Origin: Pseudobdellovibrionaceae bacterium | GTDB lineage: Bacteria; Bdellovibrionota; Bdellovibrionia; Bdellovibrionales; Bdellovibrionaceae | DNA: 64,000 nucleotides | Reading direction: 5' to 3' | Assembly (NCBI GenBank): GCA_013359135.1 | Contig: JABWCN010000004.1 | Span: 1-64,000, forward strand | Part shown: positions 1 through 64,000 of the stretch, piece by piece | How positions within the stretch are numbered: the stretch's first letter is position 1 | Layout of the letters: the number at the start of each line of letters is the position of its first letter | Program-made: the position numbers and the translations under genes | Notes under the pieces: generated by a model | Told to the model about the DNA's origin: nothing | Databases searched by the model: none | What the model saw: the letters and a program-made list of their open reading frames with translations, nothing else

Positions 1-608
1 GTCAACTTTAAATTCAGAGAAATTCCTTTCTCTGAATGAACTCCAAACTTTTCAGCAAGCAACAAAAGTTGATGTGCAATTCTCTCTTGTACAGAAGCTA
101 AATAATGTAGCTGACTGATATTCTCATAATTCTCAATATCCATAACAGCTTGCTTCAACAAAAACTTCACAAGTGGGTTAGAAATTTGCAAAGCTTTCTC
201 TACAACATCTTTGGAGTATAACCATAATGTTGTAGGCTTTACAGCAACGGCGGTAGAGTTAGATTTAGTACCCTTTATTAGAGATTTATATCCAAAATAC
301 TCACCTGCTCCAACAAGTTTTGTTACATACTCTGAAGTTGTCGTTCTTCCACGAGCATGATCTCTATTTACCATCATTTTAGCACAACCTGATTGAACGT
401 AATAAAGTCCTTTAGGAACTTCACCTTCTCTAAAAATTTCCTGACCTTCTACGAAATTAATAACTTGATAAGGTAAATCACGAGAAATCATTTGTTCTAA
501 TGGTAAAGAACTCACAGGATGAGACTCAGAACCCAGAAAGGTGGCCGAAGATGACGGGTTCATCAAAACATTTCCCATACCCACATTTAAAATAGTAGTT
601 TTATCCAT
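1..608 (-). CDS. Crp/Fnr-type transcriptional regulator (3' part beyond window)
   Basis: I translated the minus strand from the ATG at 608; the frame stays open to the window edge, giving about 202 residues. A TAGGAGG ribosome site lies 6 nt upstream of the ATG. The middle (about residues 45-140) reads as a cyclic-nucleotide-binding beta-roll, with GQEIFREGEVPKGLYYVQSG and a later GAGEYFGYKSLI. It is followed by the long dimerisation helix and SVQERIAHQLLLLAEKFG, typical of Crp/Fnr proteins just before the helix-turn-helix. The HTH would lie outside the window, so DNA binding is inferred. It diverges from the nucleoside-uptake operon starting at 758 and could regulate it. Ligand unknown. Confidence 0.85.
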   Translation of the reverse strand, partial: MDKTTILNVGMGNVLMNPSSSATFLGSESHPVSSLPLEQMISRDLPYQVINFVEGQEIFREGEVPKGLYYVQSGCAKMMVNRDHARGRTTTSEYVTKLVGAGEYFGYKSLIKGTKSNSTAVAVKPTTLWLYSKDVVEKALQISNPLVKFLLKQAVMDIENYENISQLHYLASVQERIAHQLLLLAEKFGVHSEKGISLNLKL

Positions 609-683
609 GATTGCCTCCTAATCATAAATCAAGCTAGTTCATTATAACCTACTTTAAATTATTTATTTAAGTGATTATTTATT

Positions 684-712
684 TTGACCCAATTAAAACA
701 TTTCATTATACC
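684..712 (+). promoter_or_regulatory. sigma-70-like promoter for the nucleoside uptake operon
   Basis: TTGACC (684-689), a 17-nt spacer and TATACC (707-712) lie about 45 nt before the ATG at 758, in the divergent gap with the Crp/Fnr gene. Spacing and hexamers fit a housekeeping promoter; transcription was not tested. Confidence 0.55.
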
Positions 713-757
713 TATCCTCGAGTTTATACACTTTTCTGAATAAACAAGGGATTTCAA

Positions 758-1765
758 ATGTTTAGAGCTAATTTATTAGGGTTTTTAAGTATTTTCTCGC
801 TTTTTCTGTTTTTTATGCCATTTAACACTTTACTGGCAACAGAACGTTTAAAAATAGGTTTAGTTTTAGATAAAGGAGGAAAAGACGATAAATCCTTCAA
901 TTCGGCAGCTTTTGAGGGCGCTTCCCTTGCAGAGAAACAATTAGGCATAGAACTTAAATATGTAGAAGCTACGGATGTTAATTCTTTAGAAAATTTACAT
1001 CGTCAATTCGCTAAAAAAAATTATGACCTAATCATTGGAGTTGGATTTGCTCAAGTTGACGCCGTAAAAAAAATCTCTTCTCAGTTTCCAAAAGTTAAAT
1101 TTGCTATTGTAGATGGAGAAGTCACAAATCCTAACGTAAAATCCCTTCTTTTTGAGGAGCATCAAGGATCCTTTTTAGTCGGAGCCTTAGCAGCCATGAA
1201 AACAAAGACAGGAAAAGTTGGATATATCGGCGGAATGGACATCCCTTTAATTCGAAGATTTTCTAAGGGGTACATTGCTGGAATCAAGTACGTATCTCCA
1301 AAAACTCAAATTCTTGAAAATTATATCGGAGTCTCAGGTGAAGCTTGGAACAATCCAGCAAAAGCTAAAGAATTAGCTCTGAACCAATACAACCAAGGTG
1401 TAGAGGTTATTTTTGTTGCGGCTGGAGCTTCTAATTCAGGAGTTTTTGATGCCGCTGAAGAAAAGAAGAAACTCGCTATTGGAGTCGATAGTAACCAAAA
1501 TTGGATTAAGCCAGGATTCATTTTAACTTCTATGCTTAAACGTGTAGACCGCGCAGTTTTTTCTACCATTGAAGATTTAAAGAACAGTAAGTTTCTGGCT
1601 GGATCTCAAAGATATGGACTAAAAGACAAGGGTGTCGACTACTCTCTAGATAAATACAATGAAAAACTTATTTCTAACGAAGAACGGAAAAAACTAGAAA
1701 CTATAAAAGAGGATATTATTAAAGGTAAAATTCAAGTTCCTGATTATTATTTAGAAAAAAAATAA
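758..1765 (+). CDS. BMP/PnrA-family nucleoside-binding protein
   Basis: This is a 335-residue exported substrate-binding protein of the BMP (basic membrane protein, PnrA/TmpC) family, which captures purine or other nucleosides for an ABC importer. An N-terminal hydrophobic signal segment (about residues 5-26) is followed by KIGLVLDKGGKDDKSFN, the typical BMP opening, and later GKVGYIGGMDIPLI and a VIFVAAGASNSGVF segment. Most relatives are lipoproteins, but no cysteine follows this signal peptide, so it is probably a soluble periplasmic protein. It is the first gene of a five-gene operon; the ATPase starts 12 nt downstream. AAGGGA precedes the ATG. Confidence 0.88.
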   Translation: MFRANLLGFLSIFSLFLFFMPFNTLLATERLKIGLVLDKGGKDDKSFNSAAFEGASLAEKQLGIELKYVEATDVNSLENLHRQFAKKNYDLIIGVGFAQVDAVKKISSQFPKVKFAIVDGEVTNPNVKSLLFEEHQGSFLVGALAAMKTKTGKVGYIGGMDIPLIRRFSKGYIAGIKYVSPKTQILENYIGVSGEAWNNPAKAKELALNQYNQGVEVIFVAAGASNSGVFDAAEEKKKLAIGVDSNQNWIKPGFILTSMLKRVDRAVFSTIEDLKNSKFLAGSQRYGLKDKGVDYSLDKYNEKLISNEERKKLETIKEDIIKGKIQVPDYYLEKK

Positions 1766-1777
1766 GGAACTGAAATC

Positions 1778-3385
1778 ATGGCATCATCTTTTGTGCAAAA
1801 AAAACCTCTTATTGAATTAAAACAGGTCTCCAAGAAGTTTGGTACTCGCTGGGCCAATGAAGAAGTCTCTTTCGTTGTTAATAAAGGGCAAATTCATGGT
1901 CTTATAGGAGAAAATGGTGCTGGAAAATCTACAATTATGAAAATACTTTTTGGTCTTTATCAAGCAGATCAAGGAGATATTTTTATAAATTCTGCGAAGG
2001 TCAATATCCGCTCACCTCTGGACGCTTTTAAACATAAAATCGGTATGGTACATCAACATTTTATGTTGAGCCCAGCACACACTGCCCTAGAGAATATTCT
2101 TCTGATACAAGATCATCAAAGACCATTTGAAATATACTCACAAGCAACAAAAATTGAAAAAATTAAGGCCAAAGCTAAGGAATTTAATTTTGAAATTCCC
2201 TGGAACAAAAAAGTAAGTGAACTTCCTGTTGGTATTCAACAACGAATCGAAATTTTAAAATTACTCAACTTAGAACATGAAATTTTAATTTTTGATGAGC
2301 CCACAGCTGTTCTAACTCCTCTTGAAATTGAAGAATTTCTGAATCAATTACAACAGTTAAAACAAAAAGGAAAGACGATCATTTTAATAACTCACAAGCT
2401 TAAAGAAGTAAAAAAAGTTTGTGACCTTGTCACTGTTTTCAAAAAAGGACGATGTCTGGGGACGTTTCCCACTGAGAGTTTAAGTGAAGCACAAATGGCT
2501 GAACTAATGGTTGGTCGTCATGTCGCTTTTCAAAAAAGAAATTTTAGAAAGTTTCCATCAGCTAACATATTGCTTCGCCTTAAAAACATTCTTTTAAAAA
2601 AGAACCCAACCTCAGGATCTTCTTCAAATGCATTTACAAATGAAGGAAAAACAGAGAAAGAAAATAAATTTCATTTTAATTTCAACTTTGATCTGCTTCA
2701 AGGAGAGATTTTAGGTATTGCCGGTATTGAAGGAAATGGGCAAAATGAGTTGATTGATTTTTTACTAAATCCTACAAAATACAAACGCTATTTGGACTCA
2801 AGTCAAGCCCCAGAATATCAACTAACAGGTGATTCATTCTTAACCAAATCCTCACAAAAAATCAGAGAAAAAGCTCTTGCTATTTTTCCTGAAGATCGTC
2901 TTCATCTTGGTTCAATTCCATCTATGAGAGCATTTGAGAACTTCATTCTTGGCTATCAAAGAAAAAGATCGTGGCAACAGGGGGGCTTACTTTCATGGAA
3001 AAAAATTAAAGAAATTTCTCAGGAACGTTTTAATACTTTTCAAGTAGAACCAAAAATTAATAATCTTTCCTTTAACTCCTACTCTGGGGGCAACCAACAA
3101 AAAATGGTAGTAGCTAGAGAGCTCTTTCATTCACCTGATTTTATTTTGGCTGCACACCCAACAAGAGGCGTTGATATCGGAGCTATTGAACTAATCCATG
3201 AACAGCTAATTCAAGCTCAAGAACGTGGAGCTGGCATTCTTCTGATTTCTAGCGAGTTGGATGAACTAACGAAGTTATCCGATCGTATTTTAGTTATCAG
3301 AGAAGGAAAGTTTGTAAAATCATTTATACGCTCCGAATTCGATGAGTGTGAAATAGGTGAGTACATGTTAGGAACAAAAGAATGA
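1778..3385 (+). CDS. Nucleoside ABC transporter, duplicated ATP-binding protein
   Basis: At 535 residues this has two fused ATPase domains, as in YufO/NupO and RbsA-type sugar/nucleoside importers. The first half has an intact Walker A (GENGAGKST), a divergent signature (LPVGIQQRIEIL) and Walker B (ILIFDEPTAVLTP). The second has a degenerate Walker A (GIEGNGQNELI), a good signature (YSGGNQQKMVVAREL) and HPTRGVDIGAIE in place of a normal Walker B. This asymmetry is usual in the family. It energises import through the two permeases encoded next; its stop overlaps the start of the first permease by 4 nt (ATGA). Confidence 0.92.
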   Translation: MASSFVQKKPLIELKQVSKKFGTRWANEEVSFVVNKGQIHGLIGENGAGKSTIMKILFGLYQADQGDIFINSAKVNIRSPLDAFKHKIGMVHQHFMLSPAHTALENILLIQDHQRPFEIYSQATKIEKIKAKAKEFNFEIPWNKKVSELPVGIQQRIEILKLLNLEHEILIFDEPTAVLTPLEIEEFLNQLQQLKQKGKTIILITHKLKEVKKVCDLVTVFKKGRCLGTFPTESLSEAQMAELMVGRHVAFQKRNFRKFPSANILLRLKNILLKKNPTSGSSSNAFTNEGKTEKENKFHFNFNFDLLQGEILGIAGIEGNGQNELIDFLLNPTKYKRYLDSSQAPEYQLTGDSFLTKSSQKIREKALAIFPEDRLHLGSIPSMRAFENFILGYQRKRSWQQGGLLSWKKIKEISQERFNTFQVEPKINNLSFNSYSGGNQQKMVVARELFHSPDFILAAHPTRGVDIGAIELIHEQLIQAQERGAGILLISSELDELTKLSDRILVIREGKFVKSFIRSEFDECEIGEYMLGTKE

Positions 3386-4479
3386 ATCCTTCTAACCTTT
3401 TTTTAAAAAAAACATCACACATTAGCTCTTCTTTTTTATATTTTTTAAGAACCTCTTCCGGATTTTTTATTGGACTTTTTTTTGCCCTTCTACTCACTTT
3501 GATTGTCGGAGAAAATCCTGTACATATTTTTCTAATCATTATGAAGAGTGCCTTCGGTAGTGCTTATGATCTTGGACTGACACTATTTTATACGACGTCT
3601 CTTATCTTTACAGGATTATCTGTTGCTATAGCTTTCCGAGGTGGTCTTTTTAATATAGGGGCTGAAGGTCAGTTGACTATGAGTGCTTTGGGAATGGTTG
3701 GATTTGCATACTTATTTCCAGAGATTCCCCGCCCTTTTAGTTATGTTGCTATTTTTCTTGTAGGCTCTTTATGTGGTGCCGTTTGGGCTTTCATTCCTGG
3801 ATATCTAAAAGCATTTCGTGACAGTCATGAAGTGATTGTCACTATGATGCTAAATTTTGTGGCTGCAGGTATTTCAAGTTATGTAATTGTAAACGTAATT
3901 CCCAACCAACAATCTCAAAATCCTGAAAGCTTTATTATTTCAGATTCTTTTCGGACGAATCACTTTGATTTTATAAATACACTGTTTCCAGATTCACCAG
4001 CTAATTTATTTTTGTTATTAGCTATTTTCACAGCCATCATGCTATATCTTTTTTTTGAAAAAACATTACTTGGTTATGAACTCAAAGTGTCTGGGGAAAA
4101 CCCTTTAGCCGCAGAACGAGCCGGAATACCAGTGAAAAAAATGATGATTATCGCCATGGTTCTTTCTGGACTTTTTGCAAGTGGTTCAGGAATGAATGAG
4201 GTTATGGGATTTAGTGGACAATTTAAAATGGGATTTTCTCCTGAGTTTGGTTTCATCGGAATCGCTGTGGCTTTAATGTCCAACAATAATCCTCTAGGTA
4301 TAATGGTCAGTGCCTTCCTTATGGGAGCCTTACACAAGGGAGCTTCTGACTTAGATTTTGAAACTGAAACGATCACCAGAGATTTTTCTAAAATTTTACA
4401 AGCAATGATTATTTTTGGCGTTGGTTTTCAGTATTATCTCAACAAAAAGTTTTTCCGAGGTGAAAATGGAAGCCACTGA
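3382..4479 (+). CDS. Nucleoside ABC transporter permease (NupP-like)
   Basis: A 365-residue multi-spanning inner-membrane protein of the BPD_transp_2 family (RbsC/YufP type). Several hydrophobic helices start near residue 28. The block FRGGLFNIGAEGQLTMSALG is the conserved family motif after the second helix, and DSHEVIVTMMLNFVA and NPLAAERAGIPVKKMM are also typical. With its partner it should form the translocation path for nucleosides delivered by the BMP protein. It is translationally coupled to the ATPase upstream and overlaps the second permease by 14 nt. Confidence 0.9.
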   Translation: MNPSNLFLKKTSHISSSFLYFLRTSSGFFIGLFFALLLTLIVGENPVHIFLIIMKSAFGSAYDLGLTLFYTTSLIFTGLSVAIAFRGGLFNIGAEGQLTMSALGMVGFAYLFPEIPRPFSYVAIFLVGSLCGAVWAFIPGYLKAFRDSHEVIVTMMLNFVAAGISSYVIVNVIPNQQSQNPESFIISDSFRTNHFDFINTLFPDSPANLFLLLAIFTAIMLYLFFEKTLLGYELKVSGENPLAAERAGIPVKKMMIIAMVLSGLFASGSGMNEVMGFSGQFKMGFSPEFGFIGIAVALMSNNNPLGIMVSAFLMGALHKGASDLDFETETITRDFSKILQAMIIFGVGFQYYLNKKFFRGENGSH

Positions 4480-5353
4480 TTTTTTTTCAATCAGTTTTAT
4501 ATTAAGCTTTTTAATCAGTTCACTTAGGGTGTCTGTACCGTTGATTTTTGCCTCGCAGGCGGGACTGTTAAGTGAACGTTCTGGAATTGTTCAAATTGGA
4601 CTTGAAGGGTTTATGCTGATTGGGGCCTTTTCTGCAGCTAGCTTTGCTCATTATTATCAGTCCTCTTATGTAGGTTTTGGTATGGCTTTTTTAATGGGAA
4701 GTTTTTTTAGCTTTCTTTTCAGTTTATTTGTCATTAAATTTAAAGCAGATCAAATTGTAATTGGAACAGCATTCAATTTATTAATTGCAGGGCTGATTCC
4801 TTTTATAAGTAAGTTTTTATTCAACTCTACAGGTTCTACCCCCTCCTTACCTATTGAGATTCGCTTGAGTGTGATCCCTATTCTTTTAGCTTTTTTAGCT
4901 GTTATATTAATTCATTTATGGCTTTATCATTTTCGCTCTGGATATTGGGTTCAATTTGCAGGTGAACATCCAGAAACCCTTTTAAGTGCCGGCGTCAGTG
5001 TTGATAAAGTCCGTTATATTTGCCTAGCTCTGTGTGGAGGAGTTGCCGCTTTGGGTGGAGCCTCACTTTCCTTATTTTTATCTTCCAACTACTCTCCACT
5101 GATGACAGGTGGAAGAGGTTTTATTGCTCTAAGTGCTGTGATTCTGGGAAAATGGAAACCAATTCCGACACTATTAGCTTGTCTTCTATTTGGAATCTTA
5201 GATGCTTTACAAATTAGACTTCAAGGGGTGATCATAGGTGATTTTAAAATTCCAGTTCAGTGGATTCAAATTCTCCCTTACTTACTAACAATTATTATTT
5301 TAGCTGGTCTTTTTGGAAAAAGTAAAGCTCCAGCCTTTTTGGGAAAAAAATAG
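4466..5353 (+). CDS. Nucleoside ABC transporter permease (NupQ-like)
   Basis: The second permease of the importer, 295 residues from the ATG at 4466. I prefer this start over the upstream TTG at 4415 because GAGG sits 5 nt before it and the protein then begins directly with the first membrane segment. AGLLSERSGIVQIGLEGFML is the family motif corresponding to the one in the first permease; GGRGFIALSAVILGKWKP near the C-terminus is also characteristic. The two permeases make the heterodimeric membrane core. Confidence 0.9.
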   Translation: MEATDFFSISFILSFLISSLRVSVPLIFASQAGLLSERSGIVQIGLEGFMLIGAFSAASFAHYYQSSYVGFGMAFLMGSFFSFLFSLFVIKFKADQIVIGTAFNLLIAGLIPFISKFLFNSTGSTPSLPIEIRLSVIPILLAFLAVILIHLWLYHFRSGYWVQFAGEHPETLLSAGVSVDKVRYICLALCGGVAALGGASLSLFLSSNYSPLMTGGRGFIALSAVILGKWKPIPTLLACLLFGILDALQIRLQGVIIGDFKIPVQWIQILPYLLTIIILAGLFGKSKAPAFLGKK

Positions 5354-5386
5354 CTTAACAAAAAATAGAAAAGGATTAAATTATCT

Positions 5387-6523
5387 ATGAAAAAACAGCA
5401 AAAAGAGACTTCAGCTCTGAATGTTCTATTATTTTTTCTGACACCTTTTATATTTTTAGTGATACCACACAAAGCTCATGCTTGGAGTGGACGAGGACAT
5501 CACGTAATTTGTTCAGCTGCACCTCATCTGATTAAAAATAAAGAACTCAAAGAATTTCTTTTGCAACGCCCTCACACTCTAGGGCACTTGTGTAATATTC
5601 CAGATATTTACTGGAAATCACTTGGCGCTACAGCCAATGAGTTAGGTAGTCCATCACACTATATTGATCCCGAAGTGATTGGTATAAAAATTCAAGACAT
5701 TCCTTTAGATTTTAAAAAACTTGAACAAGAATACTCAGGAAAAAAAAATCAATTCAAGCCAGAAAAAAATATCTACTCTCTTGCCAGAGAAATGGGTTCT
5801 TTATGGTGGAGAGCTCAGCAGTTTTTTGATTTAACACTTAATTTAAAACCAGCTTTTGCAAAAAGTGATTTACCTAAAAATTTCAAAGAAGAACAAGATG
5901 AAAAGCTTCCGTTCAATCAAACTACTTTTAAAATGATTGAATATTTCGGACTTATTGGTCACTTCATTGGTGATGCCGCTCAACCCTATCACAGCACTGC
6001 TGATTTTGATGGATATGAATCTGGTCATGGTGGTATTCATGCCTATTATGAAGAAATGCTTGTCGCACAATTTTCTTCTGAAATTGAAGGAGACATCGTC
6101 AAAAACGCAAAAAGCTTATCAAAAAAACAAAAAGCTTTTTTAAAGGGAAACAGTTTTATAGAACAAATCAAAAATCTTTCAACTTTGAGTCATTCCGAAA
6201 TTGAAATTATTAAAAATAAGGATCCCATTCTAAAAAAATCTGAAGTTAAAAAAGAAAAAGGAATGGAAATAAAAACAGCAGCTCAAAGAAAACCCGCAAA
6301 TGAAGGATTTAAAATTTTTAAAAATATTATTATTACGGATATGTCTCGAGCTGCTTTACTTATAGCACAAACTTGGGAATCCTCTTATGAAGCCTTGGGT
6401 TCTCCAAAGCTTTCTGCTTACAAAAGTTATAGGTATCCTTTTACTCCTGACTTTGTTGAAGTAAACTACGTGACCAATGAGGCTTCAAATAAAGAAATCC
6501 CCAACAAAGATGAAAAAAAATAA
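5387..6523 (+). CDS. Exported S1/P1-type zinc nuclease
   Basis: A 378-residue exported protein of the S1/P1 nuclease family: zinc-dependent nucleases that cut single-stranded DNA and RNA to 5'-nucleotides and remove 3'-phosphates. The signal peptide should be cut after AHA, leaving Trp33 as the new N-terminus; in this family the N-terminal Trp binds zinc. SGRGHHVICSAA follows, and a second zinc-ligand block is GLIGHFIGDAAQPYHS (about residues 189-204) before GGIHAYYEEML. A lysine-rich stretch near residues 235-300 looks like an insertion. It is the last gene of the nucleoside-import operon, 33 nt after the permease, which suggests it feeds the importer. Confidence 0.82.
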   Translation: MKKQQKETSALNVLLFFLTPFIFLVIPHKAHAWSGRGHHVICSAAPHLIKNKELKEFLLQRPHTLGHLCNIPDIYWKSLGATANELGSPSHYIDPEVIGIKIQDIPLDFKKLEQEYSGKKNQFKPEKNIYSLAREMGSLWWRAQQFFDLTLNLKPAFAKSDLPKNFKEEQDEKLPFNQTTFKMIEYFGLIGHFIGDAAQPYHSTADFDGYESGHGGIHAYYEEMLVAQFSSEIEGDIVKNAKSLSKKQKAFLKGNSFIEQIKNLSTLSHSEIEIIKNKDPILKKSEVKKEKGMEIKTAAQRKPANEGFKIFKNIIITDMSRAALLIAQTWESSYEALGSPKLSAYKSYRYPFTPDFVEVNYVTNEASNKEIPNKDEKK

Positions 6524-6535
6524 TTTAGCTTTAAG

Positions 6536-6564
6536 TATCAGGAACAAAAGACTTGTTCCTGATA
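6536..6564 (+). terminator. Hairpin ending the nuclease/importer operon
   Basis: A perfect 12-bp inverted repeat (6536-6547 with 6553-6564, loop AAGAC) lies between the convergent nuclease and hypothetical genes. It lacks a strong T tract on the plus strand, so it may act as a bidirectional or weak terminator. Confidence 0.6.
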
Positions 6565-6576
6565 GACCTTAACCTT

Positions 6577-6873
6577 CTATGAATACATACTACTAGATTC
6601 CCAATCCTGTCTATGGGCATTCATTAGCTCGTCAATGTACTGAGCATCTTCTAAAAGTTTTTCTTTAGTTAAATTCACATCCCAATTAGGGGTAAATTGT
6701 AGGTAGGTCTGCATCTCTACTAATCTTCTATTAATATCGCGATCATCTACCAGTGGATCAAGTTCTCTGATTAAATGATTTAAGTAGACATTCTCAGTTC
6801 GCATAAAATCTCCATATTCTGAATCTGAGATTGATTTTGTTCTTTTAACAAATTTTTCTATGCTTGCGTTCAT
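6577..6873 (-). CDS. Small hypothetical cytoplasmic protein
   Basis: 98 residues, charged and helical, with no signal peptide or membrane segment. A strong AGGAGG lies 8 nt before the ATG, supporting translation. I recognise no family. It stands alone, convergent with the nuclease operon, and its 3' end abuts the shared hairpin. Confidence 0.65.
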   Translation of the reverse strand: MNASIEKFVKRTKSISDSEYGDFMRTENVYLNHLIRELDPLVDDRDINRRLVEMQTYLQFTPNWDVNLTKEKLLEDAQYIDELMNAHRQDWESSSMYS

Positions 6874-6960
6874 ACTATCCTCCTGCTCTGAAAAAAGGAT
6901 AGTACGACCAAATAAAGTAACAGCTAAAAAATGATTTATTTAGAAAAATTAATAATCGCC

Positions 6961-6977
6961 TTAAAAGCTACTTTTAA
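6961..6977 (-). terminator. Possible weak terminator after the hydrolase gene
   Basis: TTAAAAG, CTA, CTTTTAA form a short AT-rich stem 40 nt beyond the end of the minus-strand hydrolase gene. The stem is weak and could be chance in this AT-rich sequence. Confidence 0.25.
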
Positions 6978-7017
6978 ATAAACAAAATTTATTAAAAATT
7001 TTTTATGATGAAATTTA

Positions 7018-8385
7018 TCAATATAAATAATACTGTAGATCTGAATTTTTATTAAGATCACTTACATTGTTTTCGGAAATCATTTCTGCATTTAAAAACT
7101 TTTTCAAAATTAACATTTTAACCTTAAATTTACTACTGGAATAAGCTTCATTAGTAAATGTAGAAAGAAAAGGTTGGTGTCCACCCTTTTTGGCAATTAA
7201 AAGTTGCTTTTGATTATAACTGACATAAAAAAAATGTTTTAAAGCTTGATCTAGTACCGTTGCACCATCATATTCTCCTTGAATATAAAAAGTTGGAATA
7301 TGTGATGGATATTTTATAGCACTGTAAACTTCTTCAAAAGAATCACTATTAAATCCTAATTTTTTACAATACTTTTGTTGTTGATAATTAAATCGACTTT
7401 GCTTAAGTTTCCATACTTGTGAATTCTTAGAAGGATTTTTTTCAAAATAAGCTAACGGCGATAGCCCAGCTAAATTCATCCCAAGCTCCTTGCAACCTAG
7501 CATTCCAAGAACCACTTCACTGGCACCAAAATCTGGCTCAATGAAATCTAAGTTGTACTTGAATGTTGAAATCAATGCAAAGGCACCTTCGTTATCCCAC
7601 AACATTAAATTTAAAAACTGCTCAAATTTATTAAAAGAATCATCAAGATACATCATAAAATTTCCAACGGCAGCAAACCACTCAACAAATGAATTAGAAT
7701 GACCTGACAACTCAACAATCCGTTGCTGAGTTTTTTTGTCTAAACTTTGAAAAAATGAATTAAGTAAACTTAACTTAAACTTTGGGCTAATAAGCAGTTC
7801 TCCACCTTGAAAAATTGTTCCCTCTAGCACTACAGACTGCAGATGCTTTGGATACAAATGAGCATATATTTGAGCTGGAACCGTTCCATAAGAAACTGCA
7901 TAGATAGAAATTTTATTTACATTAAAAAATCGCCTGATCATTTCAATATCGTTAGCTGTATTTTTTGAACTGTAAAATTTATTATCAAGAAAAAGAGATT
8001 CATTCTCTGGACGTGAACAAGAATTACCTCTTTGGTCAAAAAAAATGACATTCCAATCATCAACTTGAAAGCGCATATCATGAGAAGTATTTCCTGGGCC
8101 ACCATCAATAAAAACTAAGGTTTTTTTTAAGGGATCAAAGGGTTTGTTGAGCCAAACAAACAGTTGACTGACGCCTCTCTCTTGATGGTGATAATCTATA
8201 GGCACAGGAATAAAAAATGAAGCTATTAAGTTTTTATTTCCAATTCTGCTATAACAATATTTAGCACCAGCTTCATAATTAGAGCTTTCGTAATTTATAT
8301 TGATTTTATTATACTTTACCCTTGCCTCTAAAGTGAAAGCTAATTGAAAAGTCACGATAAGAATCAAGAAATTAAATAGTCTCAT
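7018..8385 (-). CDS. Exported alpha/beta hydrolase, proline iminopeptidase/TAP-like
   Basis: A 455-residue alpha/beta-hydrolase with an N-terminal signal peptide ending near LEA. VFIDGGPGNTSHDMRF carries the GGPG oxyanion motif of proline iminopeptidases and tripeptidyl peptidases. AVSYGTVPAQIYAHLYP holds the nucleophile elbow (SYGT, with Ser in V-S-Y-G). A late acid is in IQGEYDGATVL and the catalytic His in KKGGHQPF. It probably cleaves short peptides in the periplasm or outside the cell. Substrate unknown. It is monocistronic. Confidence 0.8.
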   Translation of the reverse strand: MRLFNFLILIVTFQLAFTLEARVKYNKININYESSNYEAGAKYCYSRIGNKNLIASFFIPVPIDYHHQERGVSQLFVWLNKPFDPLKKTLVFIDGGPGNTSHDMRFQVDDWNVIFFDQRGNSCSRPENESLFLDNKFYSSKNTANDIEMIRRFFNVNKISIYAVSYGTVPAQIYAHLYPKHLQSVVLEGTIFQGGELLISPKFKLSLLNSFFQSLDKKTQQRIVELSGHSNSFVEWFAAVGNFMMYLDDSFNKFEQFLNLMLWDNEGAFALISTFKYNLDFIEPDFGASEVVLGMLGCKELGMNLAGLSPLAYFEKNPSKNSQVWKLKQSRFNYQQQKYCKKLGFNSDSFEEVYSAIKYPSHIPTFYIQGEYDGATVLDQALKHFFYVSYNQKQLLIAKKGGHQPFLSTFTNEAYSSSKFKVKMLILKKFLNAEMISENNVSDLNKNSDLQYYLY

Positions 8386-8603
8386 GATATCTACTGGAAT
8401 GTATTGCTGGCTTAGACATGAGGCAATTAAAAAATAGCAATTGAAAATATTAAATCATTTATTTTTTATAATTAAAACTTCCGAATTTTATTAAATAGGA
8501 CTCATTTGCTTTTTAACACACTAAATAAAGAAAATAATACCCAAAGACACAAAGTTGAGTTAACCGTTGTTACTGTTATCAAGCATAACAAATTGGAGGT
8601 TTT

Positions 8604-9203
8604 ATGAATTTTTTATTATCATTTTATTTATGTATTTTCACTCTCGGTTGCGTTAGTCTTGCAAAAGATTCAAGACCTACAGTACAAACAGCTCAGTTTG
8701 TCGATCTTAACAAGTACCTTGGTAAATGGTACGAAGTTGCTAGTATTCCCCAAAGCTTTCAAAAACAATGTGTTGCCAACACTACGGCCCAATACTCTTT
8801 AACTGATAATGGACTTATAAAAGTTTTAAATTCATGCACGAAGATTGATGACAGTGTTTCAGTTGCCGAAGCCAGAGCACGCGTTATAGACACGCAATCA
8901 TACTCCAAACTAAAAGTCACCTTTGTTAAACTATTTGATTGGGTTTTTGCTTTTGGAGGTAACTATTGGATTTTAGATGTAGATTCAAACTACAATATAG
9001 CTCTTGTTGGAGATCCAACTAGAAATTATGCTTGGATTCTGAGCCGCTATCCATCACTTTCAACAGCTCAATGGGTTGAGGCCGAAAAGACTTTTAAAAA
9101 TCAAGGCTATGATACTTGTAAAATTTTGACATCAATACAGGCTGGAGGATTAAATTCAAGAGTTCCACTTTGTCAGTACTTAAAACATCTTTCCTTCAAT
9201 TGA
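8604..9203 (+). CDS. blc: Blc-type bacterial lipocalin lipoprotein
   Basis: A 199-residue lipocalin, an eight-stranded barrel that binds lipids. The signal peptide ends in a lipobox (FTLGC), so it is probably anchored in the outer membrane. YLGKWYEVASIP is the lipocalin GxW motif, and LVGDPTRNYAWILSRYP is the diagnostic Blc block. TTGGAGG precedes the ATG. The 3' end overlaps the convergent outer-membrane protein gene by 24 nt. In other bacteria Blc has been linked to membrane lipid maintenance. Confidence 0.92.
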   Translation: MNFLLSFYLCIFTLGCVSLAKDSRPTVQTAQFVDLNKYLGKWYEVASIPQSFQKQCVANTTAQYSLTDNGLIKVLNSCTKIDDSVSVAEARARVIDTQSYSKLKVTFVKLFDWVFAFGGNYWILDVDSNYNIALVGDPTRNYAWILSRYPSLSTAQWVEAEKTFKNQGYDTCKILTSIQAGGLNSRVPLCQYLKHLSFN

Positions 9204-9953
9204 TAAATATAACAAGTATTGAATATCTCCTGCAGAAGGCCCTACGCCAGTTGGAATGGCAAAACCAGGAACAAACTGCCAGTCTTTATAATCAACGGCA
9301 TACCTCAGGCTAGGGCTTACAATTACGTCAGTACCAAACTCCGTTTTTTTCTCAGCAATTGTGGTCTCACTGGAAGTCATAACTGTTTCAAGCATAAAGT
9401 TAAGATGATCACTAAAAAGATAAACCTGGCTGTTTGCTAAGAAATACTTTGAATTATCTGCTGATTGGCCACCTTGTTCTTTGGCTTTAGGAGTGTACCC
9501 AAATCCTAAATTCCAGTGCTGTACCCATCTATCAGAAATAACTATAGAACTAATTAATGACACTTCAGAACCAAATTGTCCCGTCCCAGTTCCTTTGTCA
9601 TACTTTCCAGTTGGAGTGATTAAAGAAGCCCTACCAGTTGTAACTATCTTATCTGATCGAAAAAACTCATAGCGATAATTCAACTTAACATCGCCAAGTT
9701 CAGTTTGACTTGGCGATGCTGAGTGAATCACTGGTAACTCGTATGAAAATTGATGATTTTGACTATAAACAGGAATTTCATTGATAAAAGTATATGACCA
9801 GTCATCTTGTTTCTTACTTTTTTGGTATACACTCATGAACTGAACCACTCCAGCTTCTTGATTATACGCCTCTTCAACAAGAAATGAATTATCTTCAATA
9901 GCTTCAGCTTTTACTAAATTTGTAAATAAAAGTAACATTAAGACTATTCTCAT
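9180..9953 (-). CDS. Outer-membrane beta-barrel protein, phenol-MetA-type
   Basis: 257 residues: a signal peptide (cut after VKA) and then alternating beta-strand-like sequence. The segments VTTGRASLITPTGKY, GTGQFGSEVSLISSIV and HWNLGFGYTP resemble the 'MetA-pathway of phenol degradation' outer-membrane family; this is a resemblance, not proof of a phenol link. It is probably a small channel or structural barrel. It lies downstream of the porin-like gene on the same strand but is separated by that gene's terminator. Confidence 0.6.
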   Translation of the reverse strand: MRIVLMLLLFTNLVKAEAIEDNSFLVEEAYNQEAGVVQFMSVYQKSKKQDDWSYTFINEIPVYSQNHQFSYELPVIHSASPSQTELGDVKLNYRYEFFRSDKIVTTGRASLITPTGKYDKGTGTGQFGSEVSLISSIVISDRWVQHWNLGFGYTPKAKEQGGQSADNSKYFLANSQVYLFSDHLNFMLETVMTSSETTIAEKKTEFGTDVIVSPSLRYAVDYKDWQFVPGFAIPTGVGPSAGDIQYLLYLSIEGKMF

Positions 9954-10045
9954 GAAAACCTCTTTATGTATTAATCATGGCAGAGCTCATTGAGATTGAC
10001 AATAACTTCAATAAAAGTCGGTATGGTGAAAGAGAGGTCTAGTAC

Positions 10046-10079
10046 AAAAAAAAAGGCGATGTTATACATCGCCTTTTTT
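10046..10079 (-). terminator. Rho-independent terminator of the porin-like gene
   Basis: AAAAGGCGATG (10051-10061) pairs with CATCGCCTTTT (10067-10077) around a 5-nt loop. Reading leftward, the minus strand continues into a run of T residues. It sits 27 nt past the end of the 360-residue barrel protein gene. Confidence 0.85.
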
Positions 10080-10105
10080 CGTTATTAATTTTTATAAAGT
10101 CAAAA

Positions 10106-11188
10106 TTAGAATTTATAAGTTAAACCAAGATTTGCTAAGAATTTGTCATCAGAACCAAGGTGTCCAGTAGCAGCACCTGCTAAAGTACCATCAACTGTGA
10201 ATTTTCCAAGTTTTAAACCAAGACCACCAGCAACTTTAGTGTTATCAGCTAAAGAGTCTTCTGTAGCAGTAGCGTTTGCAGGAGTTGTTTTAGTTGTACC
10301 TAAAAGAACTGACTGAGTGATAGAACCTCTAACAACTAACCAAGAGTTAGCTTCAGCTTCGATACCAACGATTAAAGGTAAAGAAGTAGTTTCTGTTTTT
10401 GTTCCATCCTTAACTTTTGTAGTAGATGCAACATATGAAACTCCGTAGTAAAAATCAGTACCATCTTTTTTACGAGAATCAACCAAACCTACAGTAATGT
10501 TATTAACATCTGTCTCAGTTGTAGCTTCTGTAGCAATAACTTTATCTTTAGCGCCGTACATTTCGTAACCAGCATAAACATAAAGAGTATCAATAGAGTA
10601 TCCACCTCTAATAGCAACTGGAGCTTTTTGTTCGATTTTGTTTGTATCAACAGCAGTCGCTTCACCAGTTAAACCTAGAGCTAATTGAGCATCCCATACT
10701 GAACCAGTAGCAGAAGCATTTAAACCCATAGTAGATGATTTGCTTTTTACTGATTTGATATCAGAAGAAGAGTACTGAAGACCAAGTCCCCAAGTCATAT
10801 CTCCCATTTTGTTAGCATAGTATAAATTCAAAGGATTTTGAATTGTAGACTTATTAGCTTTACTATAAGCAGTTGATAGAGACAAAGAACTGTGAGCTAA
10901 ACCAAGTTTGTTACCAAGATAAGCACCTAATGCAGAGCTTTCACCAAGTTTTCTAACGAAACCACCTTCAGCGTTTACTGAGTTAGAATCAGTTACTGCA
11001 GCATCTGATCCAGGACCAACTTCAAGAGTTACAAATTCACCGTGAACTAAAGCTTGGTCAGGTCTTTTAAATACGTCTCTTGTATCAGACGTATGAGCTG
11101 GACTTTGTAAAGCTTGTAAACGAGCTTTAGAAGCGAAAGCAGGAGTAGTTGCAATAGCTACAGCTGCTAAAACTAACATTTTTTTCAT
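10106..11188 (-). CDS. Outer-membrane porin-like beta-barrel protein
   Basis: 360 residues with a signal peptide (MKKMLVLAAVAIATTPAFA), rich in Thr/Ala/Gly with amphipathic strands and ending in LGLTYKF. The terminal Phe is the usual beta-barrel assembly signal. It has no recognisable porin family motif. A strong terminator and long upstream region suggest a well-expressed monocistronic gene. Function as a major outer-membrane protein is inferred. Confidence 0.65.
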   Translation of the reverse strand: MKKMLVLAAVAIATTPAFASKARLQALQSPAHTSDTRDVFKRPDQALVHGEFVTLEVGPGSDAAVTDSNSVNAEGGFVRKLGESSALGAYLGNKLGLAHSSLSLSTAYSKANKSTIQNPLNLYYANKMGDMTWGLGLQYSSSDIKSVKSKSSTMGLNASATGSVWDAQLALGLTGEATAVDTNKIEQKAPVAIRGGYSIDTLYVYAGYEMYGAKDKVIATEATTETDVNNITVGLVDSRKKDGTDFYYGVSYVASTTKVKDGTKTETTSLPLIVGIEAEANSWLVVRGSITQSVLLGTTKTTPANATATEDSLADNTKVAGGLGLKLGKFTVDGTLAGAATGHLGSDDKFLANLGLTYKF

Positions 11189-11735
11189 TTTAAATCCCTT
11201 TCTTACAGAGAAAATCTCTGCTTAAAAAATTGTTCATAAGTTTTACTTATGAGTTTATTTACTAAATCTTAACTACACCCAAATCCTAAACAGACTTAAG
11301 TTGGAGATCAATGGAAAAATATAAACTACTCTAGTGTTGTGATGTTTAAATAGGCAAATCCGTTTTTCATTTTATGTTTACTAAAAGTCACACTCACTCA
11401 TTGAAAATGATTTTATTTTGAGCATTTTTTTAAAAAAAGTATTTTAATTTCTCTGGTAACTTTCTTTATTATCAAGCTTTTCACGGTTAATTTTTTTTTT
11501 TTAATTTCATATTATTTTTAGAAGCAAAAAAAACACTTTCTGAAATTTTTGACTTCATAACTATCAATTTAATATCGTGTAAAGTAATTTTTGCAACGCG
11601 CAAGATCTAGGTTATGAGGCCCTTTGCCACCTAATAATCAGCTTATTTCTCAGTCGAAACTAGACCTTTTGCAAACTTCTATTATCTAGAAGCCCCTTAT
11701 CAAAAGATAATTTTTTATTTAATGAGAGTATTTTT
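11189..11735. other. 547-bp gap without a protein gene
   Basis: Very AT-rich. The part next to the porin gene should hold its leader and promoter. Around 11549-11578 there is a promoter-like pair on the plus strand, and at 11697-11718 a short hairpin followed by T residues, described separately. No coding frame is convincing. Confidence 0.5.
11549..11720 (+). ncRNA. Possible small RNA between an orphan promoter and hairpin
   Basis: TTGACT (11549-11554), an 18-nt spacer and TATCGT (11573-11578) are followed about 120 nt later by the short stem TTATC-AAAA-GATAA and TTTTTTATTT. A second small stem (CTTCTA/TAGAAG) precedes it. No reading frame explains it. The 5-bp stem is weak, so this is only a candidate. 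Confidence 0.2.
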
Positions 11736-12269
11736 TTATAAAATTTTGTCTACTGACAACTGCTTCATTACCTGAACTGGATTAAAAATTAAATTCAAAT
11801 GATCCTCGAACAAGTAACGATACGGACTTCCCCTTAAAATTAAGGAAAAACTATCCAAGTATTTAAAATTTGCTTTTTGTCTTTGTTGATAGGCTTGTTG
11901 ATAGCCTTCCCAGATCATCGATTGAGTCCATAAAGGCTGACATAAGCATGGTTTTTCAAGAGTGAAACCTAAAGGGAAAAATAATCTTTTTTCAATTTCC
12001 AAAAGACAAATATTCTCATTAGCAGCTTCTAGGGAAAATAGGAAAGTAACTTCGATTTCACTCCACACAAAAGCATGCAATCCTAAATTCATATCTATCT
12101 TTATTTTTTCTAATAGAAAAAATGCTTTAGATAAAAAGCTTTTATTTGAACTATTTAAAATGACGGCATCCTCATTACTAACTTTTCTAAGGTGCAATGA
12201 CTGATCTAAAAAAATCCGTCCTGAGAATAAAAAATATTTTCTTTGTGTTTTTAATTTTAAATGAACCAT
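11736..12269 (-). CDS. Hypothetical protein, divergent from RNase R
   Basis: 177 residues, no signal peptide or membrane segment, rich in aromatic residues and leucine. I recognise no family. It starts only about 45 nt from the RNase R start on the other strand, so the two promoters must overlap or lie within each other's coding regions. No good Shine-Dalgarno precedes the ATG, so the start is uncertain. Confidence 0.55.
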   Translation of the reverse strand: MVHLKLKTQRKYFLFSGRIFLDQSLHLRKVSNEDAVILNSSNKSFLSKAFFLLEKIKIDMNLGLHAFVWSEIEVTFLFSLEAANENICLLEIEKRLFFPLGFTLEKPCLCQPLWTQSMIWEGYQQAYQQRQKANFKYLDSFSLILRGSPYRYLFEDHLNLIFNPVQVMKQLSVDKIL

Positions 12270-12313
12270 GATCTTATTTGACTTTGCAAGCCCTGGACCT
12301 CAAACTAAGATTA

Positions 12314-14947
12314 ATGATGGTTAAAAAGAAATTCCTTAGAGGCATAGTAAAAAGAAACCCAGATGGATTTGGATTTCTGATCCCAGAAACCAAAGATCAC
12401 CCCGATGTCTATATCCCAAGACACTCCATGGATGGCATTATGACCAACGACCTTGTTTTGGTCGATGTCATTCCAGAATCTGGAAATCAAAAATTTAGAG
12501 GCGAAATTGTTGAAATCCTAAAACGTAGCACTGAAGTTGTCGTTGGGAAGCTAAAATGGGCCAATAAAAAATATGCATTACTCAAAGATGAATCCCACAG
12601 CTGGGGATCTGATCTTTTTATTCCCGCTGACCAAGCCTTGAATGCAAAAGACCAAGACTTGGTAGCCGCGAGAATCACTCAATATCCAAACAGAAGTAAA
12701 GAATTTACAGGAAAAGTTATCGAAATCATTGGAGACATAGAAGACCCACTTAATGATATCAAGCGAGTAGCTATGAATCAGCAAATTCCAATGAACTTTC
12801 CAGAAGAAGTTATTAAAGAAGCCAAGAAGTTCAAGTCAGAGCCCTCGGAAAAAGACTTTAAAGGTAGGATTAACTTACGTAACCTTCCTCTCATCACTAT
12901 CGATGGGAAAACGGCTAAAGATTTTGATGATGCTATTCTAACTCAAGTAAATGATCATGGATTTCTACTGTATGTAGCAATCGCAGATGTTAGTCATTAT
13001 GTAAAAACAGAAACTGAAATCAACAAGGAAGCCTACTTACGTGGCAACAGCGTCTATTTTCCTAATTTTGTAATTCCCATGCTACCTGAGGTTTTAAGTA
13101 ATGGATTATGCTCTTTAAACCCTTTCGTACCTAGACTAGCTGTAGTTGCAGAAATGCAATTTGATTTCGCAGGCGAAAAAATTTCAAGCAAGTTCTATGA
13201 AGCTGTCATTGAATCTAAGGCCAGAGTTACATATGGAGAGGCTCAAGAGCTGATTGAAGCCTTTCAAGAATCAGAGACCTCAGCCACTCAGGAATCTAGC
13301 TCACGTTCCATTTTTGAAAAACTGAAACATGTAAAAGAAAATATTTTAAAATCTGCCGATCTTGCAAAAGTTCTTATGGCTAAAAGATTTAAAGAAGGCT
13401 CGTTAGACCTTGAAATTCCCGAAACAACTCTTGAGATAGATGCATCGGGAGTCCCTGTGGATGTCATCAGATCAGAAAGACTTTTTTCTCACCGACTCAT
13501 TGAAGAACTTATGTTAGCTGCCAATGTCTCAGTGGCTGAATTTCTTTCGCATTCAGATATCCCTGCCCTATATCGTATTCATGAAAGTCCTAACGAAAAC
13601 TCTATTAAAACATTAGAACGTTACCTTTATAATTTCGGCGGAAAAACAAAGCTAGACCAAGGGAAACTGCAAAAACGCTTAACTAGAGCTTTACAAGAAT
13701 TTTCTGGCAAACCAGAGGCTCAAGTTTTAAATATACTGACCCTGAGGTCAATGAATCAAGCCAAGTACTCTACTACTAATGTTGGACATTTTGGTTTAGG
13801 TTTTGAATTTTATACTCACTTCACTTCACCAATCCGTCGTTATCCTGATCTTATTGTACATCGTTTGTTAAAAAGCCAGATTTTAAAAAATAAAAACTAT
13901 AAACTTATGAATGAAGAAGATCTTGATACTTTCGCTTCGTGGCTGTCTGCCTGTGAACAAAAAGCAGCTAAATGCGAAAGACAAATCCAATCCATCAAAA
14001 AAGCTCGTTTTATGGAAAAGTTTCTTGGTGATGAGTTTGAAGGGATGATTAACTCAGTTACCAGGTTCGGTGTTTTTGTATTACTTAGAGAGTATGACAT
14101 AGATGGACTTGTAAAAATTGACGATCTCTCTACACAACGACTTGAATTCGATGAAACCACTTTGAGCCTATATAACAAAAGAACGGGTTTAAGATTTACT
14201 ATTGGGGACACCATTAAAATTAAAGTCATTTCAGCAGATCATGAGTTAGGGCAAATCAACTTCATGCCAGTAGAAGTTGTTGAGCGTAAACAAAAACAAA
14301 GTGATCAATATCTTAAAGAAGAATTCAAAAAAAGTGATTTTAAAAAATCTAAAGAAAATTCAAATAAAGACAACTTCTCACATCAAAAAAATAAATCTTC
14401 CTCGGTACATTTCAAAAAATCTAAAAAAACTTTGGCAGAAAGACTTTTCAAAAAGAAAAAAAATCAACAAACTCACTTTTCTTCAAAATCAAATCCAGAT
14501 AATAAAAGAGGAGAAATGAAGTATAGAGGTAGCATCTCTGAAAAATTTTCCGGCAATCCAGAAAAAAATGATTTTTTTAATCCACAAAATAAAAACAATT
14601 CAGATGTTAATACTCCTCCAGAAAATAATAAATCAAATACACCAGCGTGGAAACCCGTGGGCGTTGATTACAGTGTTAATACGAGTAAAAGAGCCTCTAT
14701 TTTAGATAAATTGGACCAAGCTATTGCATCTAGAAATAGAAATCATAGCTTTAGTGGCGGTGGTAATAAAACAGATTCACAAACTAAAGAAACTTCTACT
14801 GGTGATGAAAATCATAATTCAAGGTCACAAATAAAGAATAAAAAACAAAAGGAGACTGGTTTTGGCTCTGGATTTAAAACTGAATCCACTAGGAAAAACT
14901 CTAAAAAACGCGGCAAGGTTAAGAACCATCGTCGGGGTGTTCGCTAA
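12314..14947 (+). CDS. rnr: Ribonuclease R (RNase II/RNB family)
   Basis: A processive 3'-5' exoribonuclease, about 877 residues from the ATG at 12314 (an ATG follows at 12317). Domains in order: cold-shock domain (GIVKRNPDGFGFLIPE), second OB domain, RNB domain with the catalytic aspartates in ITIDGKTAKDFDDAI (about residues 195-208), GLGFEFYTHFTSPIRRYPDL near the RNB end, and an S1 domain (EFEGMINSVTRFGVFVLL). The last 220 residues are a disordered tail rich in Lys, Asn and Ser, as in RNase R rather than RNase II. The final 28 codons overlap the start of the UbiB-type gene in another frame. Confidence 0.93.
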   Translation: MMVKKKFLRGIVKRNPDGFGFLIPETKDHPDVYIPRHSMDGIMTNDLVLVDVIPESGNQKFRGEIVEILKRSTEVVVGKLKWANKKYALLKDESHSWGSDLFIPADQALNAKDQDLVAARITQYPNRSKEFTGKVIEIIGDIEDPLNDIKRVAMNQQIPMNFPEEVIKEAKKFKSEPSEKDFKGRINLRNLPLITIDGKTAKDFDDAILTQVNDHGFLLYVAIADVSHYVKTETEINKEAYLRGNSVYFPNFVIPMLPEVLSNGLCSLNPFVPRLAVVAEMQFDFAGEKISSKFYEAVIESKARVTYGEAQELIEAFQESETSATQESSSRSIFEKLKHVKENILKSADLAKVLMAKRFKEGSLDLEIPETTLEIDASGVPVDVIRSERLFSHRLIEELMLAANVSVAEFLSHSDIPALYRIHESPNENSIKTLERYLYNFGGKTKLDQGKLQKRLTRALQEFSGKPEAQVLNILTLRSMNQAKYSTTNVGHFGLGFEFYTHFTSPIRRYPDLIVHRLLKSQILKNKNYKLMNEEDLDTFASWLSACEQKAAKCERQIQSIKKARFMEKFLGDEFEGMINSVTRFGVFVLLREYDIDGLVKIDDLSTQRLEFDETTLSLYNKRTGLRFTIGDTIKIKVISADHELGQINFMPVEVVERKQKQSDQYLKEEFKKSDFKKSKENSNKDNFSHQKNKSSSVHFKKSKKTLAERLFKKKKNQQTHFSSKSNPDNKRGEMKYRGSISEKFSGNPEKNDFFNPQNKNNSDVNTPPENNKSNTPAWKPVGVDYSVNTSKRASILDKLDQAIASRNRNHSFSGGGNKTDSQTKETSTGDENHNSRSQIKNKKQKETGFGSGFKTESTRKNSKKRGKVKNHRRGVR

Positions 14948-16535
14948 GCACGGATTCTATAAAATTGCAGAACGAATCAATCTTGGACAATACATCATAG
15001 AAAGATGGATTACCTCTAGCTATGAGAACTTTTCGACGGCTGAGCGTGTGCGCATGTCTTTCGAAGAGTTAGGTCCTACTTTTGTTAAACTAGGACAACT
15101 CTTAGCTACCCGTCCTGATTTAGTACCAGAAGAATATGTAATTGAGTTTTCAAAACTACATGCCAGTGTCCAGCCACTCTCTTTTGAGATCGTAAAAAAT
15201 TTATTACAACACGAACTTGGTGGACTTTTAGAACTGTTTGAAAACATAGATCCTACTCCTATTGGATCTGCCAGTATTGCTCAGGTACATCAAGCAAAAC
15301 TTAAAACTAATGAAGACGTTGTTATTAAAATTCAAAGACCAGGGATCATTGAAGTTATCAACGATGATCTTGGAGTACTTTACTTTCTGGCCGATTTGTT
15401 AACCAAGTATATCCCTGAATCAAGAGCCTTTAATCCTAAAGCCATTGTAGATGAATACTTTAAAACATTAGAACTTGAAACTAATTTTATTGTCGAGGCT
15501 AATAATATTCGCAGATTTCAAGAAAACTTTAAAACCCAAAATGACATTCATATCCCAAAAGTTTTTTTAGAACTCACAACAGAAAAAATTTTAGTAATGG
15601 AAAAAATGAAGGGGATTCCTCTTTCTAATGAAAATGTATTAACTCAATTCAATACAAATCCAGAAGAAATTATTCGTAAAGGGCTTAAAGCTTATCTTAA
15701 AATGGTCTTTATTGATGGCTTATTTCATGGTGATCTTCATGCTGGAAATTTTTTTGTTTTGCCTAACAACCATATAGGACTGATAGATTTCGGAGTTGTT
15801 GGCAGACTAAATAACCGAACTCAATCTTCTATCGCCAATATGCTTTATGCTTTATCAAAAGAGGATTATGATCGCTTAGCTTATGAATATATTGATCTAG
15901 CACCTTTTACAGATCAAGTGAACGTTGATGTTTTTGCAAGAGAACTTCGTGAACTTATAGCTCCATATTATGGGTTAACACTAAAGAATGTCAATTTGGG
16001 TCGCATTCTAATGTCTTCAGCAAGTATTGCTTCTAAAAATAAACTAACAGTTCCTTCTGAGTTAATGATGTTTTTTAAATCGATCGTTGCCATTGAAGGA
16101 ATGGGTAGAAAAATTCATAAAGAATTCGATTTTTTACAATACTCTATTGAATTTGCATCAGAGTTAATTAAGCATCAGCTCAGTACCGAGAAAATAACAG
16201 CTGACCTCAATCAAATTGCCAGAGAATCAAAAAGCTTTATTAATGGACTTCCTCGACAATTAAATTTTTTGATTAAAAAACTAAATAGCCCAGAACACCA
16301 CTTTAAGTTTAACTTTACCGAAATGTATGATTTAAAAAAATCTTTTGAGTCATCTTTTAACCTTATTTTCTTAGGTATGATAATCAGCTCACTAATTGTC
16401 AGTGGCTCTTTAATTTATGCTCTTAAAAGCCAAGATGATCACATACTAGGCGTACCCAACATAAGCTTTATTTTCTATCTAATTGCAAGCTTTCTGGGGA
16501 TTATCGGTTTTTATAATTATATAAAAAAACCCTAA
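14862..16535 (+). CDS. ubiB: UbiB/ABC1 (AarF)-type atypical kinase
   Basis: 557 residues of the ABC1/ADCK/UbiB family, protein-kinase-like ATPases that support quinone or lipid metabolism. Motifs: LGPTFVKLGQLLATRPDLVP (KxGQ), the Ala/Ser-rich loop GSASIAQVHQAKL, HGDLHAGNFF and IGLIDFGVVGRL (catalytic and metal-binding Asp). Two hydrophobic helices end the protein. The only suitable start is TTG at 14862 with AAAAGGAG about 8 nt upstream; the next Met is in the kinase N-lobe, and family N-terminal sequence (RTIVGVFAKHGF) lies before it. Consequently it overlaps rnr by 86 nt. Confidence 0.9.
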   Translation: MALDLKLNPLGKTLKNAARLRTIVGVFAKHGFYKIAERINLGQYIIERWITSSYENFSTAERVRMSFEELGPTFVKLGQLLATRPDLVPEEYVIEFSKLHASVQPLSFEIVKNLLQHELGGLLELFENIDPTPIGSASIAQVHQAKLKTNEDVVIKIQRPGIIEVINDDLGVLYFLADLLTKYIPESRAFNPKAIVDEYFKTLELETNFIVEANNIRRFQENFKTQNDIHIPKVFLELTTEKILVMEKMKGIPLSNENVLTQFNTNPEEIIRKGLKAYLKMVFIDGLFHGDLHAGNFFVLPNNHIGLIDFGVVGRLNNRTQSSIANMLYALSKEDYDRLAYEYIDLAPFTDQVNVDVFARELRELIAPYYGLTLKNVNLGRILMSSASIASKNKLTVPSELMMFFKSIVAIEGMGRKIHKEFDFLQYSIEFASELIKHQLSTEKITADLNQIARESKSFINGLPRQLNFLIKKLNSPEHHFKFNFTEMYDLKKSFESSFNLIFLGMIISSLIVSGSLIYALKSQDDHILGVPNISFIFYLIASFLGIIGFYNYIKKP

Positions 16536-16543
16536 TTCTCTAT

Positions 16544-16578
16544 TTGAAAAATCTTTTCATATTAAATCTATTTTTCAA
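16544..16578. terminator. Possible shared terminator between convergent genes
   Basis: TTGAAAAAT (16544-16552) and ATTTTTCAA (16570-16578) form a 9-bp AT-rich stem with a 17-nt loop between the ends of the UbiB-type gene and the convergent 964-residue protein gene. It could work in both directions but is AT-only at the base. Confidence 0.35.
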
Positions 16579-16633
16579 TCATAAAGAATTATGATCCGAA
16601 AAGTTTCTAAGTTATTCCCCTAATATAAAAAAT

Positions 16634-19528
16634 CTACTGCTGGACTCTATGATAATTTAAAACTTGCTCAATTTCATATGGGACTCGCTCTCCCTCTTCG
16701 TTGATTTTAAATACTTTAGTCGTAACCTGAAAACCAGCACTAATATTATTTAAAACATAGGTCTTATAAGCATCTTCTTTAGGAAAAATATATGTTCCCT
16801 TTAACCCTTTTGAGGTCTGAGCAATTTCAGAAAAACTCATCATCTTTCTGATCCCATCAAATAGCTGATAAGTCGAATTAGTTTGATTGACTGTAAAAGT
16901 TGAAACAGTTGTAGATGAAGCAATTATAACTAAATTTTTAGAAGCAGCGATTCCAAGCTCTTGAGCCGCTTTAGTATAACTACTACAACTTGTGTTTAGA
17001 TATAAAAACTGACCACCTAGTTTCTCATCCTCTCTGATCTTAAGCCAATTAGCAAACTCTTGGTTTGAAATATACAAAGGATTATAACTGCCATCATGAT
17101 AAAACAAATCTATAATTTCTGTATAATCTGAATGTTCAAGCTTTGCCCTTACCAAAAACATTTTCTTATTTATCGAAAATAGATTTCTATAATCTCCATC
17201 CGAATGTGCCTCTTTCATGAAGAAATCTAATTTATCTTTAGTTCCTGAAATTCCTTGCTTTAAAAAAAGCAGTGGATCATTAATCTCAACTTCTTTTTCT
17301 ACAGTAAAGTTTTGTTGCTTTAAATAATAAATATAGCTTTTAAGCATTCCATCTTGAATTGTTTTGGAAATATTAGATCCTATGGCAACTAGACCGTGAT
17401 ATACTTTATCATCAAGAACTTCTTCTTTATTGGGACCATCAACCAATGTCGGTGTAAACTCTACAAGCCTCTTCTTTTTTGTAATAACCCCTTCAAAATT
17501 TTCTTCTTTATGACTCCAGCTCACTGTTTTAACGCCCTCATCATAAACATAAAAATACATTGGATCGAAAGCGTAGAACCCACCCTTGTTCCTTTTCAAA
17601 TCGGAATTAACAAAATCACTCTCGCTAAATAATTCTTGAGTTCCAATAATTGTAATATATGTGTCATTATTCGTAAGAATTAAATCCGTCAGATCGAAAG
17701 TTTTTAAGTTTAACAATTGCTTTACTTTTTGAGTACTAAACCAGTCCAAGGTTGAAAAAAAGACACTCCGTAAATTGTAGTCATTGTTTCTAATCGCCTC
17801 AGCAATCAAAGTTCCGCTATCCATTGCTATATCATTTTTATCTTCGTCTGTAAGAATATTTAAATAAGGCTTAATAAAGAGTAATTTTTGTAAACTCAAA
17901 GAATTTTGAGTTGAATTTTGAAGAGCCATACTTTTAATCTTGTTCATGATCGAGTCTTTATAAGATTTTGAAACTACTTTCCTTACATCCTGTGAAAAAC
18001 AGATATTATCAAGCTTACCTTTTATTTTTTTTACTTTATTTAAGGAACGATTAATCAAACTTAATTTGCGATATCTAATATCTTCTTTGAATTTTCCAAC
18101 AATAAGTACTAACAAATCATTAAAATACTCTGAAAACTCAGAATAGAAAACTTTTTCTAGAAGTTCAATATCTTTAGCACTCAAATCAGAATTGCGTAGC
18201 ATTCTCTGTAAAAGATAATCTATTTCAGTAAAGGTCAATTCGCTTTTCAAAATAACTTCATTATAGTTCTTGTTATTCATCACATCCCAAGCCATCACAT
18301 TCGACTCAGTTCCATCACACGCAGTTTGTCCTTTTAACTGAGTCTTAACATAATCAAAAGAAGAGATATTTTGAAGGTTACTCACTATAGAAGATTTTTC
18401 TTCATCACATTTAACTAAGTCAGCATTTATAATATAAAAGAAAAGGTCTTGAGTGTCCTTTAAAAAAAGACTTTTAGATGAGGTTGATATCAGTTTAACA
18501 TTTCCTTCATAATTTGCGTCTTTCTGATTAAAAACTATAAATAACTTACCATTTTTTAATACAGAAATATCTTGCAAGCCAACTTTCCAACTACTTTTGG
18601 AAGAGTCATTATCGTTTATTCCATTATAATCAATCTTAATAGCTTCACCCGATGCAAGAACAATTGCATCTTTACTTTTACTTAGCTTTGCATTTACAAC
18701 TACCAATTTGTTTTTATCAATAACACTGAGCTTAAAAGAACAGTTGTCACATAACTCAGACTTAGACGTACTAAAAATAATTCGATCTTGACTAATAAAA
18801 TAAGCCGAAAAATTTATGCTCTTAATATTTTCTTTTAGTGTTTGATTTATATAAGGTATTTTTAACCCTAATTTAGCATCATATAGAAAAAGAGATCCAT
18901 CATCAGATTGAACAACAAACTTTTGCTTTTTTTCTCCTAACTCCTGAACAATCACTTTACCTATTTTATCTTTAACTCCTAAGTAAGAAAATAAATACAA
19001 ATAATTACTTTCGCCAACAGTCTCTAGAAGAGTAATGCCTAAGGGGTTATACTCAACAATTTCATTTTCATAACTATAAAAATCTGTACTAGATTTAATC
19101 GCCTTATTAAAATCTGCCTTTAAATTATTTCCGGCTGTCGTTTCTAAAGGTATAAGAAAATACGTATATACTGCCCCATTTGAGTTTGTTACTTGATTAA
19201 TCAAATAACCAGAAACGATAATTGCTTTTTTTCCAAGAAGTCTATAATTGGCGCCATAAGAATTTAACAGATCTATTTTACCTTGCCAGTTAATAAACTC
19301 AAGAGTCTCTGTTGCTGCTGTTAATCCACATTGTTTGGAAAAATTAAGATTAATTTTTGTTTTTTCATTAGCTGCATTAACTACACTATCTTTCTGTATT
19401 TTCTCTAAACTTTCATAGTCCTGGATTGTAGGTACCACTGAAGCTGAAGTTGTCTGAGCTCTCACTGAAAAAAAACTAAAAATAGAAATGAAGGAGAAAA
19501 AGGTTACAAAATATTTTACCTGAACCAT
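16634..19528 (-). CDS. Large exported protein, possible C-terminal caspase-like domain
   Basis: 964 residues with an N-terminal signal peptide ending near VRAQ. I cannot assign the first 700 residues; they alternate beta-rich and helical parts with scattered cysteines. The C-terminal 250 residues resemble a clan CD (caspase/gingipain-like) fold: a start like a Rossmann strand (HGLVAIGSNI), then EAHSDGDYRN with His775, a strand QFLYLNTSCSS with Cys848, and another strand NLVIIASSTT. The order strand-His, strand-Cys, strand matches that fold, but the assignment rests on motif reading only. It stands alone, convergent to the UbiB-type gene and upstream of no operon partner. Confidence 0.6.
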   Translation of the reverse strand: MVQVKYFVTFFSFISIFSFFSVRAQTTSASVVPTIQDYESLEKIQKDSVVNAANEKTKINLNFSKQCGLTAATETLEFINWQGKIDLLNSYGANYRLLGKKAIIVSGYLINQVTNSNGAVYTYFLIPLETTAGNNLKADFNKAIKSSTDFYSYENEIVEYNPLGITLLETVGESNYLYLFSYLGVKDKIGKVIVQELGEKKQKFVVQSDDGSLFLYDAKLGLKIPYINQTLKENIKSINFSAYFISQDRIIFSTSKSELCDNCSFKLSVIDKNKLVVVNAKLSKSKDAIVLASGEAIKIDYNGINDNDSSKSSWKVGLQDISVLKNGKLFIVFNQKDANYEGNVKLISTSSKSLFLKDTQDLFFYIINADLVKCDEEKSSIVSNLQNISSFDYVKTQLKGQTACDGTESNVMAWDVMNNKNYNEVILKSELTFTEIDYLLQRMLRNSDLSAKDIELLEKVFYSEFSEYFNDLLVLIVGKFKEDIRYRKLSLINRSLNKVKKIKGKLDNICFSQDVRKVVSKSYKDSIMNKIKSMALQNSTQNSLSLQKLLFIKPYLNILTDEDKNDIAMDSGTLIAEAIRNNDYNLRSVFFSTLDWFSTQKVKQLLNLKTFDLTDLILTNNDTYITIIGTQELFSESDFVNSDLKRNKGGFYAFDPMYFYVYDEGVKTVSWSHKEENFEGVITKKKRLVEFTPTLVDGPNKEEVLDDKVYHGLVAIGSNISKTIQDGMLKSYIYYLKQQNFTVEKEVEINDPLLFLKQGISGTKDKLDFFMKEAHSDGDYRNLFSINKKMFLVRAKLEHSDYTEIIDLFYHDGSYNPLYISNQEFANWLKIREDEKLGGQFLYLNTSCSSYTKAAQELGIAASKNLVIIASSTTVSTFTVNQTNSTYQLFDGIRKMMSFSEIAQTSKGLKGTYIFPKEDAYKTYVLNNISAGFQVTTKVFKINEEGERVPYEIEQVLNYHRVQQ

Positions 19529-19673
19529 ACACCACCCCGGTTACAATCGTCCAAAGACTAGTACCTTATGCTCAGGTAAAAATGAAATTTATTTTTTTTT
19601 AAAGATTTCAATTCATTTATTGATTTAAAATTTTCACGACTGTCACAATTTTTGACATTTTTTAACTGATGAA

Positions 19674-19704
19674 AAAAGGGACTCAAAATATTTTGAATCC
19701 CTTT
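19674..19704 (-). terminator. Terminator of the first flagellin gene
   Basis: AAAGGGA and TCCCTTT arms enclose an inner CAAAATATTTTG palindrome just past the flagellin stop codon. On the minus strand the hairpin runs into TTTTTT. This is a good Rho-independent terminator. Confidence 0.85.
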
Positions 19705-19711
19705 CTATAAA

Positions 19712-20545
19712 TTAGCCTAACAATTTTAGAGCTAATTGATTCATTTGATTAGCTTGACCAAGAACTGAAACTCCGGCCTGCATTAAAATATTATTTCTAG
19801 TCAACTCAGCGCTCTCAGCCGCAACATCGGCGTCTCTAATTCGAGAATTAGCTGCGGAAATGTTTTCATCGTAAACCAAAAGGTTATTGGATGTTGATTG
19901 CAATCTGTTCTGCATAGCTCCAAAATTAGCCCTAATGGCGTTAATCGAAACCAAAGCATTATCTACATTTTGCAAACTCATTTGCGCACCCTCTTTCGAG
20001 GCAACAGCTTCTGCCACAAGGCCTAAAGCTTCCAAAGTCGAATTAGCAGCTCCTGAATTAAAAGAAATTCTATCCTTAAATGGATCATTATTAACTCCAA
20101 CTTGGATATCAATAACTCCGCCAGTACCATTCAATAAATCATAACCATTATAACTCGTGGCCTCGGTTACTCTTTGAATCTCTGATTTTAATTGTTGATA
20201 TTCAACATCTAAAAACTTTCTCTCTGTATCACCAATCGTGTCAGATGCTGATTGCACACCAAGCTCTCTAAGTCTTATTAACATATTAGAGACTTCGTTC
20301 AAACTACCCTCTGCTATCTGTACTAAGGAAATACCATCGTTGGCATTTCTATTAGCTTGACGTAGTCCTCTGATTTGTCCCTTTAGGTTTTCAGAGATGG
20401 CTAACCCTGCAGCATCGTCAGCAGCTTGATTGATTCTTTGACCAGATGCCAATCTTGACATAGACCTCGTTTGATTGATGTTGGTCATATACAAATTCTT
20501 TTGAGCATTCAAAGATGCCACATTTGTATTTATCCTTAAACCCAT
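19712..20545 (-). CDS. fliC: Flagellin
   Basis: 277 residues with the two conserved flagellin ends: N-terminal MGLRINTNVASLNAQKNL and LASGQRINQAADDAAGLAIS, and C-terminal SRIRDADVAAESAELTRNNI and NQMNQLALKLLG. The variable surface domain is very short, so it is a compact D0/D1-only flagellin. It polymerises outside the cell to form the flagellar filament. The ATG has AGGAGG close upstream, and its leader holds a hairpin and a sigma-28-like promoter. A second flagellin gene lies 1.5 kb away on the same strand; Bdellovibrio species usually carry several flagellin genes. Confidence 0.97.
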   Translation of the reverse strand: MGLRINTNVASLNAQKNLYMTNINQTRSMSRLASGQRINQAADDAAGLAISENLKGQIRGLRQANRNANDGISLVQIAEGSLNEVSNMLIRLRELGVQSASDTIGDTERKFLDVEYQQLKSEIQRVTEATSYNGYDLLNGTGGVIDIQVGVNNDPFKDRISFNSGAANSTLEALGLVAEAVASKEGAQMSLQNVDNALVSINAIRANFGAMQNRLQSTSNNLLVYDENISAANSRIRDADVAAESAELTRNNILMQAGVSVLGQANQMNQLALKLLG

Positions 20546-20598
20546 TTATCCTCCTTGCATAGTTAAATCCTCCATGATTTTTTGCCTTCCCTTGGCGC

Positions 20599-20619
20599 TA
20601 AAGAACTTCTTGTTCTTTA
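20599..20619 (-). promoter_or_regulatory. Leader hairpin of the first flagellin mRNA
   Basis: TAAAGAAC and GTTCTTTA form a perfect 8-bp stem with a 5-nt loop, 54-74 nt upstream of the flagellin ATG and a few nucleotides after the start expected from the sigma-28-like promoter. It may stabilise the mRNA 5' end. Confidence 0.55.
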
Positions 20620-20631
20620 ATGATACGTATT

Positions 20632-20658
20632 GATTCGGTACAAGAATTAAATAGCTTA
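20632..20658 (-). promoter_or_regulatory. Sigma-28-like promoter of the first flagellin
   Basis: On the minus strand TAAG, 15 nt, ACCGAATC. This fits the FliA consensus TAAA-N15-GCCGATAA at the T..A and CCGA positions and has the correct spacing. It places the mRNA start about 80 nt before the ATG. Confidence 0.6.
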
Positions 20659-20825
20659 AGTCGAGTTTTTTAATTATTTGAATTGTTTTTTCAGGACTAA
20701 AATAGAGAATTCATTTATATTTCAAAGATTATTAAAAAAAAAGACAAAATTTTATTCTGAAATTTAGTTCCAACATGCCTTCAAAAAACTTATAATTTAT
20801 TCAATAAATACATAAAATGTTTTCT

Positions 20826-20856
20826 GTCAAAAATATTGACGTTCCAAAATTGGAAC
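20826..20856. promoter_or_regulatory. Two adjacent inverted repeats upstream of an exported-protein pair
   Basis: GTCAA-5 nt-TTGAC (20826-20840) abuts GTTCCAA-AA-TTGGAAC (20841-20856), about 70 nt upstream of the ATG at 20927. The first repeat's right arm could act as a -35 (TTGACG). This looks like an operator region; the regulator is unknown. Confidence 0.4.
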
Positions 20857-20926
20857 ACTTTTTAACTAAATTAAATCTTAAAAAGTATCTGTTTCTGCTA
20901 TATCTCTCCTTAACAAAGGAGTCATA

Positions 20927-21553
20927 ATGAAATATTTGATTGTATCATTATTTTGTTTAATAAATTTTCAAAATGCTAGCGCAGATGCCACTGCGGTGTT
21001 TGACTGTGGTTACACTTCTGATGGTATTTATCGCTGTAGTGACTTAAAGCTGCGTGCAACTCCAACCAAACAGCAATTTGAAGTGCCTTTGAGAAAAAAA
21101 ATATCATCTAAAGTTCTAAGTGCCAAAATTGTTGGTTATTCCAAACAGCTTCAAGACAAAACTGTGACTGGCTACTATGATATCAAACTGCAATTTTGCG
21201 GTCCCATGCCTGGAAGTTCAGAGTCAAATGCAATAGAATGGAAAAAGAAAAATCAGGGTAACTATTTAATCAACTACTCTAATGAGTATGACAATTTAGC
21301 TTGGATTCTAGGTGGGGTTAACTCAACAATTAAAGAAATTCATTTTAGTTTAATTTATCACAAAACAATTTATTCTAGCTTAGATAAGCTTACTGATATT
21401 TGTTATATTAATACAAGAACTATAAAATTGTTCTGTCAATTATTGACAGATTATGATGGAGCTGGTTGTAATTTTGTAATTAACAACTCACAAACATTGG
21501 CCATAGAACTTTTTCGTAATAACTTAAATCAACCTTCACTTATTCTTTATTAA
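20927..21553 (+). CDS. Exported hypothetical protein
   Basis: 208 residues with a signal peptide cut near ASA. About eight cysteines in the mature part suggest disulphide bonds in the periplasm or outside the cell. No family recognised. AAAGGAG precedes the ATG. The next small exported protein follows after 22 nt, so they probably form a two-gene operon behind the paired inverted repeats. Confidence 0.7.
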   Translation: MKYLIVSLFCLINFQNASADATAVFDCGYTSDGIYRCSDLKLRATPTKQQFEVPLRKKISSKVLSAKIVGYSKQLQDKTVTGYYDIKLQFCGPMPGSSESNAIEWKKKNQGNYLINYSNEYDNLAWILGGVNSTIKEIHFSLIYHKTIYSSLDKLTDICYINTRTIKLFCQLLTDYDGAGCNFVINNSQTLAIELFRNNLNQPSLILY

Positions 21554-21575
21554 ATTTAAAACAGAGGAAAAAATT

Positions 21576-21866
21576 ATGACAAAATATATTTGTTTCAGTG
21601 TATTTATTATTGCATCTTTAGCAAGTTTTGCTGAAAATTTAGATTTCAATGAAAAACAAATAGCTATAGAAGCTAGTAATTATGGTCTTTGTCATGAATT
21701 AAAACTGCGAGCACCTAAAGGTGATGAGGTTCTCATCAAAATAAACTGTGAAGCTATAATTAAATCTTATGATTTGAAAATGGAAAGAAAAAACTTACTA
21801 AAAAGGCTTAATGAAATCAACGCCGAACTAAAAAAAATTGAACTTAATAAAGGACAATTACAATAA
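21576..21866 (+). CDS. Small exported coiled-coil hypothetical protein
   Basis: 96 residues: a signal peptide ending at SFA, two cysteines in the middle (CHELKLRAPKG and INCEAI), then a Lys/Glu/Leu-rich helix that should form a coiled coil. AGAGGAA precedes the ATG. It is the second gene of a pair. The fragment LKLRAP echoes LKLRATP in its neighbour, so the two may share distant ancestry. Confidence 0.65.
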   Translation: MTKYICFSVFIIASLASFAENLDFNEKQIAIEASNYGLCHELKLRAPKGDEVLIKINCEAIIKSYDLKMERKNLLKRLNEINAELKKIELNKGQLQ

Positions 21867-21872
21867 AATTAA

Positions 21873-21893
21873 TGGGGCAGGTTTACTGCCCCA
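21873..21893 (+). terminator. GC-rich hairpin after the exported-protein pair
   Basis: TGGGGCAG, loop GTTTA, CTGCCCCA: an 8-bp GC-rich stem 7 nt after the stop codon. No T tract follows, so it may stabilise the 3' end or terminate weakly. Confidence 0.55.
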
Positions 21894-21958
21894 AACGCAG
21901 GAAACAGATCAAGTAAAGCTACACACAAAATGGTGCCTATAGGGATTCTTATGAGGGT

Positions 21959-21977
21959 GATCTTGATCTACAAGATC
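21959..21977. repeat. Short perfect hairpin between convergent genes
   Basis: GATCTTG, ATCTA, CAAGATC. It lies between the exported-protein pair and the end of the second flagellin gene and could take part in termination from either side; no T tract follows. Confidence 0.35.
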
Positions 21978-22049
21978 GAACAACCTTTAATTAATGGTGA
22001 GAGTTTTAAGGTTAAATCAAGAATATCTGTCAAGATTCAACCTTATTAT

Positions 22050-22901
22050 CTAGCCTCCATTAAACGATTTGTTCAAGAGTCCTAGTGCTACATTCGCTTG
22101 TGAATTCGCTTGTGCTAATACTGAAGTACCAGCATTTAATAATATATTATTTCTTGTCATCTCGGAAGTTTCTTCAGCAACATCCACATCTCTAATTCGA
22201 GAATTTGCAGCTGACATATTTTCCACGTTGACTTGAATGTTACTAATAGTTGATTGCAGACGATTTTGAATCGCTCCAAAATCAGCTCTCATTGCAGAAA
22301 CGCTCACAATGGCATTATCAATTGCCGCCAGAGCATTTTGTGCCGAGGCTTTATCAGCCACACTAGTTAAATTCACTCCAAGTGCTGCTGAATTAGCATC
22401 TGCTTTTGAAGCATCAAATGAAATTCTGTCAATTTCTGGATTATTTCTAGTTCCTACTTGGAAATCAAGAATGGATCCAACCCCTGCCAGCAATTGAGTT
22501 CCGTTAAACTCAGTACCTTCAGCTATACGATCAACCTCTGAAACTAGCTGATCATATTCCACATTTAGGAATTGTCTCTCTACTGGACCGATAGTATCTG
22601 AAGCTGCCTGAACTGCTAGCTCTCTCAATCTGATAAGGATTGTAGAGACCTCATTCATTGCTCCCTCAGCTACCTGCACGAGAGAAATACCATCTTGGGC
22701 ATTTCTTGAAGCCTGCTTAAGGCCTCGTACTTGCGCTTTTAAATTTTCAGAGATTGCTAACCCCGCAGCATCATCTCCAGCTCTGTTAATACGGAAACCT
22801 GATGCTAGCTTTTCCATGCTCTTATCAAGTCCCGACTTTGTACCCCAAAGCACTCTTTGGGCGTTCAAAGAAGCCGTATTGGTATTAATACGTAGCCCCA
22901 T
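22050..22901 (-). CDS. fliC: Flagellin
   Basis: 283 residues, clearly paralogous to the flagellin at 19712-20545, with MGLRINTNTASLNAQRVL, LASGFRINRAGDDAAGLAIS and SRIRDVDVAEETSEMTRNNI. It ends with a short extra NKSFNGG tail. The central region is short, as in its paralogue. Two flagellins may be used in different parts of the filament or at different times. GGAGGAGG lies just before the ATG, and the leader again has a hairpin and a sigma-28-like promoter. Confidence 0.97.
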   Translation of the reverse strand: MGLRINTNTASLNAQRVLWGTKSGLDKSMEKLASGFRINRAGDDAAGLAISENLKAQVRGLKQASRNAQDGISLVQVAEGAMNEVSTILIRLRELAVQAASDTIGPVERQFLNVEYDQLVSEVDRIAEGTEFNGTQLLAGVGSILDFQVGTRNNPEIDRISFDASKADANSAALGVNLTSVADKASAQNALAAIDNAIVSVSAMRADFGAIQNRLQSTISNIQVNVENMSAANSRIRDVDVAEETSEMTRNNILLNAGTSVLAQANSQANVALGLLNKSFNGG

Positions 22902-22949
22902 AACTTCCTCCTCCGTGAGTTAATCTGTCTCTATTCCTTAGAGAGCAGC

Positions 22950-22966
22950 GGAATCTTTATGATTCC
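22950..22966 (-). promoter_or_regulatory. Leader hairpin of the second flagellin mRNA
   Basis: GGAATC, TTTAT, GATTCC: a 6-bp stem with a 5-nt loop, 49-65 nt upstream of the ATG, in the same place as the hairpin of the other flagellin leader but with a different sequence. Confidence 0.5.
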
Positions 22967-22992
22967 TATGGGTGATTTCTTTCTTAATTATC

Positions 22993-23019
22993 ATTTCGGG
23001 ACATTTTCAAATAACTTGA
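22993..23019 (-). promoter_or_regulatory. Sigma-28-like promoter of the second flagellin
   Basis: On the minus strand TCAA, 15 nt, CCCGAAAT. Spacing and the CCGA core match the promoter of the other flagellin. The expected mRNA start is about 85 nt before the ATG. Confidence 0.55.
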
Positions 23020-23083
23020 GCCATAATGAGATGATTTTTAAAAATCTAGACCTTTAGCGTGCGATAAATACGCTATATACAAT

Positions 23084-23872
23084 TTAATTCAATGTCTCTA
23101 GAGGGATTAGCTGTACACAGAGGGTATAAGCTTTAATAGTTTCTGTGCTACTTTTCTTAAGCTCCTTATTAAATCGCTCTTGAAATTTATTAACAAAAGA
23201 GCGAATTTGTCTCTTCGCTCTAGGTAAAGATTTTTCACTCACAGGTAAAATTAATGCCTCTACATCCCTCTTGGAAACAGGGACAACTGTCAACCTCTGT
23301 GTGATTTCCTTTAGCAACTCTAAATGAAAATTAAGAATATCATTACTAGTCAAATCTTGACTAGTAGTTGTTGAATCTATCGCAACTTTATAATTATTTT
23401 CGCCTTTAAAAATTAAACCCGCCTGTTCTAAAGAAATTAACAATTCTTTAATCTTCCCCTCAGATAACTGCATTCTCTCTGCGTAATTTTTTTCTGAATA
23501 TGATTCTCCATATATTTCTACTAAGCACAGTAATGCAAAATAATGCCAATGATTTACTTTAGGAAACTCTTTGGCATCAATTAAATCTCTTTTTAAAACT
23601 TTTTTTGTTTTCAATTTATTTTGATTAATAATTAATTGATTAAAATACTTTTTTTCTTCACTAGTTAATAGAAAAACTTGCGCAAATTGATTGGCCAAAT
23701 TAAAAGTCATATTTCTTTTACCATTTATAATTTCTGATAATCGCCCTGGAGGGATATTCATTTTTTTTGCGAATTGCCGCATTGAAAACTTAGGAAATTT
23801 TTCTTTTTTTTTTGAATAGGTTACTTTTAAAAAATCAGCGACAGTTTTAATTTGATATATTTCACTTTTCAT
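23084..23872 (-). CDS. TIGR02147/DUF4423-type regulator with helix-turn-helix
   Basis: 262 residues. The N-terminal part (about 25-75) is a Cro/cI-like HTH: FSMRQFAKKMNIPPGRLSEIINGKRNMTF is spread over consecutive helices, followed by LTSEEKKYFNQLI. The remainder matches the TIGR02147/DUF4423 layout: a winged-helix-like segment (YAERMQLSEGKIKELLISLEQ) and RDVEALILPVS. The family is expanded in Bdellovibrio and Fibrobacter; its targets are mostly unknown. It sits next to the flagellin genes and diverges from a possible leaderless small ORF with a palindrome between them, so autoregulation is plausible. Confidence 0.75.
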   Translation of the reverse strand: MKSEIYQIKTVADFLKVTYSKKKEKFPKFSMRQFAKKMNIPPGRLSEIINGKRNMTFNLANQFAQVFLLTSEEKKYFNQLIINQNKLKTKKVLKRDLIDAKEFPKVNHWHYFALLCLVEIYGESYSEKNYAERMQLSEGKIKELLISLEQAGLIFKGENNYKVAIDSTTTSQDLTSNDILNFHLELLKEITQRLTVVPVSKRDVEALILPVSEKSLPRAKRQIRSFVNKFQERFNKELKKSSTETIKAYTLCVQLIPLETLN

Positions 23873-23885
23873 ATTATTTATTATC

Positions 23886-23905
23886 CATAGTATAATACTG
23901 CTATG
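23886..23905. promoter_or_regulatory. Divergent promoter with nested palindrome
   Basis: CATAG and CTATG flank the inner repeat AGTAT-A-ATACT. TATAAT (23891-23896) forms a plus-strand -10, and the complementary strand offers a -10 for the regulator gene. A regulator binding here would block both directions. Confidence 0.4.
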
Positions 23906-24070
23906 TCCATGTCAGCAGTTTTATTTTTTGAAAATAGCATAATCTTATTTATTCAAATAAAAAACCTTATTCCCGCTCAAAATCAAATTATGATCCCAAA
24001 ATTTATATGGGATCAAGTTAATAATGTAACATCTAATTTTACAGAGTTTAAGTCATTAGTTAAAAACTAA
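23903..24070 (+). CDS. Possible small leaderless ORF (55 aa)
   Basis: An open frame from ATG 23903 to TAA 24068-24070, beginning MSMSAVLFFENSIIL. The ATG lies 6 nt after TATAAT, exactly where transcription would begin, and there is no Shine-Dalgarno, so it would be a leaderless message. No family recognised. It may also be a chance frame in AT-rich DNA. Confidence 0.3.
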   Translation: MSMSAVLFFENSIILFIQIKNLIPAQNQIMIPKFIWDQVNNVTSNFTEFKSLVKN

Positions 24071-24114
24071 AACTCATCTTGCATTGCCTATAAACTTTTT
24101 CTAAAGTCTTAATC

Positions 24115-25413
24115 ATGAAAAAAACTATATTTCTATCATTTCTATTTTTTAGTTTAAGATCAAATCTTGTTTATGCTAAAGGCGGTCATTTAATAGGAAA
24201 TGGAGGCTATGCGCTAAAATGTGATGTTAACGGTTCAACGAACTATGAAGTTTATGATATCTATGAAGCGAAATTACTAACTGTTTTTAACATTTCAAAT
24301 TTAGACTATGGCAAAGGTAATACCTACATCCAAAAAGCTAGATCAATTTTTTCAAGAATTGAACATATTAATCCTTCCCGTTTTAAACAATACATTGACT
24401 GGACAAATGAATTTGAATCTAAGTCTTATTTTACCATTCTAACGCCCCCAAGCCACACTAATGATAGCACTTTAAACCTAATACCTCTTAATTGCGAGTT
24501 GATTCCTGTAATAAGTAATTACCTCAATACTTATCACATCAATACTTTAATTTGGAATCAACTAAATGAAGACCAAAAAGCAACCTTAGTAGTACATGAA
24601 GTTATCTTCAATGAAGCCCTTGCTTATGAAAATAGACACAGCAATTCTTTTTTTGTCAGACACTTCACTCGTCACTTGTTAAATAACTCCATAGCAAAAA
24701 TGAGTCTAAAAGATTATCTAAACTTTATTCAAAATATTTCATTTACTAAAGCCGATGCTCATGGCTTTTCCATTGCTCTTAATAAATTTGATTCTCTTAG
24801 CAATAGAAGAAGTAAACTTAAAGTTGAGTTCTGGGATAACGCCTCCGTAAAGTCTGCAACACTATATTGGAAAGGAACCTCTCAAACTAATGGAATTAAT
24901 CTAGATTACAACTGTGGCCTTGGACACTGGGATCTAAATCAAAGTTTCTTTGTCTCTTTTTATGCAAATCACAAAGTAAATCAATTTCACTACCCTATTA
25001 CGACTATGTTTCCATGTGAATTTAACGTCATTGAATTGAAGCATGTTGGATTTAATGGCAAAATGACCTTTAACTCTATAAAGTTCTCTGAAGAAGGACA
25101 AATAACTTCATTAAAATATCATGGTTATTTGGAAAACTTCCCTTTACTCGAACTTGATACCCCCAAAGATAAACTAAAAATTAGTGCAGGACTAAAACCT
25201 CTAAGTATTGTTCAACTCGAAGTTATTCCCTTTTATAAGATTAGATTGACAGGTATAAATAAGAAGATGTGCCAAGAAGAATTGTTAAATTACTTAGTTT
25301 CATGGAATTCTTCTGATATAAACTCTAGTACCAAATTCATAAGTTACACTATAGATTCAAAAAACAATCAAAATGGATCACTTGAACTTTGCTACAAAAC
25401 ATTAACTAGATAG
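24115..25413 (+). CDS. Large exported hypothetical protein
   Basis: 432 residues with a signal peptide cut near VYA. The mature N-terminus GGHLIGNGGYALKC is glycine-rich. The segment LVVHEVIFNEALAYENRHSN contains HExxxxE and later histidines in HFTRHLL, reminiscent of a metal site but not a canonical HExxH zincin. The C-terminal half looks beta-rich. Such proteins are common in Bdellovibrio-like genomes, but I know no function. The next exported protein starts 11 nt after the stop, so they are likely co-transcribed. Confidence 0.6.
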   Translation: MKKTIFLSFLFFSLRSNLVYAKGGHLIGNGGYALKCDVNGSTNYEVYDIYEAKLLTVFNISNLDYGKGNTYIQKARSIFSRIEHINPSRFKQYIDWTNEFESKSYFTILTPPSHTNDSTLNLIPLNCELIPVISNYLNTYHINTLIWNQLNEDQKATLVVHEVIFNEALAYENRHSNSFFVRHFTRHLLNNSIAKMSLKDYLNFIQNISFTKADAHGFSIALNKFDSLSNRRSKLKVEFWDNASVKSATLYWKGTSQTNGINLDYNCGLGHWDLNQSFFVSFYANHKVNQFHYPITTMFPCEFNVIELKHVGFNGKMTFNSIKFSEEGQITSLKYHGYLENFPLLELDTPKDKLKISAGLKPLSIVQLEVIPFYKIRLTGINKKMCQEELLNYLVSWNSSDINSSTKFISYTIDSKNNQNGSLELCYKTLTR

Positions 25414-25424
25414 GAATACATCTG

Positions 25425-25784
25425 ATGTTTAAAAGTTGGCTTAAAATCTATTCTTATATTTTTATCTTTTCTATCTGCAAGTTAAAAGCGGAAAATTTAT
25501 TTTTATTTGAATCTAACATACAAAGTATAGTTCTAAAAACAAAAGAAAAAAATATTATTATTATAAATCCAACCTATGTTATTCAAAAAAATGGCTCTAA
25601 TTATTCTTATTTTTTAAATTATGACCAGCAAACTATTGAAATTATTTGCGATCAACTTAAAGCAAAAGCTATTTTTTCTGCCATCAAACTAACAAATGAA
25701 GATACCATCAGCTTGAAAAAAAATAGAGAATCTGAAATAGTAAATACAACTAAAAGTATAGATCTACTTATTTGCAGATCTTAA
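25425..25784 (+). CDS. Small exported hypothetical protein
   Basis: 119 residues with a signal peptide (cut near LKA) and two cysteines in the mature part (EIICDQ and LICRS), which may form one disulphide. TAGGA precedes the ATG. It follows the 432-residue exported protein after 11 nt and probably shares its transcript. No family recognised. Confidence 0.6.
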   Translation: MFKSWLKIYSYIFIFSICKLKAENLFLFESNIQSIVLKTKEKNIIIINPTYVIQKNGSNYSYFLNYDQQTIEIICDQLKAKAIFSAIKLTNEDTISLKKNRESEIVNTTKSIDLLICRS

Positions 25785-26142
25785 CTGCTCTTATAGAGTT
25801 TCTAAACAAAAACAAAACAAACAATATTTTTTAATATACCTAAAATATCATCTTCATTTAATTAAATCATTATACTATAATTTAAATTTTTATCAAATGC
25901 TGCATAATGCGCAAAAAATAAAACACCTTTTAATTTAACATTTCTAACTTAAAAATATTGAACTTAAAATTAGATAGACTTTGATTAATTTCCAAGCTCT
26001 TCCAAATAATTTAATATCTATGTAGATGACATTTGATGTAAAAAAAATTGACAGGAATGAAGTTAATACCAATTAGAAATATTATCATAGAAATTTGACA
26101 TCCTACTGAGGTAAAAGAGTTCTTTAATTACTAAGGATTACC
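25785..26142. other. 358-bp AT-rich gap
   Basis: No convincing gene or strong hairpin. TTGACA at 26049-26054 could be a -35 for the lipoprotein gene at 26143, but the best TATTAT (26081 region) is too far at about 25 nt spacing. The remainder is low-complexity A/T. Confidence 0.4.
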
Positions 26143-27213
26143 ATGAAACTATTTTTTTTATCTTCAAGTAAAAATAAGCAGGATTTAAAATCTAATTCTA
26201 TGCAAAACATTCTTTGTTTTAGTTTTCTTTTTTTTGTAACAGCTTGTAACAACTCTTCAAAGTCAAACACTCCTGATTCAACTCTATTACAAACTAATAT
26301 TAATGACCAGGCATTAATTCTAAACTCAACTGTCACTGACAGTGAAGCTTTATTACCTGCTAATAGTTTTACAGTTATAGAAACTTCAACAAACCCTGAG
26401 TTTCAAAACAACTTTTATACTCGCATTCAAAGACAAGAAGACAGCCTTGGATGTTATAACAAAAATATGACTGTTTTTTTAAATTCACCTAAATTTAATA
26501 TAAATGGAAAAAGAATTGATACCTCTCTTAGAATTGAAGACAAATTTATCAAAAGAACAGTTTTTAATGATATTCAATCTGGATATGATTTCACAGTTCG
26601 TCTAGAATTGAAAAATAAAATAAAAGACACTTATAGCTATGACTATCATATGATAGCAGCTAAAGATATAAAATCTAACATCACTTTCGATTTAAGTACA
26701 TTATTTACTAGCACACCTCATGGAATTCTAACTTATTCTAATAGTATACAGCTGCCTTTGAAGAAAATATTTACAACCTCCTTGGGATATAATTTAATCA
26801 ATAACTATAAATTAATAAAAAATGGTACTACTTATTGGAATTGCTTTATGAGTTCAAAAGGCCCTTCAACGCAAAAAGTTTCTTTAATAAACTACCAAAT
26901 CGGCAAAAGGAAAGTAGAAGCTATTCTAGAAGAGACCACAAATAATGGTCAGATAACTTGTGACTTAAAAGAATCTCAAGTTCTAAACACCTCTACCCCT
27001 AGCACCTCGCCCATACTTCCAAATAATACACTAAAAAGTGTCACTTTTGGCAATGGGTTATTGATTTCAAAAGTGATAGCAACAAAAAAAATTAAGTCGA
27101 CTTATTTAGTTCCTTGTGAGGGTGAAAAAATATATCAATCACAAAAACTATTAGTAAATGCTAAAACTATTCACTCCTTAGTTTCTAAATTAGAATACGC
27201 TCCCTTGAGATAA
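26143..27213 (+). CDS. Lipoprotein of unknown function
   Basis: 356 residues. The lipobox is FFVTAC at about residues 31-36, and the mature protein opens with Asn/Ser-rich linker (NNSSKSN). AAGGA lies 6 nt before the ATG at 26143, so I keep this start although an internal Met (26200) would give a more ordinary signal peptide. The body has several cysteines and beta-rich sequence. No family recognised. It is monocistronic; the HD-domain gene follows after 43 nt. Confidence 0.6.
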   Translation: MKLFFLSSSKNKQDLKSNSMQNILCFSFLFFVTACNNSSKSNTPDSTLLQTNINDQALILNSTVTDSEALLPANSFTVIETSTNPEFQNNFYTRIQRQEDSLGCYNKNMTVFLNSPKFNINGKRIDTSLRIEDKFIKRTVFNDIQSGYDFTVRLELKNKIKDTYSYDYHMIAAKDIKSNITFDLSTLFTSTPHGILTYSNSIQLPLKKIFTTSLGYNLINNYKLIKNGTTYWNCFMSSKGPSTQKVSLINYQIGKRKVEAILEETTNNGQITCDLKESQVLNTSTPSTSPILPNNTLKSVTFGNGLLISKVIATKKIKSTYLVPCEGEKIYQSQKLLVNAKTIHSLVSKLEYAPLR

Positions 27214-27256
27214 TCTTTTACATTAAGACTATCTTAGGATATCTTCAAAGGTACAA

Positions 27257-28543
27257 ATGGAAATAAGAGATCCCTTACATGGTTCAATGTTTTTTTCTGA
27301 TGCAGAAGTTTCTGTCTTGGACACTCCAGAATTTCAACGATTAAGAGCTATTAAACAACTTGGTTTTTCAGAATTCAGTTTTCCTGGAGCCACTCATAAT
27401 CGTTATTTACACTCTCTAGGTGTTTGTCACCTAGCTGGTCAAATTTTCGATTCTATTTTTAAAATTTATCCATTCCAAAAATCTTCAAAAAAAAATCAAC
27501 TCCGTCAAGTGTGTCGACTTGGAGCTTTACTTCATGATTTAGGACATGGACCTTTAAGTCACACTACGGAACAAGTAATGCCCAGAGTTGAAGATTTAAA
27601 AATTACAATTTATAAAGAAACTCAGCATAAGAATAGACGTGCTAATCATGAGGACTATACCTTAAAAATTTTGACTGACTCATCTATAACCGACGTTATC
27701 AGAGCTAGTTTTGATTTAGAACCTTATCATGTAGCTTGTCTTATTGATAAAACTCTTCCCACTAAAGATGATTTTTTTATTGATGGAATTAATGATTTTC
27801 GCCCTATTCTTAGCCAAATTGTTAGTTCCGAGTTGGATGCCGACAGAATGGATTATCTAGAAAGAGATTCCTATTTCTGCGGAACAAACTATGGTAAAGT
27901 TGATATTGAATGGTTAATCCAAAGTCTAACTTTCAGAATTCTAGATCAAAAATTATATCTAGCCCTAAATCGAAGAGCACTTTACTCTTTTGATGATTTT
28001 CTAATTTCCAGACATCACATGCACTTAATGGTCTACTTTCACCATAAGAGCATTATTTATGAAGAAATGCTTAATAAGTATCTAACTTCAAAAGATTGTC
28101 AGTTTTTTCTTCCATCTAAAATTGATGAATATATAAAATATAATGACTACAAATTATATGAACATCTAGCAAACTCAAATAACTCCTGGGCTCAGCGAAT
28201 TGCCTTAAGAAAACCTTTTCGTGTGCTACTTGAGCTTCATAACATTGGCATAAACCAAAGATCTGAATCAATTAAAAAAATAATAGAATCTCATGGTATC
28301 GAAGTGATATGGGCTTCTTCTCATGCCAGGCTTTCAAAATACCATTCAGGATCCGAAGAAGATAAGGCCATGGACATATATGTCGTTGATCAATATGATA
28401 AATGGGATAAGCCCACACCAATTAACAACTCCACTGAAATATTTAAAAAGTATGAAGGAACTCGTGTGATTGACAGACTATATGTCGCACCTGAAAAATA
28501 CCAAGAAGCTGAAAAAATATTTAAATCATCTGAAATTAAATAA
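27257..28543 (+). CDS. HD-domain phosphohydrolase (COG1078, SAMHD1/dGTPase-like)
   Basis: 428 residues of the HD superfamily, metal-dependent phosphohydrolases related to dNTP triphosphohydrolases. It opens with IRDPLHGSMFFSDAEVSVLD and FQRLRAIKQLG, followed by the metal site: H in THNRYLHSLGVCHL, HD in GALLHDLGHGPLSH, and the distal D in SSELDADRMDYLERDSYFCG. These are the classic COG1078 blocks. The likely substrate is a nucleotide, perhaps a dNTP, but this is not established from sequence. The C-terminal region (ARLSKYHSGSEEDKAM) is typical too. Confidence 0.87.
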   Translation: MEIRDPLHGSMFFSDAEVSVLDTPEFQRLRAIKQLGFSEFSFPGATHNRYLHSLGVCHLAGQIFDSIFKIYPFQKSSKKNQLRQVCRLGALLHDLGHGPLSHTTEQVMPRVEDLKITIYKETQHKNRRANHEDYTLKILTDSSITDVIRASFDLEPYHVACLIDKTLPTKDDFFIDGINDFRPILSQIVSSELDADRMDYLERDSYFCGTNYGKVDIEWLIQSLTFRILDQKLYLALNRRALYSFDDFLISRHHMHLMVYFHHKSIIYEEMLNKYLTSKDCQFFLPSKIDEYIKYNDYKLYEHLANSNNSWAQRIALRKPFRVLLELHNIGINQRSESIKKIIESHGIEVIWASSHARLSKYHSGSEEDKAMDIYVVDQYDKWDKPTPINNSTEIFKKYEGTRVIDRLYVAPEKYQEAEKIFKSSEIK

Positions 28544-28770
28544 TAACCATAGTGGTAACAACTTACTAAAATTAAGCCTAAAGAAAAGAGAACCTATTAC
28601 TTTATTTCAAAAAAAATCCACACTCACAATTTTAAAATAAGATATTCCTTTTTCAAATTTAGAATTTAAACTTACCTATCTCATCTTCATATGATCTTTC
28701 TTAACAAACTGAATCTAAGTAGACTATCGTCATATATACAAAACCACAAATTTTAACTAAAATAAACTTT

Positions 28771-29880
28771 ATGAATACTTTTTTTCTTCCAAGAATATTT
28801 TTAATAGTGCTACTCATAGTACCAAACCGGCTTTTTTCTCAAGAAGATAATCACACCGTACAAATCGAATTCATTTCTGATTTGAATCATCCAGAAGTAT
28901 CTATGGCCTATCGTTTTATGGTTGCTGATTTTCTACAGTCTGGTGGCAAAGGTCGCACTTTTTTAGTCAAAACTGATACTAAAGATACCGCAGGTTATTA
29001 CTTAGCTGTAGACAAACTCCCCTCTTCCATTAATCCGAAGGGAAACTCACTTATCACTAGAGATCCCAAAGTTCTTGCTAGATTGCAAAAAACACAACAA
29101 GAAGGGATACCACTTTTTCTTGAATCTATTGATCACAAAATCGATGCACAGGTTTTCGGAGATGATACACTTGGTAAATCCTTACGACTTGCCGCTTTTC
29201 CAAAATCAAAAATAAAATTTTTATTATCCGTATCGCCATCAACCAGAGAAGATATTTTAACTCACGAAATGGCCCACATTAAACACAAATTCCCGTCACA
29301 TCCGATCGCTTTATTTTTAGAACAACAGAAGACTTTGATAAAGGAGCCATCATTCTCTACAATCAGAAGAGCTTTGACAGAATTGGGAGCTTACAATGAA
29401 CAGCATTCCTACCTAGAGAATCTAAAAAAACAAGGACAAAAGAGTATCTTGATATTAGCAACAGACTCTACCAAAAGTCATCATGTTGAGATCGCGGACT
29501 TTAAAGATATTTATAAAAAACAAATGGATGAAATCCGTGCCAGTTCAGGAATGTATATGAGTATGGTCTCGGCAACATTTCGTAAAATCCCCTCTGAAAG
29601 CCAATGTGCCTTGATAGATCAAATAAGAAACACCCTATCTGGAATGGGTTCTATCGAATCTGAACTTGTTCAAGAGTACCCCCTTCAACGATGTACGGAC
29701 TCTTCACCTTCCGGTAAAAACTCCTCCCAACCCTTACGTTCCGTGCTCACCACAATCCTGTTTAGATCTTTCCCTGGCGCCAAAGGATGCAATTCTGGCG
29801 TATGAACCAAATCAAATTACTCGGCTCGTGCGTTCGTCAGTGTCGATCGCAAATTAATTGGTATCTACGTTAAGAAATAA
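28771..29880 (+). pseudogene. Exported HExxH metallopeptidase-like gene, probably frameshifted twice
   Basis: The main frame encodes 344 residues (28771-29805): a signal peptide ending near LFSQ, a zinc-metallopeptidase motif THEMAHIKHKF (HExxH at residues 165-169), and E204 in ALTELGAYNE as a possible third ligand. Near the end the frame looks wrong. Around 29690-29800 the +1 frame reads better (CLDLSLAPKDAILAYEPN), and then the original frame resumes after its TGA with NYSARAFVSVDRKLIGIYVK and ends at 29880, one base before the convergent gene's end. This suggests two compensating indels, one possibly at the CCCCC run at 29679, giving an original product of about 369 residues. A sequencing error would look the same. 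Confidence 0.5.
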
Positions 29881-29881
29881 T

Positions 29882-30640
29882 TTATCGTGCGCGGTTACCA
29901 GGAGCTGCAGGTGCTGCTGGAGTGCGGGGCGATATCACGTCGGCTTTATTATACCATTCCATTTCGCTACATGCTTGCAAGTAACCAAATAGATTTTGTG
30001 CACCTAGGCTGGTTGCTTCGCCCAGATTCATTTTTTTAGATCTCCACGTATTGGAAACCTTTTTAATGTCCGAATTGAAATCTGTTTCCAAATTCTTAGA
30101 TTGTTTTTCCGATTTTAAAGAGAGTGTGAACGTATTGGACATAGCTTCACATGTTTTAGCGATGGCTCTAGCTTCGGTAGCGTCCTTCGCGCCAGCAACG
30201 GCCGCCATTTGGGTGCATATTGATTTTGAAACTACATAGCAGTCTAAGTCCTTACATATAGTCCGTCGAGATAGCGTATTACCCTCTCCGAACACCGATA
30301 TATCAGTCCAATCAATGCCGTTTTCTTTTCCCTCAGTGATAATAGATTCAAAGGCTTTTGATCCACGACGATTAATCGTCACAGAGCCAGTTGTGCCATT
30401 TTTATCGAATTTCCATTTGTCTTGGAGTGGACTCTTGATAGTTTGAGAATACCCGAGATTAGTTAGATGACTTAAATCTGTATTGTCGAAATTTGTATAT
30501 CCATATCCGTAAACAGTGGTGCCAACAGTACCATTAGCTTTATCTGACCACATGTAATTTCGTCCCGCACGGTACTCCATGGTCGCGCTAGCAAAACTTC
30601 CTAGTGCTGAAATTAAAATAACTAAGTTAGTAAGTTTCAT
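29882..30640 (-). CDS. Exported hypothetical protein with Pro/Ala tail
   Basis: 252 residues, signal peptide cut near ASA, four or five cysteines around residues 137-163 (RTICKDLDCYVV, KSICTQM, KTCEAM), and a C-terminal RTPAAPAAPGNRAR tail. No family recognised. Its G+C is clearly above the surrounding sequence (36 of 60 bases in 29881-29940), hinting at a different origin or constraint. The ATG is preceded by AAGGAGA on the minus strand. Confidence 0.65.
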   Translation of the reverse strand: MKLTNLVILISALGSFASATMEYRAGRNYMWSDKANGTVGTTVYGYGYTNFDNTDLSHLTNLGYSQTIKSPLQDKWKFDKNGTTGSVTINRRGSKAFESIITEGKENGIDWTDISVFGEGNTLSRRTICKDLDCYVVSKSICTQMAAVAGAKDATEARAIAKTCEAMSNTFTLSLKSEKQSKNLETDFNSDIKKVSNTWRSKKMNLGEATSLGAQNLFGYLQACSEMEWYNKADVISPRTPAAPAAPGNRAR

Positions 30641-30742
30641 AAATTCTCCTTAATTTAAGTTTTATAAAGTAGCAAAGCGGTAGCTCTTTTCGAAGCAGTC
30701 ATGCTTATTAAATATCGACTAAAATATTAATAGAATAAAAAC

Positions 30743-30784
30743 AAAAAAAGAGCTCAAACTTCGTAAATTTTGGCTCTTTTTTTT
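30743..30784 (-). terminator. Terminator of the 137-residue protein gene
   Basis: AAAAAAAGAGC pairs with GCTCTTTTTTT around an A/T-rich loop, with T runs on both strands. It lies 50 nt after the end of the minus-strand gene at 30836. Confidence 0.75.
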
Positions 30785-30835
30785 AATGATAGCGGTCTAA
30801 TTACTTCTTATTAGAAAATATCAAACTAGCTGAAA

Positions 30836-31249
30836 CTAGATGGTTTTCATTTCCAAGTTAGCCGCAAAAATAACTACACCTTTTTTATCATATTTTAACA
30901 ATCTGTGCCAAGTGCTGAAGGCATTTCTAAAATACACTACACCATAAGAAGTATCTTTAATTTTATATATCATTGTACCTCTAGGAAATCTGCCACTAGA
31001 CTCTACATCAGCTTCTAATTTTCCTTGAATCTCCAAAGCCGCCATCCTAGTACAAGCCGTAGGTTCACCGATAGCATTCAAGGAACACGTATTTCTATCA
31101 ATTTTTAATAGCACCTTGCTATCTTCAACTTGCAAATCAATTTTTCCACTTCCAGAAACATAACCTGTGGTCCAGTTTCCATCCATAAATCCCTCAGCAA
31201 ACAAAAACTGAGACATCAAAAGTCCACCAATTAAAAATATTTTTTTCAT
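30836..31249 (-). CDS. Small exported hypothetical protein
   Basis: 137 residues with a signal peptide ending near LFAE and a beta-rich mature part. Two cysteines (NTCSLN and TACTRM) may pair. AGGAGG precedes the ATG on the minus strand. It resembles small periplasmic lipid- or matrix-associated beta proteins only in a general way. No family recognised; monocistronic with its own terminator. Confidence 0.65.
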   Translation of the reverse strand: MKKIFLIGGLLMSQFLFAEGFMDGNWTTGYVSGSGKIDLQVEDSKVLLKIDRNTCSLNAIGEPTACTRMAALEIQGKLEADVESSGRFPRGTMIYKIKDTSYGVVYFRNAFSTWHRLLKYDKKGVVIFAANLEMKTI

Positions 31250-31502
31250 TCAAACCTCCTAATTTAGTTACAATAATAATCTTACAAGACAATCTTACAA
31301 AATCAAATCACCGCAAAAGCAGTCATTGTTTTTATAACCATAACTAAGCTTTTTGACTATTGATTTAATTATTTACGCAATAGCTTATCTTTATAAAAGA
31401 CATTAAATATTTTTAACAAAAAAATCTTACAGACAAAACTCTAGAAATCTTCGAGTTTCATTTTAACACAATAAAAATAATATCTTAGAAATATTAAAAA
31501 CC

Positions 31503-31529
31503 TTAAGAAAATTAATTCTTATCCGAGAT
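31503..31529 (+). promoter_or_regulatory. Sigma-28-like promoter of the chemoreceptor
   Basis: TTAA, 15 nt, TCCGAGAT. It shares spacing and the CCGA core with both flagellin promoters and lies about 85 nt upstream of the chemoreceptor start. It occupies the middle of the 365-bp gap upstream of this gene; nothing else was recognised in the gap. Confidence 0.5.
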
Positions 31530-31613
31530 TTTAATAACTCTCTTGATTTCAGGTAAATACTCAGACCATACCAAAAAAGAGACAAATATTATCTACTTTA
31601 ATGCGGGGGAAAC

Positions 31614-33455
31614 TTGAATAGCTTTAAAAATATGTCAATAAAATTAAAAATTGCATTACCCGTTGGGTTTTTAGCATTAGCTGTTTTCGGACTAATGTTT
31701 TATTTAATTTCCTCAGAAAGCCACAAAACAACCAAAGAAAATGCTGAAAAACTTCTACTAACCACAGCCAAAGCTCATTCTAAATCTATTGAAGTAGAAT
31801 TTAATTCTGCCCTAGACGTTGCAAAGGTTTCTGGTCAAGTACTGCTAGCAAAACACAAATCAGGATTTTATAACCGAGAAATAGTTGTTCAAGAATTAAA
31901 AGAACTACTAGTTGGAAATCCTAACCTGATTGGTATGTGGGCTGGATTTGAACCTAATGCTTGGGACAAAAAAGACTCTGCCTACATAGGCAAAGAATGG
32001 CATGATAAAACTGGAAGGTTTGTTCCTTACTGGTCTTATAAAAACAACTCACCTTACATAACAGCCTTACTTGACTATGAAAAGCCTGGCGATGGTGATT
32101 ACTATTTAGTTCCATTGAAAAGAAAAAAGGAAACTATTATTGAGCCCTATATTTATCCAGTTGCTGGCATACCAACACTTATGACCTCTTTGACTTTTCC
32201 CTTAATAGAAAATGAAGTAGTTATTGGAATTTCTGGAGTTGACATTGGGCTGAAAAAATTAAAAGACTTTGTTGATAAAATTAAGCCTTACGAATCTTCG
32301 CAGGCTTACATTGTTTCAAGCGGTGGGAACTGGGTAACTCACCCTGATGACAGTCTGATTTCAAAATCAGCACAATTTGATTTTGAGCATGAATCTATTA
32401 AATCGGCTATTAGCAAAGGTGAAGCTTTAAGCGTTACAGGAAAAGATCCTAAATCACATGTTGAGTTTATCGTTAATACTTTTCCGATTTCACTTGGTCA
32501 AAGCGATACCTCATGGGCCCTTTTAATTAAAACTCCAACAAGCGAAGTCTACTCTTCTGCAACTTATATTTTGTGGCAACAGGTGGTAATTTCTTTTTCT
32601 GGACTTGTTATTCTCTTACTTACTGTTTATTTAGCTTCTTCTTATATTTCAAATAACATTAGTAAACTATCCAATAATCTATCTACATCCAACACTCAAG
32701 TTTCTGATGCTATTCATCAGCTGTCTACAGCAGGACAATCTCTTTCACAATCAGCAACATCTTCAGCTTCATCTTTAGAGGAGGCCGTTGCCTCGCTAGA
32801 AGAAATCACATCCATGGTAAAATCAAACTCAGATTATGCTAAAGAAGCTGCTGAAATTTCAACGAAAGCAGCAGAGTCTGCAATTACCGGAGAACATGAA
32901 ATGAGAGAGCTCATTGAGCAAATGAAAGTGATTTCACTATCTTCTAAAAAAATTGAAGAAATTATAAACGTTATAGATGACATTTCTTTTCAAACAAACC
33001 TACTGTCTTTAAATGCTGCCGTAGAAGCTGCAAGAGCTGGAGAGCAAGGCAAAGGATTCTCAGTGGTAGCCGAAGCAGTCAGAGCATTAGCTCAACGTTC
33101 TTCTTTAGCGGCTAAAGATATCTCGACACTTATAAAAGATTCCGTAGAAAAAATAGATCGTGGAACAAAAAAAGCTGACCTAACTGGTGAAGTTTTAAAA
33201 ACTATTGTTGAATCGATCAAGAAAATTTCTGAATTGAATAATGCGATTTCATCTGGATCCCAAGAACAAACATCAGGAATTCAACAGATCAGCCAAGCTA
33301 TGAATCAAATAGACCAATCTGTTCAAAGCAACGCTTCATCATCAGAAGAAATAGCTAACACAGCAGAAGAAATTAATAATCAAGTTTCAAAAATGGCAAA
33401 AGTGGTCGTTGATATTAATGATGAAATTTATGGCCAACACAAAAAAGCTTCTTAA
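31614..33455 (+). CDS. Methyl-accepting chemotaxis protein with Cache-type sensor
   Basis: 613 residues. The first membrane helix is at about residues 13-30; a large periplasmic region (about 35-310) has the dCache signature YWSYKNNSPYITALLDYE and LTFPLIENEVVIGISGVDI; the second helix is VVISFSGLVILLLTVYLA. The cytoplasmic hairpin tip is ISFQTNLLSLNAAVEAARAG, followed by VVAEAVRALAQRSSLAAKDI. There is no clear HAMP domain. It senses a small ligand outside and signals through CheA/CheW. The start is TTG with GGGGGA just upstream; an ATG at 31632 is an alternative. Confidence 0.93.
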   Translation: MNSFKNMSIKLKIALPVGFLALAVFGLMFYLISSESHKTTKENAEKLLLTTAKAHSKSIEVEFNSALDVAKVSGQVLLAKHKSGFYNREIVVQELKELLVGNPNLIGMWAGFEPNAWDKKDSAYIGKEWHDKTGRFVPYWSYKNNSPYITALLDYEKPGDGDYYLVPLKRKKETIIEPYIYPVAGIPTLMTSLTFPLIENEVVIGISGVDIGLKKLKDFVDKIKPYESSQAYIVSSGGNWVTHPDDSLISKSAQFDFEHESIKSAISKGEALSVTGKDPKSHVEFIVNTFPISLGQSDTSWALLIKTPTSEVYSSATYILWQQVVISFSGLVILLLTVYLASSYISNNISKLSNNLSTSNTQVSDAIHQLSTAGQSLSQSATSSASSLEEAVASLEEITSMVKSNSDYAKEAAEISTKAAESAITGEHEMRELIEQMKVISLSSKKIEEIINVIDDISFQTNLLSLNAAVEAARAGEQGKGFSVVAEAVRALAQRSSLAAKDISTLIKDSVEKIDRGTKKADLTGEVLKTIVESIKKISELNNAISSGSQEQTSGIQQISQAMNQIDQSVQSNASSSEEIANTAEEINNQVSKMAKVVVDINDEIYGQHKKAS

Positions 33456-33460
33456 AACCT

Positions 33461-33495
33461 AAAAAGCCTATGAATTTTAGGTTTCATAGGCTTTT
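33461..33495 (+). terminator. Strong bidirectional terminator
   Basis: AAAAAGCCTATGAA (33461-33474) pairs with TTCATAGGCTTTTT (33482-33495), with T runs on both strands. It serves the chemoreceptor on the plus strand and the convergent thiolase on the minus strand. Confidence 0.88.
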
Positions 33496-33527
33496 TATTT
33501 AAATATAATTATCAAAAAACTAATTAA

Positions 33528-34709
33528 TTAAACTCTTTCAATAATAACTGATATACCTTGGCCTCCGCCAATACAAGCACTGCCAAGAGCATATTTAGCC
33601 TGTCTACGGTGAAGCTCATAAACTAGATGGTTCATGATTCTAGTTCCACTTGCGCCTAATGGATGACCAACGGCAATAGCCCCGCCATTCACATTCGTCT
33701 TTTCAGGATTAAGGCCCAATTCTTTTTCTACAGCTAAATATTGAGCCGAAAAAGCCTCATTCACTTCCACAAGATCCATTTGTTCTAGTTTTAATCCAGC
33801 TTTTTGCAAAGCGACTCTTGAGGAATAAGCTGGGCCAATTCCCATAATGGTAGGATCACAACCTACTGATGCCCATGAAATAATTCTCGCCATAGGCTTT
33901 AAACCCAACTCTTGAGCTTTACTTTCAGAGGTCAATAAACTCATAGCGGCGCCATCAACAATACCTGAAGCATTGCCAGCAGTAACAACACCATCTTTTT
34001 TAAACATAGGTTTTAATTGAGATAACTTTTCCAATGTAGTTTCTGATTTTGGATGTTCGTCTTTATCAACAACTAAAGTTCCCTTCTTGCTCTCGATAGT
34101 TACAGGAATAATTTCCTGGGCAAAGAAACCTTTATCAGCTGCTGCTTTATATCTAGCTTGTGATTGTAACGAATAGGTATCAATTGCAGTTCTTGAAATA
34201 CCATACTTAACAGCTAAGTTTTCAGCTGTGATTGCCATCGGTGTTTTTGCATAAGCATCAGTAAGAGCTGAAGTCATATAATCTTCAAGCTCGAAATTAC
34301 CCATTCTTACTCCTCCAAAACGAACTCCTCTGGCTATATAGGGAATTTGCGACATTTGCTCAACCCCACCGGCGAGAACAACAGCAGCTTCTCCCGTCAT
34401 GATCATTTGAGCCGCATTCACCCATGATTGAAATCCACTACCACATAATCTATTTACTGAATATGCTGGCACAGCCACGGGAAGACCCGTTTTTAAAGCA
34501 ATATGTTTTGGAATGTAAGCCGCATCACTTCCTGATTGAACTACATTTCCCAAGACTAAATGCTCTACTTTTTCTGGAGATAAACCTGCTTGAGTTAAAG
34601 TTGCCTTTGCTGCAGCCACTGACAAGTCAGTGGCTGAAACATCTTTCAAACTACCTCCGAAGGCTCCGAAGGGAGTTCTTTTGCCTGATATAAATACTAT
34701 TTTTTCCAT
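33528..34709 (-). CDS. Acetyl-CoA C-acetyltransferase (thiolase)
   Basis: A cytoplasmic thiolase II-type enzyme that condenses two acetyl-CoA to acetoacetyl-CoA or runs the reverse reaction. I start it at ATG 34709 (MEKIVFISGKRTPFG), the usual thiolase N-terminus, giving 393 residues; ten codons further upstream are open but unlike the family. The catalytic residues are visible: Cys in NRLCGSGFQSW, His in GGAIAVGHPLGASGTR, Cys in GSACIGGGQG. It diverges from purD with 42 nt between the starts. Confidence 0.95.
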   Translation of the reverse strand: MEKIVFISGKRTPFGAFGGSLKDVSATDLSVAAAKATLTQAGLSPEKVEHLVLGNVVQSGSDAAYIPKHIALKTGLPVAVPAYSVNRLCGSGFQSWVNAAQMIMTGEAAVVLAGGVEQMSQIPYIARGVRFGGVRMGNFELEDYMTSALTDAYAKTPMAITAENLAVKYGISRTAIDTYSLQSQARYKAAADKGFFAQEIIPVTIESKKGTLVVDKDEHPKSETTLEKLSQLKPMFKKDGVVTAGNASGIVDGAAMSLLTSESKAQELGLKPMARIISWASVGCDPTIMGIGPAYSSRVALQKAGLKLEQMDLVEVNEAFSAQYLAVEKELGLNPEKTNVNGGAIAVGHPLGASGTRIMNHLVYELHRRQAKYALGSACIGGGQGISVIIERV

Positions 34710-34751
34710 GGAAAAGAGATTAGTTTGAGATGCTATCATAGTAAAGGAGAG

Positions 34752-36020
34752 ATGATGAAAATTTTGATTCTAGGACAAGGCGGCAGAGAACATGCTCTAG
34801 TAAAGGCTTTTAAAAACTCTCCATTAGTGACAGAAATTCACGTTCTTCCTGGTAACGATGGAATGAAAAAAGAGGCCATTTGTCATCCTTTCGCCATGAC
34901 TGATTTTGAAAATATTTTGCAAATTTGCTTAAGAACTGAAATGGATTTTGTTTTTATTGGTCCAGAAGACCCATTAGTTATGGGTCTTGCAGATCAACTC
35001 AGAGAGCGAGGTATTTTAGTTGTAGGACCCAGCCAACAAGCTGCCATGCTAGAAGGAAGTAAAATTTTTTCTAAAGAATTTATGATGGAAGCCAAAGTAC
35101 CTACTGCGCCTTATTACGTGGTCACAAGTACGAACGAAGCGCTGCAAGCCTCAGCTCACTTTTCTCCTCCTTATGTTTTGAAAGCAGATGGTTTAGCTGC
35201 GGGAAAAGGAGTTTTCATTTGTAAAAGCCTACAAGAGTTGAAAATAGCTAGCGATAATTTATTTGAACAAAAAATTCTAGGAAAAGCTGGCAATGCAGCT
35301 TTATTAGAAAAATTTGAACCTGGATGGGAACTTAGTTATTTGGTCCTAACAAACGGTTCTGATTTTGTTTCACTTCCTTTAGCGCAAGATCACAAAAGAC
35401 TTAATGATAATAATGAAGGACCAAACACTGGTGGTATGGGGACCATTGCTCCACTACAAATAACCCAAGAGTTAAAATTAAAAATTGAAGAAACTATTAT
35501 CAAACCAAGTATTGAACTAATTCATAAAAAACAGTTTATCTACCGAGGCATCCTTTTCGTAGGTGTTATGGTAACCCAAGATGGCCCAAAAGTTTTAGAA
35601 TACAATGTCAGGCTCGGTGATCCAGAAACACAAGTAATTCTGCCATTAATCGATAGTGACATAGCTATGGTTATGAAAGATCTTGCCGAAGGAAAAATTT
35701 CATCTTTAAAATTTAAAAATTTATTTTCAGCCTGTGTTATCATGGCTAGTCCAGGGTATCCCGATAACACTGAAAAAAATGTTCCCATGGAGGGACTAGA
35801 AAACATCTATGAGTCCTCTAACTCTTATTTAATTCATGCTGGAACAAAACACGAGCAAGGAACTTGGAAAACCAATGGAGGAAGAGTTCTAGGTGCTCTT
35901 GGAATTGGTAGCACTTCAGACGAAGCCATTAAAAACGCTTATGAATTAACAAATAAAATAAGTTGGCGAGGCATGCAGTGGAGAAAAGATATTGGCAAAT
36001 ATTTTACCAGTTCCACCTAA
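34752..36020 (+). CDS. purD: Phosphoribosylamine-glycine ligase
   Basis: The GAR synthetase of purine biosynthesis, an ATP-grasp enzyme joining 5-phosphoribosylamine and glycine; 422 residues from ATG 34752 (or 34755), with AAAGGAGA just upstream. Motifs: MKILILGQGGREHALV, FIGPEDPLVMGLAD, YVLKADGLAAGKGV (ATP-grasp), NEGPNTGGMG and EYNVRLGDPETQVI. It stands alone rather than in a pur cluster. Its 3' end overlaps the convergent exported-protein gene by 17 nt. Confidence 0.97.
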   Translation: MMKILILGQGGREHALVKAFKNSPLVTEIHVLPGNDGMKKEAICHPFAMTDFENILQICLRTEMDFVFIGPEDPLVMGLADQLRERGILVVGPSQQAAMLEGSKIFSKEFMMEAKVPTAPYYVVTSTNEALQASAHFSPPYVLKADGLAAGKGVFICKSLQELKIASDNLFEQKILGKAGNAALLEKFEPGWELSYLVLTNGSDFVSLPLAQDHKRLNDNNEGPNTGGMGTIAPLQITQELKLKIEETIIKPSIELIHKKQFIYRGILFVGVMVTQDGPKVLEYNVRLGDPETQVILPLIDSDIAMVMKDLAEGKISSLKFKNLFSACVIMASPGYPDNTEKNVPMEGLENIYESSNSYLIHAGTKHEQGTWKTNGGRVLGALGIGSTSDEAIKNAYELTNKISWRGMQWRKDIGKYFTSST

Positions 36021-36807
36021 GTCCCATAGAACTTCTGTTCTCAAGACTATTCTTAGAGTGTGATACAACCAAATCCTTATTCTTAAAAATTTTTTCTGAA
36101 ACCTCAACACCCGTTTCATGTTTGGCGGAATCAACTTTAAATTGAGCATTTGTCCAGCCCTTGTATTCAATTCTAGCCTGAGATTGAAGAGCTAAATATT
36201 GAAACGAAATTTTGTGGTCGATGGAAGGTTGTCCCTGGTACAGAGGAGCCGACTTCAAAGAGGCTTCCACTTTCATAGCCTTTTCAACTTTATTTGCCGC
36301 TTTACCAAACGAAGAGTTTTTCACATCAGGAGAGTTGAGCCAATTTTGAATAGCCTGATCTCCAAATCGTCTAAAAACATCTGACTGATCTGTTGTTGGA
36401 GCTAAATTTTTAGGAATTGTTTTATTTAAATCCTTAAAGTATGGATCACTCAAATCAATATTTTTGGGAGCCAATATTTTTTTCCCACTGGCAATAGGTT
36501 TGATAATTGTTTTTAGACCAAATAATTCAATTTTTTTAGTTTTTTTAATTTTCTTCAGTTTACTTTCTGAATCTGAAGCAGAAGAGTATTTTTTTAATAA
36601 TCGCTTAAAGTAAAGTCTATCATTTAGAGGGGACATATCTTGAAGTTGATAAAACTGACTTTGAGGAGTTCTAAGCTGAGCTAAAGACTCAGTTATAGAG
36701 AAACTATTTGCCACAAACAACCATGAACTATTTCCCAAAAAAGGGGAATTTTTCAAAGAAAATAAGAAAAATATGCTCATCAAAAGGGTTTTAATCGTGT
36801 CTCTCAT
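36004..36807 (-). CDS. Exported hypothetical protein
   Basis: 267 residues with a hydrophobic N-terminus and a likely signal peptide. A Ser/Lys-rich section (KRLLKKYSSASDSESKLKKI) is followed by a less biased C-terminal part ending SMGLRWNW, where an aromatic last residue could suggest an outer-membrane association. No family recognised. The end overlaps purD; no good ribosome site is visible before the ATG, so the start is uncertain. Confidence 0.6.
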   Translation of the reverse strand: MRDTIKTLLMSIFFLFSLKNSPFLGNSSWLFVANSFSITESLAQLRTPQSQFYQLQDMSPLNDRLYFKRLLKKYSSASDSESKLKKIKKTKKIELFGLKTIIKPIASGKKILAPKNIDLSDPYFKDLNKTIPKNLAPTTDQSDVFRRFGDQAIQNWLNSPDVKNSSFGKAANKVEKAMKVEASLKSAPLYQGQPSIDHKISFQYLALQSQARIEYKGWTNAQFKVDSAKHETGVEVSEKIFKNKDLVVSHSKNSLENRSSMGLRWNW

Positions 36808-36905
36808 AATTACATTTTTAATAGTTCAATTTCTTTGCCAGGTGCATTTTCATTGCCCTAAGCCATAAATTAGATTTAGATCATTTTTCTCTTTCTGAGA
36901 CTATG

Positions 36906-36945
36906 AAAAAAAGACAGAGGCGCCTTAATGAGCCTGACTTTTTTT
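36906..36945. terminator. Orphan terminator-like hairpin upstream of a large gene
   Basis: AAAAAAAG (36906-36913) pairs with CTTTTTTT (36938-36945), continued by an interrupted GC stem (CAG-GGC with GCC-TG). No plus-strand gene ends before it. It lies 91 nt upstream of the 758-residue protein gene, so it may be a leader attenuator or the end of a small RNA. Confidence 0.5.
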
Positions 36946-37035
36946 GTATAATTTTCCTAAGTTTAGTTTTTTAAAGAGAAGGTAACTACTTAATGATAAA
37001 AGATTTATGCGGATAACTACGTGGGAGGTCTAACA

Positions 37036-39312
37036 ATGGGACAAAAATTTCAACTTAATTTTTTTAAAAAAATTCTGATCTACACTCTCATATTCACACT
37101 ACTTACTCCGCCGATTAATGTTCATGCACAGAACAAAAAAACTGATGACGATCTTTTTCCAATTATCATCACCAACCCTCAAAATCCAACAACTCCAAAT
37201 ACACCAACAACACCTAATTTACCAACAGACCCTGGGCTTCCCGGAATAGATCCAATTACTCTTCCTGGAACTGATCCTACTCTTCCTAACTTACCTGGGA
37301 TTTCTCCACTTCCAAGTTCTGGCTCTTTATTTCCGATTGGTGGAAGTAGTAGTATTTTTGGTTCTACATTTGGAACAAACACGATGCAAGCAGCTCAAGT
37401 TCCTAACGAGTTTTATTGTCCACTTTTTGAGAGTAATCCTTATGACTCTATTTTCAGAGCTATCGATGCTATGAACCAAGCCATGAAAATTAACTCTGAT
37501 TGCTCACCTCAGCAATCACAGTATAACGACTTTTATTCGAACAGTGAAAAAATAAGAAATCTCGTATTACAAATCCAACAATATACCCAAAATCCTGAAT
37601 TTATTGCTAACGCAAACACAAATGATATAGAACGCGTTGTTTACGATGCTGTTACTGGAGTTAATTCTATAGCGACTAACCTTAGCAACAACTCTTATTT
37701 TAACAAAAACTGCACTAGCAGTAAACCTTCTTTAGCCAATGCCGCTCTAGCAGCTAATGATATTTTAAATAATCTAGCTCCTGTGGGTTTGGTCATTGCT
37801 TCTTTATTCCCAGCTATTGGGACAGCCACAAAGATAGCTCTACTTGGTGGTGTTTACGCCTCAACTGCAGTTAAAGGTTTTCAAAATTTCATGGATAGTA
37901 ATACACTCAAAATGACTGACCCTGCGGTCAGTGCTGCAATTTTACAGAACACTTGCCAATACATCAAAATTAGACAAAAGATTGACTTTTTATTGCTCGG
38001 AGAAGAAGGCCGTCTTGATGAAATCAAAAGTGCTTACTTTACTAATATCGAAGCCTATAGAATCCGTTACAGCAATCCCTCAAGTCAGTTAGTACCTTTA
38101 ATGCAATATAAGTATCAAGCTGAAAAAACAGTCACTGATATTGAAGGACGCATTGTTGATGACAAGTACAATGTTAATTTTTTTCAAGCTAAAATAAAAT
38201 CTGCTGGCGATGACAAAGAAAGAATCTGTCTCATTGGTTCTACAATGGTAAAAAATAGTAAAGATGCAGAAACTTTTCCAGCAAGTGTCCTCAGAGTTTT
38301 GGAATCAGCGCTAGAAGCAACAAAACTTAATGGTGGTCAAGTAGATGCTCAAGCTCAAACAGAGTCTGATGAGTTCAGTATCGCATTAACTAAATCACGA
38401 AACAGACTGGGAATATTAACAGCCAAAGTTATCGGAGATGATAGCCCTGAAACAGAAAAAGCTATCCAATTGTGTGCTGAGGAAACAAAAACATGGTTGA
38501 AAAGAATTGCCGACACCATAATTTACTCTGAAAATTTGATAAATAAAGAAGCCAAAGAAGTAGAAGCTTTATTGAGCCAAAATGCTGATTACAAAGTTTG
38601 GAATGCCCAATACAAAAAATTAAAATCCGAAAAAGGAACTATGGATAAAGTTGTTAAAGTTCTTAAAGAAATGTCTAAGCCAAATGCTGTTTACATTCGT
38701 AGTGAATTGTCTCAGAGAGCTCAGCAATTAAGAGATTCATTATTTAAAAACGAATTCTTTTTTGCTAAATCACCTGTTTTAGAGTGGTTGGATTTTAATA
38801 TTGCCAGCTTTAGATCTTCATTCAACAGTTACAGAAATTATGTTGATTTACTACAAACTGGAGCTTTGAGTGTGAAGTCAGACAATTCATCTTCTCAAAC
38901 TACTGCAGTAGCTAAATCATCTGCTTATCAAGATTTTCTTTTAAAAAACTCTATCAAAAGTACTCCCAGACTGGAGAATTTAACTTTAAAAACTTTACCT
39001 AAGAATACCGAAGCATATAATGAAGCCTGTAAGCTTCTTAAAGATGCCTACCGTAGTTATAAACAAGCTAGTGATTATTTGGGTTCAGCTCAGTTTATGT
39101 GCGATATGATTGACCCTTACATAAATGATACTGGAAATGATATTATTGCTCTTTGTAAAGGTGGCAAAACTTTTAACTCTCCAAAAAAGTCTAAGGTCAC
39201 ACAATTGATTGAGGGATTGAGCAAAGATTATTTTTCTGCTTCTCTTTCTGCTGATAAATTCGCTGAATTAATCAGAGCTAAGCGAGCAGTCCTTAAATGC
39301 CCTATTCTTTAG
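37036..39312 (+). CDS. Large exported protein with Pro/Thr-rich linker
   Basis: 758 residues from ATG 37036, chosen because GGGAGG lies 8 nt upstream (a GTG at 37021 is also open). A signal peptide (cut near VHA) is followed by a low-complexity Pro/Thr/Asn linker (mature residues about 20-80), then a largely helical body with about a dozen cysteines and one hydrophobic stretch (APVGLVIASLFPAIGTA) that could insert in a membrane. I recognise no family. It probably acts at the cell surface; function unknown. It has its own terminator. Confidence 0.7.
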   Translation: MGQKFQLNFFKKILIYTLIFTLLTPPINVHAQNKKTDDDLFPIIITNPQNPTTPNTPTTPNLPTDPGLPGIDPITLPGTDPTLPNLPGISPLPSSGSLFPIGGSSSIFGSTFGTNTMQAAQVPNEFYCPLFESNPYDSIFRAIDAMNQAMKINSDCSPQQSQYNDFYSNSEKIRNLVLQIQQYTQNPEFIANANTNDIERVVYDAVTGVNSIATNLSNNSYFNKNCTSSKPSLANAALAANDILNNLAPVGLVIASLFPAIGTATKIALLGGVYASTAVKGFQNFMDSNTLKMTDPAVSAAILQNTCQYIKIRQKIDFLLLGEEGRLDEIKSAYFTNIEAYRIRYSNPSSQLVPLMQYKYQAEKTVTDIEGRIVDDKYNVNFFQAKIKSAGDDKERICLIGSTMVKNSKDAETFPASVLRVLESALEATKLNGGQVDAQAQTESDEFSIALTKSRNRLGILTAKVIGDDSPETEKAIQLCAEETKTWLKRIADTIIYSENLINKEAKEVEALLSQNADYKVWNAQYKKLKSEKGTMDKVVKVLKEMSKPNAVYIRSELSQRAQQLRDSLFKNEFFFAKSPVLEWLDFNIASFRSSFNSYRNYVDLLQTGALSVKSDNSSSQTTAVAKSSAYQDFLLKNSIKSTPRLENLTLKTLPKNTEAYNEACKLLKDAYRSYKQASDYLGSAQFMCDMIDPYINDTGNDIIALCKGGKTFNSPKKSKVTQLIEGLSKDYFSASLSADKFAELIRAKRAVLKCPIL

Positions 39313-39344
39313 TTTAGGTTTGAGATTTAAATTAAGATTTAAAC

Positions 39345-39372
39345 AAAGTGTCCCCAACTGGGCCACTTTTTA
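39345..39372 (+). terminator. Terminator of the large exported protein gene
   Basis: AAAGTG-T-CCC pairs with GGG-C-CACTTT around CAACT (one mismatch), followed by T residues, 33 nt after the stop codon. Confidence 0.75.
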
Positions 39373-39503
39373 TTGAGAAAATTTTAACAACTTAATTTTT
39401 TTTTGAAAGAATAAGACTTATGTCTTATTTAAATTTAAGTATTTTTGAGAAACGATTAAAGCCCCAACAGATCTTATCCGAAATTTTCTTCAGCGGGGTC
39501 AAA

Positions 39504-40610
39504 ATGAAACATATTTTTAAATTTATCTTAATTCTTACACTGATAACGGGTTGTGATCAGAAAAAGAAAGAATCCCAATCAGAAGAAACTAATCCATCAA
39601 CATCATCCGACGCTAAAATAAAATATCTCTATGTAACCACCGGAGCATGTTACTCTGGGGGAAATACCACTTTTACCACAACAACAGCTTCTAATCTGAT
39701 TTACCGCTTAAGTTTAAACAATGGACAAAAAAATTTGCAACTAGCTGACTACTATTCTTTACCAGGAAATCCAGGGGACTCACCTATTTCTTTGATTGAA
39801 CAGGACAGCGAAAATTTACTGGTCCTCGTTGAAAACACAATAGGTAGACGAATTGAAAAATTAGCAAAAACTAATAATCCTCCCAGACCATTATTTTCTT
39901 CCAACAGTACAGTTCTGAATAGTGTGCTCAGACAAATGATAAAAACATCTGATAATGGTTTACTCATTTCTAAAAGCTCTGGAATAGAAAAAATATCGAG
40001 CCAAGGCATGAGGATCGGAACTCCCTACGTAGCCAGCAACATGGGGGCAATGTGTGGCACTAATACCAATATTACTGCTCTAGCAACCACAACGACTGGC
40101 AAAATCTTCTTTACCAATGCTGTTACAGCAAATAATCGCTTTGGTGTTATTGCTGCTAATGGATATGCAACAGCTAATGATTGCTTAGCAGTGCAAGCGG
40201 CCCCTAATCCAAACTCTTTTCCTGTAGCCATTACCTTTATAGAAGCTTATCATCAGGTCATAGTAGCCTATGCTGGCAATAGTTTAAGCCCAGATATTAA
40301 CTCTATCTACGTATACGATTTTAATGATTCTACAAATGCGCTTAGTAATCCCACCAAACTCTATGATGCTAATACCTATATTAGCGCAGGGTACTTACTT
40401 TATGGAATCTCAGCAATGACTTACAACTCTGAAGACAGTTCCTTTTACGTTTCGACGGCTATTTCTTCTGCAACCACTGTGATTAATTATGTTATTGAAA
40501 AATTAAATTATAACCCTATTTCCAAAACCCTATCTCGAGTAGGAAGTATCCCTTTTTACAATTTCGGCGTTGATACTAAATGTATTTCTCACCTGCTTGT
40601 TGCTGAGTAG
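39504..40610 (+). CDS. Lipoprotein, possible beta-propeller
   Basis: 368 residues from ATG 39504, which gives a normal lipoprotein signal (MKHIFKFILILTLITGC); upstream codons from 39420 are open but would bury the signal peptide. The mature part begins with a charged linker (DQKKKESQSEE) and continues with repeated strands of the form TTTGKIFFTNAV and DINSIYVYDF that recall a beta-propeller. No family recognised. Lipid-anchored in the envelope; function unknown. Confidence 0.68.
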   Translation: MKHIFKFILILTLITGCDQKKKESQSEETNPSTSSDAKIKYLYVTTGACYSGGNTTFTTTTASNLIYRLSLNNGQKNLQLADYYSLPGNPGDSPISLIEQDSENLLVLVENTIGRRIEKLAKTNNPPRPLFSSNSTVLNSVLRQMIKTSDNGLLISKSSGIEKISSQGMRIGTPYVASNMGAMCGTNTNITALATTTTGKIFFTNAVTANNRFGVIAANGYATANDCLAVQAAPNPNSFPVAITFIEAYHQVIVAYAGNSLSPDINSIYVYDFNDSTNALSNPTKLYDANTYISAGYLLYGISAMTYNSEDSSFYVSTAISSATTVINYVIEKLNYNPISKTLSRVGSIPFYNFGVDTKCISHLLVAE

Positions 40611-40626
40611 ACTCTAGGTTTGTCCT

Positions 40627-41634
40627 TTACTCATCAAGTATAAAGTTAATAGGATCTACTGGCACGGAATTAATTCTTACTTCATAATGCAAGTGCGGGC
40701 CTGTAGAGCGGCCGGTGTTACCCACTGCTGCAATCACATCCCACTTACTGATTCTCTGTCCAACATGAACATAAATTTGAGAATTATGCCCAAAGCGGGT
40801 TGTCACTCCAAATCCATGATCTATAGACACCAATTTCCCATAACTTTCATCATAAGATGCAAATATCACTAAACCATCCGCTGGAGCATAAACTGGCGAC
40901 CCCGGTGAAGCAGCAATATCGAGCCCTGCATGCATAGTATTTTTACCAGTAAATGGATTCTGCCTGTAACCAAAGCCAGAAGTCAGCCAACCTCTTGCTG
41001 GCTTAATATTAGGGGTCGAATTCAGCAAGCTTTGACGCTCTGATAACCCTTCCCACAATTCAATCACGCTTTGTTCTTTAAGTTGAGTCTCCTTAACAGC
41101 TTTATCAATTCTAACGACAAGAGAGGCATAGTCTTTATCTGAGTTTTGCGAAGTCAACTCTCCTCGCTGTTCATTTAAAACTTTTGAAGGAGCGAAAATT
41201 TTGTCTTGATCATTCATTCCTTGAGTCGTTAAACGCTGATCCATTGGCTCATACTCCTCTCCATAAGGAGATGGTACTGTAGGCTTATTTCCCATGGTCA
41301 ATTTTGCAATTCTATCCTGAGCATCAACGTTGGTAATTAACTTCAACTTAGCGGTAAAAGATTTAACTCTTTCTAAGCTATTCTCCAGAGAATTAACCTT
41401 TGCTTCGACAACCTGAAATTGTTTTAATAGTTGAGCATTTTCTGCTTTTAGTTTTTTATTTTCTAACGCTTGCACTAACAAACCAAAATAATCTATTAAC
41501 CCAGTTGTTAAAACAAGAACAACAATTGATAACATTAAAAAAATAATCTTAGCTTTCGTAACAGAAACGACAATCTTCCTGGTCTTACCCTCTTGATTGG
41601 ACACTATAAAAAATGTGTAACTCTTTTTATTCAC
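40627..41634 (-). CDS. Membrane-anchored M23 (LytM) peptidase
   Basis: 335 residues: one N-terminal membrane helix (about 28-50), a coiled coil (about 55-115), a linker, and a C-terminal M23 domain. The domain has zinc ligands in MHAGLDIAASPGSPV (H, D) and GPHLHYEVR (HxH), plus RFGHNSQIYVHVGQRI. M23 enzymes cut peptidoglycan cross-bridges or peptide stems, or activate amidases. The topology (helix, coiled coil, LytM) resembles the envelope regulators MepM/EnvC. It follows the PP2C phosphatase gene by 11 nt and is probably co-transcribed with it. Confidence 0.92.
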   Translation of the reverse strand: MNKKSYTFFIVSNQEGKTRKIVVSVTKAKIIFLMLSIVVLVLTTGLIDYFGLLVQALENKKLKAENAQLLKQFQVVEAKVNSLENSLERVKSFTAKLKLITNVDAQDRIAKLTMGNKPTVPSPYGEEYEPMDQRLTTQGMNDQDKIFAPSKVLNEQRGELTSQNSDKDYASLVVRIDKAVKETQLKEQSVIELWEGLSERQSLLNSTPNIKPARGWLTSGFGYRQNPFTGKNTMHAGLDIAASPGSPVYAPADGLVIFASYDESYGKLVSIDHGFGVTTRFGHNSQIYVHVGQRISKWDVIAAVGNTGRSTGPHLHYEVRINSVPVDPINFILDE

Positions 41635-41645
41635 TTAAAATACCT

Positions 41646-42368
41646 TCATTCAAAATGTAAGATCAACACACTCACATTATCATCACCACCATTTTCCAAG
41701 GCTTGCTCAACACATTTCTTGAGAGCTTCTTCCGGTGCATGCTCGTTTAAAATTTCACTAATTCTACTGTCTGTGACTAAACTAGAAAGTCCATCCGAAC
41801 AAAGAAGATACGTCTCACCAGAAAATATCTCGCGCTCAAAAACATCTGGTTCAATATCTCTTTCATAACCAACACTACGAGTAATCACATTCCTGGCAAT
41901 TACTTGACTCGCTTGTTGCTCATTCAAAACTCCAGCTCGTATTTGTTCATTAATTAAAGAATGATCTTCTGTAATCTGCCACAAATAGGGTTTCTTAAAA
42001 AGATAACATCTAGAATCGCCAACATTTCCCACATATAAATGATTCTTACGGATATAACACATGACCATAGTCGTGCCCATTCCTGAAAGTTCTGGATTAT
42101 CTTTGGCTGCTTTATCAAAAATTCGATGAGAAGCCTCCTCATAGGCTTTAGCAATCACTTCACGCGGTGACCGTTCAAGAGACTCTGAGTCTTTAAAGAC
42201 TTCTTCAGCACATGTGACGGCCAAAGAAGAGGCTACTTCTCCTCCAGAATGCCCGCCCATGCCGTCAGCAACGATAAATACACCTAATTCAGAATTCAAC
42301 AATACCGAATCTTGATTAGACTCACGTTTTCTACCTTTATCAGAAAGTACCCAAGCATCAAATTTCAT
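41646..42368 (-). CDS. PP2C-type Ser/Thr protein phosphatase (Stp1/PrpC-like)
   Basis: A 240-residue soluble metal-dependent phosphatase with the family motifs in order: KGRKRESNQDSVL, VADGMGGHSGGEVASS (metal-binding Asp), VGDSRCYLF, LCSDGLSSLV and GGDDNVSVLIL. It reverses Ser/Thr kinase signalling. No kinase is in this window. It is the promoter-proximal gene of a pair with the M23 peptidase, which suggests a link between phosphorylation and cell-wall work. Confidence 0.94.
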   Translation of the reverse strand: MKFDAWVLSDKGRKRESNQDSVLLNSELGVFIVADGMGGHSGGEVASSLAVTCAEEVFKDSESLERSPREVIAKAYEEASHRIFDKAAKDNPELSGMGTTMVMCYIRKNHLYVGNVGDSRCYLFKKPYLWQITEDHSLINEQIRAGVLNEQQASQVIARNVITRSVGYERDIEPDVFEREIFSGETYLLCSDGLSSLVTDSRISEILNEHAPEEALKKCVEQALENGGDDNVSVLILHFE

Positions 42369-42485
42369 AGAATGATTATGTCACTTTGAGGCTAAGAGAG
42401 TCAAACTGACTATTTCTTTTTTTTCCCTACTTTTAGCGAGGAAAAAATAAGTTAATTTTTTCTAAGCATAGCCGATCTAGTTGTT

Positions 42486-43448
42486 GTGATAAAATTTAAT
42501 AGAAATTCTTTTTATTTCTTCTTTGTTCTCTCAGCCCTAATCCACTTTATTTTTTTTGGTGGTATGTCTTTTTTTCCAGAAAAAAAAGTGAATGAAGAGC
42601 AAGTGACAATCGATATTGTAACAATTCCTACCTCTGTAGCTGAAAATAAGGAGTTTCCTCAGAACAAGGTAGATTCAAATAAAATGAAACAAATTGTTGA
42701 ACAAAATGAAGAAGCTCTAAATAAAGAAGAATCAAAAAATGCCAAATATTACAGTAAAAACACACAATCTGTAACAAAAGAAACTACTACAAAAAACCGC
42801 GGAGAATTTAGAAATTCACGTGACACCATGACAGCAAGAACATCTGTAACACAACCCCATACCAAATCGTCACAAGTAAAAAAACAACAAAACCAAGCCA
42901 TTTCCGACCCAACACTGACTACAAAAAACTCTGGAATTGGTCTAAAAACAGAAAAATTTGATCCTTTTGCAGAATCAAGCAAGAATTTTAAGGCTAGAAG
43001 TCTGGAAACTATGATGGGAACAACTCCCTCTAATAGTTTTGCCTCTGGAATGGCTAGCCAAACTCAAGATTATCTAAAAAATACTGAGTTAGGGGTTGAA
43101 ACTGTATTAAATACTAAAGAATTTAAGTACTATACCTATTTCAATCGTATTCGCCGACAGCTTTCTTTACACTGGGAACCTAAGGTCAGGGAAAAACTCA
43201 CAAATATGTTTCGCAAAGGAAGATCCATAGCCTCTGATCAAGATCGTATTACTAAATTATTGATATATTTGAACCCAAATGGAGTTTTAGTCAAAGTACA
43301 AGTGTTGAGTGACTCTGGAGTCAGAGATCTGGATGAAGCTGCAATTGAAGCCTTTAAATCTGCTGCCCCATTTCCTAACCCCCCTAGAGGCATTGTCGAT
43401 ACCGATGGTACTGTCAAAATTCGCTGGGATTTTATCCTAGAGTCCTAG
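42486..43448 (+). CDS. TonB/TolA-like energy-transducing protein
   Basis: 320 residues: a short cytoplasmic start, one membrane helix (about 8-27), a long Lys/Thr/Gln-rich periplasmic linker, and a C-terminal TonB domain (about 215-320) with RIRRQLSLHWEP, VLVKVQVLSDSGVRDLDEAA and KSAAPFPNPP. It should carry energy from an ExbBD- or TolQR-like motor to the outer membrane; no motor genes are nearby. The start is GTG without a clear ribosome site. Confidence 0.83.
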   Translation: MIKFNRNSFYFFFVLSALIHFIFFGGMSFFPEKKVNEEQVTIDIVTIPTSVAENKEFPQNKVDSNKMKQIVEQNEEALNKEESKNAKYYSKNTQSVTKETTTKNRGEFRNSRDTMTARTSVTQPHTKSSQVKKQQNQAISDPTLTTKNSGIGLKTEKFDPFAESSKNFKARSLETMMGTTPSNSFASGMASQTQDYLKNTELGVETVLNTKEFKYYTYFNRIRRQLSLHWEPKVREKLTNMFRKGRSIASDQDRITKLLIYLNPNGVLVKVQVLSDSGVRDLDEAAIEAFKSAAPFPNPPRGIVDTDGTVKIRWDFILES

Positions 43449-43454
43449 AGCCCC

Positions 43455-43480
43455 TAAGACTAGAGTCTTAACTTAATTTT
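43455..43480 (+). terminator. Probable terminator of the TonB-like gene
   Basis: TAAGACT and AGTCTTA form a 7-bp stem almost without a loop 7 nt after the stop, followed by AC and TTAATTTTT. The tight loop means an inner pair must open. Confidence 0.4.
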
Positions 43481-43580
43481 TCATTGAACTTTCACCTTTT
43501 TCGTTTAGATTAGGGACAATAACATAGGGTAAAGCCTACTTTCTCTGTGTCATTTTATATTCTTATAAAGGCGGTAATAA

Positions 43581-46364
43581 ATGAATGCTCCCTCTCGCTC
43601 AGTTTTGGATAAAATTGTTTCCAGAACTCACTATTTAGCAACTCAAATGATTTCACAAGCTAACCATCGAAACGACAAAGCCAAAGGAGACCCAAAGATT
43701 GGTGGCCATGCTTCTGCTAGCGCTAGCGCTCTTCATATTATGGGAGCCCTACATCTTTTGGTAAAATCTAGTTTTGATTATATTGCAAATAAACCCCATG
43801 CCTCTCCCACAGATCACTCTTATAACTATTTGATGGATCTGTTTCTAAAGGAAGATTTTTCAAAACTGACATTAGAAGAAGCCAACACTGCCATGATGGG
43901 CTTAAGAAAATACTCTCAAAATGGCGAACCCGTTTTTCAATCTTATCACTCTGCTTATGATCCTGATCATCATAATTTTTTTCCTTCAGGGACAGTTGGA
44001 ATTCCACCAGTTCAAGCTGGTTATCTAGCGCTTGCTTACCGTTATGCTAGCGAGCATGGTTTTGATACACCAAAGGCTCATTTTTGGGCTCTGACTGGAG
44101 ATTCTGAATTCAGAGAAGGTAGCATGTATGAAGCTGTACCTGATTTTGCAGAAAGAGAAATTGGCAATTTAACTTGGATTGTGGATTACAATCGTCAATC
44201 GTTAGATGGTCACCGTATAACTAACAATAAAATCATGAATGGGACCGACGCCGACCGCATAGAAAGAACCATGGCCGCAAATGGTTGGGAAGTTATTCAA
44301 GTTCGTCATGGTTTCAAGCGTAAAGAATTATTTGCAAGACCAGGCGGTGAGACTTTTAAAAATTTTCTTGAAAAAGAACTTGCTGATTACGAACTTCAAG
44401 CTCTGTTACTTGTCAAAGACATGAAAACTCTAAAAAAAGGAATTGCTAAAGAACATCCCGGCTTAAAAAAATTCTTAGATATTATTAGCGATGAAGACCT
44501 ATACCAAGCATTAAGAGACTTTGGTGGTCATGACATTATGGCCTTAGCAGAAGCAATGGAGGAATCAAAAAAATCAAAAAGAAAGCCAACCATTATCATT
44601 GCCCATACACTAAAGGGATGGGGATTGAAAATGGCGGCATCTCCTGGTAACCATAGTGCTCTTCCTAGTGAAGAAGAAATTGAAGAACTTAGAAAAGCAC
44701 AAGGCTTCAAAGGTACTGAGCTTTTTGCAAGATTTGATTTTCAATCGGCAGAAGGAAAATTTCTTAAACAACGCGGAGACGAACTTTATCAACAAATTCT
44801 AGAACAAAATGAACTCAAAGAGAAAAATAAAAAGTTTTTTATCGAGAAAATAGCTGAATTTGGTGAACTCCCCCCTACTCTTGACATTAATACTAAAATG
44901 GCAAGCTATCCTCACACTCAATGGATGTTGGGACAATTAACTGCCAAACTCACTCGTATTGCCAACACATCTTGGACTCAAAAAGAAAAACCTTTAAGTG
45001 ATTTTGAAAAAGCTTGGAAACTTCCAGGAGAATTAATGATTTCTATGGCTCCTGATGTTGGAACCAGTACTAACTTAAATCCAGCAATGGATGGTAAAAT
45101 ATTTGGCGCTCCTATCATTGTTGATACTGCTACTGACCTCGGCGCGAAAGAAGATAAAACTCCTGACTTGGTTCCTGGCGAAGAGGTTTCTGATCGTTAT
45201 TTAAGATTTGAAATCGCCGAAGGCAATGTCATGAGCTGTGTAGGCTCCTTTGGTAAACTTAGAGATATTTTAGGTATTCCTTTAATACCACTAATGACAG
45301 TTTATGATTTTTTTATCAAACGTGCCCATGATCAGTACTTCTACAATCTTTACTGGAAAAGTAACTTCATTTTAGTTGGTACGCCCTCTGGAGTAACTTT
45401 ATCTCCGGAAGGAGCCCAGCATGGTTGGAAATCTGATTTTCAGATACCTAATCAAATCACTTGGGAACCTTTCTTTTGTATTGAGCTTGATTGGATCTTG
45501 TGTGACGCTATCAAGCGACATCTGACTTTTAATAATCAAGGCCGCAATGGTGTCTTAATCAGAGGGGTTACTCGCGGTATTGAACAAAAAGATCTGATGA
45601 CCTACTTAAAAAAACAAGCTCGCTTCAAAACAGCTTCTGGATCTTTATTATGCCGTTCCGAATACCCGTTGGATGGAGCAACCAATGAAGATCAATTGGA
45701 AACTATCACCGATAGCGAAATGTTTTCTATCTTAAGAAATGAAGTTCTTTCTGGAGCATATTATTTAATTAACTATCATCAGTACGCCGGTTATGTACCT
45801 GGCGAAAATGTTGTAAATATTTTTGCTATGGGATCTTTAGTAACAGAAGCTATAAAAGCCTCAGAAATCCTACTTTCAAAAGGCATCTATGCTAATGTCG
45901 TCGTTGTCACATCCTCTGATTTACTTTGTGGTATTTTAGCGCATGAAACCAACTACCAATATCTTAAACATAATCTTGGTATTAATGCTCACCTGCACAT
46001 AAATCAAAAGGGCGAATTAAACTCTGAAGATTTAATCATGCTTTCTGGACAAAGAATTCCCATTGTATCAGTACATGATGGAGAAGCTGGATTACTAGAC
46101 AACCTTGGTTCTATTGTTGGTGTTAGACAAGAATCATGTGCAGTAAGAAAGCACTCTAAATGTGGAAGACCTGAAGATATTTATCATTTCCATGGACTTG
46201 ATTCTGAATCTATTGTGGAGGCTTGCGGTAAGGTTCTTTCCGAAACTGCTTTAGAAAGAGTGATGGTAAATAAAAATATTTTAAACCAAACTCAGTCTCA
46301 AATGGCCGAATCCACTTCTTGGGATGAGTTGTGGCCTAAGACTAATCAAACGCAAAGACATTAG
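43581..46364 (+). CDS. aceE: Pyruvate dehydrogenase E1, homodimeric type
   Basis: 927 residues, the usual length for AceE-type E1, which decarboxylates pyruvate with thiamine diphosphate and passes the acetyl group to E2. GGHASASASALHIMGAL is near the N-terminus; the ThDP motif is WALTGDSEFREGSMYEA...WIVDYNRQSLDG; the transketolase-like middle and C-terminal domains follow with YDFFIKRAHDQYFYN and VVVVTSSDLL. No E2 or E3 gene is adjacent. AAAGG lies upstream of the ATG. It is monocistronic. Confidence 0.93.
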   Translation: MNAPSRSVLDKIVSRTHYLATQMISQANHRNDKAKGDPKIGGHASASASALHIMGALHLLVKSSFDYIANKPHASPTDHSYNYLMDLFLKEDFSKLTLEEANTAMMGLRKYSQNGEPVFQSYHSAYDPDHHNFFPSGTVGIPPVQAGYLALAYRYASEHGFDTPKAHFWALTGDSEFREGSMYEAVPDFAEREIGNLTWIVDYNRQSLDGHRITNNKIMNGTDADRIERTMAANGWEVIQVRHGFKRKELFARPGGETFKNFLEKELADYELQALLLVKDMKTLKKGIAKEHPGLKKFLDIISDEDLYQALRDFGGHDIMALAEAMEESKKSKRKPTIIIAHTLKGWGLKMAASPGNHSALPSEEEIEELRKAQGFKGTELFARFDFQSAEGKFLKQRGDELYQQILEQNELKEKNKKFFIEKIAEFGELPPTLDINTKMASYPHTQWMLGQLTAKLTRIANTSWTQKEKPLSDFEKAWKLPGELMISMAPDVGTSTNLNPAMDGKIFGAPIIVDTATDLGAKEDKTPDLVPGEEVSDRYLRFEIAEGNVMSCVGSFGKLRDILGIPLIPLMTVYDFFIKRAHDQYFYNLYWKSNFILVGTPSGVTLSPEGAQHGWKSDFQIPNQITWEPFFCIELDWILCDAIKRHLTFNNQGRNGVLIRGVTRGIEQKDLMTYLKKQARFKTASGSLLCRSEYPLDGATNEDQLETITDSEMFSILRNEVLSGAYYLINYHQYAGYVPGENVVNIFAMGSLVTEAIKASEILLSKGIYANVVVVTSSDLLCGILAHETNYQYLKHNLGINAHLHINQKGELNSEDLIMLSGQRIPIVSVHDGEAGLLDNLGSIVGVRQESCAVRKHSKCGRPEDIYHFHGLDSESIVEACGKVLSETALERVMVNKNILNQTQSQMAESTSWDELWPKTNQTQRH

Positions 46365-46399
46365 TCCCTGATCAACTGTTATAAGAAAGAATTATCTAC

Positions 46400-46427
46400 T
46401 AAGGTGGTACCCATGGATGCCACCTTA
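46400..46427. terminator. Hairpin between convergent genes
   Basis: TAAGGTGG and CCACCTTA form an 8-bp stem around a 12-nt loop containing CCATGG. It lies between the aceE stop and the convergent chalcone-isomerase-like gene; there is no T tract, so termination would be weak. Confidence 0.45.
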
Positions 46428-46441
46428 CAACAAAAATTAAG

Positions 46442-47074
46442 TTAATTCAAAATCTGGGAGCGCATTTTTTGAACTCCTGGATCTTCTGTCTTCCCAAACC
46501 AAATTGAAAAAATATTTTTACTCCACTGTCCATCCTTAAATTGAAGGACATTATTTTTTTTATCAACCAAAAGTAAAGATTCTGAAGCTTTTTCATTTTT
46601 AGTAACAATAACTGAAAAATGCTCTCCCTTTTGCATGTTACCCATCTCAACAACTTTCTCCAGAAACTCTTTTATGTCGGTTGAATTGATATCAATACTA
46701 TTAGCTCGAAAAGCTTCCTGAAAAGAGTTTTTTATAGCCTCCATTTCAACACTGCGAAGAAAAGTAAGTTGAAAGCCTACTGCCTTTTGCTGTACCAAAC
46801 TCTCCAAAACTTCATTCTCATTTTTTTTAACTTTTTCTGGTTCTTGAACTAGTAACTCCCCAACATAAACATCGAAATTCATAACAAATTTTTTCTTAAC
46901 TCTAAGACCTGCTCCAATATTTTTAAGAAAAATTTTCTTCTCTTTCAAAGAGATTTCAGAACTCAACGTGACTCCATTAAGCTTTTTTTGTGAACTGACA
47001 ACGTTTATAGTTTCAGCCGAGCTACACATTTGAAATAATAGAATCGAGCTTAAAACAAAAAAGAACTTTCTCAT
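46442..47074 (-). CDS. Exported chalcone-isomerase-like protein
   Basis: 210 residues with a signal peptide ending near SSAE. LNGVTLSSEISLKEKKIFLKNIGAGLRVKKKFVMNFDVYVGELLV spans the start of a chalcone-isomerase-like (CHI-like) domain, a fold often found in bacterial periplasmic proteins without isomerase activity. FLRSVEMEAIKNSFQEAFRA and KGEHFSVIVT also fit. Its role is unknown. The ATG overlaps the TGA of a decayed upstream reading frame (ATGA), so it was probably the second gene of an operon. Confidence 0.7.
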   Translation of the reverse strand: MRKFFFVLSSILLFQMCSSAETINVVSSQKKLNGVTLSSEISLKEKKIFLKNIGAGLRVKKKFVMNFDVYVGELLVQEPEKVKKNENEVLESLVQQKAVGFQLTFLRSVEMEAIKNSFQEAFRANSIDINSTDIKEFLEKVVEMGNMQKGEHFSVIVTKNEKASESLLLVDKKNNVLQFKDGQWSKNIFSIWFGKTEDPGVQKMRSQILN

Positions 47075-47393
47075 GATCCCCCCAAACCTTGCTTTTTTAA
47101 AAAACGATACACCAATATAAAAATACTACATATAAAAAAAACAGGCAAATTACCATGCCAAGAAGCTGGACAAAGTGGACCTATTTGATTCTGCAGCAAA
47201 GCATATAACTAGAAAATGCGACAATCAGTGCCACAATTGCAGGTAAATAAGAATTTGTAGCAAATACATTTTTTTCTGTATTCTGATCTTTTTTATTTAT
47301 TTGATTCTCATATCCAAGCACTTCATATAATTCATCGATTTTTTGTTGTACTTCTTCTTTATCAGCTGAAAGGCTACTTACATTTTTATATTT
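47071..47393 (-). pseudogene. Remnant of a small membrane protein gene, frameshifted
   Basis: On the minus strand a frame open from 47393 reads SSLSADKEEVQQKIDELYEV, then a membrane helix (SYLPAIVALIVAFSSYML), and stops at 47181-47183. A second frame takes over from about 47205: LQNQIGPLCPASWHGNLP, a helix VFFICSIFILVYRFLKK, and a TGA that overlaps the next gene's ATG. Joined, these give a plausible 105-residue two-helix protein. There is no in-frame start codon: the natural ATG just before SSL is out of frame and followed by TAA. So at least two indels have occurred, by decay or sequencing error. Confidence 0.55.
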
Positions 47394-47407
47394 CTATTAA
47401 AGATATT

Positions 47408-47450
47408 AAATAAAGTTCTTGTCCAGGATAATTGCACAAGAACTTTATTT
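47408..47450 (-). terminator. Terminator of the M14 carboxypeptidase gene
   Basis: A perfect 15-bp inverted repeat (47408-47422 with 47436-47450, arms containing AAGTTCTTGT) with a 13-nt loop, 31 nt past the carboxypeptidase stop. AT-rich ends give T residues on either strand. Confidence 0.85.
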
Positions 47451-47480
47451 TTAATTAAACATATAACTGAATTACTAATA

Positions 47481-48953
47481 TTAAAATTGAACTAATTGTC
47501 CTTGAGGCTGGCCTTTCATTTCAACTTGAAACTTCTTAACTCTACCGTCAGCCAACTGAACTTGCACATTATAAAGACCTGGATCTAAAATTTTAAAGAA
47601 ATTACCATTGGGATTTGTTCTAAATGGCTTTTCTCCGCTATTTCCAGTAACTCCTGCTATTGTTACCGTAGCTTCTAAAGGAGCATTTCTAGCTGAAGAA
47701 ACTACTTTTAAACTCAATAAGTTTTGTGTCGCTCGTTGAATAAAATAGCTCCAAGCTTTTCTATGTTTTTGAAGTGTTGGCTCTCTTACTGAATAATCAG
47801 GTTGAAAACTTTGGTTAACTTCAAAAGTAAATGATAAAGCGCCAAATTCAGAATGCATAAAGCCCATGGAATCCCCATCCACAGAGTATAACAATTGCCA
47901 AGGAGTTCCTGCTTTATACGTTCCTCTTCCACTATCTGATGGAAGCATTTTAGCTAACTCATTACCTACTTTTTGATAAAGAGCCGATTCACTAGTCAAT
48001 GCCCCCTGACATCCATAAGGGTACAAAACTAGTTCACTATACGAGTGATAGCTTAAAGAAGTTGTTGGAAAACTCATGTAACCAAGTTTGGCCAAAGCTT
48101 GAGTCTCTGGTTCGCTTCCAGCTTTATCTCCACGGTAGTTTGTAGCACTTTTCGCCCCTGAAGATCCATCACATGAACCCCATTTGTAAGGATAATTACG
48201 ATTGATATCAACCCCAAAAACCTTGCCACCATCACTTCGAGCGTTTTTTCTCCACCAAGCATCCTGAGTCCAGACAATATTGTTTCCATCCACATTTAGC
48301 ATTGGTACAATCCATATATTCCAACTTTCTAAAAGTTGATTCCATGGAGTCTTTGTTCTCTTCATTCCAAGAACCACATCTGCTACATCCATAACAATTT
48401 CAGAAGTCATGATTTCACGAGCATGGTGCATTCCATCAAAAACAATCGAAGGTTTATTGAAATATTGTAAATCATTTTTTTGAGGTGTTGATGAAATCAA
48501 TAAAGCCCAAATAGGTCTTCCTTGATTTGAAGTTCCAATTTGTTCCAATCTAGTAAATTGAGGAAACTGCTGACTAAGCTGTTTTAATTTAGCTTCAACT
48601 TTTTGTGGATCTAAATATCTGCTATCTATTTTAGCTCCAGCTTCCTGGCCAGATTTTTTAGAGTTTAAAATTTTATAGTTAATACGGTACTGGTTTAACT
48701 TATTAATTCCTAAGTCGTTTGTAATAACTTCTACACGGCCAGCTTCCCAGTTGATACCAGCGATATCAAAATCATTTTGCCTCAACCAATTGATATGCTG
48801 CTGAACACCCTGATAATTGAGGGGTGCTTGAACTACCAAGCGGTGTTGGTTTTCATTCCAATTGATTGTTGGTTGAAACGCATTCTTAGCTGTAGTTAAT
48901 GGAGAAATTGCAATTCCTATAGAGAGGAAAGCAAACAAAATCCTTTTTGTCAT
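47481..48953 (-). CDS. Exported M14 zinc carboxypeptidase
   Basis: 490 residues with a signal peptide (cut near AKNA). An N-terminal region resembles a propeptide; the catalytic domain has the zinc motif MHHAREIMTSE (HxxE), substrate-binding DINRNYPYKWG, the third zinc His in LSYHSYSELVLYPYG and the catalytic Glu in FTFEVNQSFQP. The final 80 residues form a carboxypeptidase regulatory-like beta domain. It resembles carboxypeptidase T/A-type enzymes that trim C-terminal residues of proteins. In a predator it would help digest prey protein; this is inference. Confidence 0.93.
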   Translation of the reverse strand: MTKRILFAFLSIGIAISPLTTAKNAFQPTINWNENQHRLVVQAPLNYQGVQQHINWLRQNDFDIAGINWEAGRVEVITNDLGINKLNQYRINYKILNSKKSGQEAGAKIDSRYLDPQKVEAKLKQLSQQFPQFTRLEQIGTSNQGRPIWALLISSTPQKNDLQYFNKPSIVFDGMHHAREIMTSEIVMDVADVVLGMKRTKTPWNQLLESWNIWIVPMLNVDGNNIVWTQDAWWRKNARSDGGKVFGVDINRNYPYKWGSCDGSSGAKSATNYRGDKAGSEPETQALAKLGYMSFPTTSLSYHSYSELVLYPYGCQGALTSESALYQKVGNELAKMLPSDSGRGTYKAGTPWQLLYSVDGDSMGFMHSEFGALSFTFEVNQSFQPDYSVREPTLQKHRKAWSYFIQRATQNLLSLKVVSSARNAPLEATVTIAGVTGNSGEKPFRTNPNGNFFKILDPGLYNVQVQLADGRVKKFQVEMKGQPQGQLVQF

Positions 48954-49135
48954 ATAACTTCCTTATTTTATTTATTACTGTCTTATTTTATTAACTCACG
49001 ATTTTTTCACTTAAAACCAAAGTTAAGTTTGATCATTTGATCATTCTCTCTACACAAAAGTCGAGGAAAATTAAGATAAGAAAAAAAATTAATTGGAACA
49101 TCGAAATATAAAAATTAATAATAGCACGTATAAGA

Positions 49136-50008
49136 TTAAAACTTTCTAATCAGCCCAATAACAATACCATGAATTTGAACCTCATTTTTAGGATAAACAA
49201 AAGATGACATGTTTTTGTTTGAAGGTCGTAATTCTAACTTCGAAGAATCTTTTATCAGATGACTTGAGAAATAGATTCTTTTGACCGTTGCTTCGTTATC
49301 CACAGAGACCACAACAATATCCCCATTTTTTGCGTGATTCTGCTCTTGAATTAAAAGTAAATCTTTAGGATTAATACCTTCCTCTATCATTGATTCACCT
49401 TGAACCTCTAGAATAAATGTAGACTCTGGTTTCTTTACTAAATGAGGTGGTACAGCATAGGTTTCATTAACAATCTTACTTTCTATGGGTTTTCCAGCTG
49501 CTACTTTTCCCAAAAAAGGTAATTCATATAGGGGAGAGGGCAGAACTTCATTATGATTCTTTAAGCTATTCTGGAGGAGCTTAGATTCAGAACCATAAAA
49601 AAGCTCTGCCTTCTTCGAGAACTTAATATTTTTTTTATCGATATCACCACTAACAACTTCAGGAGAAAATACAGCTAATTTCCTTTTTAAAAAATCAGAT
49701 GTATTTACTATTTCAATACACCTCTTCTGATGAGGAGAAACTTTAATGTAATTCTTTTTAGCAAGCTGTTTTAAATAATTTTGAACCGAATTATAAGAAG
49801 CTAAGCTAAAATATTCCTTAACCTCTTGGTAACTTGGACTAACTCCGTAAGATTTAAAATAATCTGTCAGAAAGTCCAAAACCTTAGCTTCTTTCGGAGT
49901 CAAAGGTTTTGGACTTTCTGCAGGTTCAAAAGAACCTCTCTCTTCCTGCTTAACAGGTTTCGAAAAATTCTTTTTAGGGAGGGGTGATGATTTAAACTTT
50001 TGTCGCAT
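49136..50008 (-). CDS. lexA: LexA repressor, long form
   Basis: The SOS-response repressor with self-cleavage. 290 residues, against about 200 in most bacteria: a 35-residue basic extension, the LexA winged HTH (about 37-100, LTPKEAKVLDFLTDY and SYNSVQNYLKQLAKKNYI), a long linker (about 100-160), and the S24 domain. The cleavage site is Ala171-Gly172 in GKVAAGKP; the catalytic pair is Ser206 (VQGESMIEEG) and Lys243 (EATVKRI). A long palindrome lies 1 nt upstream of the start codon, and no Shine-Dalgarno is clear, so the message may be nearly leaderless. Confidence 0.93.
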   Translation of the reverse strand: MRQKFKSSPLPKKNFSKPVKQEERGSFEPAESPKPLTPKEAKVLDFLTDYFKSYGVSPSYQEVKEYFSLASYNSVQNYLKQLAKKNYIKVSPHQKRCIEIVNTSDFLKRKLAVFSPEVVSGDIDKKNIKFSKKAELFYGSESKLLQNSLKNHNEVLPSPLYELPFLGKVAAGKPIESKIVNETYAVPPHLVKKPESTFILEVQGESMIEEGINPKDLLLIQEQNHAKNGDIVVVSVDNEATVKRIYFSSHLIKDSSKLELRPSNKNMSSFVYPKNEVQIHGIVIGLIRKF

Positions 50009-50009
50009 A

Positions 50010-50046
50010 ACTTACATATTTTATACAGTGTAAATAATATGTAAGT
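50010..50046. promoter_or_regulatory. Long palindromic LexA operator
   Basis: Perfect 11-bp arms ACTTACATATT (50010-50020) and AATATGTAAGT (50036-50046) flank a nearly palindromic core, ATACAGTGTAA (50023-50033), whose axis is the same base, 50028. The core matches TTAC-N3-GTAA, the LexA box described for Bdellovibrio, at 7 of 8 positions. On the minus strand it contains TATAAAAT as a likely -10, so LexA bound here would block its own promoter. Confidence 0.75.
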
Positions 50047-50059
50047 CAATACCCTTTTT

Positions 50060-50248
50060 TTAATTTTTTACTGTTTGTTTTTCTGAGCTAGACGGAAGTC
50101 TGGACTCTAGAGAGGCAGGTTGTTTATCTTCTTTCGAAAGGGAGGCTAAGGCACCTTCTGGAACTTTCGAACAATTCTGAAATGACACTATCATAAACGG
50201 ATTTATAACAACCAACAATGTGAAATAATTAACATACCTTCTAATCAC
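50060..50248 (-). CDS. Small lipoprotein upstream of lexA
   Basis: 62 residues from a GTG start with AAAGGAGG 6 nt upstream. The hydrophobic signal ends in the lipobox SFQNC, a form frequent in Bdellovibrio-like lipoproteins. The mature part is a short Ser/Glu/Lys-rich chain. Function unknown. It lies on the same strand as lexA, 51 nt before it, with the LexA palindrome in between. Confidence 0.6.
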   Translation of the reverse strand: MIRRYVNYFTLLVVINPFMIVSFQNCSKVPEGALASLSKEDKQPASLESRLPSSSEKQTVKN

Positions 50249-50358
50249 GTATGCCTCCTTTAAACATCATATTATTGTTGCCTAAAAACCCAGAGACTTT
50301 ATTTTTTTCTTCTCAACATTATACATTTCCTGGTTATAATTGAGACTCTAAGGAGTTT

Positions 50359-51249
50359 ATGAAAATCGAAATGACTAAAAGTAAAACCAATTTTTTAAAA
50401 TTTTTCACTTTCACGCTTAAAATATCCATTCTTTTTGGGTTTTTCATACTTCTAAAAAGTAATGCTATTGAGAATATAAAACCCTCTTCTGAAATTGATT
50501 TAAAACAAATTTGTCAGGACAGTCTAAAAAAATTTCCAGGTACTTTTGATGAATCTCTACTTGCAAAGGCTTGTCAAAAGGTCATGTCACTTAGTGATTG
50601 TAATAGTGTCAATGGACAAAAAATTTTTCACTATGACCGAGTAGGTACCATTACTAATCCTAAAAAGATTTTAGTTTTTTCCCTCATTCACGGAGACGAA
50701 GTTCCGGCTGGAACTGTGGGACGATTTTGGCTAAGTCGTTTAGAAAGTATTGAACCAAGGAACTCATGGAGAGTTGTACCTGTATTAAATCCAGATGGAG
50801 TCGACCAAAAAACAAGGTATAATGCAAACAAAATTGATTTGAATCGAAACTTTCCAACAAAAGATTGGGATGAGTTGGCTCAAAAATACTGGAAAATTCA
50901 CTCACAGAGTAATCCCAGAAGATTTCCTGGAGAAAAATCAGCAAGTGAACCAGAAGTTAAATGTGCACTTAAACATATCTCTGACTACAATCCTGACTTT
51001 ATCATTTCTATTCATACACCTTTAAGTGTTTTAGATTTTGATGGACCTAAAGTCCAACCACCGAAATTTACCTACTTGCCCTGGAAATCACTAGGACACT
51101 TTCCTGGCAGTCTTGGAAGATATATGTGGTCTGAAAGAAATACTCCGGTATTAACCATGGAGCTGAAAGATTCTTTGCCTGCAAACAACAAAGCTTTCGA
51201 GCAATTACAAGATCTTATAGGAACTCTCGTCAAGCAAGATCTGAAATAA
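50359..51249 (+). CDS. M14 carboxypeptidase, MpaA-like
   Basis: 296 residues with an N-terminal membrane/signal segment (about 15-38). The catalytic domain has the HGDE zinc motif (FSLIHGDEVPAGTVG), VPVLNPDGVD, KIDLNRNFPTKDWD, the third zinc His in FIISIHTPLSVLDFDG and the catalytic Glu in LTMELKDSLP. This short M14 form matches MpaA, which cleaves the D-Glu/meso-DAP bond of murein peptides, so murein-peptide recycling or prey-wall breakdown is likely. It ends exactly next to the stop of the convergent gene at 51250. Confidence 0.86.
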   Translation: MKIEMTKSKTNFLKFFTFTLKISILFGFFILLKSNAIENIKPSSEIDLKQICQDSLKKFPGTFDESLLAKACQKVMSLSDCNSVNGQKIFHYDRVGTITNPKKILVFSLIHGDEVPAGTVGRFWLSRLESIEPRNSWRVVPVLNPDGVDQKTRYNANKIDLNRNFPTKDWDELAQKYWKIHSQSNPRRFPGEKSASEPEVKCALKHISDYNPDFIISIHTPLSVLDFDGPKVQPPKFTYLPWKSLGHFPGSLGRYMWSERNTPVLTMELKDSLPANNKAFEQLQDLIGTLVKQDLK

Positions 51250-51711
51250 TCAGTGTTTTTGGTTGTTTTGTAGAGCTTGATTAATTTCCATAATACGCTC
51301 TTCTTTGGTAATCACTTGATTTTGAATATCAATCAATCGATCAATCAATTTTGATTTAGCCAGACGAATGGCTTCGAAAATATTCTCATGACTGGCTTCT
51401 TCATGAATTTGTGAATCATTGTCCTTAAGCTGAATCAAAATACGATGGGGTTTATTAGTCTGAGATCTCAAAGGCTCTTTTGCAATTACCGCGGCTACCG
51501 TTGTAGGTGTCACAAAAGGTTGAAACTCAGCAATTTGTTGATAAATAAAAGACTTCACATCTAAATCATTACGAATAAGCTGTTCAGTCCTAGATAAACT
51601 AGCCTTTTGCGACGGCTTACCAAAAAGACTAAGGGCATCCACACTTGAATCAGTAGACAACGACTCAGCAACAGTTCGGGGGTCATTTCTTTTTGCCTTT
51701 AAATTGGACAT
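51250..51711 (-). CDS. Hypothetical protein with HPF/RaiA-like half-domain
   Basis: 153 residues, no signal peptide. Residues about 85-135 (HRILIQLKDNDSQIHEEASH followed by ENIFEAIRLAKSKLIDRL) read like the second half of a ribosome-hibernation factor domain (strand, strand, then an amphipathic helix after a conserved acidic H-E site). The N-terminal 60 residues are low-complexity and Ser-rich and do not look like HPF. So it could be a ribosome-associated or unrelated protein. AAGGAGGC precedes the ATG. Confidence 0.5.
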   Translation of the reverse strand: MSNLKAKRNDPRTVAESLSTDSSVDALSLFGKPSQKASLSRTEQLIRNDLDVKSFIYQQIAEFQPFVTPTTVAAVIAKEPLRSQTNKPHRILIQLKDNDSQIHEEASHENIFEAIRLAKSKLIDRLIDIQNQVITKEERIMEINQALQNNQKH

Positions 51712-51837
51712 AATGCCTCCTTATAATTAAGTATAACATATAGCCATAACAGGTTAATAATTGACTCAGGAGAATTTAAAATAAATGATCCTAACCTGAA
51801 TTTAGAGACCCTTTTTTATCAATTTGAGAAAAAATCT

Positions 51838-52575
51838 ATGCATGAATCACTTAATGACTCTTCGAGCCCTAATGCGACTATAAATATTCAACTACAGAAT
51901 GGAACCTCAGCCAAAGTCCAGCTAACCAATTCTTGGCTTAACGAGCTTCGTGAGGAGTTTGAAAAAGACTATATGAAAAACTTAAAAGGTTTTCTATCTC
52001 AAGAGCTTGCCGCCAAGAAAAATATTTACCCCAAAGGAAATCTGTATTTTGAAGCGCTCAACAGAACCCCTTTTGATAAAGTAAAGGTGGTCATTCTAGG
52101 GCAAGACCCCTACCATGGACCAGGACAAGCCCATGGGCTTAGTTTTAGTGTTCCTGAAGGAGTTAGACCTCCTCCCTCACTAATAAATATTTTAAAAGAA
52201 ATTAAAAATGATCTTGGTAGAGAAGCGTCGGTCAGAGAGAATTTATCTTCCTGGGCAGACCAAGGCGTATTATTACTAAACAGCGTTTTGACTGTCGAAG
52301 AAGGTAAAGCCGCCTCACACCAGGGCAAAGGTTGGGAGCTATTTACAGATAAGATTATTCAATTACTAAATGATAAAAGAGATAACTTGGTTTTCATTCT
52401 TTGGGGTAGCTATGCTCAGAAAAAAGCAGCCTTTGTGGATCGAAACAAACACAAAGTTATTGAATCTGTACATCCATCACCCCTTTCGGCTCATAGGGGA
52501 TTTATTGGAAGTAAACCCTTTTCTAAGGCTAATATTTATTTAAAAGCGCATCAACTTGAAGAAATAAATTGGTAA
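51838..52575 (+). CDS. ung: Uracil-DNA glycosylase, family 1
   Basis: Removes uracil from DNA at the start of base-excision repair. 245 residues. The water-activating motif is VVILGQDPYHGPGQAHGLSF (catalytic Asp in GQDPYHG), the uracil pocket is LLNSVLTVEEGKAASHQGKGW, and the leucine/minor-groove loop is HPSPLSAHRGF. Residues 1-50 form an extension compared with E. coli Ung. It stands alone; its stop is 12 nt from the convergent transglutaminase-like gene. Confidence 0.97.
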   Translation: MHESLNDSSSPNATINIQLQNGTSAKVQLTNSWLNELREEFEKDYMKNLKGFLSQELAAKKNIYPKGNLYFEALNRTPFDKVKVVILGQDPYHGPGQAHGLSFSVPEGVRPPPSLINILKEIKNDLGREASVRENLSSWADQGVLLLNSVLTVEEGKAASHQGKGWELFTDKIIQLLNDKRDNLVFILWGSYAQKKAAFVDRNKHKVIESVHPSPLSAHRGFIGSKPFSKANIYLKAHQLEEINW

Positions 52576-52586
52576 CTAGAACCATT

Positions 52587-53174
52587 TTACCACCAATGCT
52601 TACCCTTTAGAAGTGGTCCTTCTTTTTCATACTTTTTTCTTAATCTTTGATACCTCTTAGCCGAGAATTTTATTTTATTGTGAGGTAATTCCAAAAGATA
52701 CCTCTCTGTTTTCCACACATTTTTTACAGAAAATCTCCAATTACTTTTCGTCTCATCTAAATGAACTACTTGATAACCCGTAATTTTACCGGTCTTATCT
52801 ACATAGGGATCAAAATAGCTCATAGCAAGAGCCCTAAGCGATCTAAACATTGGAGCCCTACCATGTAGTCCTTTATCCCTGGAACGACCAACACTTCCCC
52901 AACCTGTTTTTTCTTTAAAAACAAAAATAACGTGATCTAACTCATCTATGCTTTCAAAACTAATTATCAAAGGGGGATAGCCTCGATGTTCTAAAATAGC
53001 AGCAGCAAGCATGGCTGCCTCCATACAATGCGCCTCTTGACTTTCATAACAAGAAAACGCTGATCTTAAGGTATCTTTCTTATTATAAGAGAATCCCTTT
53101 AGCCACTTTTGCACCTTACGAGGAGTATTGAATTTTTTCGACAGTTTTATAAATTGTTCACGACTCATATACAT
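52587..53174 (-). CDS. Transglutaminase-like cysteine protein
   Basis: 195 residues, no signal peptide. EAHCMEAAMLAAAILEHRG has the Cys followed by a helix, as in the transglutaminase/papain-like fold, and a conserved His is in IDELDHVIFVF, followed by a possible Asp later. The first 50 residues are basic and helical, as is the C-terminal KRYQRLRKKYEKEG. It might be a peptidase or a non-catalytic member. The start at ATG 53174 or 53168 is open to choice. Confidence 0.65.
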   Translation of the reverse strand: MYMSREQFIKLSKKFNTPRKVQKWLKGFSYNKKDTLRSAFSCYESQEAHCMEAAMLAAAILEHRGYPPLIISFESIDELDHVIFVFKEKTGWGSVGRSRDKGLHGRAPMFRSLRALAMSYFDPYVDKTGKITGYQVVHLDETKSNWRFSVKNVWKTERYLLELPHNKIKFSAKRYQRLRKKYEKEGPLLKGKHWW

Positions 53175-53195
53175 TAATATAAAGCAAAAAAATTA

Positions 53196-53218
53196 CTGTG
53201 TCTAAAATAAAGACACAG
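53196..53218. promoter_or_regulatory. Inverted repeat between divergent genes
   Basis: CTGTGTCT, 7 nt, AGACACAG: an 8-bp perfect stem 22 nt upstream of the transglutaminase-like gene start and about 210 nt upstream of the S41 protease gene. It has no T tract and could be an operator. Confidence 0.4.
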
Positions 53219-53425
53219 GTTAATACCGAGACACATCCACATCAACTGTCAAAACATTAAACGAGAGTAAAAATTTTTCTAAACCTATTTAGTTTCTGAT
53301 AAAAATTTAGAATTTTTCTCTTATTCTTGTTAAGAAATAGAGATAATTCTAATTTTGATTGCGAAAGCAAGTTCTAAAAACAAAAGTTGTAAGGTGATCT
53401 CTTCAAAAGGAAAAAGGAACTATCT

Positions 53426-55138
53426 ATGCAAAAAATTTTGTTAAAAAATAATGGATCAAAAATAAAAACTATTATTTTTATCTTTTCCTTTTTGATATTG
53501 ATTGTAACTCAAGCACAAGAAAAACAAAAACCACCTGCTTTACTTGCAAAAAATATTTCATCGATTGATTACTGGCAAGATCTTAAACTACCAGCTACTT
53601 TTGAAACAGAAATTATCACCAAAGAAAAGTGTTCTCAAAATGAAATGAGCTTTTATGGCTGTTTGATGGTTATCAAAGAGCTGGCAAATCTAGAAAACTC
53701 AGAAAATCCAGAAAAATATGATATCTATTCAACCACACAAGCTCAAAAATCAGGAAAAAATATATTTCTTACTGAAGGTATCATATCACTGATAGAAATT
53801 GAAAAAAAAGAAGCTACAACTATCAAAGAAACTATCGAACAACTTCAAGCTTACAAAAAGAATTTTCTTAGTATGTTTAAAGAAGTTTATAGTGAATATA
53901 AAAAAAATCCTTCTAATGAATTAGAAAACTTATTCAACCAACTTAAACTTCAACGTTCAAAGCCATTGAGCAAAAAAGATTTAGGTATATTAAGTAATAA
54001 ATATCGGACAATTGCCTTAGATCCTCACTCATACTATAAACCAAGAAAAGAGCTTGAAGATGAAATGAAAAAAAGTTCTGATTTTTTTATCGGAATTGGA
54101 GCTGAAATAAGTAAAGATCCAAAAGGAATTAAAATTATCAAAGTAATTCCTACTTCTGGTGCGGCAAATGCTGGAGTTAAAGCAGATGATATAATTATTT
54201 CCATTAATTCAGTATCAGCTGAAAAATTGAAAATCGAAGATGCCGTTCAACTATTACGAGGAGCTGAGAATACAACTGTCAGCGTTGTGCTTCTTAGAAA
54301 TAATCAAGAAATTAAAAAGGTAATTTCTAGAAAAAAAGTAACCCAAAAAGTAGTCGACGCTAAATTTATTAACTTCCAAGGAAAAATAGTTACTTATATT
54401 AAACTTGCAAATTTTATGTATAAAGACACTTGCGGTGAAATATTAAACACCATATATGAAAGTGAACTAAAAAATACTACTGGTTATATTATAGATCTAA
54501 GAAATAATGGTGGAGGACTCGTCAAAATTGCCTCTTGCATTTTAAGTTTTTTTATTGGTGAAAACAAAATAGTATCCAGTTTTGAAGATATAAAATTAAA
54601 GAAAATTTCTCCTGAAGAAACATTTTTCCAACAAATAACAACTAAACCCCTAGTTGTTTTAATTAATTCCATGTCTGCCAGTGCTTCTGAAATACTTGCA
54701 GGTGCTGTTCAAGATTATCAACGTGGACTGATTATTGGTACTACTTCTTATGGAAAAGGTTCTTACCAGGACTGTAATGAAACCTACAAAAATTTAGCTG
54801 ACTTAAAAATATGCGCCACAGGAGGATTATTTTTCCTGCCCTCTGGAAGAACCAATCAAACCGTTGGAATAAAACCTGACATCACAGTTTATCTCAACAA
54901 AGAGCCTTCTGAAAGCGAGCTCTATCCTTTAAATGAAGCGAACATGCACTTTTTTCCTTTAAAACCTAGAGTGCAACCAGGAGCAGACCCTACTTCATGG
55001 AAAAAGATCAATGTTCCTTCAGATTGTATGAAAGATGCAATGTTAGACACACTCTTCTCTAATGCTAAGGAATCTAACTTTTACTTTAGAGACTATCAGC
55101 TTCTAAAAGGTGTGAAAGGGGTTCTATGCCAACAGTAG
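53426..55138 (+). CDS. Exported S41-family (CtpA-like) protease
   Basis: 570 residues with a signal peptide (cut near QAQE), an N-terminal helical region, a PDZ domain (about 213-300: GIGAEISKDPKGIKIIKVIP, NAGVKADDIIISIN) and the S41 catalytic domain. GYIIDLRNNGGGLV precedes the catalytic Ser in NSMSASASEILAGAVQDYQ, and the general-base Lys is in TSYGKGSYQ. These enzymes cleave envelope proteins from the C-terminus. Located in the periplasm. AAAGGAA precedes the ATG. Confidence 0.95.
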   Translation: MQKILLKNNGSKIKTIIFIFSFLILIVTQAQEKQKPPALLAKNISSIDYWQDLKLPATFETEIITKEKCSQNEMSFYGCLMVIKELANLENSENPEKYDIYSTTQAQKSGKNIFLTEGIISLIEIEKKEATTIKETIEQLQAYKKNFLSMFKEVYSEYKKNPSNELENLFNQLKLQRSKPLSKKDLGILSNKYRTIALDPHSYYKPRKELEDEMKKSSDFFIGIGAEISKDPKGIKIIKVIPTSGAANAGVKADDIIISINSVSAEKLKIEDAVQLLRGAENTTVSVVLLRNNQEIKKVISRKKVTQKVVDAKFINFQGKIVTYIKLANFMYKDTCGEILNTIYESELKNTTGYIIDLRNNGGGLVKIASCILSFFIGENKIVSSFEDIKLKKISPEETFFQQITTKPLVVLINSMSASASEILAGAVQDYQRGLIIGTTSYGKGSYQDCNETYKNLADLKICATGGLFFLPSGRTNQTVGIKPDITVYLNKEPSESELYPLNEANMHFFPLKPRVQPGADPTSWKKINVPSDCMKDAMLDTLFSNAKESNFYFRDYQLLKGVKGVLCQQ

Positions 55139-55184
55139 AATCACCATGGACATTTTCTCGGCCTTATAATATATAAATTCGAGT

Positions 55185-56474
55185 TTAAAGTTGCTCTAGG
55201 CAGTTCCAAACACCTAGAGCTTGAGACTGACAAAAACTGAGAATATTTTGATGAAACTCAAGTAGATCATTTTCATGATTAATACGCGTTTCAATTAACA
55301 ATTGTTGATCTTGAAAAAGCTCATTTACAGTAACCCTACCCTGGGAAAATAATTTTTCACTGTCTAGATATAAATCATTTAACTTCTTTAAGGACTCTGT
55401 AGATTTTTTGAGTTTTCTTTGGCTTAATATCAGCTGCTCTAAACTACTCTTAGTTTTCTCTGGATAAATGTTTCTTATCTGCTGCCATTTTAACTCGCTA
55501 AAAACTAAATTTTTGTAGCTTTCAAGATTTGAAACTTTTGTTTCATAGTTATCCCACAACTTCCAAGTCAAAGCCAAACTCACATCCCATTGATTAGAGT
55601 CTTCATGGTCAGAAATTTTATAATAATGCCCACTTAAATCTAGTGAAGGCCAATAACCAGCAAAAGTAGAATCATAAGAAAATTTATTTTTCAGAAATTC
55701 AAACTCTTTCTGCTTTACCTCAATAGAAGTCTCTGTATTAATTAGTTTAAAATTTGAGTCTTTAAAGGAAACAAAAGGCCAAATTCTTTCAAAAAACTCA
55801 AGAGAGTTTTTCTTCAAGATGACTTGAGAATCAAAAATTTCTTTTTCGACATTAGTTCTTTGTGATTCAAAATTATTTAAATCAATTTGAACCTTTTCTA
55901 CTTGTTGCCTAGGTAAATTACCTCTTTCAAATCTTTGCTCTGCTACCTTTAAAGATTTTTTTTTCAAATTTTCAATTTCTACATAAAATGAAAGCTTGTT
56001 ACGTAAATAAACATCGTTGAAAACCATTCCTAAAAGTTCATTTTCTTTAGCAATACTTTGCGTTGAAAATAGTAATTTCTGAGACTCAAAACCTGCGTCA
56101 CTAGATTGACCTAAATAATAACTTTTACCAAAACTAAATAAATTCAAATTGGCTTCTAAACCTAAAGTTGTTTGCGCTAAAGATCTCTGATTTTGATCTG
56201 ACACTTTAGTGCCATAGAGATTTATATATGGAAGCCAATAATTTGAAGTCTGCTTAGCTCTCAGTTCAGCCTGACGTAATTCATATCCTTGATAAAGAAA
56301 CTCAGGGTTTTTACTAATAGCTTCCTGAAGCTTTAACTTCCAAGATGAGTTTTTTATAATCTCTTTTACCGAAGTTTCACTTACTGGCGATTTAAGGGGG
56401 GTGGCATTTAAAGTGGAGTTGAGGAAAATAAAAATTAGTAAAAATTTAACACTTTTCTTTTTGAATTTCATCAT
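55185..56474 (-). CDS. TolC-family outer-membrane efflux protein
   Basis: About 430 residues from ATG 56474 (an ATG also follows at 56471); codons back to 56552 are open but lie within the RND gene in another frame and lack a signal. A signal peptide (cut near LNA) precedes two repeated helical-barrel segments, with LAQTTLGLEANLNLFSFGKS and DVSLALTWKLWDNYETK as the paired TolC-type strands. It forms the outer-membrane exit duct. Third gene of the MFP-RND-TolC operon; its start overlaps the RND stop by about 29 nt. Confidence 0.88.
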   Translation of the reverse strand: MMKFKKKSVKFLLIFIFLNSTLNATPLKSPVSETSVKEIIKNSSWKLKLQEAISKNPEFLYQGYELRQAELRAKQTSNYWLPYINLYGTKVSDQNQRSLAQTTLGLEANLNLFSFGKSYYLGQSSDAGFESQKLLFSTQSIAKENELLGMVFNDVYLRNKLSFYVEIENLKKKSLKVAEQRFERGNLPRQQVEKVQIDLNNFESQRTNVEKEIFDSQVILKKNSLEFFERIWPFVSFKDSNFKLINTETSIEVKQKEFEFLKNKFSYDSTFAGYWPSLDLSGHYYKISDHEDSNQWDVSLALTWKLWDNYETKVSNLESYKNLVFSELKWQQIRNIYPEKTKSSLEQLILSQRKLKKSTESLKKLNDLYLDSEKLFSQGRVTVNELFQDQQLLIETRINHENDLLEFHQNILSFCQSQALGVWNCLEQL

Positions 56475-59400
56475 TCTTTTTCCATTCAAAGTAATAAGTT
56501 TGCAATGTAGGAACAAAATATAAAGTAAAGAGCATGGAAACCCATAATCCACCAGCTACACTTATCCCTAAAGGTTGTAGAATTTTTCCTCCGGAACCAA
56601 AACCCAAAGCAATTGGTAACATTCCTAATACAGTAGTTAATGAGGTCATTAATATAGGTCGCAATCTTGCTTTTGAAGCCTCTACTGCTGCTTTACGTGG
56701 TGATAAACCTCTAGACTTTAACTCCTTTATGAAATCAACTAAGATAATGGAGTTGGCAACTGAAATGCCATTAAGTAAAATAACCCCCAACGCTGAGTTT
56801 AAAGAGAGGTTACTCTTAAAGAGAGTCAATGAGGTCAACGTTCCTAAAATTCCAAAAGGAATGGCTAATAAAATCAAAAAGCCATCAATCCAATTACCAA
56901 ACAATAATACCATCAATAGGAAGATAAGTACTATTGAAATACCGACCGCATAAATTAATTGCTGAATCGAACTATGTAATTCCCATTCGGCATCTATAAT
57001 CTCAACTTTAACTTGAGATTTACTTTTAAGCTCATCTTGAAATTTTTTTGTGGCTTGCCAAGCAAGTTCTTGGATTCTTTTTTTATCATTTCCCTCATCA
57101 ATTCGCCCCAAAATAGAAATCAATCTTTTCCCATTTTCTCGATAAAACCCTTTTGGTTCTTCTTCAAAAGAAATTGAAGAGGTTGCAGATAAAGGGATGA
57201 TTTTATTTTTTGCAGGAAAAGGCATAGACTTTAAGTTTTGTACAGTTTGTGTAAACTTTTTCGGAAACTGAATATTAACTGCTAATTTGCGAGACTCATT
57301 GCCATCTGTACTAACATTCATCAAAAAGTGACCAGCATGAGAATAATTAATATATCCAGCAATTTCAGCAGAATCAAAGTTAGGTCTTAAAGTCTTAAAA
57401 AACACTGCTTGATCTGATGAGATATTTGGATAAACCTGAGTGTTTTTAAACCACTTCTCATCTAAAATTTTGTTATATAGATTCTCAGCTACAGCTCTAG
57501 TTTCTTGATCATTAGCCCCAGAAACATTCACAACATACTCCGCAGGATTAGGAATTGATAACTCTGAAGGATTCCAAATGAAAGTATTAATTTTCAAATT
57601 AGGCGAGTCAGGATAATCTCTCTCAACGGCCTGCTTGAGCCATTCGACATCATCTTTATTTTTTAGACGAACCATTATATTTCCCCAACCTCGTCCTACC
57701 TGTAAAAAAGTATAGGAAATTTTATCAGCATATTTTTCGCGTAGTTGGGTATCTATTTGGGAATGTCCCTCATCAAAATCACTTATACTCTGCCAATCTT
57801 TAGAAGATGCAAAAACCATTAGCCAGTCTGTTGCAGGCTTGCCAATAATTTCTTTAGGCAATCTTGGTAAGGCCAGCGTAGTCATCAAAATTAAAGCAAT
57901 TATGACAGAGGCTGAAACAGCAGCAACCCACTTCTTTCTTGCCATAAAAAATGACAAAGAAATCTCATAAAAACTTTCCAACTTTAAAAGATATTTTTCA
58001 ATAGGAGACTCAGAATGATCGTCAAACCAAGCTGACAAATGGTATCGAATTGTTGGTACTAAAACTAGTGCTACAATTGCAGAAAGACCATGTGAAAAAA
58101 TAACGGCTTTTGCAAGATCTCCAAGCAATGAATTCGTAAGACCTGTAGTGAAAATAATAGGGAAAAAGACAATTAATGATGCCAAGGTAGACACCAAAAT
58201 TGGCTGATAAACTTCTCCCAGAGCAAAAATAATATTATCAAACTTATTTTTTTCTGGATGAATTTTAAAATGCCTAAAAATATTTTCTATAACAACTACA
58301 GATGCATCAACATTCATTCCTGCAGATAAAGCCAGCCCACCCAATGAAATTAAATTGATATTCATATTAAATAGCTTCATAAGAATAAATGCCATAATAA
58401 TACTCAAAGGAATTTCAATAGCTGCTGTAATTACATTTTTTATCGAACCAATAAATAAAAACAAAATGAAAACTGCTAGGATAGCAGCAATAAAAACTTC
58501 ACTGGCTACGTGTTTAACACTAGAATTTATAAAATCAGCAGGATTAACCAAAAATTTAAATTGCACGTCTGATGGCCAGGAAAGTTTATTTCTATCAACA
58601 ATTTTAACTATTTCTTCGGACATAATTTTGACATTAGCTCCCGGCTTTGGCTCTGCCATCAAAATCATAGATTCTGCTCCAGATGTTCTAAATATATTTC
58701 CAGAATTTTCTGGCGACATTTTTTTAATTTCAGCAATATCCCGAAGAAAAACAATTTGATTCCCTTTTGTATAAAAAGAAAAATTTTCTAAATCTTTAAG
58801 TGACTTTATCTGCCTCTCAAAAAAAATTTGCATTTTCCGATCTTGATACTCTATTCTTCCACCTTGAAACTCTTGATTTGATTTTTTTAAAACATCTTCC
58901 ACTTCCTGTGGAGTCAAACCAAATTGTGATAGCTTCTCAGGCTGTAATTCCACAACTACTTGCTTCTCTAAAGGATTATACAAAAATGTATTCTGCACTT
59001 GCTTAACTGCTGAAACCTCGGGTTCTAGAGATGGTTTCAAAATTTCGTATATCTCATCTGTTGATCGTGTTTGACTATAAAACGAAAGTGCTACAAAAGT
59101 TCTGTTTTCAGACCATTTATAGACATTATAGCTTTGTCTCATTAGTTCGGGAAAACTTGCACTTAAACCTGACATGACTTCTTTGACCTTACTTAATGCA
59201 AGATCACCGTTAACTTCCCAATCAAAATCTAATTTGTAGCTAATAGCTCCAAAATCATATTCAGCTTTAAAATTATTAATTTTTAAATCTATTGAACGCA
59301 ACTGAGATTCAATAGTTGAACCATACAATTGATAAAATTCATTCGGAGTTGATGAAAACAGTGGAATATCCACCTTAACGGTTACTTTCGATGAATTAGG

Positions 59401-59502
59401 AAATAAAGAAATCGGTAAATTAAAACCACAAAATATTCCGACTAAAGCAAATGTGCCTAGAAGCAAATAAACCCTTAAAGGGTTTCTAATTAGGAATTTC
59501 AT
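56446..59502 (-). CDS. RND efflux pump inner-membrane protein
   Basis: 1018 residues with the duplicated AcrB-like layout: a helix at 12-30, a porter domain, a helix bundle near 335-500, a second porter domain, and a final bundle. PLSIIMAFILMKLFNMNINL and LGILGTLTSLTLFKSNLSLN fit the family. In TM4 it reads GMNVDASVVVIENI, so Asp399 is present but the AcrB Asp408 equivalent is Ala400; in TM10 GISVANSIILVDF lacks the AcrB Lys940. So the proton relay resembles heavy-metal (CusA-like) or MdtABC-like divergent members. Exports an unknown compound; works with the adjoining MFP and TolC. Confidence 0.93.
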   Translation of the reverse strand: MKFLIRNPLRVYLLLGTFALVGIFCGFNLPISLFPNSSKVTVKVDIPLFSSTPNEFYQLYGSTIESQLRSIDLKINNFKAEYDFGAISYKLDFDWEVNGDLALSKVKEVMSGLSASFPELMRQSYNVYKWSENRTFVALSFYSQTRSTDEIYEILKPSLEPEVSAVKQVQNTFLYNPLEKQVVVELQPEKLSQFGLTPQEVEDVLKKSNQEFQGGRIEYQDRKMQIFFERQIKSLKDLENFSFYTKGNQIVFLRDIAEIKKMSPENSGNIFRTSGAESMILMAEPKPGANVKIMSEEIVKIVDRNKLSWPSDVQFKFLVNPADFINSSVKHVASEVFIAAILAVFILFLFIGSIKNVITAAIEIPLSIIMAFILMKLFNMNINLISLGGLALSAGMNVDASVVVIENIFRHFKIHPEKNKFDNIIFALGEVYQPILVSTLASLIVFFPIIFTTGLTNSLLGDLAKAVIFSHGLSAIVALVLVPTIRYHLSAWFDDHSESPIEKYLLKLESFYEISLSFFMARKKWVAAVSASVIIALILMTTLALPRLPKEIIGKPATDWLMVFASSKDWQSISDFDEGHSQIDTQLREKYADKISYTFLQVGRGWGNIMVRLKNKDDVEWLKQAVERDYPDSPNLKINTFIWNPSELSIPNPAEYVVNVSGANDQETRAVAENLYNKILDEKWFKNTQVYPNISSDQAVFFKTLRPNFDSAEIAGYINYSHAGHFLMNVSTDGNESRKLAVNIQFPKKFTQTVQNLKSMPFPAKNKIIPLSATSSISFEEEPKGFYRENGKRLISILGRIDEGNDKKRIQELAWQATKKFQDELKSKSQVKVEIIDAEWELHSSIQQLIYAVGISIVLIFLLMVLLFGNWIDGFLILLAIPFGILGTLTSLTLFKSNLSLNSALGVILLNGISVANSIILVDFIKELKSRGLSPRKAAVEASKARLRPILMTSLTTVLGMLPIALGFGSGGKILQPLGISVAGGLWVSMLFTLYFVPTLQTYYFEWKKNDEIQKEKC

Positions 59503-60361
59503 GATTTTTCACACTAGACCTGATAACTTCTTCGCCATCTTTAACATGCTGTGAAGTTCTAGAAATATATTCTTCTCCGGAGGCAATTCCATTGACAACT
59601 TCTAATTGATCTTCGTAACGATCTCCTACTTTCAATTCAACAAGTTTCATTTTTCCTTCATAGATTTTTCTGATAAAAACTTTTCCGTTTTTTCTTAAAA
59701 GATTAGACTCCGGTAGTAAAATCATTTTTTTGGCGGAAGCCATATATTCAATATATCCTTGAATTCCAGACGTAGGCTTTTCTTTTTTATCAGTAAACTC
59801 AAAAAGTGCTTGTGAAGTTAAAGTGCCAAGATCTGGTGAGGGGGAAAGCCCCACAAGCTTTACCTCTCTTTTTCCATCAGTGATGAAAAAAGCTTTGGAT
59901 CCAATTTTTAATGAACTTACATCTTTAGCTGGAACTTGAACTTCTATAACTACTGACTTTGGATCAGTCACTGTAAATAGTGTCATTCCTTTTTCAATAG
60001 AACTTCCTTCTAACACTTGAACTTTAGTTAATCTACCAGCTATAGGAGACCTTACAGCAAATGGCTTGTATTGATAAATTGGATCCGGATTTTCGATCCA
60101 AGCAATCACTTCATTTCTTTTTATCTCTTGACCCAACTGTTTAATAGTTTTTTTCAAAATACCGCTATTTTCTGCTAAAATAACTGACTGTTTTTGGCTT
60201 TTAGTCATAGCAGGAAAAGTAATCATTTTTTCAACTTCTTTTAACTGTGCTAATTCAACAACAACCTCAGGTTTTTTAGTCATCGCTGTAGAAAATTCGG
60301 AGAAAATTAAAAAAATAAACAACACTTTTTGTATTTTTTTTATACCTTTGATGACATCCAT
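59486..60361 (-). CDS. Periplasmic adaptor (membrane fusion protein) of the RND pump
   Basis: 291 residues with an N-terminal hydrophobic segment. AENSGILKKTIKQLGQEIKRNEVIAWI and FAVRSPIAGRLTKVQVLEGSS are the two halves of a lipoyl-like domain; beta-barrel (VIEVQVPAKDVSSLKIGSKA) and membrane-proximal segments follow (MKLVELKVGDRYEDQLEVVN). The alpha-helical hairpin is almost absent, so it is a short MFP. First gene of the operon, overlapping the RND gene by 17 nt. Confidence 0.88.
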   Translation of the reverse strand: MDVIKGIKKIQKVLFIFLIFSEFSTAMTKKPEVVVELAQLKEVEKMITFPAMTKSQKQSVILAENSGILKKTIKQLGQEIKRNEVIAWIENPDPIYQYKPFAVRSPIAGRLTKVQVLEGSSIEKGMTLFTVTDPKSVVIEVQVPAKDVSSLKIGSKAFFITDGKREVKLVGLSPSPDLGTLTSQALFEFTDKKEKPTSGIQGYIEYMASAKKMILLPESNLLRKNGKVFIRKIYEGKMKLVELKVGDRYEDQLEVVNGIASGEEYISRTSQHVKDGEEVIRSSVKNHEIPN

Positions 60362-60445
60362 GAGCAGCTATTACCAAACAACATCAACTAAGTTAAGTCA
60401 TTTTATTTTAATTTAAAGAAGTTTGTGAAAATTACAGCTGACTTT

Positions 60446-60976
60446 TTAACGCCATGAAAATGAAGTCATCATTTGGTTACAATCTGACACTGTAACATTG
60501 AAGCTTGTCATAGAATCAATACATGTCATGATCACCACTTTTTTGTTTTTATGAAGGACTAATTGCCGAATCTGTTGCCTTTTATTTCGATGAATAAAAT
60601 CTATTAATAAAGCTTCGCCACCACCCAATGTCATATTTTTTGTAGCCAAAACTTCAAATCCATATTGAGGATACTCTTTCATCCACTTTTTTGCATAATC
60701 TTCGATGTTTTTATGCTTTCCAATTTCATCTTTTCTAATAGTTAACTTAGCTGATGAGTTTCCCTTAGGAATATACTGAAACGTTTCAAAAATTGAAATA
60801 TTTCCATCAGGAACAATATGCCAGTTTAACTTTGAAGTAGTAAAACGAAAGCCATGACTAGCAAAAAAATTTCCTTCTGACGAGTCTGTCAAACTAGAAG
60901 TTGAAGACACAGGAAAGGGAGCAGCTAAAAGACCCATTGAAAAAAATAAAAAAAGTAAAAACATACAATTAGCCAT
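60446..60976 (-). CDS. Small exported hypothetical protein
   Basis: 176 residues from ATG 60976 (a TTG at 60982 is also open). A signal peptide ends near LLAAP. The mature part reads as a mixed alpha/beta domain (RFTTSKLNWHIVP, GGGEALLIDFIHRNKRQQIR) resembling PsbP/DcrB-like small periplasmic folds, and two cysteines (MTCIDS and VSDCNQ) may pair. I do not claim a family. It lies between the efflux operon and a lipoprotein gene on the same strand. Confidence 0.65.
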   Translation of the reverse strand: MANCMFLLFLFFSMGLLAAPFPVSSTSSLTDSSEGNFFASHGFRFTTSKLNWHIVPDGNISIFETFQYIPKGNSSAKLTIRKDEIGKHKNIEDYAKKWMKEYPQYGFEVLATKNMTLGGGEALLIDFIHRNKRQQIRQLVLHKNKKVVIMTCIDSMTSFNVTVSDCNQMMTSFSWR

Positions 60977-61029
60977 AATCAAAGCATCTCATGAATGCTA
61001 AAACATAGCAATAGCAAGCCGACAAGCTA

Positions 61030-62106
61030 TCAAAAAACTTTCTTATTTTGAAATTTCTTGGCTTTTGTGGCTTTAGCAAGTGGACTGCAAGACGACGAAG
61101 TCATAAAATTAAGCGTTCCCATTTTAACTTTTCTACTACCTTGAACCTCCTCTACCCAGACGAAAGTCTGATCATCCAGTGGCGACGGAGATATTTTACT
61201 TATGCCATAGCTAGGAAAAACATAATTCAAAACCTCACACTTGTCGGCAAACCTATATGTTCTCAAAAAGGTTTTATTATCTTTTGATTCCAAATAACTT
61301 ATTTGTGTAAAATCAGAATTTGCAAAAAAATCATGTTTCTTTAAATCTAATTCAGGCCCCTCAGTAACTTGATTGTTAAAATTTATCATAACCATTTTTT
61401 GTAACTTATCAGATACCTTTTCCATGATTAAAACATTATTGGAGTTATTAGTACTTAGCTCTAAAATCGTTTTTTTAGTTCTATAAATTTCTTTTTCAGA
61501 ATGATTACTTAAGTTCTTAATAATAACAAGATGGAAGTCATCATATCTACGAACAAAAACTATTTTAGGATCAATATGCTTATACAAAGTAGTGAACATC
61601 TCTGGCACCTGGTTTTCTGTGAGCTGCAGCGAATTATCTTCTTTTAGATCATACAGGTAAAGCTCCAGAAAACTCTCATCAATCAGTGACTCTTTTGGTT
61701 CTAATGATATTAACTCTTTACGTTTGTCAGTATCTGAAGAAAAAACAAAACTATCACTACCAACAAAAACAGGATCTAAAATAGTACCACTCAAAAAAGT
61801 AACTTGCTTTACTTGAGAAGTATTTAAATCTTTTATAAAAATCTGCCGTTGTTCAGACAAAAAAGGGAAATAGCACCAAAAAATAAGTTTATCACCAGCA
61901 GAAGAAAAATGAGGCTGATCGCAACTCCAAGAACTCATACTTTCTTCAGAAAAACTTTTATCTCTTAGATAAGACAATTCTTTTTTAGAAACGAATGTAG
62001 TTTTTTCTTTATCTATATTTGTTGTGATTGGAATATTTCTACAAGAAACGTTCGTGTGAATTAAAAACAGAAAAAAAAATTGAAGTGTATGGCTAATGAA
62101 TTTCAT
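61030..62106 (-). CDS. Lipoprotein with TolB-like beta-propeller repeats
   Basis: 358 residues with a lipobox (TNVSC at about 18-22). Repeats of the form FSSAGDKLIFWCYF, FVGSDSFVFSSDTD and LDDQTFVWVEEV, each with a Ser/Gly-Asp turn and a hydrophobic strand, match the WD40-like Sec-independent TolB propeller. Probably a periplasmic or outer-membrane-anchored interaction platform. No TolB-specific partners are nearby. Located after mutY on the same strand. Confidence 0.65.
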   Translation of the reverse strand: MKFISHTLQFFFLFLIHTNVSCRNIPITTNIDKEKTTFVSKKELSYLRDKSFSEESMSSWSCDQPHFSSAGDKLIFWCYFPFLSEQRQIFIKDLNTSQVKQVTFLSGTILDPVFVGSDSFVFSSDTDKRKELISLEPKESLIDESFLELYLYDLKEDNSLQLTENQVPEMFTTLYKHIDPKIVFVRRYDDFHLVIIKNLSNHSEKEIYRTKKTILELSTNNSNNVLIMEKVSDKLQKMVMINFNNQVTEGPELDLKKHDFFANSDFTQISYLESKDNKTFLRTYRFADKCEVLNYVFPSYGISKISPSPLDDQTFVWVEEVQGSRKVKMGTLNFMTSSSCSPLAKATKAKKFQNKKVF

Positions 62107-62170
62107 CTTATGACAAAGTAGTACTTAGGGTTAAAAAAGGCAACAATAGCACTAGACAATAGTACTATCT

Positions 62171-63184
62171 TTACCTGGATTCTAATATTTTTTTTGTCAT
62201 TGACGACGGTGAAAATTGATAAACCTCATCTTCAACAATCCATTTTGCATCATAATTTTCTGTAAGACTCCATTCAGATAAAATATTTTTTATTTGATTT
62301 TCTCTACAACCAATAAATTTCTTTGGTTTCGTCACATAAATATAATTATTTGTTATTGAGTGTTTAAATAGGAAGGCTTTAGGTTTTGTATTTAATACTT
62401 TTATCTTTCCAGGTAAAAACCAAATTTTTTTCAAAAATGGAAAGTTAGCATTTTTTATAAAGAGTAATTTTTTATTTTTTTCTAAAAGATACGGCTCAAA
62501 TTGCCAAACCAGCATTTTCTTTTTTGGCTTTTTTAATGGCAATAAAGTTGAGATATTTTCTTTATTTGCAACGCAACTTTGACTCCAAGGACATAAAACA
62601 CATAAAGGTTTGTCTGGGGTACATACGGTAGCACCCAATTCCATCAATGCTTGGTTTACTATGCTTGGTTTATCATACTTAACTAGTTGATCAGCTTGCT
62701 CTTGTAAAACATGTCGCCCATTGGACTCCCACCACTTTACTTTTAAGCCAAACATTCTAGATAAAACGCGGATGACATTTCCATCAATCACACCAGTTTC
62801 TTGTTCAAAAACAATGCTAGAAACTGCTCTAGCAGTATATGGACCAAATCCGGGAAGTTCGATTAGTTCTTCGTATTTCTGTAAAAAACCGTTCTGCTTA
62901 AAATATATTGCGCTTTTATGCAGATTTCTAGCTCTCGAATAGTAGCCTAGTCCAGCCCAATTTTCTAAAACTTTTTCCAAAGGAGCTTCCGCTAAACTCT
63001 GAACTGTCGGAAAATTTTTAATAAAACGTTCAAAATAAGGAATGACGGCAGCCACAGTGGTCTGCTGTAACATTACTTCTGAAATCCAAACAAAATAAGG
63101 ATTCTTATTTTTTCTCCACGGCAATTCCCTTTTATTTTGTTCATACCACCGCGAAAGTTTTTTAACTTCTAAATTCAAACTCAT
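62171..63184 (-). CDS. mutY: A/G-specific adenine glycosylase
   Basis: 337 residues. Removes adenine mispaired with 8-oxoguanine. RELPWRKNKNPYFVWISEVM leads to the catalytic-Glu region EVMLQQTTVAAVIPYFERF; the helix-hairpin-helix is LIELPGFGPYTARAVSS with the Asp in GVIDGNVIRVLSR; the [4Fe-4S] ligands are C-x6-C-x2-C-x5-C in VCTPDKPLCVLCPWSQSC. A C-terminal NUDIX-like domain recognises the oxidised base. It starts 14 nt after the DUF2007-type gene, so they are likely co-transcribed. Confidence 0.96.
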   Translation of the reverse strand: MSLNLEVKKLSRWYEQNKRELPWRKNKNPYFVWISEVMLQQTTVAAVIPYFERFIKNFPTVQSLAEAPLEKVLENWAGLGYYSRARNLHKSAIYFKQNGFLQKYEELIELPGFGPYTARAVSSIVFEQETGVIDGNVIRVLSRMFGLKVKWWESNGRHVLQEQADQLVKYDKPSIVNQALMELGATVCTPDKPLCVLCPWSQSCVANKENISTLLPLKKPKKKMLVWQFEPYLLEKNKKLLFIKNANFPFLKKIWFLPGKIKVLNTKPKAFLFKHSITNNYIYVTKPKKFIGCRENQIKNILSEWSLTENYDAKWIVEDEVYQFSPSSMTKKILESR

Positions 63185-63198
63185 TTTTTATCCTAGAA

Positions 63199-63678
63199 TT
63201 AAGAGCTCAGTACTTTAACAAAGTATATAACTTCTAAAATAGACAAAATCCAACTTATAATAAATACTCCTAGAGCTATACTCCATTTTCCATGTTTTTT
63301 TATGCTCTCTGACAACTGAAAAAATTTACTTGTAGCAGCAATATTAAAAACTATCGGAAAAAAAATAACGGCCGTGCAATTCAAGAACAAAAATTTTTTA
63401 AACTGAGTTTTAAAATCATCGATTTGCTCTTTAGAAACTTCTTTATCTTCAAAAAAAGTTCTCTCTTCATTCCATTTATTAATAACCTCTATTGCATTTT
63501 TAAAATGAAGTTCATCTATATAAAATTGAAACGTTTGAGCAGATCCTCCCAAAAGAATAGAAGTGTATTCACGAGGTTTTTCAACTTTTCTAATTTTAAA
63601 ATGATGCTTTTTTAGCTCATCTTCCAAAAAATCTGCCTGCCATGAGCTATATACTTGGATCAGTAAAACTTCTTTCAT
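63199..63678 (-). CDS. DUF2007-type protein with two membrane helices
   Basis: 159 residues. The N-terminal 70 resemble DUF2007 (putative signal-transducing domain): VLLIQVYSSWQADFLEDELK and FQFYIDELHFKNAIEVINKW. Two hydrophobic helices (about 93-112 and 130-150) end the protein, placing the domain at the membrane. Function unknown. First or second gene of a minus-strand operon with mutY. Confidence 0.68.
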   Translation of the reverse strand: MKEVLLIQVYSSWQADFLEDELKKHHFKIRKVEKPREYTSILLGGSAQTFQFYIDELHFKNAIEVINKWNEERTFFEDKEVSKEQIDDFKTQFKKFLFLNCTAVIFFPIVFNIAATSKFFQLSESIKKHGKWSIALGVFIISWILSILEVIYFVKVLSS

Positions 63679-63729
63679 GATCTATTTAAAACAGAAATTC
63701 AACTAATTAGGAAGTGAATTATTAAATAT

Positions 63730-64000
63730 TTACCAAGGGAGTTCATTTCCCTGATAATTCAAAAACTTTCCACTATGGCAAAGAGCTTTTTCTGTTATCA
63801 CTTTAAACAAGCCTTTAGTTGACTCTTCAATAGTTGTTGGAGCCTGCTCACCTCCCATATCTGTTTGTACCCAGCCTGGATGCAATGTGAGAAAAATAAA
63901 ATTTTTAAACTCTATACTCAAGCATCGATGTAGCATATTCAAAGCTGCCTTTGAGATACGATAATCGTAATAACCTCCACTTTGATTATCCTCAATAGAA
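63730..64000 (-). CDS. Short-chain dehydrogenase/reductase (5' part beyond window)
   Basis: The minus-strand frame is open to the window edge and encodes 89 residues before the stop at 63730. YYDYRISKAALNMLHRCLS contains the SDR active site YxxxK, and TLHPGWVQTDMGG is the downstream family block binding the cofactor. The NAD(P)-binding N-terminus lies outside the window. The substrate is unknown. It is upstream of the DUF2007 and mutY genes on the same strand. Confidence 0.9.
   Translation of the reverse strand, partial: SIEDNQSGGYYDYRISKAALNMLHRCLSIEFKNFIFLTLHPGWVQTDMGGEQAPTTIEESTKGLFKVITEKALCHSGKFLNYQGNELPW

Follow-up and report, generated by a model that had tools for sequence, protein, structure and literature searches.

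A conserved five-gene operon of the Bdellovibrionaceae-type family combines a probable nucleoside importer with a predicted exported zinc phosphoesterase

Uptake of the building blocks of prey DNA and RNA by Bdellovibrio is classical physiology, and our literature search turned up no paper that assigns transporter genes to this uptake. The closest described importers are the BMP-type systems of PnrA/TmpC, BmpA, BmpD and C. thermocellum Lbp. In the solved BMP relatives nucleosides are bound in a buried pocket, the residues of which are given for BmpA and its relatives in the available part of PMC13325309, and the electron density of the Lbp crystal was fitted best by guanosine, according to the accessible portion of PMC9601137. 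The closest enzymes are the S1/P1 nucleases (S1, P1, TBN1, AtBFN2 and SmNuc1), for which the zinc ligands are described for SmNuc1 in the available part of PMC11705217, and the zinc-dependent phospholipases C of B. cereus and L. monocytogenes. In Leishmania, a p1/s1 3′-nucleotidase/nuclease of the same superfamily makes nucleosides for uptake but, as far as the accessible text of PMC13232948 goes, this eukaryotic salvage involves no operon shared with an importer. Here we describe a five-gene unit that encodes a probable nucleoside pump together with a predicted exported zinc enzyme akin to, yet distinct from, the known nucleases. Our literature search found no paper on this five-gene operon.

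The operon was read from a window of 64,000 nucleotides, the whole stretch of DNA analysed. Its five + strand ORFs encode a BMP/PnrA-type periplasmic substrate-binding protein (758-1765), an RbsA-type double ATPase (1778-3385), permease 1 (3382-4479), permease 2 with its ATG at 4466 (4466-5353) and a predicted exported trinuclear-zinc phosphoesterase belonging to a sister clade of the S1/P1 nucleases (5387-6523). These coordinates confirm the intergenic spacings of +12, -4, -14 and +33 claimed by the initial annotation, which had also placed one promoter in front of the genes and one 12-bp hairpin behind them. The sigma70-type promoter consists of TTGACC at 684, a 17-nt spacer and TATACC at 707 (684-712, + strand), and was absent from the output of a consensus scan of the window. 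The single promoter was nevertheless borne out by comparison, in that TTGACN-N17-TA was found in 14 of the 16 regulator-BMP intervals (mean 0.28 and maximum 2 after shuffling, 0 on the reverse strand), which come from related loci and so are not independent. On the other side of the promoter lies a divergent CRP/FNR-family regulator gene with a cNMP-binding domain (3-608, - strand; cNMP_binding 55.9 bits), which is truncated at the contig start and had been missed by the earlier reader. A full-length relative of this regulator possesses HTH_Crp_2 plus the cNMP-binding domain, and a divergent CRP-family gene faces the operon at 18 of 21 linked loci; a TrmO-type gene follows this regulator in 13 of them. 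The hairpin behind the operon proved to be perfect (6536-6564; 12 bp, loop 5, -15.9 kcal/mol) and is one of three perfect hairpins of at least 12 bp within the 64 kb, but with a T run missing on the + strand it does not qualify as a canonical intrinsic terminator, and that reading was rejected although the hairpin itself is genuine. In contrast, the perfect hairpins at 10049-10079 (14 bp) and 33460-33497 (15 bp) carry terminal T runs and are likely terminators. A gene for a Blc-type lipocalin (8604-9203) lies downstream of the operon. The five genes are probably expressed as a single transcript.

A search for the same gene order in related genomes, along the lines that the initial annotation had proposed, showed that the operon is conserved in the Bdellovibrionaceae-type family. 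In 39 of the 61 genomes of the window's family one strand carries the genes in the order BMP - ATPase - permease - permease - fifth gene, and the cluster is therefore not a chance arrangement. Linkage was defined as a fifth gene and a BMP gene on one strand within 6 kb, and was counted from all 61 BMP rows and 79 of the 92 fifth-gene rows, the 13 omitted being second fragments or weaker rows from genomes already counted. Of the 99 related genomes, 76 yielded the fifth protein and 60 the BMP protein. Within the family the two were linked in 39 genomes and apart in 6 (one of these, G024, has only a 47-residue fragment of the fifth gene), with 13 genomes holding the fifth gene only, 1 the BMP gene only and 2 neither. 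Linkage was seen in none of the 38 genomes beyond the family, of which 12 hold both genes apart, 6 the fifth gene only, 2 the BMP gene only and 18 neither. Among 21 loci (20 linked loci and the window), 18 have a final gap no longer than 50 nt and 6 a gap no longer than 2 nt. The context of the fifth gene was read in 10 of the 13 importer-less family genomes, where the gene often occupies this same site: five of the ten have it adjoining the CRP-type gene, two of them with a short ORF between, and in one further case it stands beside TrmO. Conversely, the importer occupies the site without the fifth gene in three genomes (L126, L129 and L130). Since either the fifth gene or the importer can be found alone at the same site, an ancestral five-gene unit is suggested, from which one module or the other was later lost or moved.

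The initial annotation had claimed a complete BMP/RbsA-type importer, which was upheld. The first protein scores 230.4 bits against the Bmp family (PF02608; cut-off 24.1), and among solved sequences it comes closest to Lbp, PnrA/TmpC and other BMP proteins. The ATPase contains two ABC_tran stretches, its RbsA/XylG-like NCBIfam matches lying under their cut-offs, and the two permeases match BPD_transp_2 with 140.6 and 96.2 bits; the double ATPase and both permeases thus occur in one cluster with their families over the Pfam cut-offs. In protein families and gene set, including the RbsA-like ATPase and two BPD_transp_2 permeases, the locus resembles the PnrA/TmpC, BmpA, BmpD and Lbp systems, and differs in that the operon includes a zinc phosphoesterase. 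The BmpA-type pocket residues given in the available part of PMC13325309 map by alignment to F47, F168, W197, D119, D244 and K261, all of which are invariant in 50 of 50 BMP rows. The binding protein therefore retains the described nucleoside pocket, with an aromatic sandwich, the stacking Phe and the ribose-binding Asp and Lys residues of these relatives, except that the second stacking Phe (the Phe176 position) is Trp197 in 50/50. A further departure is the addition of two basic residues in the specificity loop, K39 (48 K, 2 R) and K42 (50/50), where the four solved relatives in the alignment have S, V, V or T and D, V, R or V, respectively. Judged by these pocket residues, the substrates of the pump are probably nucleosides.

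A ligand other than a nucleoside, such as vitamin B6 or a sugar, would mean that the link to nucleic acid has been over-read. The best NCBIfam matches of the importer are indeed subunits of a 'putative B6 ABC transporter' (NF047927-NF047930), but all four fall far under the equivalog cut-offs (95/400, 352/670, 143/400 and 130/465 bits), so that the putative B6 importer was rejected as an assignment; with the conserved pocket, as far as its residues are described in the available part of the source, we consider any such ligand very unlikely. The window's genome also encodes a PNP_UDP_1 (nucleoside phosphorylase-type) enzyme, and a NupC-type carrier found no match there. Importers of family f10 adjoin transglycosylase, epimerase and PAP2 genes, and none of their 10 tested neighbours is a nucleoside-handling gene.

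The fifth protein had been called an S1/P1 nuclease that acts outside the cytoplasm. Predicted export, fold and a three-zinc site agree with this description, whereas the family assignment did not hold. The protein has a predicted Sec signal peptide, judged by eye, which ends in ...AHA directly before W, and cleavage here would expose the N-terminal Trp required as a zinc ligand. A structure predicted from 47 family sequences (mean pLDDT 91.8), the set on which all residue claims for this protein rest because the larger 72-row set held duplicate genes, matches the S1, SmNuc1, TBN1, AtBFN2 and P1 nucleases with Z of 18.9-20.6 (20.6 for S1, rmsd 3.6 over 233 residues) as against 14.4-17.5 for the phospholipases C. 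A phmmer search of the PDB sequences with the fifth protein gave 0 matches, while a profile search did match. The equivalents of the SmNuc1 zinc ligands, as listed in the available part of PMC11705217, are W33, H38, D73, H91, H192, D196, H202, H218 and E222, and these are invariant in 47/47. Eight of the nine ligands (W, H, D, H, H, D, H, H, D) are thus identical, the ninth, Asp179 of SmNuc1, being replaced by Glu throughout; an aromatic residue follows the His at 91, as in the S1/P1 nucleases.

Against this likeness, the S1-P1_nuclease model (PF02265) gives 25.0 bits, under its cut-off of 29.5, and the base-binding loop between H202 and H218 has 16 residues in 47/47 rather than about 24. Among 21 canonical S1/P1 loci from the same taxonomic order, 20 have a loop of 24 residues and one a loop of 26, ending in HxxWD, and in SmNuc1 the part absent from the fifth protein carries half of the nucleoside-binding site (Lys158 and Asn161). 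All 17 canonical S1/P1 proteins fall on one side of the tree (100/100) and the fifth proteins form their own clade, although a profile comparison still joins the two groups (97.3%, E 2e-11). Taking the sub-threshold score, the separate clade, the phospholipase C-like third zinc site and the shortened loop together, the name 'S1/P1 nuclease' is not established, and canonical membership was ruled out by the Pfam cut-off, the loop, the Glu and the clade. Two canonical S1/P1 proteins are encoded elsewhere in the window's genome (G000:C27:68858-69610 and G000:C57:10623-11552), the latter with an unusually long loop of 39 residues.

The same features raise the question of whether the fifth protein instead hydrolyses lipids or phosphoesters, as a zinc phosphohydrolase of phospholipase C-like or general type, and shares the promoter with the nucleoside importer only because both are required at a common growth stage. 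Its third zinc site, HxxxE (H218...E222), aligns with the phospholipase C chain, which has HxxxE and a 14-residue loop in the alignment; the short loop and HxxxE thus resemble the B. cereus enzyme, the superfamily fold is common to both, and the Zn_dep_PLPC model picks up 15 of the 47 members. The two modules are moreover separable, and relatives of the fifth gene elsewhere have diverse neighbours. The Zn_dep_PLPC score, however, is 17.1 bits against a cut-off of 26.8 (PF00882), while S1-P1_nuclease matches every one of the 47 with E no higher than 0.1, with a best member E of 1.4e-10 compared with 9.1e-5 for Zn_dep_PLPC. The predicted fold also lies nearer S1/P1, and the His at Trp+5 is that of the S1/P1 nucleases. 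PF00882 matched nothing in the window's genome at E up to 0.001. We regard such a phospholipase-like role as unlikely, although it deserves some weight, and favor assignment of the fifth protein as probably an exported zinc phosphoesterase of the 3′-nucleotidase/nuclease type.

3′-Nucleotidase activity is known in the S1/P1 superfamily; RNases leave 3′-nucleotides, which a 3′-nucleotidase turns into nucleosides. The initial annotation had recognized that a phosphatase activity would be needed between nuclease and importer, and the problem is real: the window's genome contains no match to 5_nucleotid_C (UshA-type) or Alk_phosphatase (PhoA-type). A 3′-nucleotidase activity of the fifth enzyme would close this gap. 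In the chain that we propose, the Sec-exported three-zinc phosphoesterase would most likely cut small RNA or DNA fragments and strip phosphate from them, part of its product would be nucleoside, and this would be bound in the periplasm by the BMP protein and imported by the ATPase and the two permeases, making the operon a plausible way to feed on prey DNA and RNA. We put the probability of this full chain, a one-promoter operon whose nucleoside importer is fed by an exported phosphoesterase of a distinct clade, at about 0.5. That the fifth gene supplies the importer is favored by their linkage in 39 genomes and weakened by the 13 of 61 that keep the fifth gene alone and the 6 in which the two are apart. 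The reduced base-binding loop, the HxxxE shared with phospholipase C, the persistence of either module alone and the unrelated genes beside distant relatives likewise count against it.

The proposed chain is also weakened by the available part of PMC7529429, which reports, citing the radiotracer work of Ruby 1985 and of Matin and Rittenberg 1972, that the nucleic-acid precursors of Bdellovibrio are mainly host nucleoside monophosphates used intact. This observation would be explained if the fifth enzyme were a plain 5′-NMP-releasing nuclease and the importer took up its NMPs, a reading in keeping with the basic residues at K39 and K42 found in every BMP specificity loop examined and not general in the four solved relatives, and with a genome devoid of UshA and PhoA matches. 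Nucleosides, however, occupy the buried pocket of the solved relatives in the part of PMC13325309 available, the nucleoside pocket residues are retained here and no phosphate site is evident, which leaves NMP import a distinctly unlikely alternative. A broader version, in which the operon is Bdellovibrio's dedicated route for prey nucleotides, with a third S1/P1-phospholipase C branch cutting prey nucleic acid and a K39/K42-altered BMP importer carrying the nucleotides intact, would, if true, explain the classical observation that nucleoside monophosphates are taken up whole, and we give it only a slim chance.

Whichever substrate is carried, the conserved gene set is now open to deletion and assay in a named strain, since B. 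bacteriovorus strain kdesi (L154) is among the named genomes with all five genes. The corresponding HD100 locus tags presumably lie near Bd0433-Bd0450, a range that we guessed from genome position. Bd0434 and Bd0446 (PMC12546842) were the only guessed tags that we found in a relevant paper, and no tie to the operon was found. The predicted exported zinc enzyme is missed by standard annotation: four of four searched genomes of genus g6 lack a Pfam S1/P1 match though the fifth protein is present, and the portion of PMC3593177 available, which lists 20 HD100 nucleases, contains no S1/P1-type entry.

Relatives of the fifth gene outside the operon have diverse, unrelated neighbors. Distant homologues at L199, L202 and L204 stand directly ahead of an importer set, which at L199 comprises Pfam SBP_bac_11, BPD_transp_1 and then an ATPase-like gene. 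One frame at L198 (3228-5174) combines a fifth-protein homologue with a cyclophilin-type domain in a single fusion, and a frame of matching size occurs at L209 (4311-6251). In a related family (L143, L144, L145, L207, L214, L222 and others) the homologue follows SIS-domain and lytic transglycosylase genes, a context that hints at a role in cell-wall work.
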